A stretch of DNA of 64,000 bases from NCBI RefSeq assembly GCF_003977665.1, contig NZ_RYYV01000001.1, forward strand, positions 186,001-250,000. The letters are read 5' to 3'. The position numbers and the translations under genes were made by a program. Below are positions 1-64,000 of this stretch, piece by piece. The DNA is from Dyella choica. Its GTDB lineage: Bacteria; Pseudomonadota; Gammaproteobacteria; Xanthomonadales; Rhodanobacteraceae. Below the pieces are notes generated by a model. It saw nothing but the letters and a program-made list of their open reading frames with translations. It ran no database searches and had not been told where the DNA came from. The first letter of the stretch is position 1. Each line of letters opens with the position of its first letter.

Positions 1-643
1 CACGCGCCTGGATGCCATCGGCAAGCGATCCTCGCAGGCGATCCAGGCACCATGTCGCCACGCCCAGGCGCTGGTTGCGCGGGTCTTCGCGGACATAACC
101 TACGGCCGCGATACCGCGCGCAAGTGCACTGCGTTCACTGTCGGTGCCGCCTGGATTGACCACTCCACGCGGTCTGCGCAAGCGCAACCTCAATTGCCAT
201 CGTGAACAGGGTTCCGGCTCCGCGGATGGCTTGCTGTACCAACTGATACGTGCTCGCCCTTGCCAAGATACGGCTCGCCCAGCAAGGCTGGCTCGCTCGA
301 TCTCCAACAGCACGCTGGTGGCACCGGCTTTGACTTGCGCCAGATCAACGACATGTCCGATGACTTGGAAATCCTGCCCCTCCCAGGCTCGTGGCAGACG
401 CGCATCCATGGCCGAACCACCACGCCAGGTTGCCCATGCGAAACCGAACAGCAATGGGGCAAGCCGACGGAAGCGCGGCAGGCGCCAGGCGAGAATTGTT
501 GCGCACACCACCAACACACCCATCACCCATTCAGGTGGCAGGGCGGGAAGCCATTGCACCACCGCGATCCCGGCCAACAGCGTTAGCGCCATATTGACTG
601 CGCCGGGCCATGGTCGGGTTGCTTGTACCTGCTCGCCTGCCAT
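1..643 (-). CDS. comEC: ComEC/Rec2 competence DNA channel, N-terminal part (cut by window edge)
   Basis: Reading the minus strand from the ATG at 643 gives an open frame of about 214 codons that runs off the left edge. It begins MAGEQVQATRPWPGAV, has hydrophobic stretches in the first 60 residues, and then a soluble segment ending in NPGGTDSERSALARGI and a following GYVRED. That matches the DUF4131 (ComEC N-terminal) domain, where an NPGG-D-E motif precedes a G(Y)VR strand. ComEC is the inner-membrane channel that takes in single-stranded DNA during natural transformation. The competence and metallo-beta-lactamase domains would lie outside the window. It is the next minus-strand gene after lolD, but a plus-strand three-gene cassette lies between them. 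The start has no strong ribosome site, so an alternative start is possible. Confidence 0.85.
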   Translation of the reverse strand, partial: MAGEQVQATRPWPGAVNMALTLLAGIAVVQWLPALPPEWVMGVLVVCATILAWRLPRFRRLAPLLFGFAWATWRGGSAMDARLPRAWEGQDFQVIGHVVDLAQVKAGATSVLLEIERASLAGRAVSWQGRARISWYSKPSAEPEPCSRWQLRLRLRRPRGVVNPGGTDSERSALARGIAAVGYVREDPRNQRLGVATWCLDRLRGSLADGIQAR

Positions 644-730
644 GCGAAGAAGTTAACGCAAGCGAAAATCCGGGCTTGTAAGCAGCCGGCGCGCAGCAAA
701 GTCGGACAAAACCCCACGCAGACCATTTTA

Positions 731-762
731 CTATGTATACATAGCTATATTAATATAGCTAT
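731..762 (+). promoter_or_regulatory. Two adjacent palindromes, probable MarR autoregulatory operator
   Basis: Immediately before the ATG at 763 lie two AT-rich perfect palindromes: a 14-bp one at 731-744 (centre GTATAC) and a 22-bp one at 741-762 (centre TATTAATA). They overlap by four bases. The second ends at the base before the start codon, so a bound protein would cover the translation start region and probably the promoter. MarR-family proteins bind such 16-22 bp palindromes as dimers, and self-repression is common. The AT-richness contrasts sharply with the surrounding sequence. Binding by the adjacent MarR is inferred. Confidence 0.7.
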
Positions 763-1194
763 ATGAAACACGACGCCCCCGTTGACGCAACCCATCTACG
801 CAACCAGATCATGAGCGTGGTGCGCCGCCTGCGCAGCGAAACGCAGAGCGGTTCGATCCCGCTCGCCCAGCTCACCGTGCTCGGCGCCATCGATCGCCTG
901 GCCGACCAGGCCACGCCCTCGGCACTTGCGGCAGCGGAACGGGTGCGTTCGTCCAACTTGGCCAGCTTGCTTCGCAGCATGGAAGAAAGCGATCTCATCC
1001 GGCGCGTCGCCGACACCGAGGACCGCCGCAAGATACGCGTGAGCCTGACGCGCCATGGTCGCGCGGTTCTGCATCAGGACCGAGTGCGTCGCGACCAATG
1101 GCTTGCGGCGACCATCCAGGCCTGCCTGACTCGAGCGGAGCAGCAACTGCTCGCCGAAGCCGGAGCGCTGCTCGATCGCATCGCCCGCGCGTGA
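763..1194 (+). CDS. MarR-family transcriptional regulator
   Basis: This 143-aa protein has the MarR winged-helix layout: an N-terminal dimerisation helix, a helix-turn-helix region (around PSALAAAERVRSSNLASLLR), and the wing signature DTEDRRKIRVSLTRHGR near residues 85-101, where D-RR-R contacts DNA. Its length is normal for the family. It is first in a plus-strand trio with an isochorismatase-like hydrolase and a FUSC membrane protein, and it is preceded by two palindromes that probably form its operator. MarR proteins commonly sense phenolic or aromatic acids, which would suit the downstream genes; the ligand is unknown. No ribosome site is visible because the palindrome abuts the ATG, so translation may be leaderless or start elsewhere. 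Confidence 0.88.
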   Translation: MKHDAPVDATHLRNQIMSVVRRLRSETQSGSIPLAQLTVLGAIDRLADQATPSALAAAERVRSSNLASLLRSMEESDLIRRVADTEDRRKIRVSLTRHGRAVLHQDRVRRDQWLAATIQACLTRAEQQLLAEAGALLDRIARA

Positions 1195-1232
1195 TCCCAT
1201 CATCCACTCAAAACGAGCGAAAGGAGGCAGAC

Positions 1233-1805
1233 ATGAGCACGGCATTCATTGCGATCGACTACATCATCGACATTGTGCACCCCGAAGGCAAAATCGCGCG
1301 CTCGGCCCCTCATGCGCAGCAACGGAACATCATCACCCAGGTGAACCGGGCTCTGGCCATTGCCGAAAGCAAAGGATGGCTGCGGGTGCTGGTGAAAGTA
1401 GGCTTCGCCAAGCACTATCTCGACCAGCCCAAGCATTCGCCCATGTTCGGGCGTGCCGGGCAGTTGGGCGCCCTGAAACTGGGCGAGCCAGGGACCGAGT
1501 TTCATCCGGACCTCAAGGTCACCGGCGATCATCTTGTGATCGTAAAACCGCGCGTGAGCGCCTTCTACGCCACTCCGCTCGAGGCGATCCTACGCGCCAA
1601 TGGTGTACGGCGGCTCATCATCGCCGGCGTCAGCAGCTCGTGGGCGGTGCAATCGACAGCACGTGATGCGCATGACCGGGACTACGATGTCTGCATTGTC
1701 GAAGACGCGTGTGCCGCGGGTGACGAGAGCGAACATCAGGCGTCCATGAAAATGATGTCGTCGATCGCGCAGATCATCAGCGTCGACGACTTGGAAAGCC
1801 TCTGA
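1233..1805 (+). CDS. Isochorismatase-like hydrolase lacking the usual nucleophilic cysteine
   Basis: The start at 1233 is set by a strong AAGGAGG ribosome site at 1221-1227 and gives 190 aa, typical for the isochorismatase-like superfamily. The catalytic Asp (D9 in FIAIDYIIDIV) and Lys (K105 in VIVKPRVSAF) are present, as is the GV-x4-(A/C)V-x-STARDA loop. The position normally occupied by the Cys nucleophile of nicotinamidase-type members is Ala138 (GVSSSWAVQ). True isochorismatases such as PhzD and EntB also lack this Cys and cleave a vinyl ether, so the protein may still be active by a Cys-independent route. It lies between marR and a FUSC gene, sharing a 1-nt TGATG overlap with the latter. 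Substrate unknown. Confidence 0.8.
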   Translation: MSTAFIAIDYIIDIVHPEGKIARSAPHAQQRNIITQVNRALAIAESKGWLRVLVKVGFAKHYLDQPKHSPMFGRAGQLGALKLGEPGTEFHPDLKVTGDHLVIVKPRVSAFYATPLEAILRANGVRRLIIAGVSSSWAVQSTARDAHDRDYDVCIVEDACAAGDESEHQASMKMMSSIAQIISVDDLESL

Positions 1806-2842
1806 TGCCGACGAAGGCACATCCCCTGCTCGCCCGTCTTGCCGGGGAAATCAAGGGCAGGGGGTTGGTCAAAGCGCTGCTGGCGCTGCTGCCCTTTGGC
1901 GTGCTTTCGATCAGCACCGCCGATCCGATCTGGGCCGAGGTTTCGCTGCTCACGATTTCGACGCTCATCGCCCGGGAGCGGCTCGCGCTTGTTCCGTTGG
2001 GCGTGCTGCTACATGGCGTGACCGTGATCGCCGGCATCTACCTGCTCCTGTTTGCGCAGGCGATGCCGATGCTTTTTATTGCGGCGTGCATGCTGTTGGC
2101 CGCGGGCTTCATCCGGATCACGGCGGAAGGCAAAAAGTTCAGGTCGCTGGGAACCTGGACTTTCGTGCCGATGCTCATTCTGGCCAGCGAGCTTGGCAGC
2201 ACGGCTTCGGCCGAAGGCCCATTCCGTCAAGCCCTGACGTCCCTGCCCTGCTTGCTCACGGCCTTGGCACCCAGCCTGGCCGTCGCGGCCCTGGAGCATC
2301 GCCGGGCATCCATCGACACGAGTAGCCTGCGCTGGTTTTCACGCTTGGACGATTTTGGGCCGAAAGCGCCGTACGGCGAAACGATGGCCGCCATGGTGAC
2401 CGGCGTAGGACTGGCGGCGGCATTGGTCGAATATGTTCCGTTGCATTACGGACAGTGGGCGATCTGGGGTGTAGCTAGTGTTGTCACCGGTACGGTGGAT
2501 ACGGCCCGCACAAAGCTACGCCAGCGTACCGTTGGCGTCATTGCCGGTGTGCCGCTGGGGATCGCTCTAGGGCAATTTGTCGTCCCGGCTTCACGCATCA
2601 GCGTAGTGGTCGCGTTGCTGGTCACGTTTCTCACCCTGATGGCTTTCCAACGATATCCGGTCGCCTATTTCTTCCGCTGCCTGTTCGTCGCACTCACGGT
2701 CTTTCTGGCAACCCGATCGACGGTAGACGCACTTGAGCGCATTACGCACGTGCTGCTGGGTGGCGCTATCGGCATGGCCTCGGTGATCGTATTCCATCTT
2801 GCCGGTCGCGCCGGCCTTCGCCGGCATGACGGATTGCCATGA
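1805..2842 (+). CDS. FUSC-family inner-membrane protein (aromatic acid exporter-like)
   Basis: The 345-aa protein has two blocks of hydrophobic helices (roughly residues 20-160 and 195-340) separated by a hydrophilic linker. The second block contains WAIWGVASVVTGTVDTARTK followed by a glycine-rich helix, the signature region of FUSC_2-like proteins related to the aromatic acid effluxer AaeB, fusaric acid resistance proteins and YccS. It starts in a TGATG overlap with the upstream hydrolase gene, so the two are translationally coupled. The likely role is export of a small aromatic or carboxylic compound handled by the hydrolase and sensed by the MarR; this is inference from context. The protein is shorter than full-length AaeB. 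Confidence 0.72.
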   Translation: MPTKAHPLLARLAGEIKGRGLVKALLALLPFGVLSISTADPIWAEVSLLTISTLIARERLALVPLGVLLHGVTVIAGIYLLLFAQAMPMLFIAACMLLAAGFIRITAEGKKFRSLGTWTFVPMLILASELGSTASAEGPFRQALTSLPCLLTALAPSLAVAALEHRRASIDTSSLRWFSRLDDFGPKAPYGETMAAMVTGVGLAAALVEYVPLHYGQWAIWGVASVVTGTVDTARTKLRQRTVGVIAGVPLGIALGQFVVPASRISVVVALLVTFLTLMAFQRYPVAYFFRCLFVALTVFLATRSTVDALERITHVLLGGAIGMASVIVFHLAGRAGLRRHDGLP

Positions 2843-2891
2843 AACAATATCAACGCATCACGGCCAAACCTGTGAATAGGTCAGAGCATCC

Positions 2892-3596
2892 CTAAGCCTT
2901 CTCGCGCAATTCGCCGTTGTGCAATTCCAGCGTGCGGTCCATCCGCCCAGCCAGATGGCTGTCGTGCGTCACCAAGATGAAGCTGGTGCCGATCTCGCGA
3001 TTGAGCTCCAGCATCAACTCGTACACGTGCGCGGCGTTGTCTTCGTCCAGGTTACCCGTAGGCTCGTCCCCTAGCACGCAGGAAGGACGCGTCACCAGCG
3101 CGCGCGCCACCGCGCAACGCTGGCGCTCGCCGCCGGAAAGCTCCGCCGGCTTGTGCTCCAGACGCTGCCCCAGTCCTACCCGTTCCAGCAAGGCCCTGGC
3201 TTGTTTCTGCGCCTCAGGAATACCCACGCCGCGAATCAGCAAGGGCATGCACACGTTTTCCAGCGCGGTGAACTCCGGCAGCAGATGATGAAACTGGTAG
3301 ATGAAACCCATTGAGCGATTGCGTACTCGGCCACGCTCGGCGTCGGAAAGCTTGGAAAGCACCCGGCCTTCCACCTCCACCTCGCCGCTGGTGAGAGTGT
3401 CCAGGCCGCCGATGATGTGCAGCAGGGTGCTTTTGCCGGAGCCGGAGGCGCCGACAATCGCCAGCGTTTCGCCGCGTTTAAGGGCAAAGTTGACGTCGAT
3501 CAGCACCTTGGTGTGCAAGTCGCCTTCCTCGTAGGTCTTGGCGACGTGGCTGGCGCGCAGCACGATATCGTTGGTAGCGTTCACGGACTTACTCAT
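2892..3596 (-). CDS. lolD: LolD, ATPase of the lipoprotein-releasing complex
   Basis: The 234-aa ABC ATPase has Walker [10 protein letters not shown] at residues 49-57, the signature LSGGERQR at 153-160, Walker B VLGDEP near 174-179 and the switch histidine in VTHDSH. The [20 protein letters not shown] segment is characteristic of LolD rather than other MacB-type ATPases. It energises release of outer-membrane-destined lipoproteins from the inner membrane to LolA. The start at 3596 was chosen over an upstream in-frame ATG because the extra 20 residues are not family-like; it overlaps the 3' end of lolC by 8 nt. Gene order lolC-lolD is standard. Confidence 0.95.
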
Positions 3597-4833
3597 AGCG
3601 CAATGCCTGGGCCGGTTGCGTGCGCGAGGCGCGCCATGCGGGATAAAGCGTGGCAAGCAGGGAGAACAGGAAGGTCACCAGCGATACCCCGGCCACGTCG
3701 TGCCAATCAAGCCTGCTGGGCACCTCGCTGATGTAATAGACATCCGGCGATAGGAAGGTCACGCCGGTGACGTGTTCGATGACTTTCACGATGCCGGGCA
3801 GTCGCCACGACAGCAGCGAACCGAGCCCCACGCCGAACCCGATCCCCACGAAGCCCACCAGCACGCCCTGCACCATGAACATGCTCATGATGCTGCGCGG
3901 TGTCGAACCCAGCGTCCGCAGGATGGCGATGTCGGCCTGCTTGTCGGTCACCAGCATCATCAGCATCGAGATCAGGTTGATCACCGCCACCAGGATGATC
4001 AGCGAGAGGATGATGAACATCACATGCTTCTCCATCGCGATGGCGGTGAAGAAATTGGCGTGACTGTCCATCCAGGTCGTTACCGTGTAAACCTGTCCAA
4101 GCGTATCGGCCAACTGGTGGGCTACCGGGCCGGCGTTGTACAGGTCGTCCAGCTTCAGGCGGATGCCGGTAGGACCGTCGATGCTTTTGAGCTTTTCGGC
4201 ATCGCCGAGGTTGATCAAGCCCAGGCCGGAATCGAATTCCTCCATGCCCATTTCGAAAATGCCGCTGACGCGGAAGCCGCGGATGCGTGGCACCGCGCCC
4301 AGGGGTGTAGCGCGCAACTCGGGCACCACCATGGTGACCTTGTCGCCCACGTTCACGCCCAGCTGCAAGGCAAGATCCTTGCCGAGCACGATGTTCCAGC
4401 TGTCCGCGGTGAGCGAATCGAACGAGCCGGCGATCATGTGCTGATTGATGTCAGAAACGTTTGGCTCCCGGACAGCGTCAATGCCGCGCACCATCGCGCC
4501 GCTGGAGCGTTGCGCCTGCAGGAAGGATTGGATCTCCACATAGGGCGCCGCCCCCCTTACATGCGGATTGGCCTTTACCTGCTGTAAGGCGTACTGCCAG
4601 TTCTGCACCGATTCGCCTGCCAGCCCCGAAACCGTGGCATCCGAAATCGCGCCCAGGATGCGTGAACGAAGCTGGTAGTCGAAGCCGTTCATCACCGACA
4701 TCACCGTGATCAGCGCCATCACGCTGATGGTGATGCAAACGATGGACACGGTGGAAATGAAGGAAATGAACTGGTTGCGCCGCTTGGCACGGACGTAGCG
4801 CAGGCCGATGAAAAGCTCGAGCGGTCGGAACAT
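3589..4833 (-). CDS. lolC: LolC/LolE-type membrane subunit of the lipoprotein-releasing complex
   Basis: The 414-aa protein begins [20 protein letters not shown], the conserved LolC/E N-terminus, with a transmembrane helix around residues 20-45, a large periplasmic MacB-type domain to about residue 265, and three C-terminal helices including the FtsX-type region. It pairs with the overlapping LolD to extract lipoproteins from the inner membrane. Only one LolC/E-type gene is present next to lolD here; it may therefore work as a homodimer like LolF of LolDF systems, or a second paralogue may lie elsewhere. The start at 4833 removes a 64-residue low-complexity upstream extension. Confidence 0.92.
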
Positions 4834-4931
4834 GGAGGCTTCGCTTGTGGGGTATGGGCGGCGGGTATGTAGGAATCCATCAGACCGCGCCGCGCGCGCA
4901 GAGTGCCCGAAGCCGGGCATGGCGGCAACCG

Positions 4932-5363
4932 CTAGGCCAGCTCTCGCGCGTCCGCTCGCACGACGGCGAGGCGCATGCGCAAGCGCCGGCGGGTGTCCGG
5001 ATCTGCATTGTCGGACATCAGCCACAACGTCAGCTTGCCGTAGCGGCGGCTGGTCAGGCGAAGCAATACCAGCTGTCCAATGACCCGGAACGACACCAGT
5101 TCGGCTGCGTCATCCCCGCCATCCAGTCCGCGCAAGGTCCAGCCGCTTGGGCCGGCCCAGCCCACCGCAAGGATCGGTACATGCAGGCGGCGAATGGCAT
5201 TTATGCAGCTCCCCACGCAGACCAGTACCAGCACGATGCGCAGGGCTGACGGCAAACCCGATACCGCCACGGCCACCATCGCCAGACAGGTGACCCCGGC
5301 AAACAGCCGCGGGACCCAGCGCGAAGGCCGGTATTCAAAGCCGATGGCGGGCGCGGATGTCAT
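4932..5363 (-). CDS. ygfX: YgfX/CptA-like small membrane protein
   Basis: The 143-aa protein has a paired hydrophobic hairpin near residues 17-55 and a soluble C-terminal part containing VSFRVIGQLVLLRL and WLMSDNADPDTRRRLRMRL. This matches the DUF1434/YgfX family (called CptA in E. coli), which is usually encoded right after sdhE. The gene starts inside sdhE with a 29-nt overlap, indicating translational coupling. Its biochemical role is uncertain: a toxin effect on cytoskeletal proteins was proposed for E. coli YgfX, and a redox or envelope function has also been suggested. The assignment rests on architecture, motif and position. Confidence 0.75.
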   Translation of the reverse strand: MTSAPAIGFEYRPSRWVPRLFAGVTCLAMVAVAVSGLPSALRIVLVLVCVGSCINAIRRLHVPILAVGWAGPSGWTLRGLDGGDDAAELVSFRVIGQLVLLRLTSRRYGKLTLWLMSDNADPDTRRRLRMRLAVVRADARELA

Positions 5364-5583
5364 CGATGATCGCCTGCCAATCGGCGCGCGGCGCCTTGGC
5401 GTGGCCCATCACCCAATCCCATAGGTCCGGGTCCTGCACGTCGAGCAGTTCGTCGAAGGCCTGTTGCAAGGCTGCGCCAGCCGCAGGAAACGAGGTATCC
5501 AGCCAGCCGCCGAACAGTGCATCCAGTTCGCGCGTGCCGCGTCGGGTGCGCCAGTGCAGGCGTTTGATGCGAGCTTCGTTCAT
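5335..5583 (-). CDS. sdhE: SdhE, FAD assembly factor of succinate dehydrogenase
   Basis: The 82-aa protein has the RGxxE motif at residues 15-19 (R15, G16, E19), which is required in E. coli and Serratia SdhE for flavinylation of SdhA, and the conserved DPDLWDWVMG-like helix near the C-terminus. It promotes covalent attachment of FAD to SdhA (and FrdA). The gene follows sdhB on the same strand, separated by a REP-type inverted repeat, and overlaps ygfX. SdhE is the bacterial homologue of mitochondrial SDHAF2/Sdh5. Confidence 0.93.
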   Translation of the reverse strand: MNEARIKRLHWRTRRGTRELDALFGGWLDTSFPAAGAALQQAFDELLDVQDPDLWDWVMGHAKAPRADWQAIIDDIRARHRL

Positions 5584-5620
5584 CTATCCAACCTGTCGAG
5601 CAATCCATACGCCTCAAGGC

Positions 5621-5700
5621 CGTCATTCCCGCGCAAGCGGGAATCCATGTTGCTCTTATGCAAAAGACGAAGATGGATTCCCGCTTGCGCGGGAATGACG
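5621..5700. repeat. REPIN-like inverted repeat, family A (full copy)
   Basis: Two perfectly complementary 28-nt arms (5621-5648 and 5673-5700) flank a 24-nt spacer. Each arm itself contains a short hairpin (TTCCCGCgcaaGCGGGAA), so this is a pair of REP hairpins in head-to-head orientation. The same arm with slight variation occurs at 60331-60411 (full) and 16154-16181 (single hairpin). It sits between sdhB and sdhE within what is otherwise one operon and could form a stable mRNA structure at the 3' end of the sdhCDAB message. Confidence 0.9.
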
Positions 5701-5753
5701 GCAACGTAAGGCCCGCCATGACGCTAGACCTAAACCCCGCACAGAAAAGCCGA

Positions 5754-6536
5754 TCAAGCCGACCGCCGCGCCACCAGCAGCTTCTTGATCTCCGCAATCG
5801 CCTTCGCCGGATTCAAGCCCTTCGGACATGTGCGTGCGCAGTTCATGATGGTGTGGCAGCGGTACAGCTTGAACGGATCTTCCAGATCGTCCAGGCGCGC
5901 GCCGGTGTCCTCGTCGCGCGAGTCGACGATCCAGCGGTAGGCCTGCAGCAGGATCGCCGGCCCCAGGTAACGGTCACCGTTCCACCAGTAGCTCGGGCAA
6001 CTGGTCGAGCAGCACGCGCACAGGATGCACTCGTACAAGCCGTCGAGCTTCTTGCGGTCTTCCGGCGACTGCAAACGTTCGCGGTCAGGCGTTGCGCTTT
6101 GCGTGCGCAACCACGGACGGATCGAGGCGAACTGGGCGTAGAAATGGGTGAGATCGGGCACCAAATCCTTCACCACCGGCATGTGCGGCAGCGGATAGAT
6201 CTTCACGTCGCCCGCCGCGCACTCCTCGATGGACCTGGTGCAGGCCAGCGTATTGGTGCCGTCGATGTTCATCGCGCAAGAACCGCAGATGCCTTCGCGG
6301 CAGGAGCGGCGCAGCGTGAGGGTGGGATCGATCTCGTTCTTGATCTTCAGCAGCGCATCCAGAACCATCGGGCCGCACGCGGCCAGGTCGACCTCGTAGG
6401 TATCGACGCGCGGGTTCTGGCCATCGTCCGGCGACCAGCGATAGATGCGGAACGTACGCGGTTTCTTCGCGTCCTTGGCCGGATAATGCTTGCCCGGCTG
6501 GATCTTGGAATTCTTCGGTAGCGTGAACTCGGCCAC
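5754..6536 (-). CDS. sdhB: Succinate dehydrogenase iron-sulfur subunit
   Basis: The 260-aa protein carries the plant-type 2Fe-2S motif [15 protein letters not shown] with the following Cys in NTLAC, and two C-terminal clusters with [12 protein letters not shown] and [17 protein letters not shown], giving the 4Fe-4S and 3Fe-4S sites. It transfers electrons from SdhA flavin to ubiquinone at the membrane anchor. It follows sdhA by 21 nt in the order sdhC-sdhD-sdhA-sdhB, the standard gammaproteobacterial arrangement. Length is normal, with a slightly longer N-terminus than E. coli SdhB. Confidence 0.97.
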
Positions 6537-6557
6537 GATTGCCTCTCCAGTCGGTAT

Positions 6558-8345
6558 TTAGTAAACGCGCTTCTTCGGCGGCACCACCTCGACCTCGCCG
6601 GTCAAGGTGTACATGTGCACCGGACGGAAATCGAAGCTGGTTTGGCCTGCTTCGTCGACTTTCACCAAGGTGTGCTTCATCCAGGTGTGGTCGTCGCGCT
6701 CCGGGAAATCCTCGCGGGCGTGCGCGCCACGGCTTTCCTGGCGCTGTTCGGCCGAATGCATGGTCGCCACCGCCTGGCCCAGCAGGTTGGACAGCTCCAG
6801 CGTTTCGATCAGGTCGGAGTTCCACACCATCGAACGATCGCTGACGCGCACGTCCTTGAACGAATCGTGCACCTCGGAGATCTTCTTCGAGCCGGCCTTG
6901 AGCGTTTCGCCGGTACGGAACACCGCAGCGTCTTCCTGCATGGTGCGCTGCATGTTCGCCCGGATCTTCGCCGTGGGTGTGCCGCCGTTGGCGTTGCGCA
7001 AGCCATCGAAGCGGGCCAGTGCCTGGTCGAGCACGCTGGCCGGCAGATCCTTGTGCGCGGCGCCCGGCTTGATGATCTCGGCGCAGCGATGCGACACGGC
7101 GCGGCCGAACACCACCAGGTCGAGCAGCGAGTTGGAGCCGAGGCGATTGGCGCCGTGCACCGACACGCACGCGGCTTCGCCGATCGCGAACAGGCCCGGC
7201 ACCACCGCATCCACGTCGTCGCCCTTCTTCTGCACGACTTCGCCGTGGTAGTTGGTGGGGATGCCGCCCATGTTGTAGTGCACCGTAGGCAGCACCGGAA
7301 TCGGCTCCTTGGTGACGTCCACGCCGGCGAAGATGCGCGCGGATTCGGAGATGCCCGGCAGGCGTTCGTGGATCACCTCCGGCCCCAGATGCATCAGGTT
7401 CAGGTGCACGTGATCCTTGTGTTCGCCCACGCCGCGGCCTTCGCGGATTTCCATCGTCATCGCGCGGCTGACCACGTCACGCGAAGCCAGGTCCTTCGCG
7501 CTCGGCGCATAGCGCTCCATGAAACGCTCGCCCTTGGAGTTGGTCAGATAGCCGCCTTCGCCACGCACGCCTTCGGTGATCAGGCAGCCGGCACCATAGA
7601 TGCCGGTGGGGTGGAATTGCACGAATTCCATGTCCTGTAGCGCCAGGCCAGCGCGCAGCACCATACCGCCGCCGTCGCCGGTGCAAGTATGCGCGGAGGT
7701 GGCGCTGAAGTACGCGCGGCCATAGCCGCCGGTGGCGAGCACCACGGCCTGGCCGCGGAAGAAATGCAGCGTACCCTCGTTCATATCGAGCGCCAGCACG
7801 CCGCGGCACACGCCTTCATCGTCGAAGATCAGGTCGGTCGCGAAGTATTCGATGAAGAAGGTGGCGTCATGCGCCAGCGCCTGCTGGTACAGCGTATGCA
7901 GGATCGCATGGCCGGTACGGTCTGCGGCGGCGCAAGTGCGCTGTGCGGTGCCCTTGCCGTAGTGCGTGGTCATGCCACCGAACGGACGCTGGTAGATGCG
8001 GCCGTCGTCGGTGCGCGAAAACGGCACACCGTAGTGTTCCAGCTCCAGGATCGACGGGATGGCCTCGCGGCACATGTATTCGATCGCGTCCTGGTCGCCG
8101 AGCCAGTCCGACCCCTTGATGGTGTCGTAGAAGTGGAAACGCCAGTCGTCCTCGCCCATGTTGCCGAGTGCGGCGGCGATGCCGCCCTGCGCGGCCACCG
8201 TATGCGAACGGGTCGGAAACACCTTGGTGATGCAGGCGGCCTTCAGGCCTTTCTCGGCCAGGCCGAACGTGGCGCGCAGGCCGGCACCGCCGGCACCCAC
8301 CACCACCACGTCGTATTTGTGCTGCTGAATTTTGTAGGCTTCCAT
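6558..8345 (-). CDS. sdhA: Succinate dehydrogenase flavoprotein subunit
   Basis: The 595-aa flavoprotein begins [20 protein letters not shown] with the Rossmann GxGxxG and then [11 protein letters not shown], where His48 is the expected covalent FAD attachment residue. Also visible are [10 protein letters not shown] and the active-site region [14 protein letters not shown]. It oxidises succinate to fumarate in the citric acid cycle and at complex II. The start at 8345 is supported by alignment with family N-termini and lies 5 nt from sdhD; the longer in-frame extension upstream is unlikely. Flavinylation would need the SdhE encoded downstream. Confidence 0.97.
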
Positions 8346-8350
8346 CGGGC

Positions 8351-8746
8351 TCAGGCTCCCAGTGCGATGCGCAGCACAGCCAGCGTGCCGCCCAGCACGC
8401 ACAGCACGGCGACAAACTTGATGAACACCAGAAGGGTGATTTCCTTCCAGCGGGTGTGCACGTAGTCCTCAACCACCACCTGCAGGCCGAGCACCGCGTG
8501 CCAGAACATGCTGACCAGGAATGCGATCAGCAGCACCGCGTTCCACGGCTTGGCCACTGCCGTCCGGGCCGTCGCATAGTCACCGTGCAGCAGGCCGAGC
8601 ACCAGGATCACGAACCACAGTCCCAGCAGGACCAGGGCGGCCGCCGTGGTGCGCTGGGTCCACCAGTGCGCCACGCCGAACTGGGCCGAACCCAGGCCGC
8701 GCGCACGCTTCAGCGGATGCCGCAGATCTTTCGCATTCGTGCTCAT
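8351..8746 (-). CDS. sdhD: Succinate dehydrogenase membrane anchor subunit
   Basis: The 131-aa protein has three predicted membrane helices (about residues 34-52, 68-88 and 106-128) and the conserved [17 protein letters not shown] segment that contributes to quinone and heme binding. The N-terminal [18 protein letters not shown] is typical of SdhD in Xanthomonadales. Its start overlaps the end of sdhC by 4 nt (ATGA-type). With SdhC it anchors SdhAB in the inner membrane and reduces ubiquinone. Confidence 0.93.
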
Positions 8747-9138
8747 GCGGCACCTCCGGCAGACAGCACATAGCCCCAGACGATCAAGGTCAGCAGGACG
8801 CTGCCGATCACCGTCAGCCAGCTCGAACGCACGAACTGGGCGATGGCATAGCCCGCACCGGCGTCCTGCACCAGATGGCGGATGCCATTGCACAGGTGAT
8901 AGAACAGGGACCAGGTCCAACCGATCATCAGGACCATGCCGATCGGGCTACCCATGCAGATCCTGAACTGATGGAACGCATCTTCGCCGGCGGCCAGGGC
9001 GATCAGCCCCCACACCACGATCAGGGTGCCCACGGACAAGGCAATGCCGGTGGCGCGATGCAGAATGGAGGTCACCATCTGCACTTGCCACTTATATATC
9101 TGTAGATGGGGTGAAAGCGGTCGTTGCGTCTGTGCCAT
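8743..9138 (-). CDS. sdhC: Succinate dehydrogenase cytochrome b556 subunit
   Basis: The 131-aa protein starts MAQTQRPLSPHLQIYKWQ, the conserved SdhC opening, followed by SILHRATGIAL (quinone-site region) and LFYHLCNGIRHLVQD, which carries the axial heme histidine. Three transmembrane helices are apparent. It is the first gene of the sdhCDAB operon. The start at 9138 agrees with the family N-terminus and drops a 23-residue upstream extension. The short leader to 9247 shows no obvious operator. Confidence 0.95.
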   Translation of the reverse strand: MAQTQRPLSPHLQIYKWQVQMVTSILHRATGIALSVGTLIVVWGLIALAAGEDAFHQFRICMGSPIGMVLMIGWTWSLFYHLCNGIRHLVQDAGAGYAIAQFVRSSWLTVIGSVLLTLIVWGYVLSAGGAA

Positions 9139-9247
9139 GGCGGCTATCCTGGGGTGGAATCGCTGATGCCCGCGCACCGCCACCGGTTCTCCGCTCACCT
9201 GTACCACGCGCCACCGCCAAAGCCCGTGACGCGAATGGCGCGACGGA

Positions 9248-9415
9248 TCAGAAGTCGATGCAGCGCCCGTTCTTTTCCCAATCGCCGTAGCGCGTGGGAT
9301 CCGGCGCCGGCCGCTCGTTGGGTTCCTTGCCCGGCACGAGCGAAACGGGCGTTGCTACCCGCTCTTGCCTGGCGGGCTGGTTAGGCGTTGCGGGTTTGGA
9401 GGACGTGTCGGGCAT
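9248..9415 (-). CDS. SDHAF4-type succinate dehydrogenase assembly factor (DUF1674)
   Basis: This 55-aa product ends in PDPTRYGDWEKNGRCIDF, essentially the conserved C-terminal signature of the DUF1674/SDHAF4 family, preceded by a variable polar N-terminus. Mitochondrial SDHAF4 binds flavinylated SDHA and helps it dock with SDHB. The gene lies on the sdh strand 109 nt upstream of sdhC, so it is probably cotranscribed with the complex II genes. The ATG at 9415 is the only start that fits the family; a longer in-frame reading upstream adds unrelated low-complexity residues. Confidence 0.85.
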   Translation of the reverse strand: MPDTSSKPATPNQPARQERVATPVSLVPGKEPNERPAPDPTRYGDWEKNGRCIDF

Positions 9416-9548
9416 GTTCGTATCGCCAAAAGCGTAATACTTGCCGCATAGCGGCACAACCAGTTGACGCCGGGGCGCCGGACGTTGCAGGCAAGGGCGG
9501 CGCGTGCGCCACTTGCACCCGGCCCCGACCGCCCCCACTCCAGCGCGC

Positions 9549-10352
9549 ATGCCGATACTTCATACCGCCCAAGCCGTCTTCATGGAAGGTCCGGACGCTA
9601 TCGCGTTCGCCCACAGCCAGTTCGCCAGCCAGGTCACGGCACTGGCGGACCGGCGCTGGCAATTCAGCAGTTGGCTCGACGCACAAGGGCGCGTGCGCAA
9701 TCTGTTTCATCTTGTACGACTCGGCGACGAGCGCTTGCTGGTGATCTTGCGTGGCGGCGATGCAACGAGCTTCATGGAGAACTTGCGCCGCTTCGTGTTC
9801 CGTTCGCGCATCAAACTGTCCGTGACGAAAGGTTCGCTTGCAGGAGCTGCTGCCACGCCATTGCATGAAGTCGACATGCAAGACGATGTCATTCGGCTTG
9901 GATGCGGAACGCATGCCATGTTGTTCGGCGACAACGTGAGCAGTGACGATGCTTGGCGGCTGCAACAACTGCGCGAAGGCTGGGCATGGCTTCCGGACAA
10001 TGCTTTGAACGAACTTGTTCCACCTGCATTGTCGCTGCATCGCCTGGGCGCCGTTGCCATCGACAAAGGCTGTTATCCCGGCCAGGAAATCGTTGCGCGC
10101 CTGCACTATCGCGGCGGCAACAAACGACATCTGCATCATGTTGCATTGTCGAGGCACGTTGCAGAGGGCTCGTTGCTGCAACGCGAGAATCGTGAGTTCG
10201 TACGCATGCTCGATGTCATCACGCATGCGGAACAAATCGAAGCACTAGCTGTCATCACCGATGAAGCGTCCAGTCAATTCGGACAGCACGATGAAAAAAT
10301 AACCAGTGCCGAAGGTGTTGACGTACAGCTGCTAAACACTTGGCCGGCTTGA
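9549..10352 (+). CDS. ygfZ: YgfZ/GcvT-like folate-binding protein
   Basis: The 267-aa protein contains K-G-C-Y-P-G-Q-E at residues 173-180, the diagnostic YgfZ motif whose Cys is needed for function. The N-terminal half resembles the GcvT folate-binding fold. YgfZ uses tetrahydrofolate to support repair or assembly of certain Fe-S enzymes, such as MiaB. It is divergent from the SDHAF4/sdh genes, a setting consistent with Fe-S and complex II biogenesis. The start at 9549 was chosen because the residues before it are not family-like. Confidence 0.9.
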   Translation: MPILHTAQAVFMEGPDAIAFAHSQFASQVTALADRRWQFSSWLDAQGRVRNLFHLVRLGDERLLVILRGGDATSFMENLRRFVFRSRIKLSVTKGSLAGAAATPLHEVDMQDDVIRLGCGTHAMLFGDNVSSDDAWRLQQLREGWAWLPDNALNELVPPALSLHRLGAVAIDKGCYPGQEIVARLHYRGGNKRHLHHVALSRHVAEGSLLQRENREFVRMLDVITHAEQIEALAVITDEASSQFGQHDEKITSAEGVDVQLLNTWPA

Positions 10353-10797
10353 CGTTTACATCATTTGCAGCATGTCAGGATAGTGAGCGAAATGTGAACT
10401 GCGCCGACCGGGCACTTGCAAAGATGAGCGCACCCCACTAGATTCCGCCAAACTTTTTGCGGTACCCACCTGCCCACAGGGTGCCGATACACGCGACGAA
10501 CCGGAGGGGTCCGGATCGGCGCGACCCGGCCAAAAGATCGCCGGTGTACAACTCGCCGTATGCGCGAACACGCTGCACTGAAGGTGCCTTATGCACGCAG
10601 CGTCATAGCCAAGAGCTTTCCCGATCGGCATCGGACATGCTGATCGATTCCGCCGCGATTTTTTGCGGCCAACCACGCTTGCGCTACGAGTTTCAACGCA
10701 AGCGATAGATCCAGGTGGAACGGCCTGCCCGCCCGTCCACCGCAATGGCGTTACGGCGCGCATGAGCGCCGACACGTACAGCAAACTGGAGGCAGAT
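10353..10797. other. Intergenic region without a recognisable gene
   Basis: About 445 bp between ygfZ and the hydrolase gene. I see no credible coding sequence; short frames here have no family features. Small inverted repeats are present, for example CCGGA-GGGG-TCCGG near 10500-10514 and a 7-bp stem built from GCTTGCG/CGCAAGC around 10677-10703. A structured leader or small RNA cannot be excluded, but nothing identifies one. Confidence 0.5.
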
Positions 10798-11232
10798 ATG
10801 AAACTTTCCATGTTGTTGTGGCTGATGTCCGTGCTGCCCCAACCGCTCGCAGACCAGACCTGTCTGGCGACCACCGTCTACCTGGAAGCACGCAGCCAGT
10901 CGACGGTAGGCCAAATGGCGGTGGCGGAAGTCGCCATGCGCCGGCGCGAACGCGGCCAATGGGGCGGCACAGTATGCGAAGTGGTCAAGGCGCCGCATCA
11001 GTTCGCGCTCTCGACCACCTCCCCCGGTCAGGAAGTCGACAATCTGGTGGCGTTCCAGAAAGCGTGGGACATCGCCGGCAAGTCGATCGAGAACTGGGGC
11101 CTTCCCGTCGACGAACGCCGCTTCTTCGTGCCACATGCCGATCACTTTGCCACTGCTGCGGTGGCGCCGGCATGGTCGCGCAATCAGCACGCCGTCACCA
11201 TCGGCGACCACAAGTTCTATTCGATCAACTGA
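10798..11232 (+). CDS. SleB-type cell wall hydrolase (Hydrolase_2 family)
   Basis: The 144-aa protein has a signal peptide-like start (MKLSMLLWLMSVLPQPLA) followed directly by a compact Hydrolase_2 domain: CLATTVYLEARSQSTVGQMAV (with the catalytic Glu in YLEAR), VAMRRRERGQWGGTVCEVV and the C-terminal FYSI. The family cuts peptidoglycan glycan strands (SleB/CwlJ-like lytic activity); in proteobacteria the role is usually envelope remodelling. The ATG at 10798 follows a CTGGAGG site at 10785-10791; an in-frame ATG at 10762 would give a longer leader but lacks such a site. A bidirectional terminator follows. Confidence 0.83.
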   Translation: MKLSMLLWLMSVLPQPLADQTCLATTVYLEARSQSTVGQMAVAEVAMRRRERGQWGGTVCEVVKAPHQFALSTTSPGQEVDNLVAFQKAWDIAGKSIENWGLPVDERRFFVPHADHFATAAVAPAWSRNQHAVTIGDHKFYSIN

Positions 11233-11253
11233 TACGCGCAAAGGCATAAAAAA

Positions 11254-11276
11254 AGCCCTCGAAAGAGGGCCTTTTT
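11254..11276 (+). terminator. Rho-independent terminator, probably bidirectional
   Basis: A GCCCTC-GAAA-GAGGGC hairpin (11255-11270) is followed by CTTTTT on the plus strand and preceded by an A-run (which becomes the U-tract on the minus strand). It lies between the convergent hydrolase gene and the glycine-zipper lipoprotein gene and should terminate both. Confidence 0.9.
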
Positions 11277-11312
11277 CGTTCGGACGTCCAGACGTCCATT
11301 TGAATACAGCGA

Positions 11313-11783
11313 TCAGCGCGGATAGACCTGATTGTTACTGATCACTACGTAATCGCCGGGGCGGACACCCGGACTGGCAACCTGGGTCACCGTGGCGTAC
11401 TGGCCGTTGTCCATGCGCACCACGATCTGCCATGCCGGCGTGGTGCCGGCAGGCTGACTGTTGGCCTGCCCGACCTTGTTGCCAACCACACCACCAAGGA
11501 CCGCCCCGCCCACGATGGCTGCGGTATTACCGCGCCCGTGGCCCACGGTACTGCCCAGCAAACCGCCCGCCACCGCGCCGATCACTGTGCCCAGGCCGCT
11601 GTTATTGCTGCCCTGCTGCTGGATGTAGATTTGCTGCACCTGTTGCACCACGCCGCAGTTCTGGCAGCCCTGGTAGCCATAGCTCGTCTGGTAGGTGGTC
11701 GGCTGCGTCTGGCAGCCGGACAGGGCCGCGGCGGCGACCAGTACCGCCGCCAGCACACCAAATTTGAACGACTTGCTTTTCAC
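11313..11783 (-). CDS. Glycine-zipper 2TM outer-membrane lipoprotein (SlyB-like)
   Basis: The 156-aa product has a lipoprotein signal (hydrophobic stretch then lipobox ALSGC, Cys about residue 23) and a glycine-zipper domain (GTVIGAVAGGLLGSTVGHG ... VGGAVLGGVVGNKVG), followed by a C-terminal beta-rich region. This is the Rick_17kDa_Anti/SlyB-like arrangement of small outer-membrane stress lipoproteins. A GTG start at 11783 is chosen because it is preceded by GGGAGG at 5-nt spacing and gives a proper signal peptide; an upstream ATG at 11861 would bury that signal. The Q-rich segment after the Cys is variable. Confidence 0.85.
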   Translation of the reverse strand: MKSKSFKFGVLAAVLVAAAALSGCQTQPTTYQTSYGYQGCQNCGVVQQVQQIYIQQQGSNNSGLGTVIGAVAGGLLGSTVGHGRGNTAAIVGGAVLGGVVGNKVGQANSQPAGTTPAWQIVVRMDNGQYATVTQVASPGVRPGDYVVISNNQVYPR

Positions 11784-11918
11784 GACAACCTCCCATGTAT
11801 GTTGATAGGCGCAAGCACGCCGCCCGGCGAGCCTTGATGTGAACCATTGAAGCGCCGACACGCTGAATGACGGCTAGACCGATTTGCAGCTATCGGAACA
11901 GGCTCGAGATCACGCATC

Positions 11919-12695
11919 ATGACAAGCATGCTTACCCTAGCCGACAGTCATGTACACCTGGACGACGCCTCGTTCAATAGCGACCGCGACACAGTTATCG
12001 AGCGCGCCCGGAAGGCCGGCGTAGCACTACAAGTGATCCCAGGCGTCGACGCTGCCAGTTGGCCGCGCATCCGGGCGTTGTGCACCCCTGGCAGCGGCCT
12101 TTTTCCGGCCTACGGCCTGCACCCGATGTTCATGCAGCAACATCGGCCGGAAGACCTAGCCGCGCTGTCGACCTGGCTCAGTGCCCACCGCCCCGCTGCG
12201 GTGGGTGAAATAGGCCTGGATTTTTACGCAGACGACTACGACGCGGACGGACAGCGTGGATATTTCAGGCAGCAACTGGCCCTCGCCCGAGAGCACGACC
12301 TCCCGGTGATCCTGCACGCGCGTGCTGCTCTGGACGAAATCATCGCCACTCTGCGCCGCATCGGCGGCCTGCGCGGCGTTGTGCACAGCTTCGCTGGCAG
12401 CCCGCAACAAGCCGAGCAGTTATGGAAGCTCGGCTTCCATATCGGCATCGGCGGTCCCGTTACCTACGAACGCGCACAACGCTTGCGGCGGATCGTCGCA
12501 AAAATGCCGATCGAGCACCTGCTCCTGGAAAGCGACGCACCGGATCAGCCGCTGTCGACACATCGCGGCGAGCGCAACGAGCCCGCACGAGTCGCCGAAG
12601 TTTTGCAGTGCGTCGCCGCTTTGCGCGAGGAAACCACCCAAGCAGTCGCCGCCGCGACCACTGCCAACGTAAAACGGCTGTTTGCCATCGCATAG
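11919..12695 (+). CDS. TatD-family metal-dependent deoxyribonuclease
   Basis: The 258-aa protein shows the TatD amidohydrolase-type metal motifs in order: DSHVHLD (residues 9-15), YGLHP, GEIGLDFY, PVILHAR, GVVHSFAG and LLESDAPDQ. TatD enzymes are 3'-5' exonucleases or endonucleases on DNA; the YjjV branch resembles this one in length and in the ESDAPDQ variant of the last motif. It stands alone on the plus strand after the lipoprotein gene and is followed by a REP element. Confidence 0.9.
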   Translation: MTSMLTLADSHVHLDDASFNSDRDTVIERARKAGVALQVIPGVDAASWPRIRALCTPGSGLFPAYGLHPMFMQQHRPEDLAALSTWLSAHRPAAVGEIGLDFYADDYDADGQRGYFRQQLALAREHDLPVILHARAALDEIIATLRRIGGLRGVVHSFAGSPQQAEQLWKLGFHIGIGGPVTYERAQRLRRIVAKMPIEHLLLESDAPDQPLSTHRGERNEPARVAEVLQCVAALREETTQAVAAATTANVKRLFAIA

Positions 12696-12734
12696 CTCGA
12701 TTGCCAACACGCCTTGCCAGATCAAAGGCATGGC

Positions 12735-12804
12735 GCAGGCTCGGATGACAATCCCAGTTTTCTGTCCGGCAATCGAAATGTTGGGAATGCCACCCCAGCC
12801 TACG
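12735..12804. repeat. GTAG-type REP dyad, family B (degenerate copy)
   Basis: Left part CGGATGACAATCCCAG and right part TTGGGAATGCCACCCCAGCC-TAC form an imperfect inverted pair around a 20-nt core, matching the family B copies at 19193, 31908, 42668 and 47582 with several mismatches. It lies between tatD and the MarR operator. Confidence 0.7.
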
Positions 12805-12852
12805 AGATCCGACACCAGCACTTGCCAAGCCGGCGGATTGCATTGCATCATT

Positions 12853-12880
12853 TATTTCATCAATGAAATATGCATCGATG
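12853..12880 (+). promoter_or_regulatory. Inverted repeat upstream of marR-emr operon, probable operator
   Basis: TATTTCAT-CA-ATGAAATA (12853-12870) is an inverted repeat with perfect 8-bp arms, followed by the palindrome CATCGATG (12873-12880) just before the ATG at 12883. The AT-rich ATTTCAT/ATGAAAT arms fit a MarR dimer site that would block transcription of the regulator and the efflux genes. Assignment to this regulator is inferred from position. Confidence 0.65.
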
Positions 12881-12882
12881 AA

Positions 12883-13407
12883 ATGTTTCTGACCGACAAA
12901 ATCAAGTGCATGGATGAGGGCATTGCCGGTGTGCGCCGTGCAATCCCCGAAGTACCCGCAGACGTAGGGCTGTGCCGGATCCTGCTACTGATCAGTGAAC
13001 GCCTGCAGGCGGAACTCGAACACAAGCTGCGTCCGCACAAGCTCAACGACAGCGAATTTCGCACGCTGATCGCCTTGTTTTCGCGCCCCGGCGGCACGTC
13101 CACGCCAGGCGAGGTGTGCCTGTTCACCTCCATTGGCGTCACCAACATGACACGCATTTCGAATGCCCTGGTCAAACGCGGACTGATTACCCGCGGCCCC
13201 AGCGCGGAGGACCGCCGCCGCGTGGTCATGCAAATCACGCCGGCCGGCAAGCGCTTCGTACAGAAGATGTTGCCCAGCATGTTGCCGCGCCTGAAGCTTC
13301 TTTTCGACGGTTTCAGCAACACCGAGCGCAGCACCTTGAACCACCTGTTGCGCAAGCTTGCGCACAACCTCAGCCAACTCGAACACGCAGCGGGTGATCC
13401 GCCATGA
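12883..13407 (+). CDS. MarR-family repressor of the adjacent efflux operon
   Basis: The 174-aa protein carries the MarR fold with winged-helix residues NMTRISNALVKRGLITR and the wing SAEDRRRVVMQITPAGKR. It overlaps the following outer-membrane factor gene by 4 nt (ATGA), so it is the first gene of the pump operon, the same design as emrRAB and farR systems. The start is uncertain: ATG 12883 and ATG 12910 are both in frame and neither has a good ribosome site; the frame remains open far upstream through the REP copy, which is unlikely to be coding. Confidence 0.85.
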   Translation: MFLTDKIKCMDEGIAGVRRAIPEVPADVGLCRILLLISERLQAELEHKLRPHKLNDSEFRTLIALFSRPGGTSTPGEVCLFTSIGVTNMTRISNALVKRGLITRGPSAEDRRRVVMQITPAGKRFVQKMLPSMLPRLKLLFDGFSNTERSTLNHLLRKLAHNLSQLEHAAGDPP

Positions 13408-14939
13408 ACGTCGATTCGCTTCCTTTCGCGCGGCTTCGTCCGCTCGCACTGATCACCGTGCTGAGCCTTGCCGGTTGCTACATTCCATCCAAGGTACAGC
13501 ACCCCGCCTTGCGCGATGACGTGCCGCTGGCGGGACTGCCGACTACCGCCCATGCCGGCTGGCCGGCCAGCGAATGGTGGCGCGCGTACAACGATCCGCA
13601 ATTGGACCAGGTCATGGCTCTGGTCATGAAACAATCGCCCGACCTGGCGCAGGCGCGCACTCGGGTGAGTACTGCGGAGCAGTCGGTGCACGTCGCCGCG
13701 GCGCAAGCCGGGCTTACCGTCAAGGGCAACGGGCAGCTCACGCGCCAGCGGATGAGCGACCATGGACTGATTCCGCCCTCGCTGGTCGGCTTCAACTGGT
13801 ACAACCAGGCCGACCTGAGCATCCAGGCCGAATACGATTTCGACTGGTGGGGCAAGAAGCGCTCTTCGATCGAGGCCTCCCTTGATCAGGCACATGCGGC
13901 GGAAGCCGAGCGCAGCGCCGCCATACTCACCATCCAGAACGCCGTGACGGATGCTTACTTCGGGCTATTGGCCGATGAAAATCGGCTTGCACTCACCCAG
14001 CAGGCTGTCTACGTGCAGCAGCACCTTCAGCACATTGCCGAACTGCGCGTGCGGCAAGGCGTGGATTTGCCGGACACCCTGCAGCAGGCACACGCGCAGC
14101 TGGCCAATACCCAGCAGACGCAGGCCACGCTGGAAGGCTCGATCCAGCTTCGCAAAGTCGTACTGGCGGCGCTGGTGAACGTGTCGCCGGCCGAATTGCC
14201 GCCGCTCGAACCTCGCGCCCTGCCCGAACTCGAAAGCGCCATCCCTGATAGCGCGCACCTGGACCTGATCGCCCGTCGGCCCGACATCGCTGCCAGCCGC
14301 TGGCGGATCGAAGCGGCACTGAAGCAGACCGATGTGGCACGCGCAGACTATTTGCCTGATTTCAGCATCAACGCCATGGCGGGCCTTTCCAGCACCGACC
14401 AGGGCGCTCCGCATTTCGCCGGCGTCACGTCCGGCAGCAAGGGCGACCTGGGCAACCTGTTCAGTCTCGGCAGCCGGGTGTTCGGCATCACGCCGGCCGT
14501 GCATCTGCCGATTTTTGAAGGCGGCCGGCTCAAGGCGAATTACGGTGCAAGCCGCGCGCAGCTCGATGCCGCCATTGCGGACTACAACGTAACGGTGACC
14601 AATGCCGCGCGCGACGTGGCTACGCAGGCTGTGACCGCGCAACAGATCGCAGCACGCCGCGAAAAGCAGGATGCCGAGGTAAAAGCCCATGAAGCTTTGC
14701 TCGCCAACGCGCAAGCACGCGCCGCGCATGGCATCAAGGACGCTCGCGAAAGCCTCAACGCTCAGGCGCAATTGCTGCAACAACGCGATCAGGCAATCAA
14801 TCTGCACGCTCAGGCAGTCAGCACCGATTTGGCGCTGATCAGGGCCTTGGGTGGCGGCTATCGATCGGATATCGACAACAAGACGGCGCCGGCCGCCGCC
14901 ACCCCCTCCCCCACTTCGAATCCCGCAGGAGCCCCCTGA
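13404..14939 (+). CDS. NodT/OprM-type outer-membrane efflux lipoprotein
   Basis: The 511-aa protein has a lipoprotein signal with lipobox LAGC (Cys about residue 25) and two repeated OEP (outer-membrane efflux) domains, including WWRAYNDPQLDQVM, AEYDFDWWGKKRSSIEA and RPDIAASRWRIEAALKQTDVARADYLPDFSINAMAG. These mark the NodT family of TolC-like trimeric channels. It provides the outer-membrane exit for the EmrAB-type pump encoded next. It overlaps marR by 4 nt and is followed by the membrane fusion gene after a 2-nt gap. The Pro-rich C-terminal tail is unremarkable. Confidence 0.93.
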   Translation: MNVDSLPFARLRPLALITVLSLAGCYIPSKVQHPALRDDVPLAGLPTTAHAGWPASEWWRAYNDPQLDQVMALVMKQSPDLAQARTRVSTAEQSVHVAAAQAGLTVKGNGQLTRQRMSDHGLIPPSLVGFNWYNQADLSIQAEYDFDWWGKKRSSIEASLDQAHAAEAERSAAILTIQNAVTDAYFGLLADENRLALTQQAVYVQQHLQHIAELRVRQGVDLPDTLQQAHAQLANTQQTQATLEGSIQLRKVVLAALVNVSPAELPPLEPRALPELESAIPDSAHLDLIARRPDIAASRWRIEAALKQTDVARADYLPDFSINAMAGLSSTDQGAPHFAGVTSGSKGDLGNLFSLGSRVFGITPAVHLPIFEGGRLKANYGASRAQLDAAIADYNVTVTNAARDVATQAVTAQQIAARREKQDAEVKAHEALLANAQARAAHGIKDARESLNAQAQLLQQRDQAINLHAQAVSTDLALIRALGGGYRSDIDNKTAPAAATPSPTSNPAGAP

Positions 14940-14941
14940 CC

Positions 14942-16117
14942 ATGTCCGCCCTCTCCAAGGACGCCAACGACAGCGGCCTGGCCGCGAAGGATCCCGCCAA
15001 GCGCAGGCGTGCGCTGCTGATCGTGGCGGCGATTTTCCTGCTCGCGGCACTGGCCTGGTTCCTGCTGTGGCGCTTCGTGTTTTCCACGCGCGAGAGCACC
15101 GATAACGCCTATGTCGGCGGCAACCAGGTGGCGCTCTCTTCGCAGGTACCCGGCACCGTGGTAGCCATCCTCACCGATGACACGCAGCACGTCGTGGCCG
15201 GACAGGTATTGGTGAAACTGGACGCCACGGACGCCGATGTGCGCCTGCGCCAGACCAGCAGCGCACTTGCGCAGTCGGTACGCCAGGTTCGCCAGCAAAA
15301 CGATTCGGTAAACGAAGCCGATGCCACGGTAGCCTCACGCGAAGTCGACCTGCGCAAGGCTGCAGCCGACCTGAAGCGCCATCTGCCGCTGGTCGCAGCG
15401 CAAGCCGAATCACCCGAGACGGTACAGCACATGCGCGATAGCCTGGCGCAGGCGCAAGCAGCAGTGGACGCCGCAAAGGCGCGGGCTCAATCCGCCCGAG
15501 CCACCGTGGAAGGGACCGACATCGCCAACAATCCGGCCGTGATGCAGGCGCGCGCCAACTTCCGCGCAGCCTGGATCGCCGCACAGCGCAACACTATCGT
15601 TGCGCCCGTGAGCGGTTACGTGGCGCAACGCAGCGTGCAGTTAGGTGCCAGCATCTCGCCCGGCCAGCAGCTGATGACCATCGTGCCGCTGCATGATCTG
15701 TGGATCGATGCGAACTTCAAGGAGAACCAGTTGCGTCACATCCGCATCGGCCAACCGGTGAAGATCGCAGCGGACCTGTACGGTGGTGGCGTGGAATACC
15801 ACGGCAAGGTGATCGGCCTGGGTGCCGGCACCGGCAGCGTGTTCTCGCTGCTGCCGGCGCAGAATGCCACTGGCAATTGGATCAAGGTGGTGCAGCGCGT
15901 GCCGGTACGCATCGCACTCGATAACGGTGAACTCGACCAGCATCCACTACGGATCGGCCTTTCCACCGACGTGACCGTGGACATCAGCAACGAGCAAGGT
16001 CCGGCGTTGGCTTCCGTGTCTACGCAGGCGCCCGCTCAGACCTCGGTGTACGACCAGGTAGCCGCGCAAGCCGATGCGCAGGCCGAGAAGATCATTCGCG
16101 CCAATCTTGGGGAGTGA
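14942..16117 (+). CDS. emrA: EmrA-type membrane fusion protein of a drug efflux pump
   Basis: The 391-aa HlyD/EmrA protein has an N-terminal transmembrane anchor (about residues 24-44), the STDNAYVGGNQVALSSQVPG lipoyl-domain start, a long alpha-helical coiled coil, a second lipoyl half with TIVAPVSGYVAQRSVQLGAS, and a beta-barrel with DLWIDANFKENQL. It bridges the inner-membrane MFS transporter and the outer-membrane factor. The order OMF-MFP-MFS matches tripartite EmrAB-TolC-like systems. A family A hairpin lies between this gene and emrB. Confidence 0.94.
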   Translation: MSALSKDANDSGLAAKDPAKRRRALLIVAAIFLLAALAWFLLWRFVFSTRESTDNAYVGGNQVALSSQVPGTVVAILTDDTQHVVAGQVLVKLDATDADVRLRQTSSALAQSVRQVRQQNDSVNEADATVASREVDLRKAAADLKRHLPLVAAQAESPETVQHMRDSLAQAQAAVDAAKARAQSARATVEGTDIANNPAVMQARANFRAAWIAAQRNTIVAPVSGYVAQRSVQLGASISPGQQLMTIVPLHDLWIDANFKENQLRHIRIGQPVKIAADLYGGGVEYHGKVIGLGAGTGSVFSLLPAQNATGNWIKVVQRVPVRIALDNGELDQHPLRIGLSTDVTVDISNEQGPALASVSTQAPAQTSVYDQVAAQADAQAEKIIRANLGE

Positions 16118-16153
16118 GGCTCAAGCCTGCATCCGCTTCCATCACTTTCATGC

Positions 16154-16181
16154 CGTCATTCCCGCGAACGCGGGAATGACG
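16154..16181. repeat. Single REP hairpin, family A
   Basis: CGTCATTCCCGCG-AA-CGCGGGAATGACG is a perfect 13-bp-arm hairpin of the same sequence family as the arms at 5621-5700 and 60331-60411. It sits 36 nt after the emrA stop and 25 nt before emrB, within the efflux operon, and might lower expression of the last gene or protect the upstream message. Confidence 0.88.
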
Positions 16182-16206
16182 CCCGGGCAAGACCGCGAGG
16201 CCATCC

Positions 16207-17763
16207 ATGGCTGCTACACCTGAAAGCACTCCACCGCTGAAACCGCTGCATGGCACGCCGCTGGTCTTGCTGACCATCGCCGTCGCGTTCAGCACTTTCA
16301 TGGAAGTGCTGGACATGACCATCGTCAACGTGGCGGTACCGCATATCGCCGGCAGCCTCGCGGTCAGCCCGAACGAAGGCACCTGGACGATCAGTTCCTA
16401 TTCGCTGGCCAGCGCCATCATGCAGCCGCTCACCGGCTGGATTGCGCGCCGCTTCGGCGAGGTACGCACCTTCGTCACCTCGGTGCTGTTGTTCGTGCTC
16501 TTTTCGATGTTCTGCGGCATGGCCACCTCCATGCCGATGCTGGTCTTCGGCCGCCTGATGCAGGGCGCCGGCTCCGGTCCGATGGTGGCGCTCTCGCTGA
16601 CCTTGTTGCTATCGAGCTACCCGAAGGAGAAACAAGGCATTGCACTGGCGATGTGGGCGATGACGGTAGTGGTCGCGCCGATCTTCGGTCCGATCCTGGG
16701 TGGCTGGATCACCGACAATTTCTCCTGGCCATGGATTTTCTACATCAACCTGCCGGTGGGCATACTGGCCGCCATCGTCACCTGGACCTTGCTGCACAAG
16801 CGCGAAACCCGGACGGTGAAGGCGCCGATCGATGTGGTGGGTCTGGTGCTGCTGGTCGTCGGCGTGGGCTGCCTGCAGTTCATGCTGGACAATGGCAACG
16901 ACCATGACTGGTTCGCCTCGCCACTGATCCTCACGCTCGGCCTGATCGCGCTGGTGTGCCTCACCTTCCTGGTGGTGTGGGAAATCCACGCCAAACATCC
17001 GGTGATCGACCTCTCGCTGTTCAAGCAGCGCAATTTCACGGTCGGCGTGATCAGCCTGTCGCTGGGCATGTTCGCCTTCTTCGGCATCAACGTGGTGTTC
17101 CCGCTGTGGCTGCAGACCACGCTGGGCTACACCGCGACCTGGGCAGGCTTGGCGGCGGCGCCGGTGGGCGTGCTGGCGTTCCTGCTCTCGCCGATCGTCG
17201 GGCGCAACATGCACAAGGTCGATCTGCGTTTACTGGTGAGCTGGGCGTTCATCGTGTTCGCCCTCACCTCGTACTGGTTTTCCACCTTCGACAGCGCCGC
17301 CTCCTTTGCCACGCTGGTGGTGCCGCGCTTCGTCATGGGCCTGGCCATCCCCTGCTTTTTCATTCCCCTCAACCAGATCTACCTGTCCGGCCTGCCTGCC
17401 TCGGAAATCGCCAGCGCCTCGGGACTTTCCAATTTCTTCCGCACCCTGGGTTCCAGCGTGTCCACCGCGGTGATGGTGACGCTCTGGCAGCACCGCGCCA
17501 TTTCTCACCACGCTAGCCTGACTGAGTACGTTAATTCGGCCCAACCAGGCGCCACGCAATACCTCCAGCAGCTTTCGCAGTTGGGCCTGGGGGCCAGCCG
17601 ACGCATCGCTTATATCGATCAAATCGTCAATCGAGAAGGCTATACCCTGGCGGTTAACGACATTTTCTACGCTTGCGCGATTCTGTTCGTGCTGCTGTTG
17701 CCCGTACTCTGGTTCGCCCGCCCCCCCTTCGGCAGCACCGGTGGCGGCGCCATGGGGCACTGA
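16207..17763 (+). CDS. emrB: EmrB/QacA-type DHA2 drug:proton antiporter
   Basis: The 518-aa MFS transporter has 14 predicted membrane helices and DHA2 motifs: LDMTIVNVAVPHIAGSLAVS in helix 1, GWIARRFGEVRTF (motif A) after helix 2, and GPILGGWITDNFSWPWIFYI (motif C). This is the EmrB branch, which works with EmrA and a TolC-like channel to expel hydrophobic drugs, uncouplers and fatty acids. It is the last gene of the marR-led operon. Confidence 0.94.
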   Translation: MAATPESTPPLKPLHGTPLVLLTIAVAFSTFMEVLDMTIVNVAVPHIAGSLAVSPNEGTWTISSYSLASAIMQPLTGWIARRFGEVRTFVTSVLLFVLFSMFCGMATSMPMLVFGRLMQGAGSGPMVALSLTLLLSSYPKEKQGIALAMWAMTVVVAPIFGPILGGWITDNFSWPWIFYINLPVGILAAIVTWTLLHKRETRTVKAPIDVVGLVLLVVGVGCLQFMLDNGNDHDWFASPLILTLGLIALVCLTFLVVWEIHAKHPVIDLSLFKQRNFTVGVISLSLGMFAFFGINVVFPLWLQTTLGYTATWAGLAAAPVGVLAFLLSPIVGRNMHKVDLRLLVSWAFIVFALTSYWFSTFDSAASFATLVVPRFVMGLAIPCFFIPLNQIYLSGLPASEIASASGLSNFFRTLGSSVSTAVMVTLWQHRAISHHASLTEYVNSAQPGATQYLQQLSQLGLGASRRIAYIDQIVNREGYTLAVNDIFYACAILFVLLLPVLWFARPPFGSTGGGAMGH

Positions 17764-17849
17764 TCCGGCGCCATGCTGCACCTTCCGGCGCAGCATAAAA
17801 AGCGGGCCGCCGACTGGTGCGACGCAATACCTTCTGCTAGTTTGTGTGC

Positions 17850-18350
17850 ATGGCACAAACAATCCGCATTATCAAGAAGTACCCGAACCGTCGGCTCTAC
17901 GATACGGAGATCTCCAGCTACATCACGCTGGAAGAAGTCCGTCAGCTGGTGCTGGATGGCGAAACCTTCGAAGTCCGCGACGCCAAGAGCGGCGAGGACC
18001 TGACCCGCTCCGTGCTGCTGCAGATCATCTCCGAGCATGAGGAGAAGGGCCAGCCGATGCTGTCGCCCCAGCTCCTGAGTCAGATCATCCGTTTCTACGG
18101 CGATTCCCTGCAAGGATTCATGGGACCGTACCTGGAGCGCAGCCTGCAGGTGTTCCTCGACCAGCAACAGCAGTTCCGCAACCAGCTCAACAGCCTGATG
18201 GGGCAAACCCCCTGGTCGCTGCTCAACGAGCTGACGGAACGCAACATGGATGCGTGGAAGAACATGCAGCGGGGCTTCCTGGAATCCGCCTCGCAGGCCG
18301 CCACCCCACCGGGTCAGGCCGGCCGCGGCGGCGGCACCAAGAAACCCTGA
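17850..18350 (+). CDS. phaR: PhaR, polyhydroxyalkanoate synthesis repressor
   Basis: The 166-aa protein starts MAQTIRIIKKYPNRRLYDTE, the hallmark of the PHB/PHA accumulation regulator DNA-binding domain (PF07879), followed by the YITLEEV and FEVRDAKSGEDLTRSVLLQII segment and a C-terminal PHB-binding helical region rich in Gln. PhaR binds PHB granules and represses phasin and its own gene. The next gene is phaB, so this is a split PHB locus without phaC or phaA here. The ATG at 17850 is preferred over the GTG at 17844; no clear ribosome site is visible. Confidence 0.92.
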   Translation: MAQTIRIIKKYPNRRLYDTEISSYITLEEVRQLVLDGETFEVRDAKSGEDLTRSVLLQIISEHEEKGQPMLSPQLLSQIIRFYGDSLQGFMGPYLERSLQVFLDQQQQFRNQLNSLMGQTPWSLLNELTERNMDAWKNMQRGFLESASQAATPPGQAGRGGGTKKP

Positions 18351-18427
18351 TTGTCGTCGTCCGGGCAGGCCACCCCGTTGCAGCACAACACGTGCTGCCG
18401 CGCGGCATGCACTGAAGGAAAACTGCC

Positions 18428-19189
18428 ATGAGCCGGTCACCGTCCGCCTCGCGCGTCGCCCTGGTCACGGGCGGCATTGGCGGTATCGGCAGCGAGGTCT
18501 GCCTGCAGCTGGCCCTGACTGGGCGCACGGTGATCGCAGTCGATCTGGCCACCCGCAGCGACCGCATCGAAGCCTTCCGCGAGCATATCGCGGCCTCCAA
18601 GGGGGCGATCCGTTTCGAGCCCTGCGATGTCAGCGACTTCAAAGCCTGCGGCTCGCTCATCGAGCACATCGAACATAACATCGGCCACGTCGACATCCTG
18701 GTGAATGCTGCCGGCATTACGCGCGATACCAGCTTACGCAAGATGGATCCGCAGCATTGGCATGAACTCATGCGCGTGAACCTGGACGGCGTTTTCAACA
18801 CCTGCCGGCACGTCGTTGAAGGCATGACTGCGCGAGGCTTCGGCCGCATCGTGAACCTCAGTTCGGTGAACGGCCAGACCGGCCAGTTCGGACAAACCAA
18901 CTACTCCGCCGCCAAGGCCGGCGTGCACGGCTTCAGCATGGCGCTGGCGCGCGAAACCGCGCGCAAAGGGGTTACCGTGAACACGGTTTCGCCCGGCTAC
19001 TGCGATACGCCGATGGTGGCAGCGGTACCCCAGGAAATCCGCCAGCAGATCATTTCCGATATCCCGGTAGGTCGCCTGGGCACGCCCGCCGATATTGCGC
19101 GCGCGGTAGTGTTTCTCACCGCCGACGACGCCGGCTATATCACGGGCGCCAATCTGCCGGTGAATGGCGGCTACTTCATGAGCTTCTGA
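18428..19189 (+). CDS. phaB: Acetoacetyl-CoA reductase (short-chain dehydrogenase)
   Basis: The 253-aa SDR has the nucleotide motif TGGIGGIG near residues 14-21, the NAAG motif, catalytic Ser in LSSVNGQTGQFGQ and the YSAAK Tyr-Lys pair, ending in VNGGYFMSF. The NGQTGQFGQTNYSAAKAG segment is characteristic of PhaB, which reduces acetoacetyl-CoA to (R)-3-hydroxybutyryl-CoA with NADPH for PHB synthesis. Its position next to phaR supports this. FabG-like activity is the main alternative. Confidence 0.9.
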   Translation: MSRSPSASRVALVTGGIGGIGSEVCLQLALTGRTVIAVDLATRSDRIEAFREHIAASKGAIRFEPCDVSDFKACGSLIEHIEHNIGHVDILVNAAGITRDTSLRKMDPQHWHELMRVNLDGVFNTCRHVVEGMTARGFGRIVNLSSVNGQTGQFGQTNYSAAKAGVHGFSMALARETARKGVTVNTVSPGYCDTPMVAAVPQEIRQQIISDIPVGRLGTPADIARAVVFLTADDAGYITGANLPVNGGYFMSF

Positions 19190-19192
19190 AGC

Positions 19193-19259
19193 GTAGCTGG
19201 GATGACAATCCCAGCATTGGGGTGGCGGACGGAAAGCCGGGATTGTCATTCCAGCCTAC
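19193..19259. repeat. GTAG-type REP dyad, family B
   Basis: Left element GTAGCTGGGATGACAATCCC-AGC (19193-19215) and right element GGGATTGTCATTCCAGCC-TAC (19239-19259) are inverted copies around a 23-nt core. It begins 4 nt after the phaB stop. Each half starts (or ends, inverted) with GTAG, the signature tetranucleotide of Stenotrophomonas SMAG-type REPs. Confidence 0.9.
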
Positions 19260-19334
19260 TCGGTCAGCAGCCTGGCCCTTGCAGTGAACGCCCACTTGCG
19301 GAACATTGTGGCGCTCCCAGTCACGGTACGCAGC

Positions 19335-20705
19335 ATGACGCAACCCAAAATCACCCTGATCGGCGGCGGTTTGGTCGGCGCGTTGCTCGCCCAACTGATG
19401 GCCACGCGCGGATTCGCCGTCGAGGTTTTTGAAAAACGCCCCGACCCGCGCCGTACCGGTTTTAACGGCGGGCGCTCGATCAACCTGGCGCTCGCCGAGC
19501 GCGGCTTGCAAGCCCTGCGCACGGCGGGGCTCGCCGATGACGTGCTGCAACGCGCTGTCATGATGCGCGGCCGCATGGTGCATCCGCTCGAAGGTATGCA
19601 AAGCCTGCTGCGCTATGGTGTGGACGACAGCGAAGTGATCTGGTCGGTCTCGCGTGGCGGACTCAACATGCTGCTGCTCGATGCGGCCGAAGCGGCTGGC
19701 GCGAGGTTCCATTTCGGCCAGGGCCTGGTTGGGGCCGATCTCAACGCGCGAAGCATCCGCCTGATCGACGCTGGCGGTGTACAACGCCAGCACGACGCCA
19801 GCGTGCTAGTCGGTGCAGACGGTGCCGGCTCCACCCTGCGTGCTGCCATGAATAATTATCAGCCGTTGGGCCAGCGCATCGAACCGCTCGGCCACGGCTA
19901 CAAGGAACTGGAAATTCCGCCCGCCAGCGGCGCTGAGCGCTTCGCGATCGAACCCAATGCCCTGCATATCTGGCCGCGCGGCGGTTACATGTGCATTGCC
20001 CTGCCGAACACCGAAGGCAGCTTCACCGTCACCATGTTCCTGCCTGCGCACGGCCCTCATCCCAGCTTCGAAAGCTTGCCTGACGCAGCTGCGGCCGGTG
20101 ATTTCTTCCGCCAAGATTTTCCCAACCTGCTGCCGCTGATTCCGCGTTTCGCCGAGGACTACGACGCGCACCCGGTCGGCGGCCTGTCCACGCTTTATCT
20201 GGATCAATGGCATGTCGACGGCCGCGCCCTGTTGATCGGAGATGCCGCACACGCCATCGTGCCGTTCCACGGCCAGGGCATGAACTGCGGATTCGAAGAC
20301 ACGATCGTGCTCGCCGACCTGCTGGCCGAAGCCGGCCGCGATTGGGCCGATGCCTTCGCCCAATTCCAGCGCATCCGCAAGCCGAATGCCGATGCGATCG
20401 CAGCCATGGCGCTGGAAAACTATGTCGAGATGCGCGATTCGGTGTCCGATCCACGCTTTCTGGCCAAGCGCGAGCTGGGTGCGCGGCTGGCGCAGCGCGC
20501 GCCGCAGCACTTCATGGCTCGCTACCGGATGGTTACCTTCACGCATTTACCTTACGCGTACGCTTACGAACGTGGACGTGCGCAAGACGTGCTGCTCGAA
20601 CAATTGCTGCGCGGTTCCACCAATGTCGATGAGGTTCCGCTCGAGGCCGCCGTATCCGCGCTGGAGGCTACCCTCCCCCCGCTGCCACCCTTGCGCCATG
20701 GATAG
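19335..20705 (+). CDS. kmo: Kynurenine 3-monooxygenase
   Basis: The 456-aa FAD monooxygenase has the dinucleotide motif LIGGGLVGALLA near the N-terminus, GRSINLALAERG (the KMO-type loop after the FAD fold), the GD motif LIGDAAHAIVPFHGQGMNCGFED, and the membrane-proximal C-terminal helix. KMO hydroxylates kynurenine to 3-hydroxykynurenine, a step of tryptophan breakdown that in Xanthomonadales can feed NAD or secondary-metabolite synthesis. The start at 19335 fits the family N-terminus; the in-frame extension back to 19284 overlaps the REP-flanking region. It overlaps the next gene by 8 nt. Confidence 0.92.
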   Translation: MTQPKITLIGGGLVGALLAQLMATRGFAVEVFEKRPDPRRTGFNGGRSINLALAERGLQALRTAGLADDVLQRAVMMRGRMVHPLEGMQSLLRYGVDDSEVIWSVSRGGLNMLLLDAAEAAGARFHFGQGLVGADLNARSIRLIDAGGVQRQHDASVLVGADGAGSTLRAAMNNYQPLGQRIEPLGHGYKELEIPPASGAERFAIEPNALHIWPRGGYMCIALPNTEGSFTVTMFLPAHGPHPSFESLPDAAAAGDFFRQDFPNLLPLIPRFAEDYDAHPVGGLSTLYLDQWHVDGRALLIGDAAHAIVPFHGQGMNCGFEDTIVLADLLAEAGRDWADAFAQFQRIRKPNADAIAAMALENYVEMRDSVSDPRFLAKRELGARLAQRAPQHFMARYRMVTFTHLPYAYAYERGRAQDVLLEQLLRGSTNVDEVPLEAAVSALEATLPPLPPLRHG

Positions 20706-21132
20706 CGCACTGATTGCCGCCTATCGCGACACGGACTACCGCGTGCGCTTGCCCCTGGGCGGCTTCGCTTCCCTACGCGTGGATGCGCCGGTGCCCGATC
20801 CCCTGCGCATGCTGGTCGGTGCCCACAGCTGGGCGTTCATGACAGCCTGGAATCCGTGCTCGCAGGTTCGTCCACGCCATCAAAACCATGTTGCACAACA
20901 AGCCTTGCTCGCGGTCCTGCGCAAGCTACCGTCCGCGCTCGCCATCCGCCCGGCCATCGGCGTGGGCGGGAATTGGCACGAGCCGAGTTTATTCATCGTC
21001 GGCCCTGTGCTGGCCGAAACCGACGCCCTGGCGCAGCAATTCCTGCAAAACGCCTACGTCCACGGCCTGGCCGATGGCTACGCGCGCCTGCGCCTGACCA
21101 GCGGCGAGCCGCCGCGTGGACAAGCCGGATAA
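20698..21132 (+). CDS. DUF3293 domain protein of unknown function
   Basis: The 144-aa protein begins MDSALIAAYRDTDYRVRLP and contains FMTAWNPCSQ and SLFIVGP, the three conserved blocks of DUF3293 proteins. No catalytic role is known. The ATG at 20698 lies inside the kmo coding end (8-nt overlap), so it is cotranscribed with kmo and just ahead of the ccm operon (12 nt). DUF3293 genes near ccmA are seen in related bacteria, so a link to kynurenine use is not implied. Confidence 0.72.
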   Translation: MDSALIAAYRDTDYRVRLPLGGFASLRVDAPVPDPLRMLVGAHSWAFMTAWNPCSQVRPRHQNHVAQQALLAVLRKLPSALAIRPAIGVGGNWHEPSLFIVGPVLAETDALAQQFLQNAYVHGLADGYARLRLTSGEPPRGQAG

Positions 21133-21144
21133 GCCCTCCCCACA

Positions 21145-21780
21145 ATGCCGGCGATGACCTCCCACAGCCCCCTGCTCGAAGCCCGCGCCCTCGCCTTCCA
21201 TCGCCAGGACGAACCCGTGTTCGGCCCGCTGGATTTCCGCCTGGATGCCGGCGAGCTGATGCTGATCGAAGGCGACAACGGCAGCGGCAAGACCACCCTG
21301 ATGCGCATCCTCACCGGCTTGCTGCGTGCCGAAGAAGGCGAGCTGCGCTGGCGTGGCGAACCGCTCACCTGGGACCGCTGCAGCGGCGAGGTGGTGTTTC
21401 TCGGCCACCAGCTCGGCCTGAAGGCGGAACTCAGCGCGCGGGAAAACCTGGCGTTCACCATCGGCCTGCACGGCCATCGCAACCAGAGCGGCATCGAAGG
21501 CGCACTCACGCAGGTTGGATTGACCGGCTATGAGGATGAACCCGTACGCAAACTTTCCGCCGGCCAGAAAAAACGCGTGGCGCTGGCGCGCTTGCTGCTG
21601 ATTCCCGCCGCGCTTTGGCTGCTGGACGAACCCTATGCCAACCTGGATCGATCCGGCATCCAGTTGGTGGACGCCCTGCTGGAGGTGCACATTGCTCACG
21701 GCGGTGCGGCGCTGGTCACCAGCCACGGCGCCGTGCAGTTCCACGGCGGCGAGCCCCAGCGGATTCGCCTGCATGCTTGA
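21145..21780 (+). CDS. ccmA: CcmA, ATPase of the heme exporter
   Basis: The 211-aa ABC ATPase has Walker A GDNGSGKTT, signature LSAGQKKRVALARL and Walker B LWLLDEPYANLD, with the CcmA-specific YANLD in place of the usual T-N-LD. CcmA drives release of holo-CcmE in system I cytochrome c maturation. It leads a nine-gene ccm operon and overlaps ccmB by 8 nt. The start may be 21145 or the in-frame ATG at 21154. Confidence 0.94.
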   Translation: MPAMTSHSPLLEARALAFHRQDEPVFGPLDFRLDAGELMLIEGDNGSGKTTLMRILTGLLRAEEGELRWRGEPLTWDRCSGEVVFLGHQLGLKAELSARENLAFTIGLHGHRNQSGIEGALTQVGLTGYEDEPVRKLSAGQKKRVALARLLLIPAALWLLDEPYANLDRSGIQLVDALLEVHIAHGGAALVTSHGAVQFHGGEPQRIRLHA

Positions 21781-22468
21781 TACGCGGCGTCCCGGTCTCG
21801 CTCACGCCTGTATCGCGGTATTGCGCCGCGATCTCACGTTGGCCTGGCGCCAGCGCGGCGACATGCTTCTGCCCGTGCTGTATGCGCTGATCGTCACTTC
21901 GCTGTTCCCGTTCGCGCTCGGGCCGGAAAGCGCCCTGCTCAAGCGCATCGCCGGCGGCGCGGTCCTGGTGACGGTCTTGCTGGCGATGCTGCTGGCGCTG
22001 GATGCGATGTTCCGCAGCGACATCGAGGATGGTTCGCTGGAGCAGCTGATGCTCGCGCCGCAACCGCTGGCGCTGATGCTGGGCATGAAAATCCTGGCGC
22101 ACTGGCTAGCCACCGCCCTGCCCCTGATCGTGGTCGCGCCGGTCCTTGCCGGCATGCTGCATCTGCCCGCAGCAGTGACGCCGGTGCTGCTGGCCGCGCT
22201 GCTTCTCGCCACGCCGCTGCTGAGCCTGCTGGGCGGTATCCTGGTGGCGCTGACAGCCGGCACGCGACGCTCTGGTATGCTGCTGGCGTTGATGCTGCTG
22301 CCGCTGTGCGTGCCGGTGGTGATCTTTGCCGCCGGGGCTCTGGCAGCCGCTCAGGAAGGGCTGCCCTGGATTGCCCCCATCGCCTGGCTGGGCGCAGCAC
22401 TAGTCATGACCGTGGTGCTGGCTCCCCTCGCATGCGCGGCCGCCCTCCGCATCGCACTGGATTCGTAG
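21773..22468 (+). CDS. ccmB: CcmB, heme exporter membrane subunit
   Basis: The 231-aa protein has six hydrophobic helices and the CcmB signature region FRSDIEDGSLEQLMLAPQPL. It pairs with CcmA and acts with CcmC and CcmD to load and release heme-bearing CcmE. The start is inside the end of ccmA (8-nt overlap), giving MLDTRRPG; longer in-frame starts upstream are buried in ccmA. Confidence 0.93.
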   Translation: MLDTRRPGLAHACIAVLRRDLTLAWRQRGDMLLPVLYALIVTSLFPFALGPESALLKRIAGGAVLVTVLLAMLLALDAMFRSDIEDGSLEQLMLAPQPLALMLGMKILAHWLATALPLIVVAPVLAGMLHLPAAVTPVLLAALLLATPLLSLLGGILVALTAGTRRSGMLLALMLLPLCVPVVIFAAGALAAAQEGLPWIAPIAWLGAALVMTVVLAPLACAAALRIALDS

Positions 22469-22470
22469 CA

Positions 22471-23229
22471 ATGGCCAACTGGATCCCCTTGTGGTTGCAC
22501 AAGCTCAGTTCCCCACCGGTGTTCTACCGCTTTGCCGGTGCGCTGCGGCCCTGGGCGATCGCGCTCGCCTTGGTGCTCGGCCTAATCGCACTGTACGGTG
22601 GGCTGGTGCTGGCGCCGCCGGATTATCAGCAAGGCGATGACTACCGCATCATCTTCATCCACGTGCCCAGCGCCTGGATGGGACTGTTCATCTATGGCGT
22701 GATGGGCGTTGCCGCGTTCATTGCGCTGGTCTGGCGGATCAAACTGGCCGAAGTGGTGGCGATGGCCTCCGCACCGGTCGGCGCCGCCTTCACGTTCATC
22801 ACCCTGGTCACCGGTTCGCTGTGGGGCGTACGCATGTGGGGCACCTGGTGGACCTGGGACGCACGGCTCACCTCTGAACTGGTGCTGCTGTTTCTGTACC
22901 TCGGTGTGATTGCGCTGTACCACTCGTTCGAGGATCGCCGCCAGGGAGCACGCACGGCGGCGTTCCTTGCGTTGATCGGCATCGTCAACGTGCCGATCGT
23001 GCACTTCTCGGTGAACTGGTGGAACACCTTGCACCAGGGCTCCACCATCAAGCTGCTGGGTCCTTCCACCATCGCGCCGGCGATGGTGTGGCCGCTGCTC
23101 ACCATGATGGTCGCCACCAAGCTTTATTACGTCGCCAGTTTGTGTGGCCGAGTGCGTGCGGATCTGCTGGCCCTGGAAGGCGGCAAGGATTGGGTACGGC
23201 AGATCGCCGAAAACGAGGTGCACGGATGA
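22471..23229 (+). CDS. ccmC: CcmC, heme delivery protein
   Basis: The 252-aa protein shows six transmembrane helices and the tryptophan-rich motif WGTWWTWDARLTSELVL with flanking HVPSAWMG (His) and a later NWWNTLHQGST (His) that bind heme. CcmC attaches heme to CcmE. The start at 22471 follows the ccmB stop directly and gives MANWIPLWLHKLSSP, a normal N-terminus. Confidence 0.95.
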   Translation: MANWIPLWLHKLSSPPVFYRFAGALRPWAIALALVLGLIALYGGLVLAPPDYQQGDDYRIIFIHVPSAWMGLFIYGVMGVAAFIALVWRIKLAEVVAMASAPVGAAFTFITLVTGSLWGVRMWGTWWTWDARLTSELVLLFLYLGVIALYHSFEDRRQGARTAAFLALIGIVNVPIVHFSVNWWNTLHQGSTIKLLGPSTIAPAMVWPLLTMMVATKLYYVASLCGRVRADLLALEGGKDWVRQIAENEVHG

Positions 23230-23438
23230 ACGCTGCAGCGCTGCAATCGTTTCTGGCCATGGGTGGTTATGCGGCTTACGTGTGGCCGGCCTATGGCGTG
23301 TTCTTCATCGTGCTGCTGATCGACTGGCTCGCACCGCAGTTCCGCCGCCGCCGGCTGTTGCGCGAGTTGCGCGCACGCATGGCACGGCAGAATGCGCGCA
23401 AGGAGCGCACCAGCCAAGCTTCTGCAGCCTCAACCTAA
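23226..23438 (+). CDS. ccmD: CcmD, small heme exporter subunit
   Basis: A 70-aa protein beginning MNAAALQSFLAMGGYAAYVW with one transmembrane helix and a basic, charged C-terminal helix (RRRRLLRELRARMARQNARK). That is the CcmD pattern: a small protein that links CcmAB with CcmC-CcmE. It overlaps the ccmC stop by 4 nt (ATGA) and is followed by ccmE after 9 nt. Short length and low conservation mean identification rests partly on position. Confidence 0.88.
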   Translation: MNAAALQSFLAMGGYAAYVWPAYGVFFIVLLIDWLAPQFRRRRLLRELRARMARQNARKERTSQASAAST

Positions 23439-23447
23439 ACGTCATCC

Positions 23448-23918
23448 ATGAATCCGACGCGTCAACGCAGACTAACCATCATTATCGCCATCCTCGCCGC
23501 CGTGATCGTAGCGGCGGCCCTGGTGGTGTATGCGCTGCAACAGAACATGAATTACCTCTTTACGCCCAGCCAGGTACAGGCGGGTGAAGCAACCTCGTAC
23601 AAGAACTTCCGCCTCGGCGGCATGGTCAAGGCCGGCTCGATCCAACGCAGCAATGATTCCTTGAAAGTCACCTTCACCGTCGTCGACGCCAGCGGCGCCA
23701 TGCCGGTGGAATACACCGGCATCCTGCCGGACCTGTTCCGCGAGAACCAATCGGTGATCGCCACCGGCCATATGGACGGCGCACGCTTCGTCGCCGCCGA
23801 AGTGCTGGCCAAGCACGATGAAACCTACATGCCGAAAGAACTGAAGGATGCGATGGCCAAGGCGCATACCGGCAAGCGCATCGACGAGGCAGCCAATCAG
23901 GACAAGCAGCAGCTATGA
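23448..23918 (+). CDS. ccmE: CcmE, periplasmic heme chaperone
   Basis: The 156-aa protein has an N-terminal membrane anchor (residues 8-28), the beta-barrel OB fold with [12 protein letters not shown] and [21 protein letters not shown], and the [17 protein letters not shown] segment carrying the covalent heme His (H in KHDETYMP). It receives heme from CcmC and delivers it to CcmF. It overlaps ccmF by 4 nt. Confidence 0.96.
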
Positions 23919-25891
23919 CGCCCGAACTCGGTCAGCTCGCACTCATCCTTGCGTTGTTTCTCGCGCTGGCGCAGAGCGCGCTGCCGCTGATCGGCGCATG
24001 GCGCGGCAACCGTGCGCTGATGGCCGTGGCGCGACCGGCAGCTACCGGGCAGGCCGTGTTCGTGGCGCTGGCGTTCGCCATTCTGGCTTCGGCCTTCCTG
24101 CGCTTCGATTTTTCCGTGCAATACGTAGCCGCCAATTCCAATCTGCAGCTGCCCTGGTATTACCGCATCGCAGCCGTTTGGGGCGCGCATGAAGGCTCGA
24201 TGCTGCTGTGGGTACTGATCCTCAATGTGTGGACTTTCGCACTCACCCTGTTCAGCCGGCGCCTACCGGACGTGTTTCTGGCGCGCGTGCTCGGCGTGCT
24301 GGGGATCATTTCGACTGGGTTTCTGTGTTTCATCCTGTTCACTTCCAATCCTTTCGCACGCCTTTTGCCGATGCCGCCGGACGGCGCGGATCTCAACCCG
24401 ATCCTGCAAGACCCGGGCATGACCTTTCATCCGCCCGTGCTGTACATGGGCTATGTGGGATTCTCGGTGGCGTTCGCGTTTTCCATCGCCGCCTTGCTCG
24501 GTGGCTCGATGGAACAGGCCTGGGTGCGCTGGGCGCGCCCTTGGACGAATGCAGCCTGGGGTTTTCTATCCTGCGGCATCGTCGCCGGCAGCTGGTGGGC
24601 CTATGCAGAGCTGGGCTGGGGCGGCTGGTGGTTCTGGGATCCGGTGGAAAACGCCAGCTTCATGCCGTGGCTGGTGGGCGTGGCGTTGATTCACGCCCAG
24701 GCGGTGACGGAGAAGCGCGGCTCGCTGCGCGCCTGGACCATTCTGCTGTCGCTGTTCGCGTTTTCGCTGTCGCTGCTGGGCACGTTCCTGGTGCGTTCGG
24801 GCATTCTCACCTCGGTGCACGCGTTTGCCTCCGATCCTCGCCGTGGCGCTTTCATCCTCGGCTTCCTGGCGGTGGTGGTCGGTGGATCGCTGCTGCTGTA
24901 CGCATTGCGCGCACCGAAGGTGGCTGGCGGCAAGGCCTTTGCGTGGGTCTCGCGCGAAAGCGCCATCCTGGTCGGCAACCTCATGTTCACGGTCGCGGCG
25001 GCGATGGTGCTGCTGGGCACGCTGTTCCCGCTGTTGGGCGATGCCTTGAACCTCGGCAAGATTTCGGTGGGACCGCCTTACTTCGGGCTGCTGTTTCCCT
25101 TGCTTATGTTGCCGGTCGTCCTGTTGCTGCCGTTCGGGCCATACCTGCGCTGGGGTAACAGTGAAGCGCCAGTGCTGAAACAAGTCCTTGTGCGTGCCAG
25201 TATCGCAGCGGCCGCATGCGCGATCATCGCGGCATTTTTCGTGCAGGGCCAAATCAAGGCGATCGCCGGCGTAGCCTGTGCGGTGTGGGTGGGCGTGGGC
25301 GTGCTGCTGTACGTGGCGAAGCGCTGGCGCGAAATGCCGCGTGGACGCCGATATCCCGCCGAAATGGCCGGCATGCTGCTGGCGCATCTGGGTGTAGCGA
25401 TTTTCCTGATCGGCGTGCTGTTGTCCGAATCGCTGAGCGTGACACGCGATGTGCGCCTGTCGCCTGGAGAAAGCGCTACGGTCGGCGGCTATGATTTCCG
25501 CTTTGATGGTGTAACCCAGACTTCCGGGCCCAACTGGACGGCGCAGCAAGGCGTGGTCACCGTAACCTGCAACGGCGCACCGGTTGCAGTCATGCATCCG
25601 CAGAAACGCACCTACCTGCGCGAGCAGGTGCAGACCACATCCGCCATCGATCCGGGTATCACGCGCGATATCTACGTGGCGCTGGGCGAGCCGATGGATC
25701 CCCGGCATGTGCAAGGCGCTTGGGCCTTGCGCCTGTACACCAAGCCGTTCGTGCGCTGGATCTGGGGTGGCGGTCTGTTCATGATGCTGGGCGGTTTCGT
25801 CAGTGCGACCGATCGCCGCTTCCGGGTGAAGCGTGAAGCAGAATCCGCGCAGCCCACCCCCGTCGCGGCGCTGCAGGAGTCGCAGGCATGA
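23915..25891 (+). CDS. ccmF: CcmF, cytochrome c heme lyase component
   Basis: The 658-aa protein has about 14-15 membrane helices and the WWD domain [21 protein letters not shown], plus conserved histidines in [11 protein letters not shown] and [12 protein letters not shown]. With CcmH and CcmI it ligates heme to apocytochrome c. It is the largest ccm gene and overlaps its neighbours by 4 nt on both sides. Confidence 0.96.
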
Positions 25892-26430
25892 GCCGGCTGC
25901 TGCCCTTGTTCGCCTTCGTACTGCTGGCCACGCTGCTTGGTTTCGGCATCTGGTGGAACAGCTCGCATGATCCCGCTGCCGTTCCTTCGCCGCTGATCAA
26001 CAAGCCCGCGCCCACCTTCGCCCTGCCACGGCTGGATCAACCCGCCAAGACGGTGAGCAAGGATACGCTGCTGGGCAAGCCCTATCTGGTGAACGTGTTT
26101 GCAAGCTGGTGCTTCGCCTGCGGTGCAGAACATCCCGTGCTGATGGCCGAATCAAGGAAGCTTGGGGTTCCGCTGGTCGGCTACGACTACAAGGACGACG
26201 CCAATGATGCGAAAGCGTGGCTCGCGCAGCACGGCGACCCTTACGACATGGTGATCGCCGACGTGAGCGGCCACACCGCGATCGACTTCGGTGTGTACGG
26301 CGCACCGGAGACATTCCTGATCGATGGCAAGGGCGTGATTCGCTACAAACGCATCGGGCCGCTCACACCGGAGGTGATAGCGCAGCAGCTCAAGCCCGCG
26401 ATCGAGGCGTTGCAGCAGGAGGCACACTGA
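25888..26430 (+). CDS. ccmG: CcmG/DsbE, periplasmic thiol-disulfide oxidoreductase
   Basis: The 180-aa thioredoxin-fold protein has an N-terminal membrane anchor, the redox motif C-F-A-C in FASWCFACGAEHPV, and the CcmG-type APETFLIDGKGVIRYKRIGPL. It reduces the heme-binding cysteines of apocytochrome c, with electrons from DsbD. The usual CcmG motif is WCxxC with Pro (WCPTC or WCVPC); CFAC is a variant. Confidence 0.93.
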   Translation: MSRLLPLFAFVLLATLLGFGIWWNSSHDPAAVPSPLINKPAPTFALPRLDQPAKTVSKDTLLGKPYLVNVFASWCFACGAEHPVLMAESRKLGVPLVGYDYKDDANDAKAWLAQHGDPYDMVIADVSGHTAIDFGVYGAPETFLIDGKGVIRYKRIGPLTPEVIAQQLKPAIEALQQEAH

Positions 26431-26880
26431 ATGGTGAAGCTTCTGCGCACCACCGTCCTGGTCCTGTTGGTCGCCTGCGCCGGCATCGCTGCGGCCCAGG
26501 CCATCGACCCCCTCCCGTTCCGCGACCACGCCGAGGAACTGCGCTTCCAGCATCTCACCAGCGAACTGCGCTGCCTGGTGTGCCAGGACGAAAACCTTGC
26601 CGACTCCAACGCCGACTTTGCGCGCGATTTGCGTCACAAGGTGTTCGAACTGATGCAGCAGGGCAAGAGCGACGCGCAGATCAAGCAGTATCTGGTGGAT
26701 CGCTACTCGGACTTCGTGCTTTACGATCCGCCTGTGAACCATCGCACCTGGCTGCTGTGGTTCGGTCCGCTGCTGATCCTGCTTGCAGGCGGCGCGGTCG
26801 TCGCCTACACCATCCGCAAACGCAGCCAGGTCGACACGCCCGGCGCTTGCGCACCGACCGATAACGGGGACGATTGGTGA
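26431..26880 (+). CDS. ccmH: CcmH/CycL, apocytochrome c thiol reductase subunit
   Basis: The 149-aa protein has a signal or anchor at the N-terminus, the redox motif LRCLVCQDENLADSNADFARDL typical of CcmH/NrfF, the DRYSDFVLYDPP segment, and a C-terminal membrane helix. It corresponds to the short CcmH (CycL) type, with the TPR part encoded separately by the next gene. The two overlap by 4 nt. Confidence 0.94.
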   Translation: MVKLLRTTVLVLLVACAGIAAAQAIDPLPFRDHAEELRFQHLTSELRCLVCQDENLADSNADFARDLRHKVFELMQQGKSDAQIKQYLVDRYSDFVLYDPPVNHRTWLLWFGPLLILLAGGAVVAYTIRKRSQVDTPGACAPTDNGDDW

Positions 26881-27932
26881 AATCGCTTTTTTACATTGCC
26901 GCCGCAGTGATGATCGCTGTGGCGTTGGCCTTGCTGCTGCTTCCGCTGCTGCGGCACGGCCGGCAAACGGGGCGGCCACGCAACCTGTTCGTACTGATGC
27001 TGTGCATCGCCTTGGTTGTACCGGTCGGTGCAGCGTTGCTATATCGGCAGATTGGTACGCCAGCCACGCTCAATGGCGTGGCCACGCAGGCGCAGACCGT
27101 CACCGACGTCAACCAGGCGCTGGACGAGCTACGCGCGCACCTCGCCGCACAGCCCACTGACGCGCAAGGCTGGATGCTCCTGGCGCAGGCCGAGATGGAA
27201 ATGCAGCAACCGGAAGAGGCGCGCAACGCCTTCGAACAGGCACTGAAGCTACGACCCAACGATACCGGCGCCATGGTGGGCTGGGCCCAGGCCGACTCCA
27301 CCGCCCGCCCGGATCACCATATCGACACGCGTGCGCGGGAGTTGCTGGAACAGGCGGTGAAACTTGAGCCGGATAACCAGCGCGGGCTTTGGCTGCTGGG
27401 CATCAGCGATTTCCAGCAAGGCCGCTTTGCCGAAGCCGCGTCCACCTGGCGTACCTTGCAGCCGCAGCTGCAGCCCGGCTCCACCGTCGCTCAAGCGGTG
27501 GCGCAACAGATAGCCCAGGCGGACGCGCGTGCCGGCTCGCCAGCCGCTTCGTCCAGCGCGACGAGCCCGGCCTCTTCCGGGCCCACCCTGCAAGTGAAGG
27601 TAGCCCTGGTGCCGGCACTCAAAGCCAAGCTTGCCGCCGGCGATACCTTGTTCGTCTACGCCCGTGCGGAAAACGGCCCCCCCATGCCCCTGGCCGTGGC
27701 CGTGGCCCGGCTCGACGCCAGCCGGTTGCCCGCCACGGTCACGCTGAGCGATGCGATGAGCATGCTGCCATCGATGAAGCTGTCGTCCGTGCCGCGTGTG
27801 GTGATTGGCGCACGCATCAGCCATAGTGGTAATGCGGCCCCTCGGGCAGGCGACCTGGAAGGCGATGGCGGCACGGTCGAAGTGAATAGCAAGGCACCGG
27901 TGAATGTCGTCATCGACAAAGTGCATGATTGA
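26877..27932 (+). CDS. ccmI: CcmI/CycH, TPR apocytochrome c chaperone
   Basis: The 351-aa protein has two N-terminal membrane helices, a periplasmic TPR region (WMLLAQAEMEMQQPEEARNAF, LKLRPNDTGAMVGWAQ, and further repeats) and a C-terminal domain with TLFVYARAENGPPMPLAV, SVPRVVIGARISHSGNAAPRAG, the CcmI C-terminal fold. It binds the C-terminal helix of apocytochrome c and presents it to the heme lyase. A GTG start at 26877 overlapping the ccmH stop is preferred; a TTG at 26874 is also in frame. Confidence 0.9.
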   Translation: MKSLFYIAAAVMIAVALALLLLPLLRHGRQTGRPRNLFVLMLCIALVVPVGAALLYRQIGTPATLNGVATQAQTVTDVNQALDELRAHLAAQPTDAQGWMLLAQAEMEMQQPEEARNAFEQALKLRPNDTGAMVGWAQADSTARPDHHIDTRARELLEQAVKLEPDNQRGLWLLGISDFQQGRFAEAASTWRTLQPQLQPGSTVAQAVAQQIAQADARAGSPAASSSATSPASSGPTLQVKVALVPALKAKLAAGDTLFVYARAENGPPMPLAVAVARLDASRLPATVTLSDAMSMLPSMKLSSVPRVVIGARISHSGNAAPRAGDLEGDGGTVEVNSKAPVNVVIDKVHD

Positions 27933-27980
27933 GGATCGGGCATGATGCCGCTCCTGCCCGCAAGGGTCCGCTTTCCTCAT

Positions 27981-28005
27981 CGTCATTCCGGCACAGGCCG
28001 GTACG
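27981..28005. repeat. Degenerate REP half-element, family A-like
   Basis: CGTCATTCCGGC-ACA-GCCGG followed by TACG resembles the family A hairpin but with CCGGC/GCCGG stems in place of CCCGC/GCGGG. A near-identical copy occurs at 55483-55509. It lies in the ccmI-metX gap. Confidence 0.6.
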
Positions 28006-28030
28006 CGGCGACTTGGCGAGATCAGCCTCC

Positions 28031-29170
28031 ATGTTCAATCCGGTAGAAACTCAGCTCTCGCAGGAATCCATGAGCGACGCACGCCAATACTTCGACCTGC
28101 CCTCCCCGTTCGCCATGAAGCGCGGCGGCAGCTTGCAGGGCGCTCGCATCGCCTACGAAACGTGGGGCAGCTTGAACGCTGCGCAGGACAATGCCGTGCT
28201 GATCCTCACCGGCCTGTCGCCCAGCGCGCACGCCGCCTCCAACGCGGAAGATCCCTCGCACGGCTGGTGGGAAGGCATGCTCGGTCCCGGCAAAGCCATC
28301 GATACCCGCCGCTGGTTCGTGATCTGCGTCAATTCGCTGGGCAGCGACAAGGGTTCCACCTGCCCCGCCTCCCTCGATCCGGCCACCGGTGAAACGTATC
28401 GCCTGAACTTCCCCGATCTTTCCCTGGAAGACGTTGCCAATGCTGCGCAAGCGCTGGTCAAGAGCCTGGGTATCGAACAATTGGCCTGCCTGATCGGCTG
28501 CTCGATGGGCGGCATGAGCGCGCTGGGCTACATGGTGTTGCATCCCGGCGGCGTGCGCACGCACATCAGCGTGGATACGGCACCGCAAGCGCAGCCGTTC
28601 GCCATCGCCATCCGCTCCTTGCAGCGCGAGGCGATCCGGCTCGATCCGAGCTGGCACGGCGGCCAATACGGCGACCAGAGCTATCCGGACATCGGCATGA
28701 GCATCGCACGCAAGCTCGGCGTGATCACCTACCGTTCCGCGATGGAATGGAACGGCCGCTTCGCGCGCATTCGCCTCGATCCCGAGCAACGCGAGGAGCA
28801 GCCGTTCGGCTTCGAATTCCAAGTGGAGTCGTATTTGGAAAGTCACGCACGGCGCTTTGTGCGCACCTTCGACCCCAACAGCTATTTGTATCTTTCGCGC
28901 GCCAGCGACTGGTTCGATATGGCCGAATACGGCAATGGCAACGTGATGGAAGGCTTGCAGCGTATTCGCGTCGAGCAGGCGCTGGTAATTGGCGTGAGCA
29001 CCGACATCCTTTTCCCGCTGGAACAGCAGGAACAGATCGCCGAAGGGCTGCAGGCGGCCGGCGCCAAGGTGGAATTCGTGGCCCTGGATTCGCCGCAGGG
29101 CCACGACGCCTTTCTGGTGGATATCGAGAACTACAGCCGCGCGATCGGCGGCTTCTTGGCACGTATTTGA
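28031..29170 (+). CDS. metX: MetX-family O-acyltransferase, possibly serine O-succinyltransferase
   Basis: This 379-aa alpha/beta hydrolase has the nucleophile elbow IGCSMGGMSAL (Ser158) and the acid and base residues D325 (GVSTDILFP) and H358 (PQGHDAFL) of the MetX fold. MetX makes O-acetyl- or O-succinyl-homoserine for methionine synthesis. The segment CVNSLGSDKGSTCPASLDP differs from classical homoserine enzymes (CVNVLG-x-GSTGP) and recalls the Xanthomonadales/Lysobacter type described as serine O-succinyltransferase, which feeds cysteine synthesis, so the acceptor could be serine. The start could be 28031 or the in-frame ATG at 28070; family N-termini fit near the latter. Confidence 0.85.
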   Translation: MFNPVETQLSQESMSDARQYFDLPSPFAMKRGGSLQGARIAYETWGSLNAAQDNAVLILTGLSPSAHAASNAEDPSHGWWEGMLGPGKAIDTRRWFVICVNSLGSDKGSTCPASLDPATGETYRLNFPDLSLEDVANAAQALVKSLGIEQLACLIGCSMGGMSALGYMVLHPGGVRTHISVDTAPQAQPFAIAIRSLQREAIRLDPSWHGGQYGDQSYPDIGMSIARKLGVITYRSAMEWNGRFARIRLDPEQREEQPFGFEFQVESYLESHARRFVRTFDPNSYLYLSRASDWFDMAEYGNGNVMEGLQRIRVEQALVIGVSTDILFPLEQQEQIAEGLQAAGAKVEFVALDSPQGHDAFLVDIENYSRAIGGFLARI

Positions 29171-29192
29171 CGATGTCGGGCTTGGGACCGGG

Positions 29193-29510
29193 TTACAGCG
29201 CCAGCGGCCTGAACTCCGCAAACATCCTCGCCGCCTCGGGCAGCTCGCGCAGGGGCACGTAGTCGCAGGCGGCGGCGAAGCGTTCCCACAACTCCACTAC
29301 GCGCGCACTCCTGTGAGCATCCTCGATGGCGCCCTCCTTCCATTCGAACACCTCGACGATGATCCCATCCAGGCCGAACATGGCCTGCGCGGGCCGGTCG
29401 GTGACCAGCCCCAACGTGCGCAGGCACGGCACGTGCTCCCGGACCAGGGCCTCCAGCTCCTCCGCACACCCCTGCTTCGGACGGTACGCTACAATCACCA
29501 TCACACCCAT
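29193..29510 (-). CDS. Small protein, probable dimeric alpha-beta barrel (monooxygenase-like)
   Basis: The 105-aa protein (MGVMVIVAYRPKQGCAEEL ... FGLDGIIVEVFEWKEGAIEDAH) has the alternating strand-helix pattern and the FEW-K-xxA-x-x-AH motif common to ferredoxin-like dimeric barrels such as antibiotic biosynthesis monooxygenase and stress-responsive barrel proteins. No catalytic residues are diagnostic, so function is unknown. The start at 29510 has a GGGGGAG ribosome site 10 nt upstream. It lies between metX (tail to tail) and the cysteine dioxygenase gene (divergent). Confidence 0.7.
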   Translation of the reverse strand: MGVMVIVAYRPKQGCAEELEALVREHVPCLRTLGLVTDRPAQAMFGLDGIIVEVFEWKEGAIEDAHRSARVVELWERFAAACDYVPLRELPEAARMFAEFRPLAL

Positions 29511-29622
29511 GGACGCTCCCCCTCGGATCGGTTCGAGGAAGGCTAGCAGAGAAGCTCCATTCAGGCGCCAGCGGCCTCGCTTTCATGGGTGGAAAGTCCT
29601 CCAAGATCGACCGAGACCAGCG

Positions 29623-30213
29623 ATGCTCACCACGGAATTCCCCGGCTGTCGGAAACTCATTCAGGCGATCGACACGGCCGTCGCCAAGGGCTCCACGCCA
29701 GCCATCACGGACAGCCTGCGCAACAGCCTGTGCAAGTTGATCCAGAGCAAGGAGATCGTCCTGCCGGCCTGCGTGTTCGAAACCGCCGAGAACCGCTACG
29801 CCCGCCGCGAGCTCTATCACAGCGACGAATACGGCTACTGCGTGGTGGCCATGACCTGGGGCCCCGGCCAAGGCACCCCCATCCACGACCACTGCGGCAT
29901 GTGGTGCGTCGAAGGCGTCTGGAGCGGCGCGCTGGAAGTCGTACAGTACGAACGCCTGCCCACGGAAGAACAGCAGGGCGACCTGTACCGCTTCCAGCCG
30001 GTCGGTTCGATCCAGGCCGGCCCCGGCTCCGCCGGCAGCCTGATCCCGCCGCACGAGTACCACACCATCCGCAACCCCAGCGACGACGCCATTGCGGTGA
30101 GCCTGCACATCTATTCCGGCAACATGACCCACTGCGCCGTGTTCCAGCCCAAGGACGGCGATCGCTGCTATGAGCGCCATGATCGCCAGCTGAGTCTCGA
30201 CCCGGTGAACTGA
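29623..30213 (+). CDS. Cysteine dioxygenase
   Basis: The 196-aa cupin has the metal-binding motif PIHDHCGMWCVEG (His88, His90) and a third His in PPHEYH (about residues 144-147), matching PF05995 cysteine dioxygenase. It oxidises cysteine to cysteine sulfinate with Fe(II) and O2, linking to taurine and pyruvate metabolism. The neighbouring metX-type gene (serine or homoserine acylation) makes a sulfur amino-acid context. The ATG at 29623 gives the family-length protein; the frame remains open upstream without homology. The tRNA-Leu gene begins 26 nt after the stop. Confidence 0.88.
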   Translation: MLTTEFPGCRKLIQAIDTAVAKGSTPAITDSLRNSLCKLIQSKEIVLPACVFETAENRYARRELYHSDEYGYCVVAMTWGPGQGTPIHDHCGMWCVEGVWSGALEVVQYERLPTEEQQGDLYRFQPVGSIQAGPGSAGSLIPPHEYHTIRNPSDDAIAVSLHIYSGNMTHCAVFQPKDGDRCYERHDRQLSLDPVN

Positions 30214-30225
30214 AACCGGCATAAT
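30197..30225 (+). promoter_or_regulatory. Probable promoter of tRNA-Leu
   Basis: TCGACC (30197-30202, -35-like, 4 of 6) and CATAAT (30220-30225, -10-like) are separated by 17 nt and place transcription start about 8 nt before the tRNA at 30240. The -35 lies in the last codons of the cysteine dioxygenase gene. It resembles the TTGACC/CATAAT pair found for rpsT here. Confidence 0.5.
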
Positions 30226-30239
30226 AGGCGTTCGCACTT

Positions 30240-30325
30240 GCCGGTGTGGCGGAATGGTAGACGCGGCGGACTCAAAATCCGCTTCTGGCGACAGAGTGTA
30301 GGTTCGAGTCCTATCACCGGTACCA
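30240..30325 (+). tRNA. tRNA-Leu (anticodon CAA)
   Basis: The 86-nt gene folds as a class II tRNA: acceptor GCCGGTG pairs with CACCGGT before A73, with the 3' CCA encoded in the DNA. The anticodon arm is GCGGA-CTCAAAA-TCCGC, giving anticodon CAA (reads UUG). It has a variable arm of the long type and T-loop GTTCGAGTC. The G1-U72 pair is also found in E. coli tRNA-Leu(UAA). A terminator-like hairpin follows immediately. Confidence 0.97.
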
Positions 30326-30332
30326 ATGGATC

Positions 30333-30362
30333 AAAGGCCGCTTACGCGGCCTTTGTCTTTTC
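30333..30362 (+). terminator. Rho-independent terminator after tRNA-Leu
   Basis: AAAGGCCGC-TTAC-GCGGCCTTT (9-bp stem at 30333-30354) is followed by GTCTTTTC. It begins 7 nt after the tRNA CCA end and should terminate the tRNA transcript; it may also serve the convergent LysR gene through its 5' A residues. Confidence 0.85.
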
Positions 30363-30389
30363 TGGCGACCGGTTCAGGCAATCAGGCCG

Positions 30390-31256
30390 CTACGCTGCAG
30401 AAAGACTCTTGAATGCATCAGCCAGCGTACGCATCGCATTGCGCGAGCGACGGTCATTGAGCGCGCTATACAGAACCACTTCCTGAGTGGGCAGCGAAGG
30501 CAGAGACAAGACCTGACCTAGATCGATGGTGCCACTGGGTGCCGTGCGCCGCGCAAGTACGGCGATAGCAAGACCAGCCGCGGCCGCGGCACCGAGGACA
30601 GCGGCGCCCTTGCCGATGAAGACCTCCGTCCAAGCAATGCCGGCTTCATCCAGCGCACGTACGGCCGCGGCGCGGATGCCGCATGACTCGCCCTGGGTCG
30701 ACAACGGCAATGGCTGGCCGGGACGCAGGTCCCAATGGGGAACGCCGATCCAGGCGAAGCTCTCGGTGAAGATGGTTTCGCCTTGATTGCGGCGATTGTC
30801 CGCCTGCACCACCAGCGCCGCATCCAGTGCACCTTCTTCATACGCCTGCATGACTTCGCGCGAACCTGCAACACGCATTTCGATCAGCAGATGGGGATCA
30901 TGCTCGTTCATGCGGCGCAACAGGGCCGGCAATTCGCTGCCGACGATCATCTGGCTGATGCCGATGGTCAAGCGGCGCCGCTCAGCCTCAAACGAGGCAA
31001 CAGCACGTTCATGCGCCCCCATGAGCGAACGCGCTGCGTCGAGAAACACGGCGCCTTCTGCCGACAGGCGCACCTGCCGCGGAGTGCGTTCCAGCAGGCG
31101 CCGGCCTAGCTGCTCTTCCAGCCGCCGCAGTTTCAGGCTGAGCGCCGACTGGGTGGTATCGAGCACTTCCGCAGCGCGCGTAAAGCTCTGCAAATCGGCG
31201 ATAAAGACGAAGGCTTTGACAGCATCGAGATCCAGCGCTTTCACGGGCTTCATCAT
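30390..31256 (-). CDS. LysR-type transcriptional regulator
   Basis: The 288-aa protein has an N-terminal HTH (LDAVKAFVFIADLQSFTRAA, TTQSALSLKLRRLEEQLG, RTPRQVRLSAEG) and a LysR substrate-binding domain. The co-inducer is unknown. It is divergent from a secreted lipocalin-like protein gene 96 nt away, a common LysR-target arrangement, and separated from the tRNA by a terminator. The start is one of two adjacent ATGs (31256 or 31253); an in-frame extension to 31361 would overlap the divergent gene and is not supported. Confidence 0.87.
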   Translation of the reverse strand: MMKPVKALDLDAVKAFVFIADLQSFTRAAEVLDTTQSALSLKLRRLEEQLGRRLLERTPRQVRLSAEGAVFLDAARSLMGAHERAVASFEAERRRLTIGISQMIVGSELPALLRRMNEHDPHLLIEMRVAGSREVMQAYEEGALDAALVVQADNRRNQGETIFTESFAWIGVPHWDLRPGQPLPLSTQGESCGIRAAAVRALDEAGIAWTEVFIGKGAAVLGAAAAAGLAIAVLARRTAPSGTIDLGQVLSLPSLPTQEVVLYSALNDRRSRNAMRTLADAFKSLSAA

Positions 31257-31352
31257 GTCGTTTTGTAATCGCTGAAATATACATCCATGGCGTTTACTCA
31301 TGCATGAGGAGCGAATTAACTTTTTTGCCGTCCCCAGCCCACAGGTTTTTCT

Positions 31353-31877
31353 ATGCGCCACGCTCTTTCATACATACCCTGCGTCTTGCTCGCGGCCTTG
31401 GTGAGCAACCAAGCGGGAATGGCCACGGACTACCGGGTAAAGCCCTCTCTGGAAGGGACGTGGACGCTGAAGGCCGCCTACGATCTGCATAAGGACTGCA
31501 GCAAAAGCTTCGGGTTCGGGCCGGCCCCGGCCGGCACCTTGCTGGTCGATCATGCAGGCAGCTACTCGCTACAGATCTACCGCAGCAATCGACCGACGTC
31601 TGCCACCGACGCGGAAGGCCGCCAAATCGACTTCAAACCCAATGAAATCGCCAGCACGCATTACGGCAGGCTCAGCCTTGATCCTGCGTCGCACACGGTG
31701 ACCTTCCACATCGAGCACGCTTATAACCTGCTGTGGAACGGCACGGTGCAGGTGCGGCCTTACGTGCTCTCAGGCGACGAATTGAGCTACCAGGTTCCGG
31801 CGCAGCCCGGCAGCGATGCCGTGGCAGTGTCAGTATGGCAGCGCGCGAAGCCCGCATCGCCGGCAAGCGATCCTTGA
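31353..31877 (+). CDS. Secreted lipocalin-like protein, function unknown
   Basis: The 174-aa product has a signal peptide (about residues 1-24, ending near QAGMA) and a beta-rich mature part with an early GTWTLKAAYDL motif, ADGR-like NRPTSATDAEG turn and YVLSGDELSYQV, resembling lipocalin-like (Lipocalin_5-type) proteins that bind hydrophobic ligands. It is divergent from a LysR gene that may control it. The ligand is unknown. A family B repeat follows, and no operon partner is visible. Confidence 0.65.
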   Translation: MRHALSYIPCVLLAALVSNQAGMATDYRVKPSLEGTWTLKAAYDLHKDCSKSFGFGPAPAGTLLVDHAGSYSLQIYRSNRPTSATDAEGRQIDFKPNEIASTHYGRLSLDPASHTVTFHIEHAYNLLWNGTVQVRPYVLSGDELSYQVPAQPGSDAVAVSVWQRAKPASPASDP

Positions 31878-31907
31878 TCGAAGGCCTGCCGGCTACGCCC
31901 CTGCCAC

Positions 31908-31975
31908 GTAGACTGGGATGACAATCCCAGCTTTCCACGCGGCAACCCGAAGCCGGGATTGTCATCCCAGCCTAC
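31908..31975. repeat. GTAG-type REP dyad, family B
   Basis: GTAGACTGGGATGACAATCC-CAG (31908-31930) and the inverted GGGATTGTCATCCCAGCC-TAC (31955-31975) form a dyad in the convergent gap between the lipocalin-like gene and pgaD. Confidence 0.9.
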
Positions 31976-31988
31976 CCGGACGCCATGA

Positions 31989-32429
31989 TCATTCGCCGTC
32001 CAGGAACATCTGGCCGTCCGGCGCAAAGCGAATCACCGAGCGCTGCCGCGCGCGCAGCTGCTTTGCCGTTTCCACCGAGGCCGCCAATGCCGGCGCCATT
32101 TCCTCGATATCCAAGCCCCGGTTGCCGCGACGCCTTTGCTTGCCGGCGAAGCGTAGACGGTTGTATTGCGACCACGAGCCCATCGAAAGCGCGCAGACGA
32201 TCGCAATGCTCAGCACGATGCTCAGATTATTGGCCGCTTGCAGCGGATGCATCAGGCCCAGTTGCTTGAACGCGTCTTCCAGGCCAAGCAGCCAGGCGAT
32301 CAGCGTGAGGAACGGCAGCCACAGCGAAATCCACAGAGTCCACGCCACCATGGTGATGACGGTGAACAGGGTGCGTTGCAGCGGCGCCTGGCGGTGCGGT
32401 CGGTTGATGATAAAGTCGGCTTTCATCAT
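31989..32429 (-). CDS. pgaD: PgaD, regulatory subunit of poly-GlcNAc synthase
   Basis: The 146-aa protein has two transmembrane helices (about residues 20-46 and 67-85) and short basic ends, as expected for PgaD, which binds PgaC and, in E. coli, shares a c-di-GMP site with it. Sequence similarity in this family is low, so identification rests on size, topology and its 4-nt overlap with pgaC as the last gene of pgaABCD. The C-terminal RSVIRFAPDGQMFLDGE is typical of PgaD tails. Confidence 0.85.
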   Translation of the reverse strand: MMKADFIINRPHRQAPLQRTLFTVITMVAWTLWISLWLPFLTLIAWLLGLEDAFKQLGLMHPLQAANNLSIVLSIAIVCALSMGSWSQYNRLRFAGKQRRRGNRGLDIEEMAPALAASVETAKQLRARQRSVIRFAPDGQMFLDGE

Positions 32430-33673
32430 ATCCCCCTATCAGGACTGGTCCAGATCGCCAGCGTGCCCCTGCGCTTCAGGATGGCCTTGGGCAAGGCGAC
32501 GATGGACGTGGCTGTGGTGAGCATCCAATAAACCAACGGGTACCAGATCATCCAGTAGTAATTGCGGCCGATGCGGGTTTCGTAGCGGCGGTCGATCAGC
32601 AGGCTGATCAGGAACTGCAGCATGCATATCATGCCGAGCACCACGCCGTTCCATTGCGGAATAAAGGTGGGAACGTGCAACGACGGCGGAAGTTTCACGA
32701 CGAGTCCGATCAGCCACAGCAGCACGATCACCGCCATGTCGAAAGACCACGCCAGGCTCACCACGAATTCCAACGCCACCATCCACATCCGCCGCTCCCG
32801 CCAGCGCAACAGATGCAGGCCGTAGCGCAGCAGCACTTCCGAACCGCCCTGCGCCCAGCGCAGGCGCTGTCGCCATAGACCACGCAGCGTTTCCGGCATC
32901 AGTATCCAGCACAGCGCATTCGGTTCGTAGCGGATTTCCCAATGGCGCATCTGCAGTCGCCAGCTCACGTCGATGTCTTCGGTCACCATGTCGGTATTCC
33001 AGTAGCCGACATCGTGCAGCGCCGTCTTGCGGAAAGCAGAGATCACGCCGGAGACCGTGAAGATGCGCCCGTATACGCGCTGCGCACGCTTGATCAGGCC
33101 GATGATCGACGAGAACTCGCCTACCTGCAGCCGGCCCAGCAAGGTGGAGCGGTTGCGAATGCGTGGATTGCCGGTGACCGCACCTACACGCGGACTGTCG
33201 AGCATATGCATCACCAGCCAATGCGTGGCATACGTATCGAGCATGGCGTCACCGTCGATACACACCAGGTAATCGCCCTTGGCAGCGAGCGCCGCCGCGC
33301 GCAGACCCGTGGCCTTGCCGCGATTGGCGGCCAGATGCAACACACGCAGCTCCGGAATCTCCTTGATCAACTGATCCAGTTGCGCGCCGGTATCGTCGGT
33401 GGAGCCGTCATTGACCGCGATGATCTCGAAACTGGGATACGTCTGCTTCGCCAGCTGAGTGAGGGTTTCGCGCACGTGTTCGCTTTCGTTGTGACAAGGC
33501 ACGATCAGCGATACCAGCGGGTAAGACGACAGCGGTGGCGGCTTCACACGCGACGGCTCGGTGCGCTCCCAACGGAAAAAATAGATCAGGCCGCCGCTCA
33601 TCCAGATCAGCGACATGGCCAGCGGATAGAAGAAGGCGAAATCGAGCAGGGTTTGGAGCGCATGGATATGCAT
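32426..33673 (-). CDS. pgaC: PgaC, poly-beta-1,6-N-acetylglucosamine synthase
   Basis: The 415-aa family 2 glycosyltransferase has membrane helices at both ends and the catalytic motifs: VSLIVPCHNESEHV, the DGDAML (DxD-like) motif, TEDIDVSWRLQ (base) and the QRLRWAQGG (QxxRW) motif. It polymerises UDP-GlcNAc and extrudes PNAG through the inner membrane with PgaD, activated by c-di-GMP in E. coli. It starts 2 nt after the pgaB stop. Confidence 0.95.
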   Translation of the reverse strand: MHIHALQTLLDFAFFYPLAMSLIWMSGGLIYFFRWERTEPSRVKPPPLSSYPLVSLIVPCHNESEHVRETLTQLAKQTYPSFEIIAVNDGSTDDTGAQLDQLIKEIPELRVLHLAANRGKATGLRAAALAAKGDYLVCIDGDAMLDTYATHWLVMHMLDSPRVGAVTGNPRIRNRSTLLGRLQVGEFSSIIGLIKRAQRVYGRIFTVSGVISAFRKTALHDVGYWNTDMVTEDIDVSWRLQMRHWEIRYEPNALCWILMPETLRGLWRQRLRWAQGGSEVLLRYGLHLLRWRERRMWMVALEFVVSLAWSFDMAVIVLLWLIGLVVKLPPSLHVPTFIPQWNGVVLGMICMLQFLISLLIDRRYETRIGRNYYWMIWYPLVYWMLTTATSIVALPKAILKRRGTLAIWTSPDRGI

Positions 33674-33675
33674 GG

Positions 33676-35544
33676 TTATCGCTCCGGATAGGGATAGTCG
33701 GCGATGGAAATCGCCGGGCGGACGGCTTCAAGCTGCGGGTGGTTCTGGATGAAGTCGTCTGGGTAGTAGCCCAGGTGGCGTGCGCCTTCGACTTGCAGTA
33801 GACGGAAGCGTGCGTCGATGTCCTGGTTGGAAACGGCCTGGCCGGTACGCCAATCGTGCGTGGCAAGTTCAAACAGCGTGCCGTCCAGAGCATGCGGGCC
33901 GGCGGCAGCAACACGTGCGACCAGCTCGCGATACCAGCTATCCGTATCGGCCTGCTTGTCCAGCTGCGGCATCGCCATGACAGCAGTGAGGTTGTAGTTG
34001 TTCAGGAAAGCGGGAAGGCTTTGCGCGAACCACGCTTCCGACTTGGGATCGAGGATCGGCCGCGTGTAAATATTCCGCACCGTCTTGACCTCCGGCCGCC
34101 AGCGGCGGACTCGCGCGGTGAGTTCGTGCGTGAAGTCGATCAGCGCGGCGGTGCGCTCGGCCGGCGACCGGTTCGACCAGGGGCCGAGGTTGTCCGTATC
34201 ACGCAGGTAGGCATCATCGGAGAACAGCAGCCCAGCTTCATCGGCATGCATCGCGAGGTCTTCGTAAACATCGCCGATAAGCTGCCGCACGCGCGGATCC
34301 CACGGCGCAAGGCGATAGTGATCGCCACCTGGCTTTGGCTCGCCGCCCAGCGCAGGCAGGTTCGGCTGATCCGCAAGGCGGAAGGCGAGCACCGGCATCC
34401 ACGCATACACGCGTACCTGCGCACGCGTGCGCAATTGCCAGGCAACGCGTGAGAACAGGTCCGCGCGCATCGGCAGATGGCGATTCGGGAAATACACGGC
34501 CTGCGCCACGCCGTCACCTTTCGGATCGGCATAGGCCTGCAGCCAGACCTGGCTGGGGTGCATGCGGCGGATGCGGTCGAGCAGGCGCGAGAGGTTACGT
34601 TCCTGCTGCGCCGGATCCGGATCGTAGACGTAGTCGAGATCCACCTGCACGGCGCGCACGGGGTCGACCCGGGTGGGGTGGCGGATCAGCCAGCCAAGGC
34701 GATTGGCGCTGACGTTGCCGCTGACCAGCAGGCGCGGCAGCGTGTGGTCGTCCGGCGATACCGGTATGACATCGTCCAGACTGAAGGACACGCGCATTCC
34801 TTCGCTGTTTGCCACTTGCGTTGCAATCTGGTTGTAGGCGCCGTAGGGCCACACGATCGCGCGCGGACGGTGGCCGGTGGCGTGATCGATCTCCTCGGCA
34901 CTGTGCTGCAGATCCTTGCGCAGGCGTGCGGTGTAAGCAGCAAGGCTTTCATAGCTTGCCGTGCGCGGGTCGTACTCGAGGCTCACCACTGCCGGCAACT
35001 GGTTGCCTTGCGGATTGGCCATGATGCCTTCGTGCAGATCCCAGGTATGCGAGGCGAATTCCACCAGGCCGGAGCGCTGGATTTCGCGCACCTGGTCCCA
35101 GCTCAAGAAACAATCCCGCGTGCAGGACTCGCCATTGATCGGCATTTTCTGGCCGGGCGGCAGGTCCATCCACGAACCCACCAAAGCTGACACCGCCGGA
35201 TAGTGGTAGGCGCGCAGCAGTGGATAGACGCGCGTGTAGAAGCTTTCCAGGCCATCATCGAAAGTGAGCAGCACGGCATGTGCCGGCAGCGGTGCACCGC
35301 CCTGCCTGGCCTGGATCACCTGATCGAGGCTGACCACGTGATAGCCATTGGCCTGGAGCCAATCGAAATGCGCGACCAGGTGGTCCGTGCTGGTGGCATC
35401 CGGATCGCGATCGCCCTGCAGGCCGACATCGTCGCGCACGTCGTGATAGGTGAGCACGATCAACGACGCGTCCGGCACGAATTCATTGGCGCAGGCCAGC
35501 GACGTCATGACGAAAAGTAGCAGGGCGAGCAGTAGGAAACGCAT
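33676..35544 (-). CDS. pgaB: PgaB, periplasmic PNAG deacetylase/hydrolase
   Basis: The 622-aa protein has a signal peptide (MRFLLLALLLFVMTSLACA) and two domains. The N-terminal polysaccharide deacetylase shows LTYHD near residue 32, TFDDG (94-98, metal Asp) and HTWDLH (H166, H171). The C-terminal GH153-type domain includes VQVDLDYVYDPD and MPVLAF. It partially de-N-acetylates PNAG for export via PgaA and can cut the chain. The start at 35544 follows the signal peptide; the frame runs upstream without homology. The potential Cys20 suggests it may be a lipoprotein as in E. coli. Confidence 0.94.
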   Translation of the reverse strand: MRFLLLALLLFVMTSLACANEFVPDASLIVLTYHDVRDDVGLQGDRDPDATSTDHLVAHFDWLQANGYHVVSLDQVIQARQGGAPLPAHAVLLTFDDGLESFYTRVYPLLRAYHYPAVSALVGSWMDLPPGQKMPINGESCTRDCFLSWDQVREIQRSGLVEFASHTWDLHEGIMANPQGNQLPAVVSLEYDPRTASYESLAAYTARLRKDLQHSAEEIDHATGHRPRAIVWPYGAYNQIATQVANSEGMRVSFSLDDVIPVSPDDHTLPRLLVSGNVSANRLGWLIRHPTRVDPVRAVQVDLDYVYDPDPAQQERNLSRLLDRIRRMHPSQVWLQAYADPKGDGVAQAVYFPNRHLPMRADLFSRVAWQLRTRAQVRVYAWMPVLAFRLADQPNLPALGGEPKPGGDHYRLAPWDPRVRQLIGDVYEDLAMHADEAGLLFSDDAYLRDTDNLGPWSNRSPAERTAALIDFTHELTARVRRWRPEVKTVRNIYTRPILDPKSEAWFAQSLPAFLNNYNLTAVMAMPQLDKQADTDSWYRELVARVAAAGPHALDGTLFELATHDWRTGQAVSNQDIDARFRLLQVEGARHLGYYPDDFIQNHPQLEAVRPAISIADYPYPER

Positions 35545-35546
35545 GG

Positions 35547-37634
35547 CTACTCTCCCCAGTGCATGGAAACGTCCAGCACGACACGCGACTCGTGCCGGCC
35601 GTCGTAGGGTTGCCAATGCCAGCTCACGCCCCAGCCGAAACGCAAGCCGGCATGCGCCTGGAACATCTGTCCGTAGCGTGCACTGGCCATCACGCCGCTG
35701 GCGAAGTTGCGTTCTTCGTAGCGACCGATGGCAAACTCGAAGCGCTGGGTCCAGAGCCGGCTGTCGTATTGGTTGAGCACGTTTTGCAGCACGCCGGTGA
35801 CCGCGTAGGAGCGATCCCACCTAGGATTGAAATACGGCCGGTTCGTTTCGCTGTTGGTCGAGCCGCTGACTTCCACACCACCGTCGAAGCTCAGGTTCGG
35901 ACCGGTGTGCAGGCGCTGCACGAAGTCCGCCTGCCAGCCCTTGCGCACATTGCCGTCGGTGAAGCGATCGCGATATAGCGCCAGGCGTGCGGAGGTAAGT
36001 TCACTCGCACGCCACTGCACGGCGGTGTTGAAGGTTTTTCCCGTAATGCCGTAGCGCTGCGCCCGCAGCGGAACATCCGCGCCGGCGCTGGCCCAATCGG
36101 AAGACCACGACCAGCGGTCGCTGATCGCCCAGTTGAAACCGGCTTCGAAATCCGTGCGACGCACATAGTGATCCGCCGAGGGCAGCGCTTGCACGTAAAA
36201 CGACCAATGAGGCATGAAGCCCTGCACACCGAGGCCGCCGCGATCCCTCGCGACGTGGCCCTCGGGCAAAGCGGCAGATGATGCGCGTGCCAGCGCCAGC
36301 ACGCGCCAGTGATGGTCGATCAGCGGACTGGCCAGTGTCGCCTGCGTTTCCTGGTCGCGATCGCCATAGTCGGGACTGTTGCCCCAACCATTGTCGTGGG
36401 TGAGATCGAATTGCCAGCCGCGCTGGCGGTCCCATGCCGACAGCGCATCTTCCACGCGGCCGCTACGTTCGGCCTGCTGTTGCGCCTGGTCGAGTGCGGC
36501 CTGCGCGCCCGCATAGTCATGCACGGCGCCCCGGACTTCGGCATCGTCCAGATTGGCGCCGGCATCGTGTTCGTCTTCCAGCGTGTCGGCAATCTTCAAG
36601 GTTTCCGCCGCGCGCCTTGGCCAGCCACGCGCCAGTTCCGTCATCGCCAGCTGGCGACGTAAGTCGGCATTGCCAGGCGCCTCGGCGCACATCGCGGCAA
36701 GCCGCTGATACGCGCTCTTGAGCTCGCCGGCATCCTCGTGCAACTGGATATCGGTGCTGTCCGCATCGACCTTGCGTGCATTCTGTTTGGCGCCACGAAC
36801 GCCAGGGGCACGCAGCCAGCGCGGTTCATCCGCGACCAGCTTGTCCACCATGGCAAGCGATTCGCGCGTGCGGCCCGCCTCGAAATAGGCGGACGCAAGG
36901 CCGATGCGTGGATCGACATCGCCCGGCTGGTACGGATCCGGGTCCTGACGGATGCTGTCTTCGTACAGCGCAATCGCTTCGCGCGGCCGATGCTCCTGCA
37001 TCATGGCGTCGGCCGCTGCGTTTTCCGCATACGGCGGCAATTGCACTCCTTCCTGCTTCAGCTGGACATACTCGGCCAGTGCCTCCCGTGCGCGATCCCC
37101 TTGGTCCAGCGCCACCAGCAGATCGAGCTGCGCGCGCCTGCGAACATCCGCGGGTGCATGGGGATCATCTGCGATGCGTTGGATATCGGCGACGGCTTTA
37201 TCGTCATCCGCGTAAGGATGCGTGGCATCGGCGGGAATGCCTTGGGCCCAACGTACTTCGTGCGAGGCGTAATCGGCCTGCAGCTGTTCGCGCTCGGCAG
37301 GACTGAGCGATGGCGACAGGTTCGCCGCCAGCCCCCCGGCGCGCGCGGCGCCACCCAATTCCGACAACAGCTGGATGTTCAGCATTTGGGCGTTGCGGTC
37401 ATCAGGCCAGCGTGCCAGCACTTCCTGGCAATGCGCCAACGCTTCCACCCGATGCCCCGCGGAGCGCTCCGCGCGGGCCTGGGTCAACAGCGCATTGCTA
37501 TCAGGCGTGGACTGCGCGGTAACCGCTTCGCTGGCCGTGCATAACGCGAGCGTGACAACAACCGCCAACGTTGCACGCCGCAGCATTACTGCCCGCGTTG
37601 CCGATGCCGTTGCGATTTGCACGCGTTTTCTCAT
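35547..37634 (-). CDS. pgaA: PgaA, outer-membrane PNAG export porin with TPR domain
   Basis: The 695-aa protein has an N-terminal signal peptide, a periplasmic helical TPR region (roughly residues 45-390) and a C-terminal outer-membrane beta-barrel with alternating aromatic strands ending in RVVLDVSMHWGE. This matches PgaA, which binds deacetylated PNAG and lets it exit. It is shorter than E. coli PgaA (about 807 aa), mainly in the TPR region. It is the first gene of the operon, with a long AT-rich leader region upstream. A later in-frame ATG (37586) is an alternative start that also gives a signal peptide. Confidence 0.9.
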   Translation of the reverse strand: MRKRVQIATASATRAVMLRRATLAVVVTLALCTASEAVTAQSTPDSNALLTQARAERSAGHRVEALAHCQEVLARWPDDRNAQMLNIQLLSELGGAARAGGLAANLSPSLSPAEREQLQADYASHEVRWAQGIPADATHPYADDDKAVADIQRIADDPHAPADVRRRAQLDLLVALDQGDRAREALAEYVQLKQEGVQLPPYAENAAADAMMQEHRPREAIALYEDSIRQDPDPYQPGDVDPRIGLASAYFEAGRTRESLAMVDKLVADEPRWLRAPGVRGAKQNARKVDADSTDIQLHEDAGELKSAYQRLAAMCAEAPGNADLRRQLAMTELARGWPRRAAETLKIADTLEDEHDAGANLDDAEVRGAVHDYAGAQAALDQAQQQAERSGRVEDALSAWDRQRGWQFDLTHDNGWGNSPDYGDRDQETQATLASPLIDHHWRVLALARASSAALPEGHVARDRGGLGVQGFMPHWSFYVQALPSADHYVRRTDFEAGFNWAISDRWSWSSDWASAGADVPLRAQRYGITGKTFNTAVQWRASELTSARLALYRDRFTDGNVRKGWQADFVQRLHTGPNLSFDGGVEVSGSTNSETNRPYFNPRWDRSYAVTGVLQNVLNQYDSRLWTQRFEFAIGRYEERNFASGVMASARYGQMFQAHAGLRFGWGVSWHWQPYDGRHESRVVLDVSMHWGE

Positions 37635-37986
37635 CGCCAGAGCCGCTCTCGCGCCTAACGTGGAAAATCCCCAAGTCCGGTGAAGCCGTGGGCCCCCTGC
37701 TCCATCGAACCCCCTTCTCTGCAGGAGTTAAGTCGCAAAAATCAGGCCATGGTGCGTGAAGATGGTTTTCACACGGCAAATTGTAAAAAAATCATTAAGC
37801 TCAATGAAGGAAAGCGGCCGCGCGCGCAGCTCGTTCATCATAAATAGCTGTTTCTTTAATAATTTTCGTCAGAACAACGGTTCATAACGGAACCATAGTG
37901 AGCTCGCGCCAAATGTGACGTGATTCACATGTGTCACAACGGGGCAGCGACTGTTTATGTCACTTTCGCGCAAGGAAGCGCCTAGG
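37635..37986 (-). promoter_or_regulatory. AT-rich upstream region of pgaABCD
   Basis: The 352 bp between pgaA and lspA are locally AT-rich (37775-37870), unlike neighbouring genes. A -10-like TATGAT is readable on the minus strand at 37837-37842 without a good -35 box, and a perfect CRP/Clp site lies at 37914-37929, centred about 91 nt before the transcription start implied by that -10. No coding sequence or terminator is evident. Confidence 0.5.
37914..37929. promoter_or_regulatory. CRP/Clp-type binding site upstream of pgaA
   Basis: TGTGA-CGTGAT-TCACA matches the palindromic consensus TGTGA-N6-TCACA at all ten defining bases. CRP-family proteins bind this; in Xanthomonas the CRP-like Clp binds the same sequence and responds to c-di-GMP. 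It is about 288 nt upstream of the pgaA start and 58 nt past the lspA stop, so pgaABCD is the natural target. A further ACATGTGTCACA half-site overlaps on the right. Binding is inferred. Confidence 0.75.
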
Positions 37987-38475
37987 CTACCTGGACGGGC
38001 TCGAGCGCAAGCCGAACAGGATCAGCAGCACCGCGCCCACCGTAATGCCGCAATCGGCCACGTTGAACGTGGGGTAGTACCAGTCGCGGTAATAGACCTG
38101 GATGAAGTCGGTCACTTGCGAGGCATGCAGACGGTCTATCAGGTTGCCCAGAGCGCCGCCGATCACCAGCGATAGCGGCAAGGCCGTGCGCCATTCGCGT
38201 CGCGCCGTGCGTGTGAGCCACACCACCAGTGCCGCGGTAATCACCACCGCCAGCAGCACGAAGAACCAGCGCTGCCAGCCGCCGCCTTGCGCCAGAAAGC
38301 TGAAAGCCGCGCCGGTGTTGAAGGCCAGGGTCCAGTTGAGGAAGCCGGGGATGACTGGGTGCGGCAGGCCCGCTGGCTCCAGTGAGGCGAGCGCCCACCA
38401 TTTGGTGAGCTGATCGAGGACGATCGTCAGCGCGGAGACCAGTAACCAGGAAAGCGCGTTGGGTTTGGGATGCAT
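37987..38475 (-). CDS. lspA: Lipoprotein signal peptidase (SPase II)
   Basis: The 162-aa four-helix membrane protease has the two catalytic Asp motifs GGALGNLIDRL (D114) and PTFNVADCGI (D141). It cleaves prolipoprotein signal peptides. The start at 38475 fits the family; the frame extends upstream into a repeat region, which is not coding. It lies after ileS, separated by a 180-bp gap carrying palindromic repeats. The usual downstream gene ispH is absent and pgaABCD follows instead. Confidence 0.95.
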   Translation of the reverse strand: MHPKPNALSWLLVSALTIVLDQLTKWWALASLEPAGLPHPVIPGFLNWTLAFNTGAAFSFLAQGGGWQRWFFVLLAVVITAALVVWLTRTARREWRTALPLSLVIGGALGNLIDRLHASQVTDFIQVYYRDWYYPTFNVADCGITVGAVLLILFGLRSSPSR

Positions 38476-38514
38476 GGGTGTTCTCAAGAATGACAAGCGA
38501 TACCGGATGCGGCC

Positions 38515-38634
38515 CCCTCCCCTGCTCGGCAGGGGAGGGCTGGGGTGGGGTTGCATGAGCTTGCCGCAATGTTTGAGTTCACCTCGAGGTTGCTTCACCC
38601 CACCCAAACCCTCCCCTAATACACGTTAGGGGAG
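38515..38634. repeat. Paired CCTCCCCT-type palindromes, family C
   Basis: CCCTCCCCTGC-TCG-GCAGGGGAGGG (38515-38539) is a perfect 11-bp-arm hairpin, followed by a TGGGGTGGGG block complementary to CCCCACCC at about 38598, and a second hairpin CTCCCCTAA-TACACG-TTAGGGGAG ending at 38634. The whole is a mirrored composite in the ileS-lspA gap. Related single hairpins occur at 44877 and 62763. Confidence 0.85.
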
Positions 38635-38654
38635 AGTGTGAGTTTGAGGCGAAT

Positions 38655-41510
38655 TTAGAACCACCGGCGATTTTCGCCCGGTCCTTCCACATTGCTCACG
38701 CAACGTCCACACAGTTCCGGATGCTCCGGATGGCTGCCGACATCCTCGCGCCGGTGCCAGCAACGGATACATTTGGCCGCCTCGCTCACGCTGGCGGATA
38801 CGTACACTTCACCGCCTTCGAGTTGCAAAGCTGCCGCATCCGCAGGCCGGGACGGCAGTGACGCGAAGCTCAGCTCGGAAGTGATGAAGAAGAAGCGTAG
38901 CTCGTCTGCGGTGGACGCATAACGCTCGGCCATCGCCGGATCGACATGCAGCACCAGTTTCGCTTCGAGTGCGGCACCTATCTTTTCGGCCTTGCGCATC
39001 TCTTCCAGCACTCGCGATCCGGCATCGCGCATCGCCAGCAGATCAGTCCAATAGCGGCGCTGCTCCGGCGAGCCTTGCGTATTGGCCAGGCCGTCATACC
39101 AGGTTTCGAACAGCACGCTTTCGCCGCGCTGGTCCGGCATCTGCTGCCAGATTTCTTCCGCCGTGAACGACAGCACCGGCGCCAGCCAGCGCACCAGCGC
39201 CTGCAGGATGCGATACATCGCGCTCTGCGCGCTGCGCCGGCCCAGGCTTTCGGTCGGCATGGTGTAGAGGCGATCTTTGGTGATGTCCAGATACAACGCG
39301 CCCATCTCGTTGGTGCAGAAGTTCTGCACGCGCTGCACGATCTCGGGGAAGTCGTAGCGCTCGTACGCGGCGACTACCGCCTGCTGCAGTTCGTAGGCCT
39401 GGCTTACCGCCCACTGGTCGAGCAGCAAGCTCTGTTCCACCGGCACCAGGTGCGTGGCCGGATCGAAACCGTCCAGATTGCCGAGCAGGAAGCGCGCGGT
39501 GTTGCGAATGCGCCGATACATGTCCGACACGCGCTTCAAGATTTCCTCCGACAAGGACATCTCGTAGCGATAGTCGGTCGAGGCCACCCACAGGCGCAGG
39601 ATGTCGGCGCCCAGGCGGTTCATGATGTCCTGCGGCTCAATGCCGTTGCCCAACGACTTGGACATCTTGCGGCCCTGCGCATCAACGGTGAAGCCGTGCG
39701 TCAGCAACTGCTTGTACGGCGGCTTGCCGTCGAGCATGGCCGCGGTGAGCAGCGAGGAATGGAACCAGCCGCGGTGCTGGTCGGAACCTTCCAGGTACAG
39801 ATCGGCAGGAAAATGCTGCACGTCGGCGTGCGAGCCGCGCAGCACGTGCCAGTGCGTGGTGCCGGAGTCGAACCAGACATCCAGGGTGTCCCGGTTCTTC
39901 TCATAATGCTCGGCGTCCGCGCCGAGGAGTTCGGCCGGATCCAGGCTTTGCCATGCCTCGATGCCGTGGAGCTCGACGCGCTTGGCTACCTCTTCCAGCA
40001 ATTCCGGCGTGCGCGGGTGCAGCTCGCCGCTTTCGCGATGGACGAAGAACGCCATCGGCACGCCCCACTGACGCTGACGCGAGAGCGTCCAATCGGGGCG
40101 ATCGGCGATCATGTTGTGCAGGCGCTGCTTGCCCCAGGCCGGGAAGAACTGCGTGGCTTCCACGCCTTCCAGCGCCGTTTCCCGCAGGGTCTTGCCACCC
40201 TCCTTGGGGGTGATGTCCATGCCGGCGAACCACTGCGAGGTGGCGCGATAGATGATCGGCGTCTTGTGCCGCCAGCAGTGCATGTAGCTGTGCGGGTACT
40301 TGTTCTGGTGCAGCAGCGAACCGGCCTGGTCCAGCGCCTCCGCAATCTTGGGATTGGCCTTCCACAGGAACATGCCGCCGAACAGAGGCAGCCAGGAGGC
40401 GTAGACACCATTGCCCATCACCGGGTTGAGGATCTCGGCATCCTTCATGCCGTAAGCCTTGCACGACTGGAAGTCTTCCACGCCGTACGCGGGCGCGGAG
40501 TGCACGATGCCGGTACCGGTATCCAGTGTCACGTAGTCGCCGAAATAAACCGGCGCAAGACGCGCATAGCCTGGATCCACCGCATACAACGGATGGCGGA
40601 ATTTCAGGTCGCCCAGCTCATGGCCTTCCACCGAGGCCACGATGTGCCCTTCCAGGCCGTACGTCTTGAGGCATTCTTCGACGCGGTCGGTGGCAAGGAT
40701 CAGCAAACCCCTGGGCGTATCGACCAGGCTGTAGCTGAATTCAGGATGCAGGTTGAGCGCCTGGTTGGCAGGAATCGTCCAGGGCGTGGTGGTCCAGATC
40801 ACGATCTGGCCGTTGGGCTTGGGCAATTTTTCCAGGCCGAACGCCTTGGCCACCGCCGCGGGATCGTCGAATGCAAAACCGACGTCGATGGCGATATCGG
40901 TCTTGTCCTCGTATTCCACTTCCGCCTCGGCCAGGGCGGAGCCGCAGTCGAAGCACCAGTTGACCGGCTTCAGGCCGCGATAGATGTAGCCCTTGCGCAG
41001 CAGCTCAGCCAGCGCACGGATTTCGCCCGCTTCATTGCGTGGCGCCATGGTGAGATAGGGGCGATCCCATTCACCCAGCACGCCCAGGCGCTTGAAATCG
41101 CCCTTCTGTTTGGCGATCTGTTCGCTGGCATAGGCACGCGCCTTGCTCATCACTTCGCTGGTGGGCAGGTTTTTGCCGAACTGCTTTTCGATCTGGATCT
41201 CGATCGGCATGCCGTGGCAATCCCAGCCCGGCACGTAGGGGGCGTGGAAACCCGCCAGCAGCTTGGACTTCACCACCACGTCCTTGAGGATCTTGTTGAT
41301 CGCGTGGCCCAGATGGATCGTACCGTTCGCGTACGGCGGACCGTCATGCAGCACGAACAGCGGGCGACCCTGGGTCTTGGCCTGAATCTGCGCGTAGCGG
41401 TTCACCTTTTCCCATTCGGCCAGCCAGCCCGGCTCGCGCTTGGGCAGGTCGCCGCGCATCGGGAAGCTGGTCTGCGGCAGGTTGATGGTGCTCTTGTAGT
41501 CCTGGGTCAT
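38655..41510 (-). CDS. ileS: Isoleucyl-tRNA synthetase
   Basis: The 951-aa class I synthetase has HLGH (residues 66-69, the HIGH motif) in [15 protein letters not shown], the editing CP1 domain with [14 protein letters not shown], the [14 protein letters not shown] loop, and a C-terminal Zn-binding region [12 protein letters not shown]...CGRCVSN. It charges tRNA-Ile and edits valine. It sits in the conserved ribF-ileS-lspA order. The opposite strand is open for almost its full length, a GC-bias shadow rather than a second gene. Confidence 0.97.
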
Positions 41511-41558
41511 CGCTCGGTTGCCGTGTCTACGGGGGTTCCGCTTCGATGCCCGGGAGGG

Positions 41559-41594
41559 ACCGAAGCTTCGGTGCTTGCCGCGCGCGGCGGCAAG
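41559..41594. other. Tandem hairpins in the ribF-ileS gap
   Basis: Two inverted repeats sit back to back: the 14-bp palindrome ACCGAAGCTTCGGT (41559-41572) and CTTGCCGC-GCGCG-GCGGCAAG (41574-41594, 8-bp arms). There is no U-run on the minus strand, so they are not ordinary terminators. They could be leader structures of ileS. Function is unknown. Confidence 0.55.
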
Positions 41595-41683
41595 CGCACG
41601 CGCTTCGGCGAGGGCTCGTCAAATAATAATGATCGTCGCGACCATGGCCGTCGGCGAAGGGTGCAAGCTGGGCAAGGGGCTGC

Positions 41684-42652
41684 TCATGATGAGGCCTGGT
41701 TCGCGTCGATCAATGCCGGGTTCATCCCAAGGATCTCCCGGGCGGAACGTGCATCATGCCGCATTTGCTCTTTCAATGCGTCGAGGCCGTCGAATTTCAT
41801 TTCGTCGCGCAGCTTGGCCACGAACTGAACCGCCATGCGCTTGCCGTAGAGATCGCCCTCGAAATCGAACAGATGCACTTCCAGCAGCGGCTCGGCCACC
41901 TCGTTGACGGTGGGCCGCGTGCCCAGGCTGGCTACGCCCGGCCAACTACACTCGCCCTCGCCCAATCCCACGCGTACCGCAAAGATGCCGTGTAGCGGGG
42001 TGACGCGCTCACGCAAATGGATATTGGCGGTAGGAAAGCCGAGGGTGCGGCCCAGCCGGTTGCCGTATTCCACCTTGCCCTCGATCACGAAGGGCCGGCC
42101 CAGCAACGGCGTGACGGCGCCGAAATTCCCCGCGGCGAGCAGCGCCCTCACCCGGCTGGCCGAGACGCGCTCACCTTCCAGCAGCACGGCCCGCAGGGTG
42201 TGCGCGATAAAGCCCTGGTCCCTGCCGATGCGCTCCAGCATGGCCACGTCGCCGGCACGCTTGTGACCGAAACGGAAATCCGCTCCCACCCACACCTCGC
42301 GCACCTTGAGCCGGTCGATCAGTATCTGCTGCACGAACTGCTCCGGCAGCATGGCTGTCAACGCCTGGTTGAAGCGCAGCAGCAACGTGTGTTCCATGCC
42401 GGCCGCGGCAAAACCCAATAGCTTCTCGCGCACGCTGGACAAGCGCGGCACCGGTTCCTTGGAGAAATAGGCGCGCGGCAGCGGTTCGAAGCTCACCACG
42501 ATCGGCGTGCAGCCAAGCTCCTGCGCCCGCTGGCGCACTTCGCTGAGCAAGGCTTGGTGGCCGCGGTGCAGGCCATCGAAAGCGCCGACCGCAACCACGC
42601 TGCCGCCGGGGGCCAGGCACGGCCCCGCGACATCCCGGGACAGTTTCATCAT
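41684..42652 (-). CDS. ribF: Bifunctional riboflavin kinase/FMN adenylyltransferase
   Basis: The 322-aa enzyme has the nucleotidyltransferase N-domain with VVAVGAFDGLHRGHQALL (the GxFDGxHxGH motif) and VGADFRFGHKRAGD, and the flavokinase C-domain with RTLGFPTANIHL and HLFDFEGDLYGKRMAV. It makes FMN and FAD. The start is one of two adjacent ATGs (42652 or 42649). It lies between murJ and ileS as in many gammaproteobacteria; a family B REP separates it from murJ. Confidence 0.95.
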   Translation of the reverse strand: MMKLSRDVAGPCLAPGGSVVAVGAFDGLHRGHQALLSEVRQRAQELGCTPIVVSFEPLPRAYFSKEPVPRLSSVREKLLGFAAAGMEHTLLLRFNQALTAMLPEQFVQQILIDRLKVREVWVGADFRFGHKRAGDVAMLERIGRDQGFIAHTLRAVLLEGERVSASRVRALLAAGNFGAVTPLLGRPFVIEGKVEYGNRLGRTLGFPTANIHLRERVTPLHGIFAVRVGLGEGECSWPGVASLGTRPTVNEVAEPLLEVHLFDFEGDLYGKRMAVQFVAKLRDEMKFDGLDALKEQMRHDARSAREILGMNPALIDANQASS

Positions 42653-42667
42653 CCTGGAAGTATAGCC

Positions 42668-42739
42668 GTAGGCTGGGGTGCAAACCCCAGCATTGCCATG
42701 CCAGCACATCGCGATATTGGGGTTGCACCCCAACCTACG
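42668..42739. repeat. GTAG-type REP dyad, family B variant
   Basis: GTAGGCTGGGGTGCAAACCC-CAGC (42668-42691) and the inverted TTGGGGTTGCACCCCAACC-TAC (42717-42738). The stem is changed to GGGGT/ACCCC compared with the GGGAT copies, with matching changes in both arms, so pairing is preserved. It fills the gap between murJ and ribF. Confidence 0.88.
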
Positions 42740-44347
42740 TCACTGGTGATGGAGATCGCGCAAGCGGAAGCCGGTAGCGAACAGCACCACGACGTAGGTG
42801 CCCCCACCCGCACCGACCAGCAAGGCCAGACGCCACACGCGTCCTGCCACTGACAGCAGCGTCCAGTCGGGCCAATACCAACGTCCCAACAGCAAAAGCG
42901 CAACCATCGCTGCGCAGGCCAGCGCCAGCCGGGTCAGATGGCGCCCCCATCCCGGCTGCTGCTGATAGATGTCCGCCCGCTGCAGCCAACGCCACAGCAA
43001 CCACAGGTTGATGTAACTGGCCACTGCACTGGCCATGCCCAGCGCCAGATGTAGTCCGGGCACCCTGGACAAACCATCCAGCAATGGCCCGGCCCGCAGT
43101 TCAGGTGGTGCCCAAGACGCATACAACATCATCAGAAACACGCCGTTGAGCAGCATATTCGACAGCAACGACGCCACCCCGGCACGGACCGGTGTACGCG
43201 TATCCTTGCGCGCATAAAATGACGGCAGCAGTACTTTCACCAGCGCGTACGCCGGCACGCCAAAGCTCAGCGCAGTAACCGACAGCGTGGCCATGCGCGT
43301 ATCGAACGGCCGGAACTGGCCGTTCTGGAACAGCGTGGCGACCAGCGGTTGTGCCAGCAGCATCAGGCCGAACATGGCCGGCACGGCAATCAGCAAAGTG
43401 GTGCGCAAGCCCCAGTCCAGCGCTTTGGAAAAACCTTCCGTGTCGGTCGCCACGTGATGGCGCGACAGCGAAGGTAGGATCACCGTGCCCAGCGCCACGC
43501 CGAACACCCCCAGCGGCAATTCCAGAAAACGGTCAGCCTGCGACAGCCAGGTCTGCGAGCCGGAAATCAACAGCGAGGCGATCACCGTGTCGAACAACAG
43601 GTTGATCTGCGAGACGGAGGAGCCAAACAGCGTTGGCACCATCTGGCGCATGATCCGTTGTACCTGCGGGTGGCTCCAGCCCCAATGCGGCCAGGCCAGC
43701 AAATCGAGCCTGCGCAAGGCCGGAAGTTGAAACAGCACCTGCGCAATTCCCGCGGCGAGCACCGCCCAGCCCAGCGCCAGGATCGGCGTCTGCAAACGCT
43801 TCGACAGCCACCACGCGCCGGCGATCATGCACAGATTGAGGATCACCGGCGTCAGCGCCGGCAGGCCGAAACGGTGGAAGCTGTTGAGCGCCCCTCCCGC
43901 CAGCGCGGTCAGCGAGACGAACAGCAGGAAGGGAAACGTGAGCCGCAGCAACTCCACGGTGAGGGTGAACTTGTGCGGCTCTTCCACCGCCCCCGGCGTG
44001 AACAACAATGCCACCTGCGGCGCGAACAACACACACAGCGCCGCAACCACCAGCAGCACGCCACCCAGCGTCCCGGCCACACGCGACATCAGCTCCCTCA
44101 GCTCGGCATGGGTACCGGTCTCCTTCACCTCGGTGAACACCGGTACGAAGGCGGTGGAGAAGGCGCCTTCCGCGAACATGCGGCGCATGAAGTTGGGAAT
44201 ACGGAACGCCACCCAGAACGCATCGGTGGCCACGTTGGCGCCGAACACATGGCTGATCGAGATATCCCTGAGCAGCCCGAGCACGCGCGAAACCATGGTC
44301 ATGCTGCTGAAGGAAAGCAGCCCGCGTAACATGCTGGGGGATTTCAT
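42740..44347 (-). CDS. murJ: MurJ (MviN) lipid II flippase
   Basis: The 535-aa protein has 14 predicted membrane helices and the MurJ N-terminal signature GLLSFSSMTMVSRVLGLLRD ... FWVAFRIPNFMRRMFAEGAF, with charged residues that line the central cavity. It flips lipid II across the inner membrane for peptidoglycan synthesis. The start at 44347 gives MKSPSMLRGLLSF; in-frame upstream residues are not family-like. It is divergent from rpsT, the usual arrangement. Confidence 0.95.
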   Translation of the reverse strand: MKSPSMLRGLLSFSSMTMVSRVLGLLRDISISHVFGANVATDAFWVAFRIPNFMRRMFAEGAFSTAFVPVFTEVKETGTHAELRELMSRVAGTLGGVLLVVAALCVLFAPQVALLFTPGAVEEPHKFTLTVELLRLTFPFLLFVSLTALAGGALNSFHRFGLPALTPVILNLCMIAGAWWLSKRLQTPILALGWAVLAAGIAQVLFQLPALRRLDLLAWPHWGWSHPQVQRIMRQMVPTLFGSSVSQINLLFDTVIASLLISGSQTWLSQADRFLELPLGVFGVALGTVILPSLSRHHVATDTEGFSKALDWGLRTTLLIAVPAMFGLMLLAQPLVATLFQNGQFRPFDTRMATLSVTALSFGVPAYALVKVLLPSFYARKDTRTPVRAGVASLLSNMLLNGVFLMMLYASWAPPELRAGPLLDGLSRVPGLHLALGMASAVASYINLWLLWRWLQRADIYQQQPGWGRHLTRLALACAAMVALLLLGRWYWPDWTLLSVAGRVWRLALLVGAGGGTYVVVLFATGFRLRDLHHQ

Positions 44348-44466
44348 GCTGAGGTTGAGGTCGGTCAGGGCCAGAACGGCGTGTAGTTTGGCAGTAGTAT
44401 GGGGGCGACGAAAACGCGCCGCGGCGCCCAGCCGCCACACAGATGCTGGCGGCCCGGCTTAAGCGC

Positions 44467-44495
44467 TTGACCTGCCGGCAAATTACCGTCATAAT
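44467..44495 (+). promoter_or_regulatory. Sigma-70-type promoter of rpsT
   Basis: TTGACC (44467-44472) and CATAAT (44490-44495) are separated by 17 nt. The start would be about 35 nt before the rpsT start codon. It lies between murJ and rpsT. Confidence 0.75.
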
Positions 44496-44538
44496 TGCCG
44501 CCTTTTTCCAGCCCCAGTATTCATTCCGGAGTTCTACC

Positions 44539-44802
44539 TTGGCCAACATCAAGTCCGCGAAGAAGCGCGCGCGCCAGTCCGAGCAGCGCCGCCTGCGCAA
44601 CGTCAGCGCCCGTTCCATGGTCCGTTCCGCCCTGCGCAAGGTCGTCAAAGCGATCGAAGCGAAGGACAAGGCTGCCGCCGTGGAAGCCTTCGCGGCTGCC
44701 CAGCCGGTGATGGATCGCTACGCCGCCCGCGGCCTGATCCACAAGAACAAGGCCGCTCGCCACAAGAGCCGCCTGAACGCGAAGATTCATGAGCTGGCCT
44801 AA
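44539..44802 (+). CDS. rpsT: 30S ribosomal protein S20
   Basis: The 87-aa basic protein starts (M)[17 protein letters not shown] and includes [20 protein letters not shown] and [20 protein letters not shown], the S20 pattern. The start is TTG at 44539, with GGAG 7 nt before it; a UUG start is also used by E. coli rpsT. In-frame codons upstream are not conserved. A strong terminator follows. Confidence 0.96.
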
Positions 44803-44830
44803 GGCTGAGCTCGCGTAAGGGTTGGTACAA

Positions 44831-44857
44831 AAGGCCGGCGGAAACGCCGGCTTTTTT
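44831..44857 (+). terminator. Rho-independent terminator of rpsT
   Basis: GCCGGCG-GAAA-CGCCGGC (44834-44851) with a GAAA tetraloop is followed by six T residues. Confidence 0.95.
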
Positions 44858-44876
44858 GTGCTCCGAAATGCAGCCG

Positions 44877-44901
44877 CCTCCCCTACTACACGTAGGGGAG
44901 G
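44877..44901. repeat. Family C palindrome overlapping the cutC 3' end
   Basis: CCTCCCCTAC-TACAC-GTAGGGGAGG is a perfect 10-bp-arm palindrome. Its last 16 bases (44886-44901) are read as the final codons of cutC (S-L-P-Y-V-stop). Confidence 0.88.
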
Positions 44902-45635
44902 GAGCCGATGCCGGCTAGCTGAGCCTTCATCGCCCGCACCTCTTCCACGCTGCTCTGCTCGATATCCGGCGCCAGATCCTTCAACGCCGGATTGAGATAG
45001 CGCATCGAGGATTTCAGCACCGTACGCGCCGAGCCATGAAACTCATGGGCTCCGGTCAACCGCGCCACTTCGGCCAGATTGCCAGAGCGTATGCCCGCCC
45101 CGGCCATGATCCTGATCCGTTCTCCTGCCTGCCTCACCAGGCCGGCCAGCACCTGAGCACCGGCCAGTGCATTGGCGCATCCGCCCGACGTGAGCACGCG
45201 CTCGCAACCCAGCGCGATGATGTCCTCCAATGACCGGTTCAGATCCACGCTTGCATCGATCGCACGATGGAAAGTCACGCCCAGCTTGCCGGCAGCCCCG
45301 ATCAATTCACGGCAGCGCGGATCGACCTTTCCGTCTGCATCGAGCGCACCGATCACCACTCCATCGAATCCCAGCCCGGCGCAGGTTTCGATGTCCCGCC
45401 GCATCATCTCGAACTCGGCATCGTCATACAGAAAATCGCCGGCCCGCGGCCGCACCAGCACATACACCGGAATGCGCACACGCTCGCGCACGGCAACCAG
45501 CATTCCGTAGGACGGGGTGATGCCGCCTTCGGCCAGGCTGCTGCAAAGTTCGACGCGGTCGGCACCGCCTTCCTGCGCGGCCAGGGCGGATGCCAGCGAA
45601 CCGGCGGCAATTTCAAGCAAGGGTTGTCTGCTCAT
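44886..45635 (-). CDS. cutC: CutC family protein
   Basis: The 249-aa TIM-barrel protein has the CutC sequence LLEIAAGSLASALAAQEGGADRVELCSSL, then IPVYVLVRPRAGDFLYDD, VTFHRAIDAS and LTSGG, EFHGSART. CutC was named for copper tolerance in E. coli, but the barrel has no proven copper role and may be an enzyme. Its stop codon lies within the family C palindrome, so its C-terminus was probably set by the repeat. It overlaps the glycosylasparaginase gene by one base (ATGA-type junction), so they are likely cotranscribed. Confidence 0.88.
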   Translation of the reverse strand: MSRQPLLEIAAGSLASALAAQEGGADRVELCSSLAEGGITPSYGMLVAVRERVRIPVYVLVRPRAGDFLYDDAEFEMMRRDIETCAGLGFDGVVIGALDADGKVDPRCRELIGAAGKLGVTFHRAIDASVDLNRSLEDIIALGCERVLTSGGCANALAGAQVLAGLVRQAGERIRIMAGAGIRSGNLAEVARLTGAHEFHGSARTVLKSSMRYLNPALKDLAPDIEQSSVEEVRAMKAQLAGIGSLPYV

Positions 45636-46687
45636 TAGCTGTACGTGGTCTGGTAAACACTGGGCGAGGCGAGCAGGCGATCCTGCTGCTGCGCATCGCA
45701 CACCGCATAGGTGAAGCCTTTCTGGATCGCGTAGGCACCGCATTCGCCGTCACGCCGCAGGGCGAGAAAACCTACCTGCAACTCCTTCGCGGCATCCGGT
45801 CGCTTCTTCACGATGCGCCGCACGGCCTCTTCGCAAGCCTCCTGCGGGCTGCGCCCCTGGCGCATCAGTTCCACCACCAGGAAGCTGCCGGCATTGCGAA
45901 TCACTTCCTCGCCGACACCGGTCGAGGTGGCGCCACCCACTTCGTTGTCGACGTACAAACCGGCGCCGATGATCGGACTATCGCCCACGCGGCCGCGCAG
46001 CTTCCACGCCATGCCGCTGGTGGTGCAGGCGCCGGCAAGGCGTCCGTTCGCATCTACGGCCAGCATGCCGATGGTGTCGTGATTGTGCTTGCCGCCTGGT
46101 AGACCCAGGTTCTGCACGCTGCGGTGGTAGTCGATGTTCTCGCTGTTGGCCACCGGCTTGTACTTGGCCTGCTTCAGCCATTCGTGCCAGGCCTTTTCGG
46201 ATGCCGGCGTGAGCAGGTCTTCTTTCTTGAAGCCCTGCTGCAAGGCGAATTCCAGCGCTCCGTCACCGACCAGCAGGACGTGCTGTGTGTTCTCCATCAC
46301 CTTGCGCGCCACGTTGATCGGATGGCCGATATGTTCCAATGCCGCTACGGCACCACAGCGGCCGTCGCCATCCATGATGCTGGCATCCAGCGAAACGTGG
46401 CCGTCGCGATCCGGATAGCCCGCACGCCCCACACTATGATTGTTGAGATCCGACTCCGGCACCATTACGCCCTGCTCCACCGCATCCAGCGGCTTGCCGC
46501 CCTTGCCGAGCAAGGCCCACGCCGCCTGGTTGGCCGGCACACCGAAATCCCAGGTGGAAACGACGCGTGCGCCCACCTTGCCGGGGACAGAGCCGGCCAC
46601 CGTGGTGGTGGCGCGCGAGATGCGTGGCAGCGCCAAGACGGAACTGGCCAGCAGGCTGGCTTTGAGGAAGTCGCGGCGATCGGTCAT
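45635..46687 (-). CDS. N4-(beta-N-acetylglucosaminyl)-L-asparaginase, Tat-exported
   Basis: The 350-aa Ntn-hydrolase has a twin-arginine signal (RRDFLKASLLASSVLALP) and the self-cleavage site HNHDTIGMLAVD, where Thr205 becomes the N-terminal nucleophile of the beta chain. Family residues such as STWDFG and GDGRCGAVAALEHIGHP are present. It would hydrolyse the GlcNAc-Asn link of glycoprotein fragments in the periplasm. With CutC it forms a two-gene unit seen near glycan-use genes in some Xanthomonadales and Bacteroidetes; that association is from memory. Confidence 0.9.
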   Translation of the reverse strand: MTDRRDFLKASLLASSVLALPRISRATTTVAGSVPGKVGARVVSTWDFGVPANQAAWALLGKGGKPLDAVEQGVMVPESDLNNHSVGRAGYPDRDGHVSLDASIMDGDGRCGAVAALEHIGHPINVARKVMENTQHVLLVGDGALEFALQQGFKKEDLLTPASEKAWHEWLKQAKYKPVANSENIDYHRSVQNLGLPGGKHNHDTIGMLAVDANGRLAGACTTSGMAWKLRGRVGDSPIIGAGLYVDNEVGGATSTGVGEEVIRNAGSFLVVELMRQGRSPQEACEEAVRRIVKKRPDAAKELQVGFLALRRDGECGAYAIQKGFTYAVCDAQQQDRLLASPSVYQTTYS

Positions 46688-46806
46688 GAATAGCTCCGGC
46701 AGGAGGACATCGCATCATGACGGATTGACGCAATGCCCGCATGCTTCACAGGTCATGATCCCTGTCGCTGGTCGCCACGAAACTCTCTGCGGTAAACGGA
46801 GGGCGC

Positions 46807-46909
46807 AACCTGGGCGCCTCAAGCCGAATACTTCCGCTGCGATGCCGGCCTCGAACAGGCTGAGGCCACGGTAAGCGATCGACACCACTCGGGGCAGCAC
46901 GGCAGGCAT
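46807..46909 (-). pseudogene. Remnant of a GlxA/FtrA-type AraC regulator N-terminus
   Basis: On the minus strand an open frame starting at 46909 reads MPAVLPRVVSIAYRGLSLFE then AGIAAEVFGLRRP, which looks like the first ~35 residues of the DJ-1/PfpI domain of GlxA-type regulators (V-x-YDGL-x-FE-GIA-EVFGLPRP). After about residue 35 the similarity ends and the frame stops at 46715. No remaining AraC domain is present, so it is probably a decayed fragment left by a deletion. The downstream tail has no visible family similarity. Confidence 0.6.
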
Positions 46910-47003
46910 GGCGGCTTCCTACCGCTATGGGGCGAATTCGTCAATGGGATTCCTTCCGCGCGCTGCGTAAAGTAGCTGCATCGAAGCCTCTTGGAGCTCT
47001 GCC

Positions 47004-47585
47004 GTGCTCCCCAAGCTTGCATCGATCGGCGTGCTCCTTCTGGCCTGGGCCATGGCCGACTCCCGCCCCATGAGCAGCATGAGTTCCAGCATGATCGAAG
47101 CCTTGCGCGCCGAAGGTCCCCACGCCTCGCTAGGAGCTCAGGCCAGCGTGTTCGGTCGACTGGTCGGCACCTGGGACCTCACCTGCGAGCGGCATGCCTC
47201 CGACGGCGCGCACACGAACTCGCGCGGCATTTGGTCTTTCGGGTGGGTCATCGATGGCCGGATCTTGCAGGACGTCATCGACTTCTTTGCGGCCGGGCAA
47301 TCGGCCGAGCGCGATGGCGGCACCACGCTGCGGTTTTACGACACGCAGACCCGGCAATGGCGTGTCTATTTCTTCGCGCCTGCGCGCAACGCCGTCATCG
47401 CGCTTGCCGGCGGCGCCGAGGGTAACCGGATCGTTCTGCGTGGGAATGATGTGGATGGATCGCTACTGCGCTGGTCCTTCAACGACATCAAGCCGGATTC
47501 GCTCTACTGGAAGGGCGAAATCTCGCACGATGGCGGCAAATCCTGGCGAATTGAACAGGAGATGCACCTGACCAGGCATCGGTAG
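47004..47585 (+). CDS. Secreted protein of unknown function with lipocalin-like beta fold
   Basis: The 193-aa protein begins MLPKLASIGVLLLAWAMADS, a signal-like N-terminus, using a GTG start with GGAG 7 nt upstream. The mature part has FGRLVGTWDLTCERHASDGA, GIWSFGWVIDGRILQDVIDF and WSFNDIKPDSLYWKGEIS. The GTW motif plus repeated Trp-rich strands suggest a calycin-like barrel of the type found in small binding or DUF1579-like proteins. I do not recognise a specific family. It is on the plus strand, opposite its neighbours, and its stop is merged with a family B repeat. Confidence 0.65.
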   Translation: MLPKLASIGVLLLAWAMADSRPMSSMSSSMIEALRAEGPHASLGAQASVFGRLVGTWDLTCERHASDGAHTNSRGIWSFGWVIDGRILQDVIDFFAAGQSAERDGGTTLRFYDTQTRQWRVYFFAPARNAVIALAGGAEGNRIVLRGNDVDGSLLRWSFNDIKPDSLYWKGEISHDGGKSWRIEQEMHLTRHR

Positions 47586-47674
47586 GCTGGGATCACAATC
47601 GTAGGCTGGGTTGAAAAACCCAGCATGGCCATGCGTGTAACCCACGCGATGCTGGGATTGTCATCCCAGCCTAC
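47582..47674. repeat. Nested GTAG-type REP elements, family B
   Basis: Starting at 47582, GTAGGCTGGGATCACAATC is interrupted at 47601 by a second full left element GTAGGCTGGGTTGAAAAACC-CAGC (47601-47624), and the region ends in the inverted GCTGGGATTGTCATCCCAGC-CTAC (47651-47674). The first 4 nt overlap the stop of the upstream gene and the end lies 4 nt from jetD. It looks like one REP inserted into, or duplicated within, another. Confidence 0.88.
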
Positions 47675-47678
47675 ACCG

Positions 47679-48842
47679 TCACGGGGCGAGGTTACTCACT
47701 ATGCGTCGCCAGGCAAAATCCCACGCAATGCGCTCCTGCTCCAGGCGCACTTGCTTGTACTCGCCTTCGCGCAAGGCGCGATACAAGTCCTGCTCTGCGT
47801 CGGTGAGATGCGAAAACGCTGTTGCCGCATGCGGTTTCTCTTCCCTGCCCCACAACTGCTTGAATTCCAGCAGTGTCGTTTCATCCATCAGCAACGACTG
47901 CGCCTGCGGCAAATGCATGCGCAATCGGCTCAGTATCGCGAAACCGTGCGTATCGATATCGCCCCAGTAAAACACCGGCAAAGATGCCACCCACGGCAAG
48001 CGCGCCAATGCATCCACCGCATAGCCACGCTGCATGAACACCAGCGTGCCGGGCAGCTCTTCGCAGGCAAGACCGGTGACGAGATTTTCCACGATCAGCA
48101 CCTGCCGCACAGGCAAGGCCAGCTCGACCAACTCATCAACCGGCGCTTCGATGTCAGCCAGGCCGGCCAACGCTGCACGCAACGCCGGATCGAGCAAGCG
48201 CATGCGCAAGCGGTCAGGCGCGGCACGCAAGCCCGTCACCGAGTGAAAATCGCCGGACGATCCACAGCCCTGCAACGCACCTACCCACGCCGACACCACC
48301 CCGCGACGCGATTCGATCCACTTGCTGTCGATGCCGGAAATCCCGAGCTGCCGCGGATATAGACCCGATGCCGGATGCTGCCACAGCCACTCGACTACGC
48401 GACACAGACACCCGAAATCAGTGTCGTCCAGATCGGCCAGCAGGTCGAAATGGCGCGACAATTCCGCTTGCCAAGCGGCATCGGCCTGCCACGCCGCCAG
48501 GGCATCGAAACGTTGCTTCGCCACGGACCAGCGTGCCAGCTGCCTCAATGTCCCAGCTACGGCTGCCGGCGCAGCAAACTGCCAGGCGCAAGGGATCCGC
48601 TGCTCGCCCACGCGCGACCAGGTACGCGCTTCATAGCGCACCACCCCCTCTCCGCCGCGCGATACGTCCCGCCATTGCGCAAGCCAGCCATCGAAATGCG
48701 CCCAGTCCGCCAGCACCTTCGCTTCGGTAGGCGGGTCAATGCTCAAGGCCAGCGGCCATTCGCCCTGTCCCTGCAGCCAATGGCGCCGCTGGTTGTGCCA
48801 GCGTGACAACAGACGCCTTCGCAGCTCCTCAGGCGTCCGCAT
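47679..48842 (-). CDS. jetD: JetD, Wadjet nuclease (DUF3322/DUF2220 Toprim)
   Basis: The 387-aa protein has the N-terminal DUF3322 region (WPLALSIDPPTEAKVLADW) and a C-terminal DUF2220 Toprim-like domain with VLIVENLVTGLACEELP (Glu252) and VFYWGDIDTHGFAIL (Asp295, Asp297), the metal-binding residues of topoisomerase VI-like nucleases. In Wadjet type I, JetD cuts plasmid DNA after JetABC loop extrusion. The Toprim residues are all present, so the nuclease appears intact. It overlaps jetC by 14 nt and is the last gene of the operon. Confidence 0.93.
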   Translation of the reverse strand: MRTPEELRRRLLSRWHNQRRHWLQGQGEWPLALSIDPPTEAKVLADWAHFDGWLAQWRDVSRGGEGVVRYEARTWSRVGEQRIPCAWQFAAPAAVAGTLRQLARWSVAKQRFDALAAWQADAAWQAELSRHFDLLADLDDTDFGCLCRVVEWLWQHPASGLYPRQLGISGIDSKWIESRRGVVSAWVGALQGCGSSGDFHSVTGLRAAPDRLRMRLLDPALRAALAGLADIEAPVDELVELALPVRQVLIVENLVTGLACEELPGTLVFMQRGYAVDALARLPWVASLPVFYWGDIDTHGFAILSRLRMHLPQAQSLLMDETTLLEFKQLWGREEKPHAATAFSHLTDAEQDLYRALREGEYKQVRLEQERIAWDFAWRRIVSNLAP

Positions 48843-51800
48843 CGGCCTGGCGCACCTTCTCGGGCAAGGCCAACCGCTTGTTGCCTTCGTCGTATTCGAT
48901 CAGCAGCACGCCTGAATCGTGACGGCCGGTAATATCGACGAAGCACGCGCCACCGATGAATGGCTCCAGCGTCATCACCGACTTCAGCGGCGTGGCCACC
49001 ACCATCTGGAAGCCGAAGTTCTCGAAGATGTTCATCGCCAGCGCGGTGAATTCGTTGTCGGCCTTGTCGAAGGCTTCGTCGAGCACCACCGGCGCATAAC
49101 GCGGCAAATGTCCGTCATCACCGCCGAGCTGGTAGCGCAACGCTGCGGCAAGACAGGTCGTAGCCAGCTTCTGGCGCTGGCCGCCGGATTTGCCAGCACC
49201 GCTGCGGTACACCTCTACCGTAGCCTGCGTGTTGGCATCCTTCTCCACGCCCACGAATTCCACATGCTGGCGCACGTCCAGCACCTGTTCACGCCAGCGC
49301 TTGTGTTCGGCATCGTCGGCAGCCAGCTTGGCCACCACCTGGCGCAACACGGCGAACTGCGCCTCGGCGCGATCGCGATCCTCGGTCTGGTGGTGGGAAA
49401 GCACCTCGCGCAATTGCAGCTGGAAGTCGCGCACTTCCGGCAAATTGCGGTCGGTGAGGTCGATCTGCAGCAGGGTGCCGCGGTTGAACGGCACGCGCTC
49501 CAGGCTTTCGTTCACCTCCTCCATGCGCTGGCCGATCGACTTGCGCGCCTCGGTCATGTGTTTCTGCAGCACCAGCAGGTTCTGCTTGCTCTGGCTTTGC
49601 AGCAGTTCGAAGAAACGCGCCTCATGCTTGGGTAGGCCGTCCAGTTCCAGCCGGCGCAGACGAGAGAGAAAACCTTCCGCCGAATCCATGTTGGGCGTGA
49701 AGTCGGCGCTGTCCTGTGGCCACTTGCGGCAGAAGCTGCGGAAGCATTCTTCGGCCGTTTGCACCAAGGCATTGTCCTTCTGCGCCTGCTCGGCCAAGGC
49801 CACGTTCAAGCCGTCCTTGACTTGGTTGATCTGGCGTTCGAGATTGTCCAGCAGCAACGGCGGATGCTGCGGCAAACGCATCGCCAGCGCATTGGCCTGC
49901 ACAGGCGACAGCGTCATCGCGTGGGCCAGCGGCAGGCAGGATTCACGTTGCCGGGTTACGCCGTTGCGCTCTTTTTCCAGCGAGAGGCGCTCGGCGGAAG
50001 CGTCTTCCAGGTTGCCGGCCGCACGCCCTCGCGCAATGCGTTCGGTATCGAGCTGGCGCATGATCTCCTGCAGCGTGGCATCGCCCGCGCGCAATTGCTG
50101 CAGCTGGGTTTCGATATCGCCCAGGCGGCGCAGCTTGGGCGCCACGTCGATCTCTTCCCATTCCAGGTTGGCGAGCTGCGAAGCGGCCAGGCGGCGGTCA
50201 CCGTCTGTATCGCGCTCGGCCTTCAACTGGTCCAGCTCGGCGGCGGCTTGCGCGATCGCCTGGGCCAGCTCCTGCCCTTCGCGCTCGAACACGGCGAGCT
50301 TGTCGCGGTTGTCGAAGCCGAGCACCCAATTGCGGCGGTCATCCACCGCACGGCGATCATCCTTTTCATGCCGGTCGCCGCCATGCTTCACCAGGCCCTC
50401 GCGGGTGATGGCACGATCGGCATTACGCAAGGCAGCCGGCGTATCCACGCAAGCGTAGTCGAAGCGCCGCGTCAGCTCGTTGGTGAGCCAATCGCGATGT
50501 GCATGATCGCGAACCTCCAGCCGATGCACCAGCGAGCGCGACTCCGGCGTACGGTTACCAAGCCCATCGGCGCGCCCTACGCGGTAATACACCAGCTTGC
50601 CGCCCAAGTGAGTCTTGTTGACCCAGCTGGAAACCTCCGCATAGTGGCGCTCGTCCACCAGCAGCGACAAGGCGAAACCGTGCAGCACGCGCTCGACGGC
50701 CCCTCGCCATGCGGCGTGTTCGGCTTTCACCTGCAACAGCTCGCCCACGAAGGGCAGCGTGTTCTCCGACCAGCCCAGCTCGCTGCACAGGCGTGCACGC
50801 ATGGCCTGGACCGGCGCGGGTATATTGGATGGATTGCGTTTCAGTGCCTCGATCTCGGCGCGCACGCCGCCAAAGCGCTGGCTGGCCAGGTCGCGTTCGC
50901 GCTTGAGCGCATCCATGCGTTCTTCCAGGCCGGCCGCACGATCGCGCGCGCCGTCCAGCAGTTCGCGCGAACGCCCTACCAGCTCGGCAAAACCTTGCGC
51001 AGTGGACGGCACAGTCCAGTCGAGCGCCTTGCAGGCGCGCTCAGCCTTGTCACGGCGCTTCATGCGCTCGTCGCGTTCGCGTGCGACCTGCTCATGCTCG
51101 CGTTCGAGCTGGTCGATCAGGTCGCCACCCTGCTCGCGGCGCTGGCGTTCCAGATCGAGCAGGCGGCGGTCGTGGTTTTCCACGATTTGCCGGCGTTGCG
51201 CGATTTCGCCTTCCAGCGCCACGTCGCGCACGTTCAGTTCGGCCAGCTTTTCGTCCAGCAGCACGAGGCGGCGTTGCTCGCGCCAGGTATCCACGCAAAG
51301 ATGCAGTTCACGCAGGGTGCTGGTTTCGCGTCGCAGCGTGATGAGGTCTTCGTGCGCGATACGCGCTGGCACCAGCGTATCGACCTGCTCGCGTGCAATC
51401 ACCACCGCCTTGTGGGCGGCATCCAGCTCACCGAAGTCTGTCACCAACCGGCTCGCTGCACCGAAAGTTTCCGGCTCATCCAGCATGAAGCCGCGCAGGA
51501 ACGAATTCAGATCGCCCAGGTTCTTGGCCGACTGCGTCTTGTGCAGCAGCTTCAGCGCCATTTCGTTCTGGATGCCGAGCAAACGGCGAAAGCGTTCGGC
51601 GTAGCCGGTGAAGGTATCGAAGTGGTGCACGTCTTCGCCGAGGCGCGTCTTGAGCTTGCGCAGGTCCAGATCGAAGCCCTTGAGCTCGCTGGCCACGTCG
51701 AAGGCGCGCTCGCACACCATGTAGTGCTTCTTCACGTCCGCCGCGGTGGAACCGTTGCCGGCGACCCAGAACAGGCGAATCAGGCTGACCGTTTCCCCCA

Positions 51801-52233
51801 CCGCATTGCGGTATTCCAGCACCAACGCAGACCAGGTGCTGCCTTTGCGCAGGTACTGCGTGGCGATTTCACCGGATTCGCCATCGTGCTGATCCGCCCA
51901 CGCACCGCGTACGTACGAAACCAGGCTGCGATCGCGGCCGCTGCGTTCGGCCTCGCGCGCGGCGGCGTTGAAGTCCACCAGGTTCGGTGGCACCAGCAAG
52001 GCCGACATGGCGTCGAGCAAAGTGGATTTGCCCGAGCCGGAACGGCCCACGAACAGAAAGCCGCGCTCGGCGATCGGCACCTCGACCAGGCCGCTGAAGG
52101 TGCCCCAGTTGAACACCTGCAGGCGCCGCATGCGGAACTGCTCGTCGCGCGGGTCGGGCAAGTCGGAGAGGAACAGCGTGGGTGTCGTGTCGCGCTTGGG
52201 TTGCTTGCGCGTGGTCTTGGCCTTAGCGTTCAT
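48829..52233 (-). CDS. jetC: JetC, SMC-like ATPase of Wadjet
   Basis: The 1134-aa protein has an SMC/MukB-type layout: Walker [10 protein letters not shown] at residues 63-71, two long coiled-coil regions around a hinge with [17 protein letters not shown], and a C-terminal ABC head with the signature KSGGQRQKL (1015-1023) and Walker B VVLDEAFD (about 1035-1054). JetC dimers bind JetA (kleisin) and JetB (KITE) and extrude DNA loops to detect small circular plasmids. Overlaps jetB by 11 nt. The opposite strand is open over most of its length, a GC-skew artefact. Confidence 0.94.
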
Positions 52234-52897
52234 CCGCTGCCTCCTCCATGGCTTCGTCCGCCTCGCGCAGCTGGCGGTAGATCTGCGCCAGGTTCTGCAC
52301 GTCCTCAGCCGAGAACAGCAGCTTCAGCGCGGGCGACACTTCGTAGCGATCTTCGCTGCCGCGCAGCTTTTCCAGCACGTGGTTGTCCTTCATCTTGGCG
52401 ATGGAGCCAGCAACGCGCCTGTTGAAGCCGGCACGGTCGGTGGAAAGATTCTTTTCGTACACCGACAAGGCATCCAGCAGCACGCTTTCCTCCACCACCG
52501 CGCGACGCCCTTGCGCATCGGCCTCGGCCAGCTGCTGGCGCAGGTGCAGCAGCAGCACCGAATCGATGAAGGTGAGCGGCGAGGAACGCAGCAGCACCGG
52601 CGTTTCCAGCTCTCCGGTGTCGGCCTGGCGCGTGAAGGCCACGCCGCCTTCCCGGTCGAGCACCAGTTCCAGGAACAGGTCGTTCAGATGCGAACGCAGC
52701 TGCGCTTCGTAGCGCAATACGGCCGGCCACAGTTGATGGTGCCGCCCTTGGTCGATACTGGGCCCGCTCAGCAGCTGGCACAGCGCGCGGCGCGCATCCA
52801 GCGGCAAACTGCCGGAGTCGCCTTCGAACAGGGCGCCATCGCGTGAAGGCTTGGGCGCAGGAGCGATGGAAAGTGTTTCGTCTTCAAGCAAATTCAT
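52223..52897 (-). CDS. jetB: JetB, KITE-like subunit of Wadjet (DUF4194)
   Basis: The 224-aa protein fits the DUF4194 family: winged-helix-like with [42 protein letters not shown] and [23 protein letters not shown]. In Wadjet it plays the part of MukE/KITE that bridges JetA and JetC. It overlaps jetA by 14 nt and jetC by 11 nt. Its identity is firm by size and position between jetA and jetC. Confidence 0.92.
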
Positions 52898-54350
52898 TGC
52901 GTTTCTCTTTCAGAAACCACACCAGCGGAATGCGCGCCTGGCGCCAGTGGCCGTCGCCGCCCTTCCAGCGCACGGCTTCCTGTTCGTCGCCGATCACGCC
53001 ATGGCGCGTGGCCAGCGAGAGATAGCCCACCACGCTGCCCAACCCCTGCTCGGCCGGCTTGCGTTCCAGTACCTGGGCAATGGAAAGCTGATCGTGCTCG
53101 GCAAGCAGCTCGTGCAGGTCGCGGCGCAGGCTGCGGAAATCGATTTCCGATTGCGACACCAGCTCGCTCACGCTGTCCAGCGAAATAGCCGCGCCTTCGC
53201 TGCGCACGATGCTGCCGTCCACCTGGGCGTTGCGCGGATCATGTAGCCGCCACTGCGAGAGCGAACGCAGGCGGCTGGTGGTGAGCTGCAGCGTGTACGG
53301 AGTGCGCTGGTGCGCGCTGACTGAGTCGCGCAATTGGAGCGCTTCGGCTTGCGCCTGTTTCAGCAATTGGTTCAAGCGGCGCTGCTCCAGGTAGCCGCGG
53401 CTCTGCACAAAGCCGCGCAGGCTGCGTGCGAACTGTTGCAGCACGTCGTGCACGTGACCACCGCGCTCCATCATCACACCGGTGAAGCCGCGCAGGAACT
53501 GGCGTTCGTGCCGTTGCAGTTTCTTGGTGAAGTTGCGCGACAGCACGTTTTCCAACGCCGCATCCAGCTGAGCGCTTTGCTCCATGTCGTTGAGCAGGCT
53601 CCAGAAGGCATGGAAGCTGCGGCCAGCTTCGCTCTCGGCGATGACGTCCACGCCTTCGAACAGGCGATCGAGCACCTCGCCGCGCTCGCCTTCGTCATCG
53701 ATGATACGCTCGCGGAATTCGCGGTTCAGGCGCTCGAAGTCATCGCGCACGCGGCGAAAGTCTTCGGCCAGCTCGTCGGCAAGCTGAATCACCTCACGTG
53801 TCCGCTCCAAGGCGCGCTTGCCGTCCAGCGCGGCGACCTTGCCGGTGCCGATCCGAGCGATCTCGGCATCCAGCCGATCGCGTTCGGCGTACAGGGCCTG
53901 CAGGCGTGCGGTCGGATCGGTCTCGGTCTGCTCGGCCAGACGGACGAGCTGCTGGATCACCAGCGACAGGCGGCTCTCGGTAGCGACGTTGCGCGGCGTA
54001 TCCAGTGTGCTTACGAAACGGATCGCCTGCGCGGCCAGGGCTGAGAGTTCGTATTCCTCTTCGCTCGCGCCCTCGGGCAGGCGTCGCTCCAAAAAGCCTT
54101 TGGCCAGCCAGTCGGCGATGTAAGCCTGGGCAGTACGCGGCAATTCGCGCGGCAAATCGGATGCATTGATGGCATCGAGCTGGTGCTGCAAGCGCTCGAA
54201 CAGGACGGAGGCGCCGAGCTTGCGCTCGCCATCCATCAACAAGGTTTGCAGCAGGCCAATGATTTCCGGCGCGTGATCGGCGGCAAGCAGGCGCCAGAGC
54301 GGCTCATCGCGCAGGCGTCGGTAGGTGGCGATACGGGCCTGGAGTTTCAT
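52884..54350 (-). CDS. jetA: JetA, kleisin-like subunit of Wadjet (DUF3375)
   Basis: The 488-aa protein matches DUF3375: helical N-terminus with [21 protein letters not shown], a long helical coiled middle (residues 130-240), and a C-terminal winged region ending [16 protein letters not shown]. JetA is the MukF-like kleisin that links the JetC heads. It is the first Wadjet gene and starts only 9 nt after the obgE stop, so it may be transcribed with obgE. No dedicated promoter is evident in that gap. Confidence 0.93.
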
Positions 54351-54359
54351 CGCTTAAGC

Positions 54360-55509
<1,150 letters not shown>

Positions 55510-55545
55510 GCCGAGGCAGAGCCGGCCAGGACCCGGATAAGACTG

Positions 55546-55577
55546 ATAAAACAAAAGCCCCGCCGGGGCGGGGCCTT
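55546..55577 (-). terminator. Rho-independent terminator of rplU-rpmA
   Basis: On the minus strand, GGCCCCGCC-CCGG-CGGGGC (8-bp stem, 55557-55574) is followed by TTTTGTTTT. It lies 23 nt after the rpmA stop and would separate the ribosomal genes from obgE unless read through. Confidence 0.85.
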
Positions 55578-55599
55578 CGTTGCAGTGCAAAGGCTTCGA

Positions 55600-55857
55600 T
55601 CAGGCCTTGACTACATTGACGAACTTGCGGTTGTTCTCGCCGCGGGTCTTGAACTCGACCACGCCGTCAACCAGCGCGTAGAGAGTGTGGTCACGGCCCA
55701 GGCCCACGCCGGTGCCGGCATGAAACTTGGTGCCGCGCTGGCGGACGATGATGTTGCCGGCCTCGATGGCCTGGCCACCGTAAATCTTCACGCCGAGGTA
55801 TTTCGGGTTCGAATCGCGACCGTTGCGGGATGAACCTACGCCTTTCTTATGTGCCAT
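55600..55857 (-). CDS. rpmA: 50S ribosomal protein L27
   Basis: The 85-aa protein begins [20 protein letters not shown], the conserved L27 N-terminus that reaches the peptidyl transferase centre, and includes [27 protein letters not shown]. It follows rplU by 24 nt. Confidence 0.97.
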
Positions 55858-55881
55858 GACTGATTACTCCAGATTGGCGGA

Positions 55882-56196
55882 TCAGGCGTTGATGCCCGTG
55901 ATCTCGACTTCGGTAAAATGCTGACGATGTCCCTGCTGGCGCTTGTAATGCTTGCGGCGGCGGAACTTGACGATGCGGACCTTGTCGGCGCGGCCATGCT
56001 TGCGCACGGTGGCGGTGACGGTGGCGCCGGCCACGGTCGGAGCGCCGACGGTGATGGTCTCACCGGCGCCGACCAACAGCACCTGGTCGAACTTCACGCT
56101 GGCGCCTTCTTCGGCGCTCAGAAGCTCCACGCGCAGGACATCGCCCTGCTGGACGCGGTATTGCTTGCCGCCGGTCTTGATGACTGCATAACTCAT
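55882..56196 (-). CDS. rplU: 50S ribosomal protein L21
   Basis: The 104-aa protein begins [19 protein letters not shown] and ends [25 protein letters not shown], the L21 pattern. It is the first gene of the rplU-rpmA unit, with a clear promoter upstream. Confidence 0.97.
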
Positions 56197-56263
56197 GGGA
56201 TTGGCCCTTGTGTCGTTATTCTCTTGGGTTCGATGCAGCCCTTACAGGCGCACCGAACTGGGG

Positions 56264-56293
56264 ATTATAGCGATGCGGGCGTTGACTGGTCAA
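56264..56293 (-). promoter_or_regulatory. Sigma-70-type promoter of rplU-rpmA
   Basis: On the minus strand, TTGACC (56288-56293) and a perfect TATAAT (56264-56269) are separated by 18 nt. Transcription would start about 60 nt before rplU. The -35 sits next to the stop of the DUF2059 gene (56294). Confidence 0.8.
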
Positions 56294-56788
56294 TCACTGA
56301 CCAGCCGGGTCCTTGCCGCCGCCGGTCGCCGGGCAGCGCCCGTCCGCCCCCAGTTTCCCTTGCTTCTGCAGCTCGGCAAACATGTCCGCGGTGCGCTGAC
56401 GGCTCCATTGCTGGCCGCTCTGGGCCGCCTCGGCCAGGGTGGCCGGCATCTGGGCAACCAGCTTCTGTCCCAACGGAGATTTATAGAATTTGATCAGGCC
56501 CGCCACTTCATCGGCGCTGAAATGGTGCTGGTAGGCCGGGATCATCGCCGTAACCAGCTGTTCGGTCCCGGCCTTGTCGATGTAGCCCTTCCAGTAGTCG
56601 ACCGGCACGCACGGGAGCTGCTGGCCCATCATCTCGGCCATCTGGCCGTTCATGGCGGCGAACTGGCCGGACACGTTCATGACCTGCATCAGTTCCCGGA
56701 CCTGCGCCTCGCTAGGCTGCGACGCCAGGGCCGGGCCAGACGCCAGCGCTGCACATGCCCCCAGGATCATCCACCGCTTGCCCTTCAT
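56294..56788 (-). CDS. DUF2059 secreted protein
   Basis: The 164-aa product has a signal peptide (MKGKRWMILGACAALASGPA) and a DUF2059 domain with VRELMQVMNVSGQFAAMNGQ, VTAMIPAYQHHFSADEVAGLIKFYKSPLGQKLV. These are periplasmic helical proteins of unknown role. A GGAGG site 6 nt upstream supports the start at 56788. It is divergent from uvrA with a 26-bp palindrome between them. Confidence 0.83.
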   Translation of the reverse strand: MKGKRWMILGACAALASGPALASQPSEAQVRELMQVMNVSGQFAAMNGQMAEMMGQQLPCVPVDYWKGYIDKAGTEQLVTAMIPAYQHHFSADEVAGLIKFYKSPLGQKLVAQMPATLAEAAQSGQQWSRQRTADMFAELQKQGKLGADGRCPATGGGKDPAGQ

Positions 56789-56870
56789 AGGTCCTCCGCT
56801 CACCACCGGCGTTCACCTTTGAGAGCATAAGTCGCCTGCCTGACTGCTGCCTAGACGGACGCACGCCCGG

Positions 56871-56896
56871 CCTGCTGACACAACGTTGTCAGCAGG
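56871..56896. promoter_or_regulatory. 26-bp inverted repeat in the DUF2059-uvrA gap
   Basis: CCTGCTGACA-CAACGT-TGTCAGCAGG has perfect 10-bp arms. It lies between two divergent genes, 73 nt before the uvrA ATG, so it is more likely an operator than a terminator, although TTTTCG follows. It does not match a standard LexA box. Confidence 0.55.
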
Positions 56897-56968
56897 TTTT
56901 CGTTCACGCCCTGCGGCCCTGACACAAGCACTTGTTATAGTGCGAGGTCACCCAAAATAGTCAGCGTG

Positions 56969-59860
56969 ATGGATACCATACGCATTCGCGGCGCGCGCAC
57001 GCACAACCTCAAGAACATCGACCTGGACCTACCCCGTGATCGGCTGATCGTGATCACCGGCCTGTCCGGTTCGGGCAAATCCTCGCTGGCCTTCGACACC
57101 ATCTATGCCGAGGGCCAGCGGCGCTATGTCGAATCGCTGTCGGCCTATGCCCGCCAATTCCTCTCGATGATGGAAAAGCCGGACGTGGACCACATAGAGG
57201 GCCTGTCGCCGGCCATCTCGATCGAGCAGAAATCCACCTCGCACAACCCGCGCTCCACCGTGGGCACCATCACCGAGGTGTACGACTACCTGCGCCTGCT
57301 GTACGCGCGCGTGGGCACGCCGCGCTGCCCGGACCACGGCATTCCGCTGGAGGCGCAGACGGTAAGCCAGATGGTCGACACTACCCTGGCGCTGAACCCG
57401 GAAAAGCGCTTCATGCTGCTGGCACCGGTGATCCGCGAGCGCAAGGGCGAGCACGTACAAGTGTTCGAGCAACTGCGCGCCCAGGGCTTCGTGCGTGCAC
57501 GCGTGGATGGCGCCGTGTACGACCTGGATGCTGTGCCACCGCTCACCCTGCGCCAGAAGCACACCATCGAGGCGGTGATCGACCGCTTCCGTCCGCGCGA
57601 AGACCTCAAGCAGCGCCTGGCCGAATCGTTCGAGACTGCGCTGCGACTGGGCGACGGTCTGGCCATCGTGGTCGACATGGACGACGCCAAGGCGAGCGAA
57701 CAGCTGTACTCTTCCCGCTACTCCTGCCCGGTGTGCGACTACTCGCTGCCGGAACTGGAACCTCGCCTGTTCTCCTTCAACTCGCCGGTGGGCGCCTGCC
57801 CCTCTTGCGACGGCCTGGGCGTGACCCAGGTGTTTTCACCTGAGCGGGTGGTGCATCACCCGGATATGTCGCTCTCCAACGGTGCGATCCGCGGCTGGGA
57901 CCGGCGCAACGCGCATTACTTCCAGTTGATTCTGTCGCTGTCCAAGCACTACGGGTTCGACGTGGACACGCCCTGGCAGAAACTGTCCAAGCCCGTGCAG
58001 CAAGCCGTGCTGTACGGCAGCGGCAAGGAAAAAATCACCTTCAAGTACCTCACCGAGCGTGGCGGCAAGGTCACGCGCGAGCATGCCTTCGAAGGCATCC
58101 TGCCGAACCTGGAGCGCCGCTACAAGGAAACCGAATCGGCAGCGGTGCGCGAAGAACTGGCCAAGTACATCAGCGACCAGCCTTGCCGTGAATGCGAGGG
58201 GCAGCGTCTGAACCGTTCGGCGCGCAACGTGTTCGTGGTCGATCAGTCATTGCCCTCGCTTACCTCGCGCTCCATCGACGACTCACTCGCCTTCTTCGAA
58301 ACGCTCACGCTCAGCGGCTGGCGTGGCGAGATCGCGGTGAAGATCGTGAAGGAAATCCGCGAACGCCTGAGCTTCCTCAACGACGTAGGTCTGAACTACC
58401 TCACGCTCGACCGCCAAGCTGATTCACTGTCCGGCGGCGAGGCACAGCGCATTCGCCTGGCCTCGCAGATCGGTGCCGGCTTGGTCGGCGTGATGTACGT
58501 GCTGGATGAACCTTCGATCGGCCTGCATCAGCGCGACAACGAGCGCCTGCTCGGCACGCTTACCCGGCTACGCGACCTGGGCAACACGGTGATCGTGGTG
58601 GAACATGACGAGGATGCGATCCGTGCCGCCGATCATGTGCTCGACATCGGCCCCGGCGCCGGTGTGCACGGCGGCGAAATAGTCGCGCAAGGCACGCTGA
58701 AGGACATCCTCGCCTCGCCGCGTTCGGTCACCGGCCAATACCTGTCCGGCAAGCGCGAGATCAAGGTGCCCGAAGATCGCCGCGAGCAGCTCGACAAGGA
58801 ATCCTGGCTGCATTTGCGCGGGGCCAGCGGCAACAATCTTAAAAGCGTGGACCTGGCGATTCCCGCGGGCCTGTTCACTTGCGTCACCGGCGTATCGGGT
58901 TCCGGCAAGTCCACTCTGATCAATGACACGCTGTTCGCGCTCGCGGCCGCGGAATTGAACGGCTCAAGCGTCCAGCCTGCGGCGTACAAGTCAGTGGAGG
59001 GGCTGGAACTGTTCGACAAGGTAGTGGATATAGACCAGTCGCCGATCGGTCGCACACCGCGTTCGAATCCCGCCACCTATACCGGCCTATTCACCCCTCT
59101 GCGCGAGCTGTTTGCGCAGGTGCCCGAAGCGCGTTCACGTGGCTACACCGCTGGCCGCTTCAGTTTCAACGTGCGCGGCGGCCGCTGCGAGGCCTGCGAA
59201 GGCGACGGCATGATCAAGGTGGAAATGCACTTCCTGCCGGACGTGTACGTACCTTGCGACGTCTGCCACGGCAAGCGATACAACCGCGAAACGCTGGAAA
59301 TTCTCTACAAGGGCCACACGATTGCCGACGTGCTCGACATGACGGTGGAAGACGCCGCCAAGCTGTTCGAGAACGTGCCGGTGATTGCACGCAAGCTGGA
59401 TACGCTGCGCGCAGTGGGCCTGGACTACATCAAGCTGGGCCAGAGTGCGACCACCCTGTCCGGCGGCGAGGCGCAACGCGTGAAACTGTCCAAGGAATTG
59501 TCCAAGCGCGATACGGGTCGCACGCTGTACATCCTCGACGAGCCCACCACAGGCCTGCATTTCCATGACATCGAGCAGTTGCTGGACGTGTTGCATCAGC
59601 TGGTCGAACAGGGCAACACGGTGGTGGTGATCGAGCACAATCTCGACGTGATCAAGACCGCCGACTGGATCGTGGACCTGGGACCGGAAGGCGGCGCCGG
59701 CGGCGGGCGCATCCTGGTCACCGGCACGCCGGAAGCCGTGGCCGCCACGCCGGGCTCGCACACCGGACGCTTCCTCGCCACCCACCTCAAGCCGGCAAAG
59801 GCCGCGCGCGCGAAGATCGAGAACGACAAGCCCAAACCCAAACGCAAAGTAGCCCTATGA
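56969..59860 (+). CDS. uvrA: Excinuclease ABC subunit A
   Basis: The 963-aa protein has two ABC modules: Walker [10 protein letters not shown] and GVSGSGKST, signatures [12 protein letters not shown] and [12 protein letters not shown], and two zinc-binding modules with CPVCDYSLP...CPSCDGLG and CEACEGDG...CDVCHGKR. UvrA scans DNA for lesions and loads UvrB. ATG 56969 follows a GTG one codon earlier. It overlaps the next gene by 4 nt. Confidence 0.97.
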
Positions 59861-60294
59861 CAACGGCACCCGATACCCCCGCAGCGCAATCGCCCCTGCT
59901 GTACACCGCGCCGATCAGCGTGCGCTGGCGTGATCTGGACGCGTTCAACCACGTCAACAATTCAACCTACCTCACCTATCTGGAAGAGGCGCGCGTGCAA
60001 TGGCTGCAGCGCCTCCCCGGCCCATGGTCCGACGAGCACGCGATGCCGGTGATGGCCGCCAGCGAACTCAACTACCGCCTGCCGATCGAATGGCCTGGCG
60101 AGGTGCACGTGCAGTTGTACTGTACACGGCTGGGCAACAGCTCCATGACGGTCGGGCATCGCATTGTCGACGCCGCCGATCACAACAAGCTTTACTGCGA
60201 TGGCCACGTGGTGATGGTGTGGATGGATCCGGCGACCGGGAAATCCGTGCCGTTGCCGCAGGCGCTCAGGGAAGCCGCGTCCCAGGCCGCGTAG
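59857..60294 (+). CDS. Hotdog-fold acyl-CoA thioesterase (YbgC/4HBT type)
   Basis: The 145-aa protein has [25 protein letters not shown] with the conserved Asp and HVNN of the 4-hydroxybenzoyl-CoA thioesterase family, and a [12 protein letters not shown] end. It probably hydrolyses a short or aromatic acyl-CoA. It overlaps uvrA by 4 nt and is followed by repeats. Confidence 0.85.
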
Positions 60295-60411
60295 GCTGGG
60301 ATGACAATCCCAGCATGCGCCGCTGATGGCCGTCATTCCCGCGAAAGCGGGAATCCATCTTCAGCTTTTTGTATCAGAGCAACATGGATTCCCGCTTTCG
60401 CGGGAATGACG
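60291..60411. repeat. Composite repeat: half family B plus full family A
   Basis: GTAGGCTGGGATGACAATCC-CAGC (60291-60314, family B left half, overlapping the thioesterase stop) is followed 16 nt later by a full family A REPIN (arms 60331-60358 and 60384-60411, 28 nt each, perfectly complementary). The family B right half is missing. Confidence 0.88.
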
Positions 60412-60520
60412 ACGCAAAAGGGGATCCCCTAGCAAAAGCTGAAGCACCCTCCGCGGGAGCACATGCGCCACGGTCTTCCCCCGCTATGATCGGCCGCATC
60501 ATCCGCTAAGGGAGTGCACC

Positions 60521-61978
60521 ATGACGATCAGGCATCGAACTGTATTGGCCTTCAGCCTCGCCACGCTTTGCGGCACTTCATCGGTATGGGCTGCCGATGG
60601 CGCATCCATCACCTTGTATCGCAGCGACAGCCCCTCTTTGTATGCCAGCAGCGGCGAAACCGACAGCAACGAGGGCTACGCCGTAGTCCGCGAGGGGCGC
60701 CATTTGGAGTTGCAATCGGGTGTGCATGATCTGGTGCTGGGTGACCTGCCCAATCACCTGGATGCCGAAGCGTTGGCGCTGGGCTTTCCCAACGTCTCGG
60801 CCAACGTCGTTTCGCAACGTCTGTTGATTGGCCAGGGCCCGAACGCCGCACTCACCGGCCTTACCGGCAGCAACATCAGCGTGCTCGGCGATAACGGTCA
60901 GCCGCTGGCCAGCGGCTCGTTGCTGCGCGCAGGGCCGGATGGGCTGGTCGTACGCAGCGGCAACGGTACAACGCTGATTCGCCAATACGCCGCGGTAACT
61001 ACCGTGGACGGCAATTTCCCGACCGGCTCCAGCCTGCGCCTGCGCGTGGATGCTTCGCGCAGTGGGCAGGCCGACGCCGTCCTGAGCTATCCCACTTCCG
61101 GCATCGGCTGGCGTGCCAGCTATGTGGCCACGCTGCGGTATGGCAATGTCTGCAGCATGCAATTCGAATCACGCGCCAGCATTGCCAACCGCAGCGGTCG
61201 CGACTGGCGCGACAGCAACCTCACCCTGATCGCCGGCGAGCCGAATTTCGCCAAATCTGCCGCACCTCGTCCGATGATGGTGTACGCAAACGCTGCTCCC
61301 AGGGCCGCTAACGCGTTGCCCGAGCAATCGTCCGTAGGCGATTACCGCAGCTATACCCTGCCCGCAGCGGTCGACCTGCCCGACGGCAGCGTCAGCCAGG
61401 TGCTGCTATATGCCCCGCGCACGGTCGATTGTGAACGCACCTCACTGTATGAAAATGGTGGCAACTGGATGCCGCCGCAGCCGATGCTCAACGACGGCTT
61501 CAACTCCGACAGCAACACCAGCATCACCAGCACACTACGCTTCAGCGCTTTCGACAGCCTGCCCGCCGGCTATCTGCGCGTGCTTGCAGCTGGTCGCACC
61601 GGCGGGCCGCAATTCATTGGCGAAGGGCGCATCAATGACACCCCCAAAGGAACGGATGCCACGATCACCCTGGGCACCGCTTTCGACCTGCGCGGCAAGC
61701 GCGATCGCAGCAGCTTCCACGTGGACAAGGCCGGCCGCACCCTGGACGAAGCGTTCCGCATCACGCTGACCAACGCTGGCGACTATGCGCGCACGATAAC
61801 GGTACGCGAGCATCCGAATCGCTGGCGGCAGTGGACGCTGACCTCGTCCACGGTGAAGCCCAGCCAGCAGACCACCGATACTCTGGAATTCAAGGTCGAC
61901 GTACCGGCCAACGGCAAGGCCGTACTCGACTATGGCGTACGCTACACCTGGACGGCTGACGATCAGCCGCAATCCTGA
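60521..61978 (+). CDS. DUF4139 domain protein, probably secreted
   Basis: The 485-aa protein has a signal peptide ending SVWA near residue 24 and a DUF4139 body with SYPTSGIGWRASYVATLRYG, NRSGRDWRDSNLTLIAGEPNF and LTNAGDYARTITVREHPNRW. Members are exported beta-rich proteins of unknown role. A strong AAGGGAG ribosome site precedes the ATG. It is followed by an enoyl-CoA hydratase gene 18 nt later. Confidence 0.85.
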   Translation: MTIRHRTVLAFSLATLCGTSSVWAADGASITLYRSDSPSLYASSGETDSNEGYAVVREGRHLELQSGVHDLVLGDLPNHLDAEALALGFPNVSANVVSQRLLIGQGPNAALTGLTGSNISVLGDNGQPLASGSLLRAGPDGLVVRSGNGTTLIRQYAAVTTVDGNFPTGSSLRLRVDASRSGQADAVLSYPTSGIGWRASYVATLRYGNVCSMQFESRASIANRSGRDWRDSNLTLIAGEPNFAKSAAPRPMMVYANAAPRAANALPEQSSVGDYRSYTLPAAVDLPDGSVSQVLLYAPRTVDCERTSLYENGGNWMPPQPMLNDGFNSDSNTSITSTLRFSAFDSLPAGYLRVLAAGRTGGPQFIGEGRINDTPKGTDATITLGTAFDLRGKRDRSSFHVDKAGRTLDEAFRITLTNAGDYARTITVREHPNRWRQWTLTSSTVKPSQQTTDTLEFKVDVPANGKAVLDYGVRYTWTADDQPQS

Positions 61979-61996
61979 CCACAGGGGCCCCTATCC

Positions 61997-62755
61997 ATGC
62001 TCAACCTCATCAAGCACGATGCCGTCACCGAGATCCAGATGACGCGCCCACCGGTCAATGCACTGAATCTGGATCTGCTGCGTAGCTTGCAGCAAGCCTT
62101 GGCGGAAGCGGTAGGCGATGGCACACGCGGCGTCGTTTTGTCCGGCACCCAGGGCATGTTCTCGGCCGGCGTGGATGTGCCGGAGCTGCTGACGCGCGAC
62201 CGCAGTGGCGTGCATGAATTCTGGCGCGAGTTCTTCGTCACTTGTGCCGCGCTTGCGCACCTGCCGATACCAGTCGTTGCCGCCATCACCGGCCATAGCC
62301 CCGCCGGCGGCGCGGTGCTGTCACTGTTCTGCGATTACCGTGTGATGGCGCAAGGCCCTTACCGCATCGGCCTGAACGAAGTGCAGGTGGGCCTGATTGC
62401 GCCCGACTGCATCCAGATGGCGTTGCGCCGCGTGGTGGGCGCGTACCGGGCGGAGCGCCTGCTGGTCTCCGGGGCATTGATCGATTCGGAACAGGCGCTG
62501 GCGTTCGGCTTTGTCGACGAACTTACGTCCGTGGATGAGGTTTCCACGCGTGCCCTGCACTGGCTCAGCGAAACGCTGGCCCTGCCCGCGCACGCGATGC
62601 TGGGAACGCGCCGGATCGCACGGGCGGATCTGATGACCGCTTTTGCCGACGTGGATGCCTTGCCGATCGACACGTTCGTGGATGCAACCTTCCATCCGCA
62701 GACGCAAGCCACGCTGCAAGCGTTGGTCGAGAGGCTAAAGAACAAAGCCAAATGA
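61997..62755 (+). CDS. Enoyl-CoA hydratase/isomerase family protein
   Basis: The 252-aa crotonase-fold protein has an oxyanion-hole region LSGTQGMFSAGVDVPEL and AAITGHSPAGGAVLSLFCDYRVM. The Glu pair of classical hydratases is only partly kept (GLNEVQVGL), so it may be a hydratase or an isomerase. Substrate unknown. Confidence 0.8.
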   Translation: MLNLIKHDAVTEIQMTRPPVNALNLDLLRSLQQALAEAVGDGTRGVVLSGTQGMFSAGVDVPELLTRDRSGVHEFWREFFVTCAALAHLPIPVVAAITGHSPAGGAVLSLFCDYRVMAQGPYRIGLNEVQVGLIAPDCIQMALRRVVGAYRAERLLVSGALIDSEQALAFGFVDELTSVDEVSTRALHWLSETLALPAHAMLGTRRIARADLMTAFADVDALPIDTFVDATFHPQTQATLQALVERLKNKAK

Positions 62756-62762
62756 CAAGGCA

Positions 62763-62792
62763 CTCCCTCCCCTGCTACGGCAGGGGAGGGAG
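62763..62792. repeat. Family C palindrome
   Basis: CTCCCTCCCCTGC-TACG-GCAGGGGAGGGAG has perfect 13-bp arms. It lies in the convergent gap between the enoyl-CoA hydratase gene and the sulfurtransferase gene. Confidence 0.9.
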
Positions 62793-62796
62793 AAGA

Positions 62797-63645
62797 TTAC
62801 GCGTCTCCGGTTGCAATCGGGCGCGATTCGTCACTGATCCAGCCGCTCCACGAAGGGGCATACAAGCGCGAGCCGGCAAGCCCTGCGTGCTCCATCGCCA
62901 GCAGGTTGTGACAGGCAGTAACGCCGGAGCCGCACATATGCACCACTTGCTCCGTTGCATGATTACCGACCACCGACTGAAATTCCTTGCGCAATTCGGT
63001 CGGCGATTTGAAGCGCCCATCCGCCTGCAGATTGTCGGTGAACGGACGATTCGCCGCGCCCGGCACATGGCCTGCGACGCGATCGATCGGCTCCACCTCA
63101 CCGCGATAACGCGGCGTGGCGCGCGCATCGATCAGCAGTTCATCATGCATGCCTGCGATCACGGCATGATCGAGAATCACCTGGTCATGCTGGAAATGCA
63201 CGCTGACCTGGGTCGGCTGCCGCTGCGGAATCTCCTGCGTTACCGGCAGGTTCGCCGTCTTCCATGCCGCGTAGCCACCATCGAGTACCGCCGCTTCGCG
63301 CACGCCGCACAACCGTAGCAGCCACCAGAAACGCACGGCAGCCAACGCACCAGTGCTGGCGTCGTAGCACACCACCTGTAGTCCCGGGCGCCAGCCCAGG
63401 CGCGAGAGGAACGCCGAAAACGCGGCTTCGGACGGCAGCGGATGTCGCCCCAGGCCAAGCTGCACGCGGCTGAGATCGGACAAATCGTGATCAAGGTCCG
63501 CGAACACCGCACCGGGAATATGTTCGGCGCGGTAGTCACGCTCGCCCTTGGCCGGATCGGTCAGTTCATGCCGGCAATCGACGATCAACACGCCTTGTGG
63601 GGACAGCGCCGCGAGCTGTTCGGCCGCAATCAAGGTGCTTTTCAT
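62797..63645 (-). CDS. sseA: 3-Mercaptopyruvate/thiosulfate sulfurtransferase
   Basis: The 282-aa protein has two rhodanese domains; the active one ends with VVHMCGSGVTACHNLLAMEHAG, where Cys238 in CGSGVTA is typical of mercaptopyruvate sulfurtransferase (SseA) rather than thiosulfate rhodanese. It moves sulfur from 3-mercaptopyruvate to acceptors such as cyanide. It overlaps the upstream Nudix gene by 4 nt. Confidence 0.9.
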   Translation of the reverse strand: MKSTLIAAEQLAALSPQGVLIVDCRHELTDPAKGERDYRAEHIPGAVFADLDHDLSDLSRVQLGLGRHPLPSEAAFSAFLSRLGWRPGLQVVCYDASTGALAAVRFWWLLRLCGVREAAVLDGGYAAWKTANLPVTQEIPQRQPTQVSVHFQHDQVILDHAVIAGMHDELLIDARATPRYRGEVEPIDRVAGHVPGAANRPFTDNLQADGRFKSPTELRKEFQSVVGNHATEQVVHMCGSGVTACHNLLAMEHAGLAGSRLYAPSWSGWISDESRPIATGDA

Positions 63646-64000
63646 GGCTGTTCCATCCTTTGCACAAGATTCAGCAAGATCGCCGCGGTGGCGCCCCAGA
63701 TGCGATGGCCTTCGTAGTGGAATTCCACCATCTCGCGCCGATGGCCGCGGTAGTCCATGGTGTAGCGCTTCAGGTTCGCCGGCTTCAGGAAAAACTTGAG
63801 CGGCACCTCGAACACCTCGGCCACTTCGGCCGGCGCCGGCCGAAACCGCGCTTCGCTGGCGATGTGCGCAACCACCGGCGTGATGCAGAAGCCGCTGATG
63901 GTTTCGAAGCAGTCCAGGTAACCCAGCGGCGTCACCCGGGCACGTTCCAGGCCGATTTCCTCTTCGCTTTCACGTAACGCCGTGGTCAGAGCATCGGCGT
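63642..64000 (-). CDS. Nudix hydrolase, CoA pyrophosphatase type (C-terminal part, cut by window edge)
   Basis: Reading the minus strand from the right edge gives ADALTTALRESEEEIGLERA, which is the C-terminal half of a Nudix box (REx2EE), followed by VTPLGYLDCFETISGF and VPLKFFLKPANLKRYTMDYR. This matches the CoA pyrophosphatase (NudL/YeaB) group. It ends by overlapping sseA by 4 nt. The N-terminus lies outside the window. Confidence 0.85.
   Translation of the reverse strand, partial: ADALTTALRESEEEIGLERARVTPLGYLDCFETISGFCITPVVAHIASEARFRPAPAEVAEVFEVPLKFFLKPANLKRYTMDYRGHRREMVEFHYEGHRIWGATAAILLNLVQRMEQP

Follow-up and report, generated by a model that had tools for sequence, protein, structure and literature searches.

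A Complete Type I Wadjet Operon Behind obgE in Dyella choica, and JetABC Kept Under Selection in a Clade Often Missing JetD

Introduction

The jetABCD operon in the window, i.e., the 64,000-nt stretch of the Dyella choica genome that was analysed (contig NZ_RYYV01000001.1, positions 186,001 to 250,000), is a complete Wadjet system in a clade with one unusual feature: JetD is often missing while JetABC is kept. The explanation that we favour, and regard as moderately probable from sequence comparison, is that the window holds a JetD-keeping Wadjet I, that JetABC of this clade also has a nuclease-independent task, condensin-like chromosome organisation being the best guess, and that JetD was lost repeatedly.

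In Wadjet, JetABC is described as conferring shape and size sensing and JetD as cleaving circular DNA (PMC10586767). For Stenotrophomonas maltophilia, a survey reports Wadjet I in 82% of the strains, mostly without jetD and with jetABC over 95% conserved, and this JetD-less form is taken there as probably inactive (PMC11680222). It belongs to the same clade and lacks the same gene, whereas the system of the window has JetD. A survey of Xylella describes jetABCD in most strains, with pseudogenes of JetA and JetC in some (PMC9148166). What differs from the S. maltophilia work is the clade-wide setting with selection, fixed sites and a probable repeated loss of JetD. Searches of an open-licence library yielded no paper in which JetABC lacking JetD is described as a core complex throughout Xanthomonas or Dyella, and none on an H1-like tail of JetC.

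Results

The jetABCD Operon of the Window

The four genes are located on the minus strand. jetA (54350-52884) encodes a DUF3375 kleisin-like subunit of 488 amino acids (Pfam PF11855, 526.5 bits; PADLOC PDLC00460 JetA1, 652.9 bits) and jetB (52897-52223) a DUF4194 MukE-like protein of 224 amino acids (PF13835, 157.7 bits; PDLC00501 JetB1, 338.1 bits). They are followed by jetC (52233-48829), encoding an SMC-like ATPase of 1134 amino acids with AAA_29 and SbcC_Walker_B (PF13555 and PF13558; PDLC00518 JetC1, 1409.5 bits), and jetD (48842-47679), encoding a Toprim-type nuclease of 387 amino acids with DUF3322 and JetD_C (PF11795 and PF09983; PDLC00530 JetD1, 415.3 bits). All Pfam matches exceed their cut-offs, the best PADLOC match is the type I model for each of the four proteins, and NCBIfam gave zero matches for them. 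According to the ORF map, consecutive genes overlap by 14 (A/B), 11 (B/C) and 14 nt (C/D).

The initial annotation had described four intact, overlapping genes in the order jetA-B-C-D, on which the ORF map, Pfam and PADLOC agree, and the profile searches that it had proposed yielded DUF3375 and DUF4194 at the scores given above, with JetD being matched by DUF3322 and JetD_C. The motifs and catalytic residues that it had named are all present in the sequence. JetC carries GRSGSGKST (63-71), KSGGQ (1015-1019) and a 12-residue motif at 1048-1059, i.e., an intact Walker A, signature and Walker B, and JetD has the Toprim acidic residues Glu252, Asp295 and Asp297 (E252, D295 and D297), aligned to MksG 8b7f and JetD 7til. 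Solved structural relatives exist for JetC (8dk2/8as8), JetA (8dk1/8q72) and JetD (7til/8q72 as well as MksG 8b7f); none could be found by sequence for JetB.

The window shares the four families, the ATPase motifs and the Toprim residues with type I Wadjet (JetABCD; MksBEFG of Corynebacterium glutamicum; EptABCD). It is confirmed that the operon is a complete type I Wadjet with all four families in one operon, and on its own it is an ordinary member of a known system; it differs in its position directly behind obgE and in belonging to a clade often missing JetD. From homology, we infer plasmid cutting by Wadjet in the strain of the window. DUF3322 and JetD_C have one match each in its 5.49-Mb genome. 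Since ScpA and an SMC_N protein (ORF of 1171 amino acids) are encoded in the same genome, JetABC would be a second SMC motor.

The MksBEF condensin of Pseudomonas aeruginosa follows the same logic as the JetD-less relatives, whereas the window itself has jetD; an operon without a nuclease gene, as in MksBEF, is found only in the relatives. JetB of the window scores 36.5 bits with the MksE family (PF21980, cut-off 27), and together with four JetD-less relatives it gives 27-37 bits for MksE vs. 147-165 bits for DUF4194. Because JetB scores far higher for DUF4194 than for MksE, the nuclease loss in this clade looks separate from that of MksBEF.

The region beyond jetD contains a 193-aa ORF (47004-47585, plus strand), for which neither Pfam nor NCBIfam gave a match and tblastn gave none in the other fetched loci, and an inverted repeat of the type TAGGCTGGGAT...ATCCCAGCCTA (about 47590-47675). 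Between jetD and the asparaginase-family gene (45635-46687, minus strand; PF01112), the sequence at about 46800-46960 (minus strand) resembles by eye the start of a GlxA/FtrA-type regulator and is perhaps a remnant.

The obgE Site and Its Transcription Context

The upstream neighbour of jetA is obgE (54360-55430, minus strand; 356 amino acids; TIGR02729, 475.8 bits). The obgE ORF ends at 54360 and the ATG of jetA begins at 54350, which leaves the 9-nt gap (54351-54359, minus strand) that had been initially annotated. The accompanying statement that no promoter is visible at this junction held in a simple sigma-70 scan of 54200-56400: no site was found inside or just past obgE, and the single promoter-like site (56293-56264; 0.2 expected by chance) lies ahead of rplU. 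The only terminator-like match of this region, between rpmA and obgE, does not exceed what chance would give; in the obgE-jetA gap the scan gave neither a promoter-like nor a terminator-like site. Co-transcription of jetABCD with obgE is plausible, and any transcript link would be to the whole rplU-rpmA-obgE run because the sole promoter-like site precedes rplU. No tie between Wadjet and ObgE function was found.

The placement behind obgE had been regarded as the unusual part, a view that is not retained, as it is the inherited site of the genus: among 16 genomes, 10 have an intact JetA, all 10 behind obgE, and related Dyella-group loci share this position. One further genome of the genus (G002) has a jetA remnant at the obgE site, and the five genomes without JetA (G001, G008, G010, G011, and G013) show an empty site in which obgE is followed after 80 to 82 nt by the asparaginase gene, the downstream edge of the site in these five jet-less relatives. 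In two Dyella-named loci (L042 and L059), the 10 kb upstream of jetA contain no obgE. In the 16 obgE-linked loci of the genus and related genera, which were picked because obgE and jetA adjoin, both genes are co-directional throughout and the gap ranges from 8 to 223 nt: 9 nt in the window, 8 nt in Dyella flagellata, 26-103 nt in eight loci and 169-223 nt in six, where palindromic repeats, judged by eye, fill it. As far as these sequences tell, the tight 9-nt junction is one of the forms taken by an inherited site. By its named relatives, the window belongs in or beside Dyella; the best match is D. flagellata (JetA 96% identical), which is without JetD.

In the Xanthomonadaceae relatives, the jet genes lie behind another housekeeping gene, folE, for which a 50-residue piece gave a match to GTP cyclohydrolase I. 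In rows named Xanthomonas or Stenotrophomonas that lack JetD, folE is found upstream. The 9 distinct rows of these genera with JetD have folE upstream (7 rows) or a yfcA-like gene downstream (6 rows), with at least one of the two in each; folE and/or yfcA flanks are common to Xanthomonadaceae loci with and without JetD. In two loci (L122 and L033), 3044 and 1129 extra bases lie between jetA and jetB, both genes still being open. Furthermore, the distance between jetABC and the end of a chromosome-sized record is about 4 kb in L161 (G105) and about 44 kb in L068, a position that may be close to the replication origin; several others do not show this.

JetD Is Missing at Many JetABC Loci

The absence of JetD was scored by DUF3322 or JetD_C matches at E up to 0.001, in a sample of one genome per species with draft assemblies. 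The majority of the loci fetched in the tblastn survey are JetABC without JetD. It is absent in 12 and present in 4 of the 16 obgE-linked loci, and in the window's genus it lies beside JetA in 3 of 10 genomes (the window, G003, and G014).

In a set of 100 genomes including the own one, 29 have a JetA match: the own, 21 full-length close copies (51% identity or more), 6 distant ones (32-34%) and the G002 remnant. JetD adjoins 5 of the 21 close copies and is missing beside 16, among them G029, whose contig ends before the jetD position; each of the 6 distant copies shares its contig with JetD. When the 16 genomes with a close JetA and no adjoining JetD were searched for JetD elsewhere, only G053 gave a match, which is weak and on another contig. 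The JetD_C profile matched in 18 of 100 relatives.

A sample of 247 Xanthomonadaceae genomes contained 43 full-length close JetA copies (56-74% identity), 32 without and 11 with JetD (one on another contig), and 15 distant copies (27-34%), 14 of which share their contig with JetD (at a distance of some 17 kb in G145); the remaining one, at a contig end, has none. For this count, the weak matches G275 and G305 and the partial copy G270 were dropped or set aside. Several distant copies (G216, G152, G179, G124, and G215) have one internal stop.

With genus labels that rest on contigs shared with named loci, JetA was found in 81 of 91 Stenotrophomonas genomes (10 are without it) and in 35 of 35 Xanthomonas genomes, unlike the 6% of bacteria quoted for Wadjet I by PMC11680222. 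In Stenotrophomonas, JetD is present at the JetA locus in 2 and absent in 79 of the 81 genomes, and two further JetD matches adjoin second, more distant JetA copies. JetA of G363 in this set is in two pieces on two contigs. In Xanthomonas, it is present at the locus in 12 genomes, in two of which JetA is broken, and absent in 23.

In the Xanthomonas group, L155 (G270) has a broken jetA beside JetD sequence, with jetA running into the jetC end, and G430 has a JetA match in two pieces with DUF3322 matched only in part. In the window's genus, JetB-C-D on a short contig of G008 belong to a different and more distant Wadjet. Some of the 247 Xanthomonadaceae genomes match DUF3322 but have no JetA match (e.g., G108, G309, and G335), besides weak matches. 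Finally, L060 is a record titled Bacillus subtilis with a Stenotrophomonas-type jetABC locus, probably due to contamination or a wrong label.

A replacement nuclease beside jetC was considered and rejected. The ORF clustering was swamped by overlapping GC-rich frames, and the neighbours, read by hand and by tblastn, differ among lineages: asparaginase/CutC in part of the Dyella group, a gene resembling rpsT by eye in four Dyella-group loci without asparaginase, and a yfcA-like gene in Xanthomonadaceae.

Selection on JetABC Without JetD

All 72 JetC rows without JetD retain intact ATPase motifs (Walker A, KSGGQ and Walker B). This number includes L101, whose contig ends inside jetC so that its JetD state is undefined, yet which was counted as without JetD here and in the tree. 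Pairwise dN/dS values were obtained by a simple NG86 count with partly saturated dS. For five Dyella-group pairs without JetD they amount to 0.040-0.096 for JetA, 0.063-0.167 for JetB and 0.050-0.098 for JetC, which is near ObgE (0.046-0.063 in the same pairs), a yardstick that exists for the Dyella group only. JetD itself gives 0.125-0.169 in the three Dyella pairs having it.

Whole-gene values for eight Xanthomonas/Stenotrophomonas pairs without JetD are higher, at 0.030-0.178 (JetA), 0.043-0.228 (JetB) and 0.058-0.270 (JetC), and similar to six pairs with JetD (JetA 0.056-0.171, JetC 0.054-0.206, JetD 0.109-0.228). JetC tails add to the whole-gene value in some Xanthomonas/Stenotrophomonas pairs only, and the JetC core has 0.012-0.045 in nine tail-bearing pairs of these genera without JetD. 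On this sequence evidence, JetABC without JetD is not decaying; the low dN/dS shows constraint on JetABC, not its purpose. JetABC is not essential, because 5 of 16 genus genomes and 10 of 91 Stenotrophomonas genomes are without JetA and one genus genome has a remnant only.

A surface freed from facing JetD in the JetD-less lineages was also considered. The site scan gave 5 JetA, 2 JetB and 9 JetC positions that are conserved with JetD and relaxed without it, vs. 17, 6 and 23 positions in the opposite direction. The relaxed positions are scattered (JetA 404-405 and JetC 689-690 being the clearest), and since they are few and more positions go the other way, no clear freed JetD interface emerges.

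The Basic Tail of JetC

JetC of rows with JetD stops a median of 21 residues beyond the conserved head motif (23 rows), with intermediate tails of 72 and 83 residues and low net charge in L148 and L095. Among rows without JetD, the Xanthomonas-named ones extend 164-326 residues past this motif and six Stenotrophomonas rows 100-131 residues. These tails are rich in Ala, Pro, Thr, Lys, Ser and Arg with a net charge of mostly +6 to +33, and long Ala/Lys/Pro-rich basic tails are found in the JetD-less L062, L162, L161, L048, L052, L054, L057, L058, and L099. No such tail occurs in most Stenotrophomonas rows without JetD, nor in any Dyella row measured.

Defined as 90 or more residues with a net charge of 5 or more, a basic tail is present in 0 of 29 rows with JetD vs. 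23 of 71 without, and its state changes 4 times on the tree. This contrast is sensitive to the cut-off because of the length of the L148 and L095 tails, and at 60 residues the numbers are 2 of 23 vs. 27 of 70 rows measured. Nine rows had no anchor for the measurement, of which seven were set to no tail, L133 is outside the tree and L101 was left out. A sign test of tail against JetD state lacks power, with 5 independent pairs, of which at most one differs in the tail.

One such tail gave no Pfam match at E up to 1; the likeness of the tails to histone H1 is one of composition only. As jetD begins within jetC in the window, a longer JetC would collide with jetD, and the absence of jetD frees the jetC end, so that the tail could be neutral. 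The Lys content of the tail, 9.9% vs. 2.5% in shuffled DNA, argues against neutrality, and the loose sequence (tail dN/dS 0.35-0.77 vs. the core values above, nine pairs) does not settle the question.

Loss or Regain of JetD

The history of JetD was reconstructed on a JetA+JetC tree of 101 rows (FastTree, with long-branch warnings), for which six duplicate loci were set aside and rows of early-ending contigs excluded. The minimum is 7 JetD state changes and a loss-only history requires 14 losses on the tree as drawn, counts that are not independent because the rows are related. All 9 outer and 6 outgroup rows have JetD. In the JetD tree (29 rows), the Dyella proteins form a single group (98/99), and so do those of Xanthomonas/Stenotrophomonas (97/99), as in the JetC tree; the two trees disagree for L081 and Xanthomonas albilineans L044, and several forks are open. 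The four obgE-linked loci with JetD all retain the 14-nt overlap of jetC and jetD. The JetD tree is broadly congruent with that of JetC, so inheritance as part of the operon and repeated loss are the probable history of JetD; some regain, e.g., in L105, is compatible with the data.

Discussion

In the mechanism described in the literature and applied here by homology, JetABC would be an SMC motor that extrudes DNA loops and JetD the nuclease that cuts small circular DNA. The operon would have resided on the chromosome for a long time, passed on at the obgE site, and in the Xanthomonadales clade JetABC is under strong purifying selection whether JetD is present or not. Because it is constrained in either state while JetD is often absent, JetABC most likely has a nuclease-independent job; seen in the clade setting, the constraint on the JetD-less form suggests a second job of the motor, perhaps a chromosomal one. 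We infer this chromosomal role, in which JetABC would act on the chromosome in an MksBEF-like manner alongside Smc-ScpAB, and the strain of the window would additionally pair JetABC with JetD against plasmids.

A more specific version is put forward tentatively, as possible rather than probable. Xanthomonadales JetABC would have become a resident second condensin via repeated JetD shedding, separately from P. aeruginosa MksBEF; the jetC 3′ ends of Xanthomonas and some Stenotrophomonas would have grown an H1-like basic tail tying the motor to the nucleoid, and in JetD-keeping strains a single motor would serve chromosome upkeep as well as plasmid cutting.

It is unlikely that JetD was lost early and regained several times by transfer, with the jetD of the window being such a regain. 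The lower number of state changes (7 vs. 14) speaks for this history, as do L105, whose JetD sits on a long branch within a group otherwise without JetD, and the disagreements between the JetD and JetC trees; the two well-separated JetD groups matching JetC, the retained 14-nt overlap and the presence of JetD in every outer and outgroup row speak against it. That JetD-less JetABC still defends the cell, extruding or silencing plasmid or phage DNA with a nuclease acting in trans such as RecBCD, seems quite unlikely. Strong selection on JetABC would be consistent with it, and in S. maltophilia RecBCD and the JetD-less Wadjet I are placed in defence island 27, flanked by yfcA (PMC11680222). However, the gene after jetC differs among the JetD-less lineages, with asparaginase in some Dyella-group loci and the yfcA-like gene further downstream in Stenotrophomonas, and a near-universal presence is atypical for a defence system.

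We give still less weight to the view that the system is ordinary Wadjet I only, in which JetABC would serve purely plasmid defence and the JetD-less copies would be inactivated and disappearing. The complete system of the window and the naming of the S. maltophilia form as probably inactive (PMC11680222) agree with it, and jetA is reduced to a remnant in one genus genome (L132) and broken in Xanthomonas G270 and G430. These two Xanthomonas genomes, however, still hold JetD sequence, whereas JetA is full length and stop-free in all 23 Xanthomonas genomes without JetD at the locus, and the JetD-less clades keep intact ATPase motifs and a low dN/dS.

For the favoured reading, a motor with a nuclease-independent job beside its pairing with JetD, natural pairs are directly comparable, because related species differ in jetD at one site, as do the window and D. 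flagellata. If JetABC without JetD is called Wadjet or set aside as inactive, a cluster found almost universally in two genera may be mislabelled.
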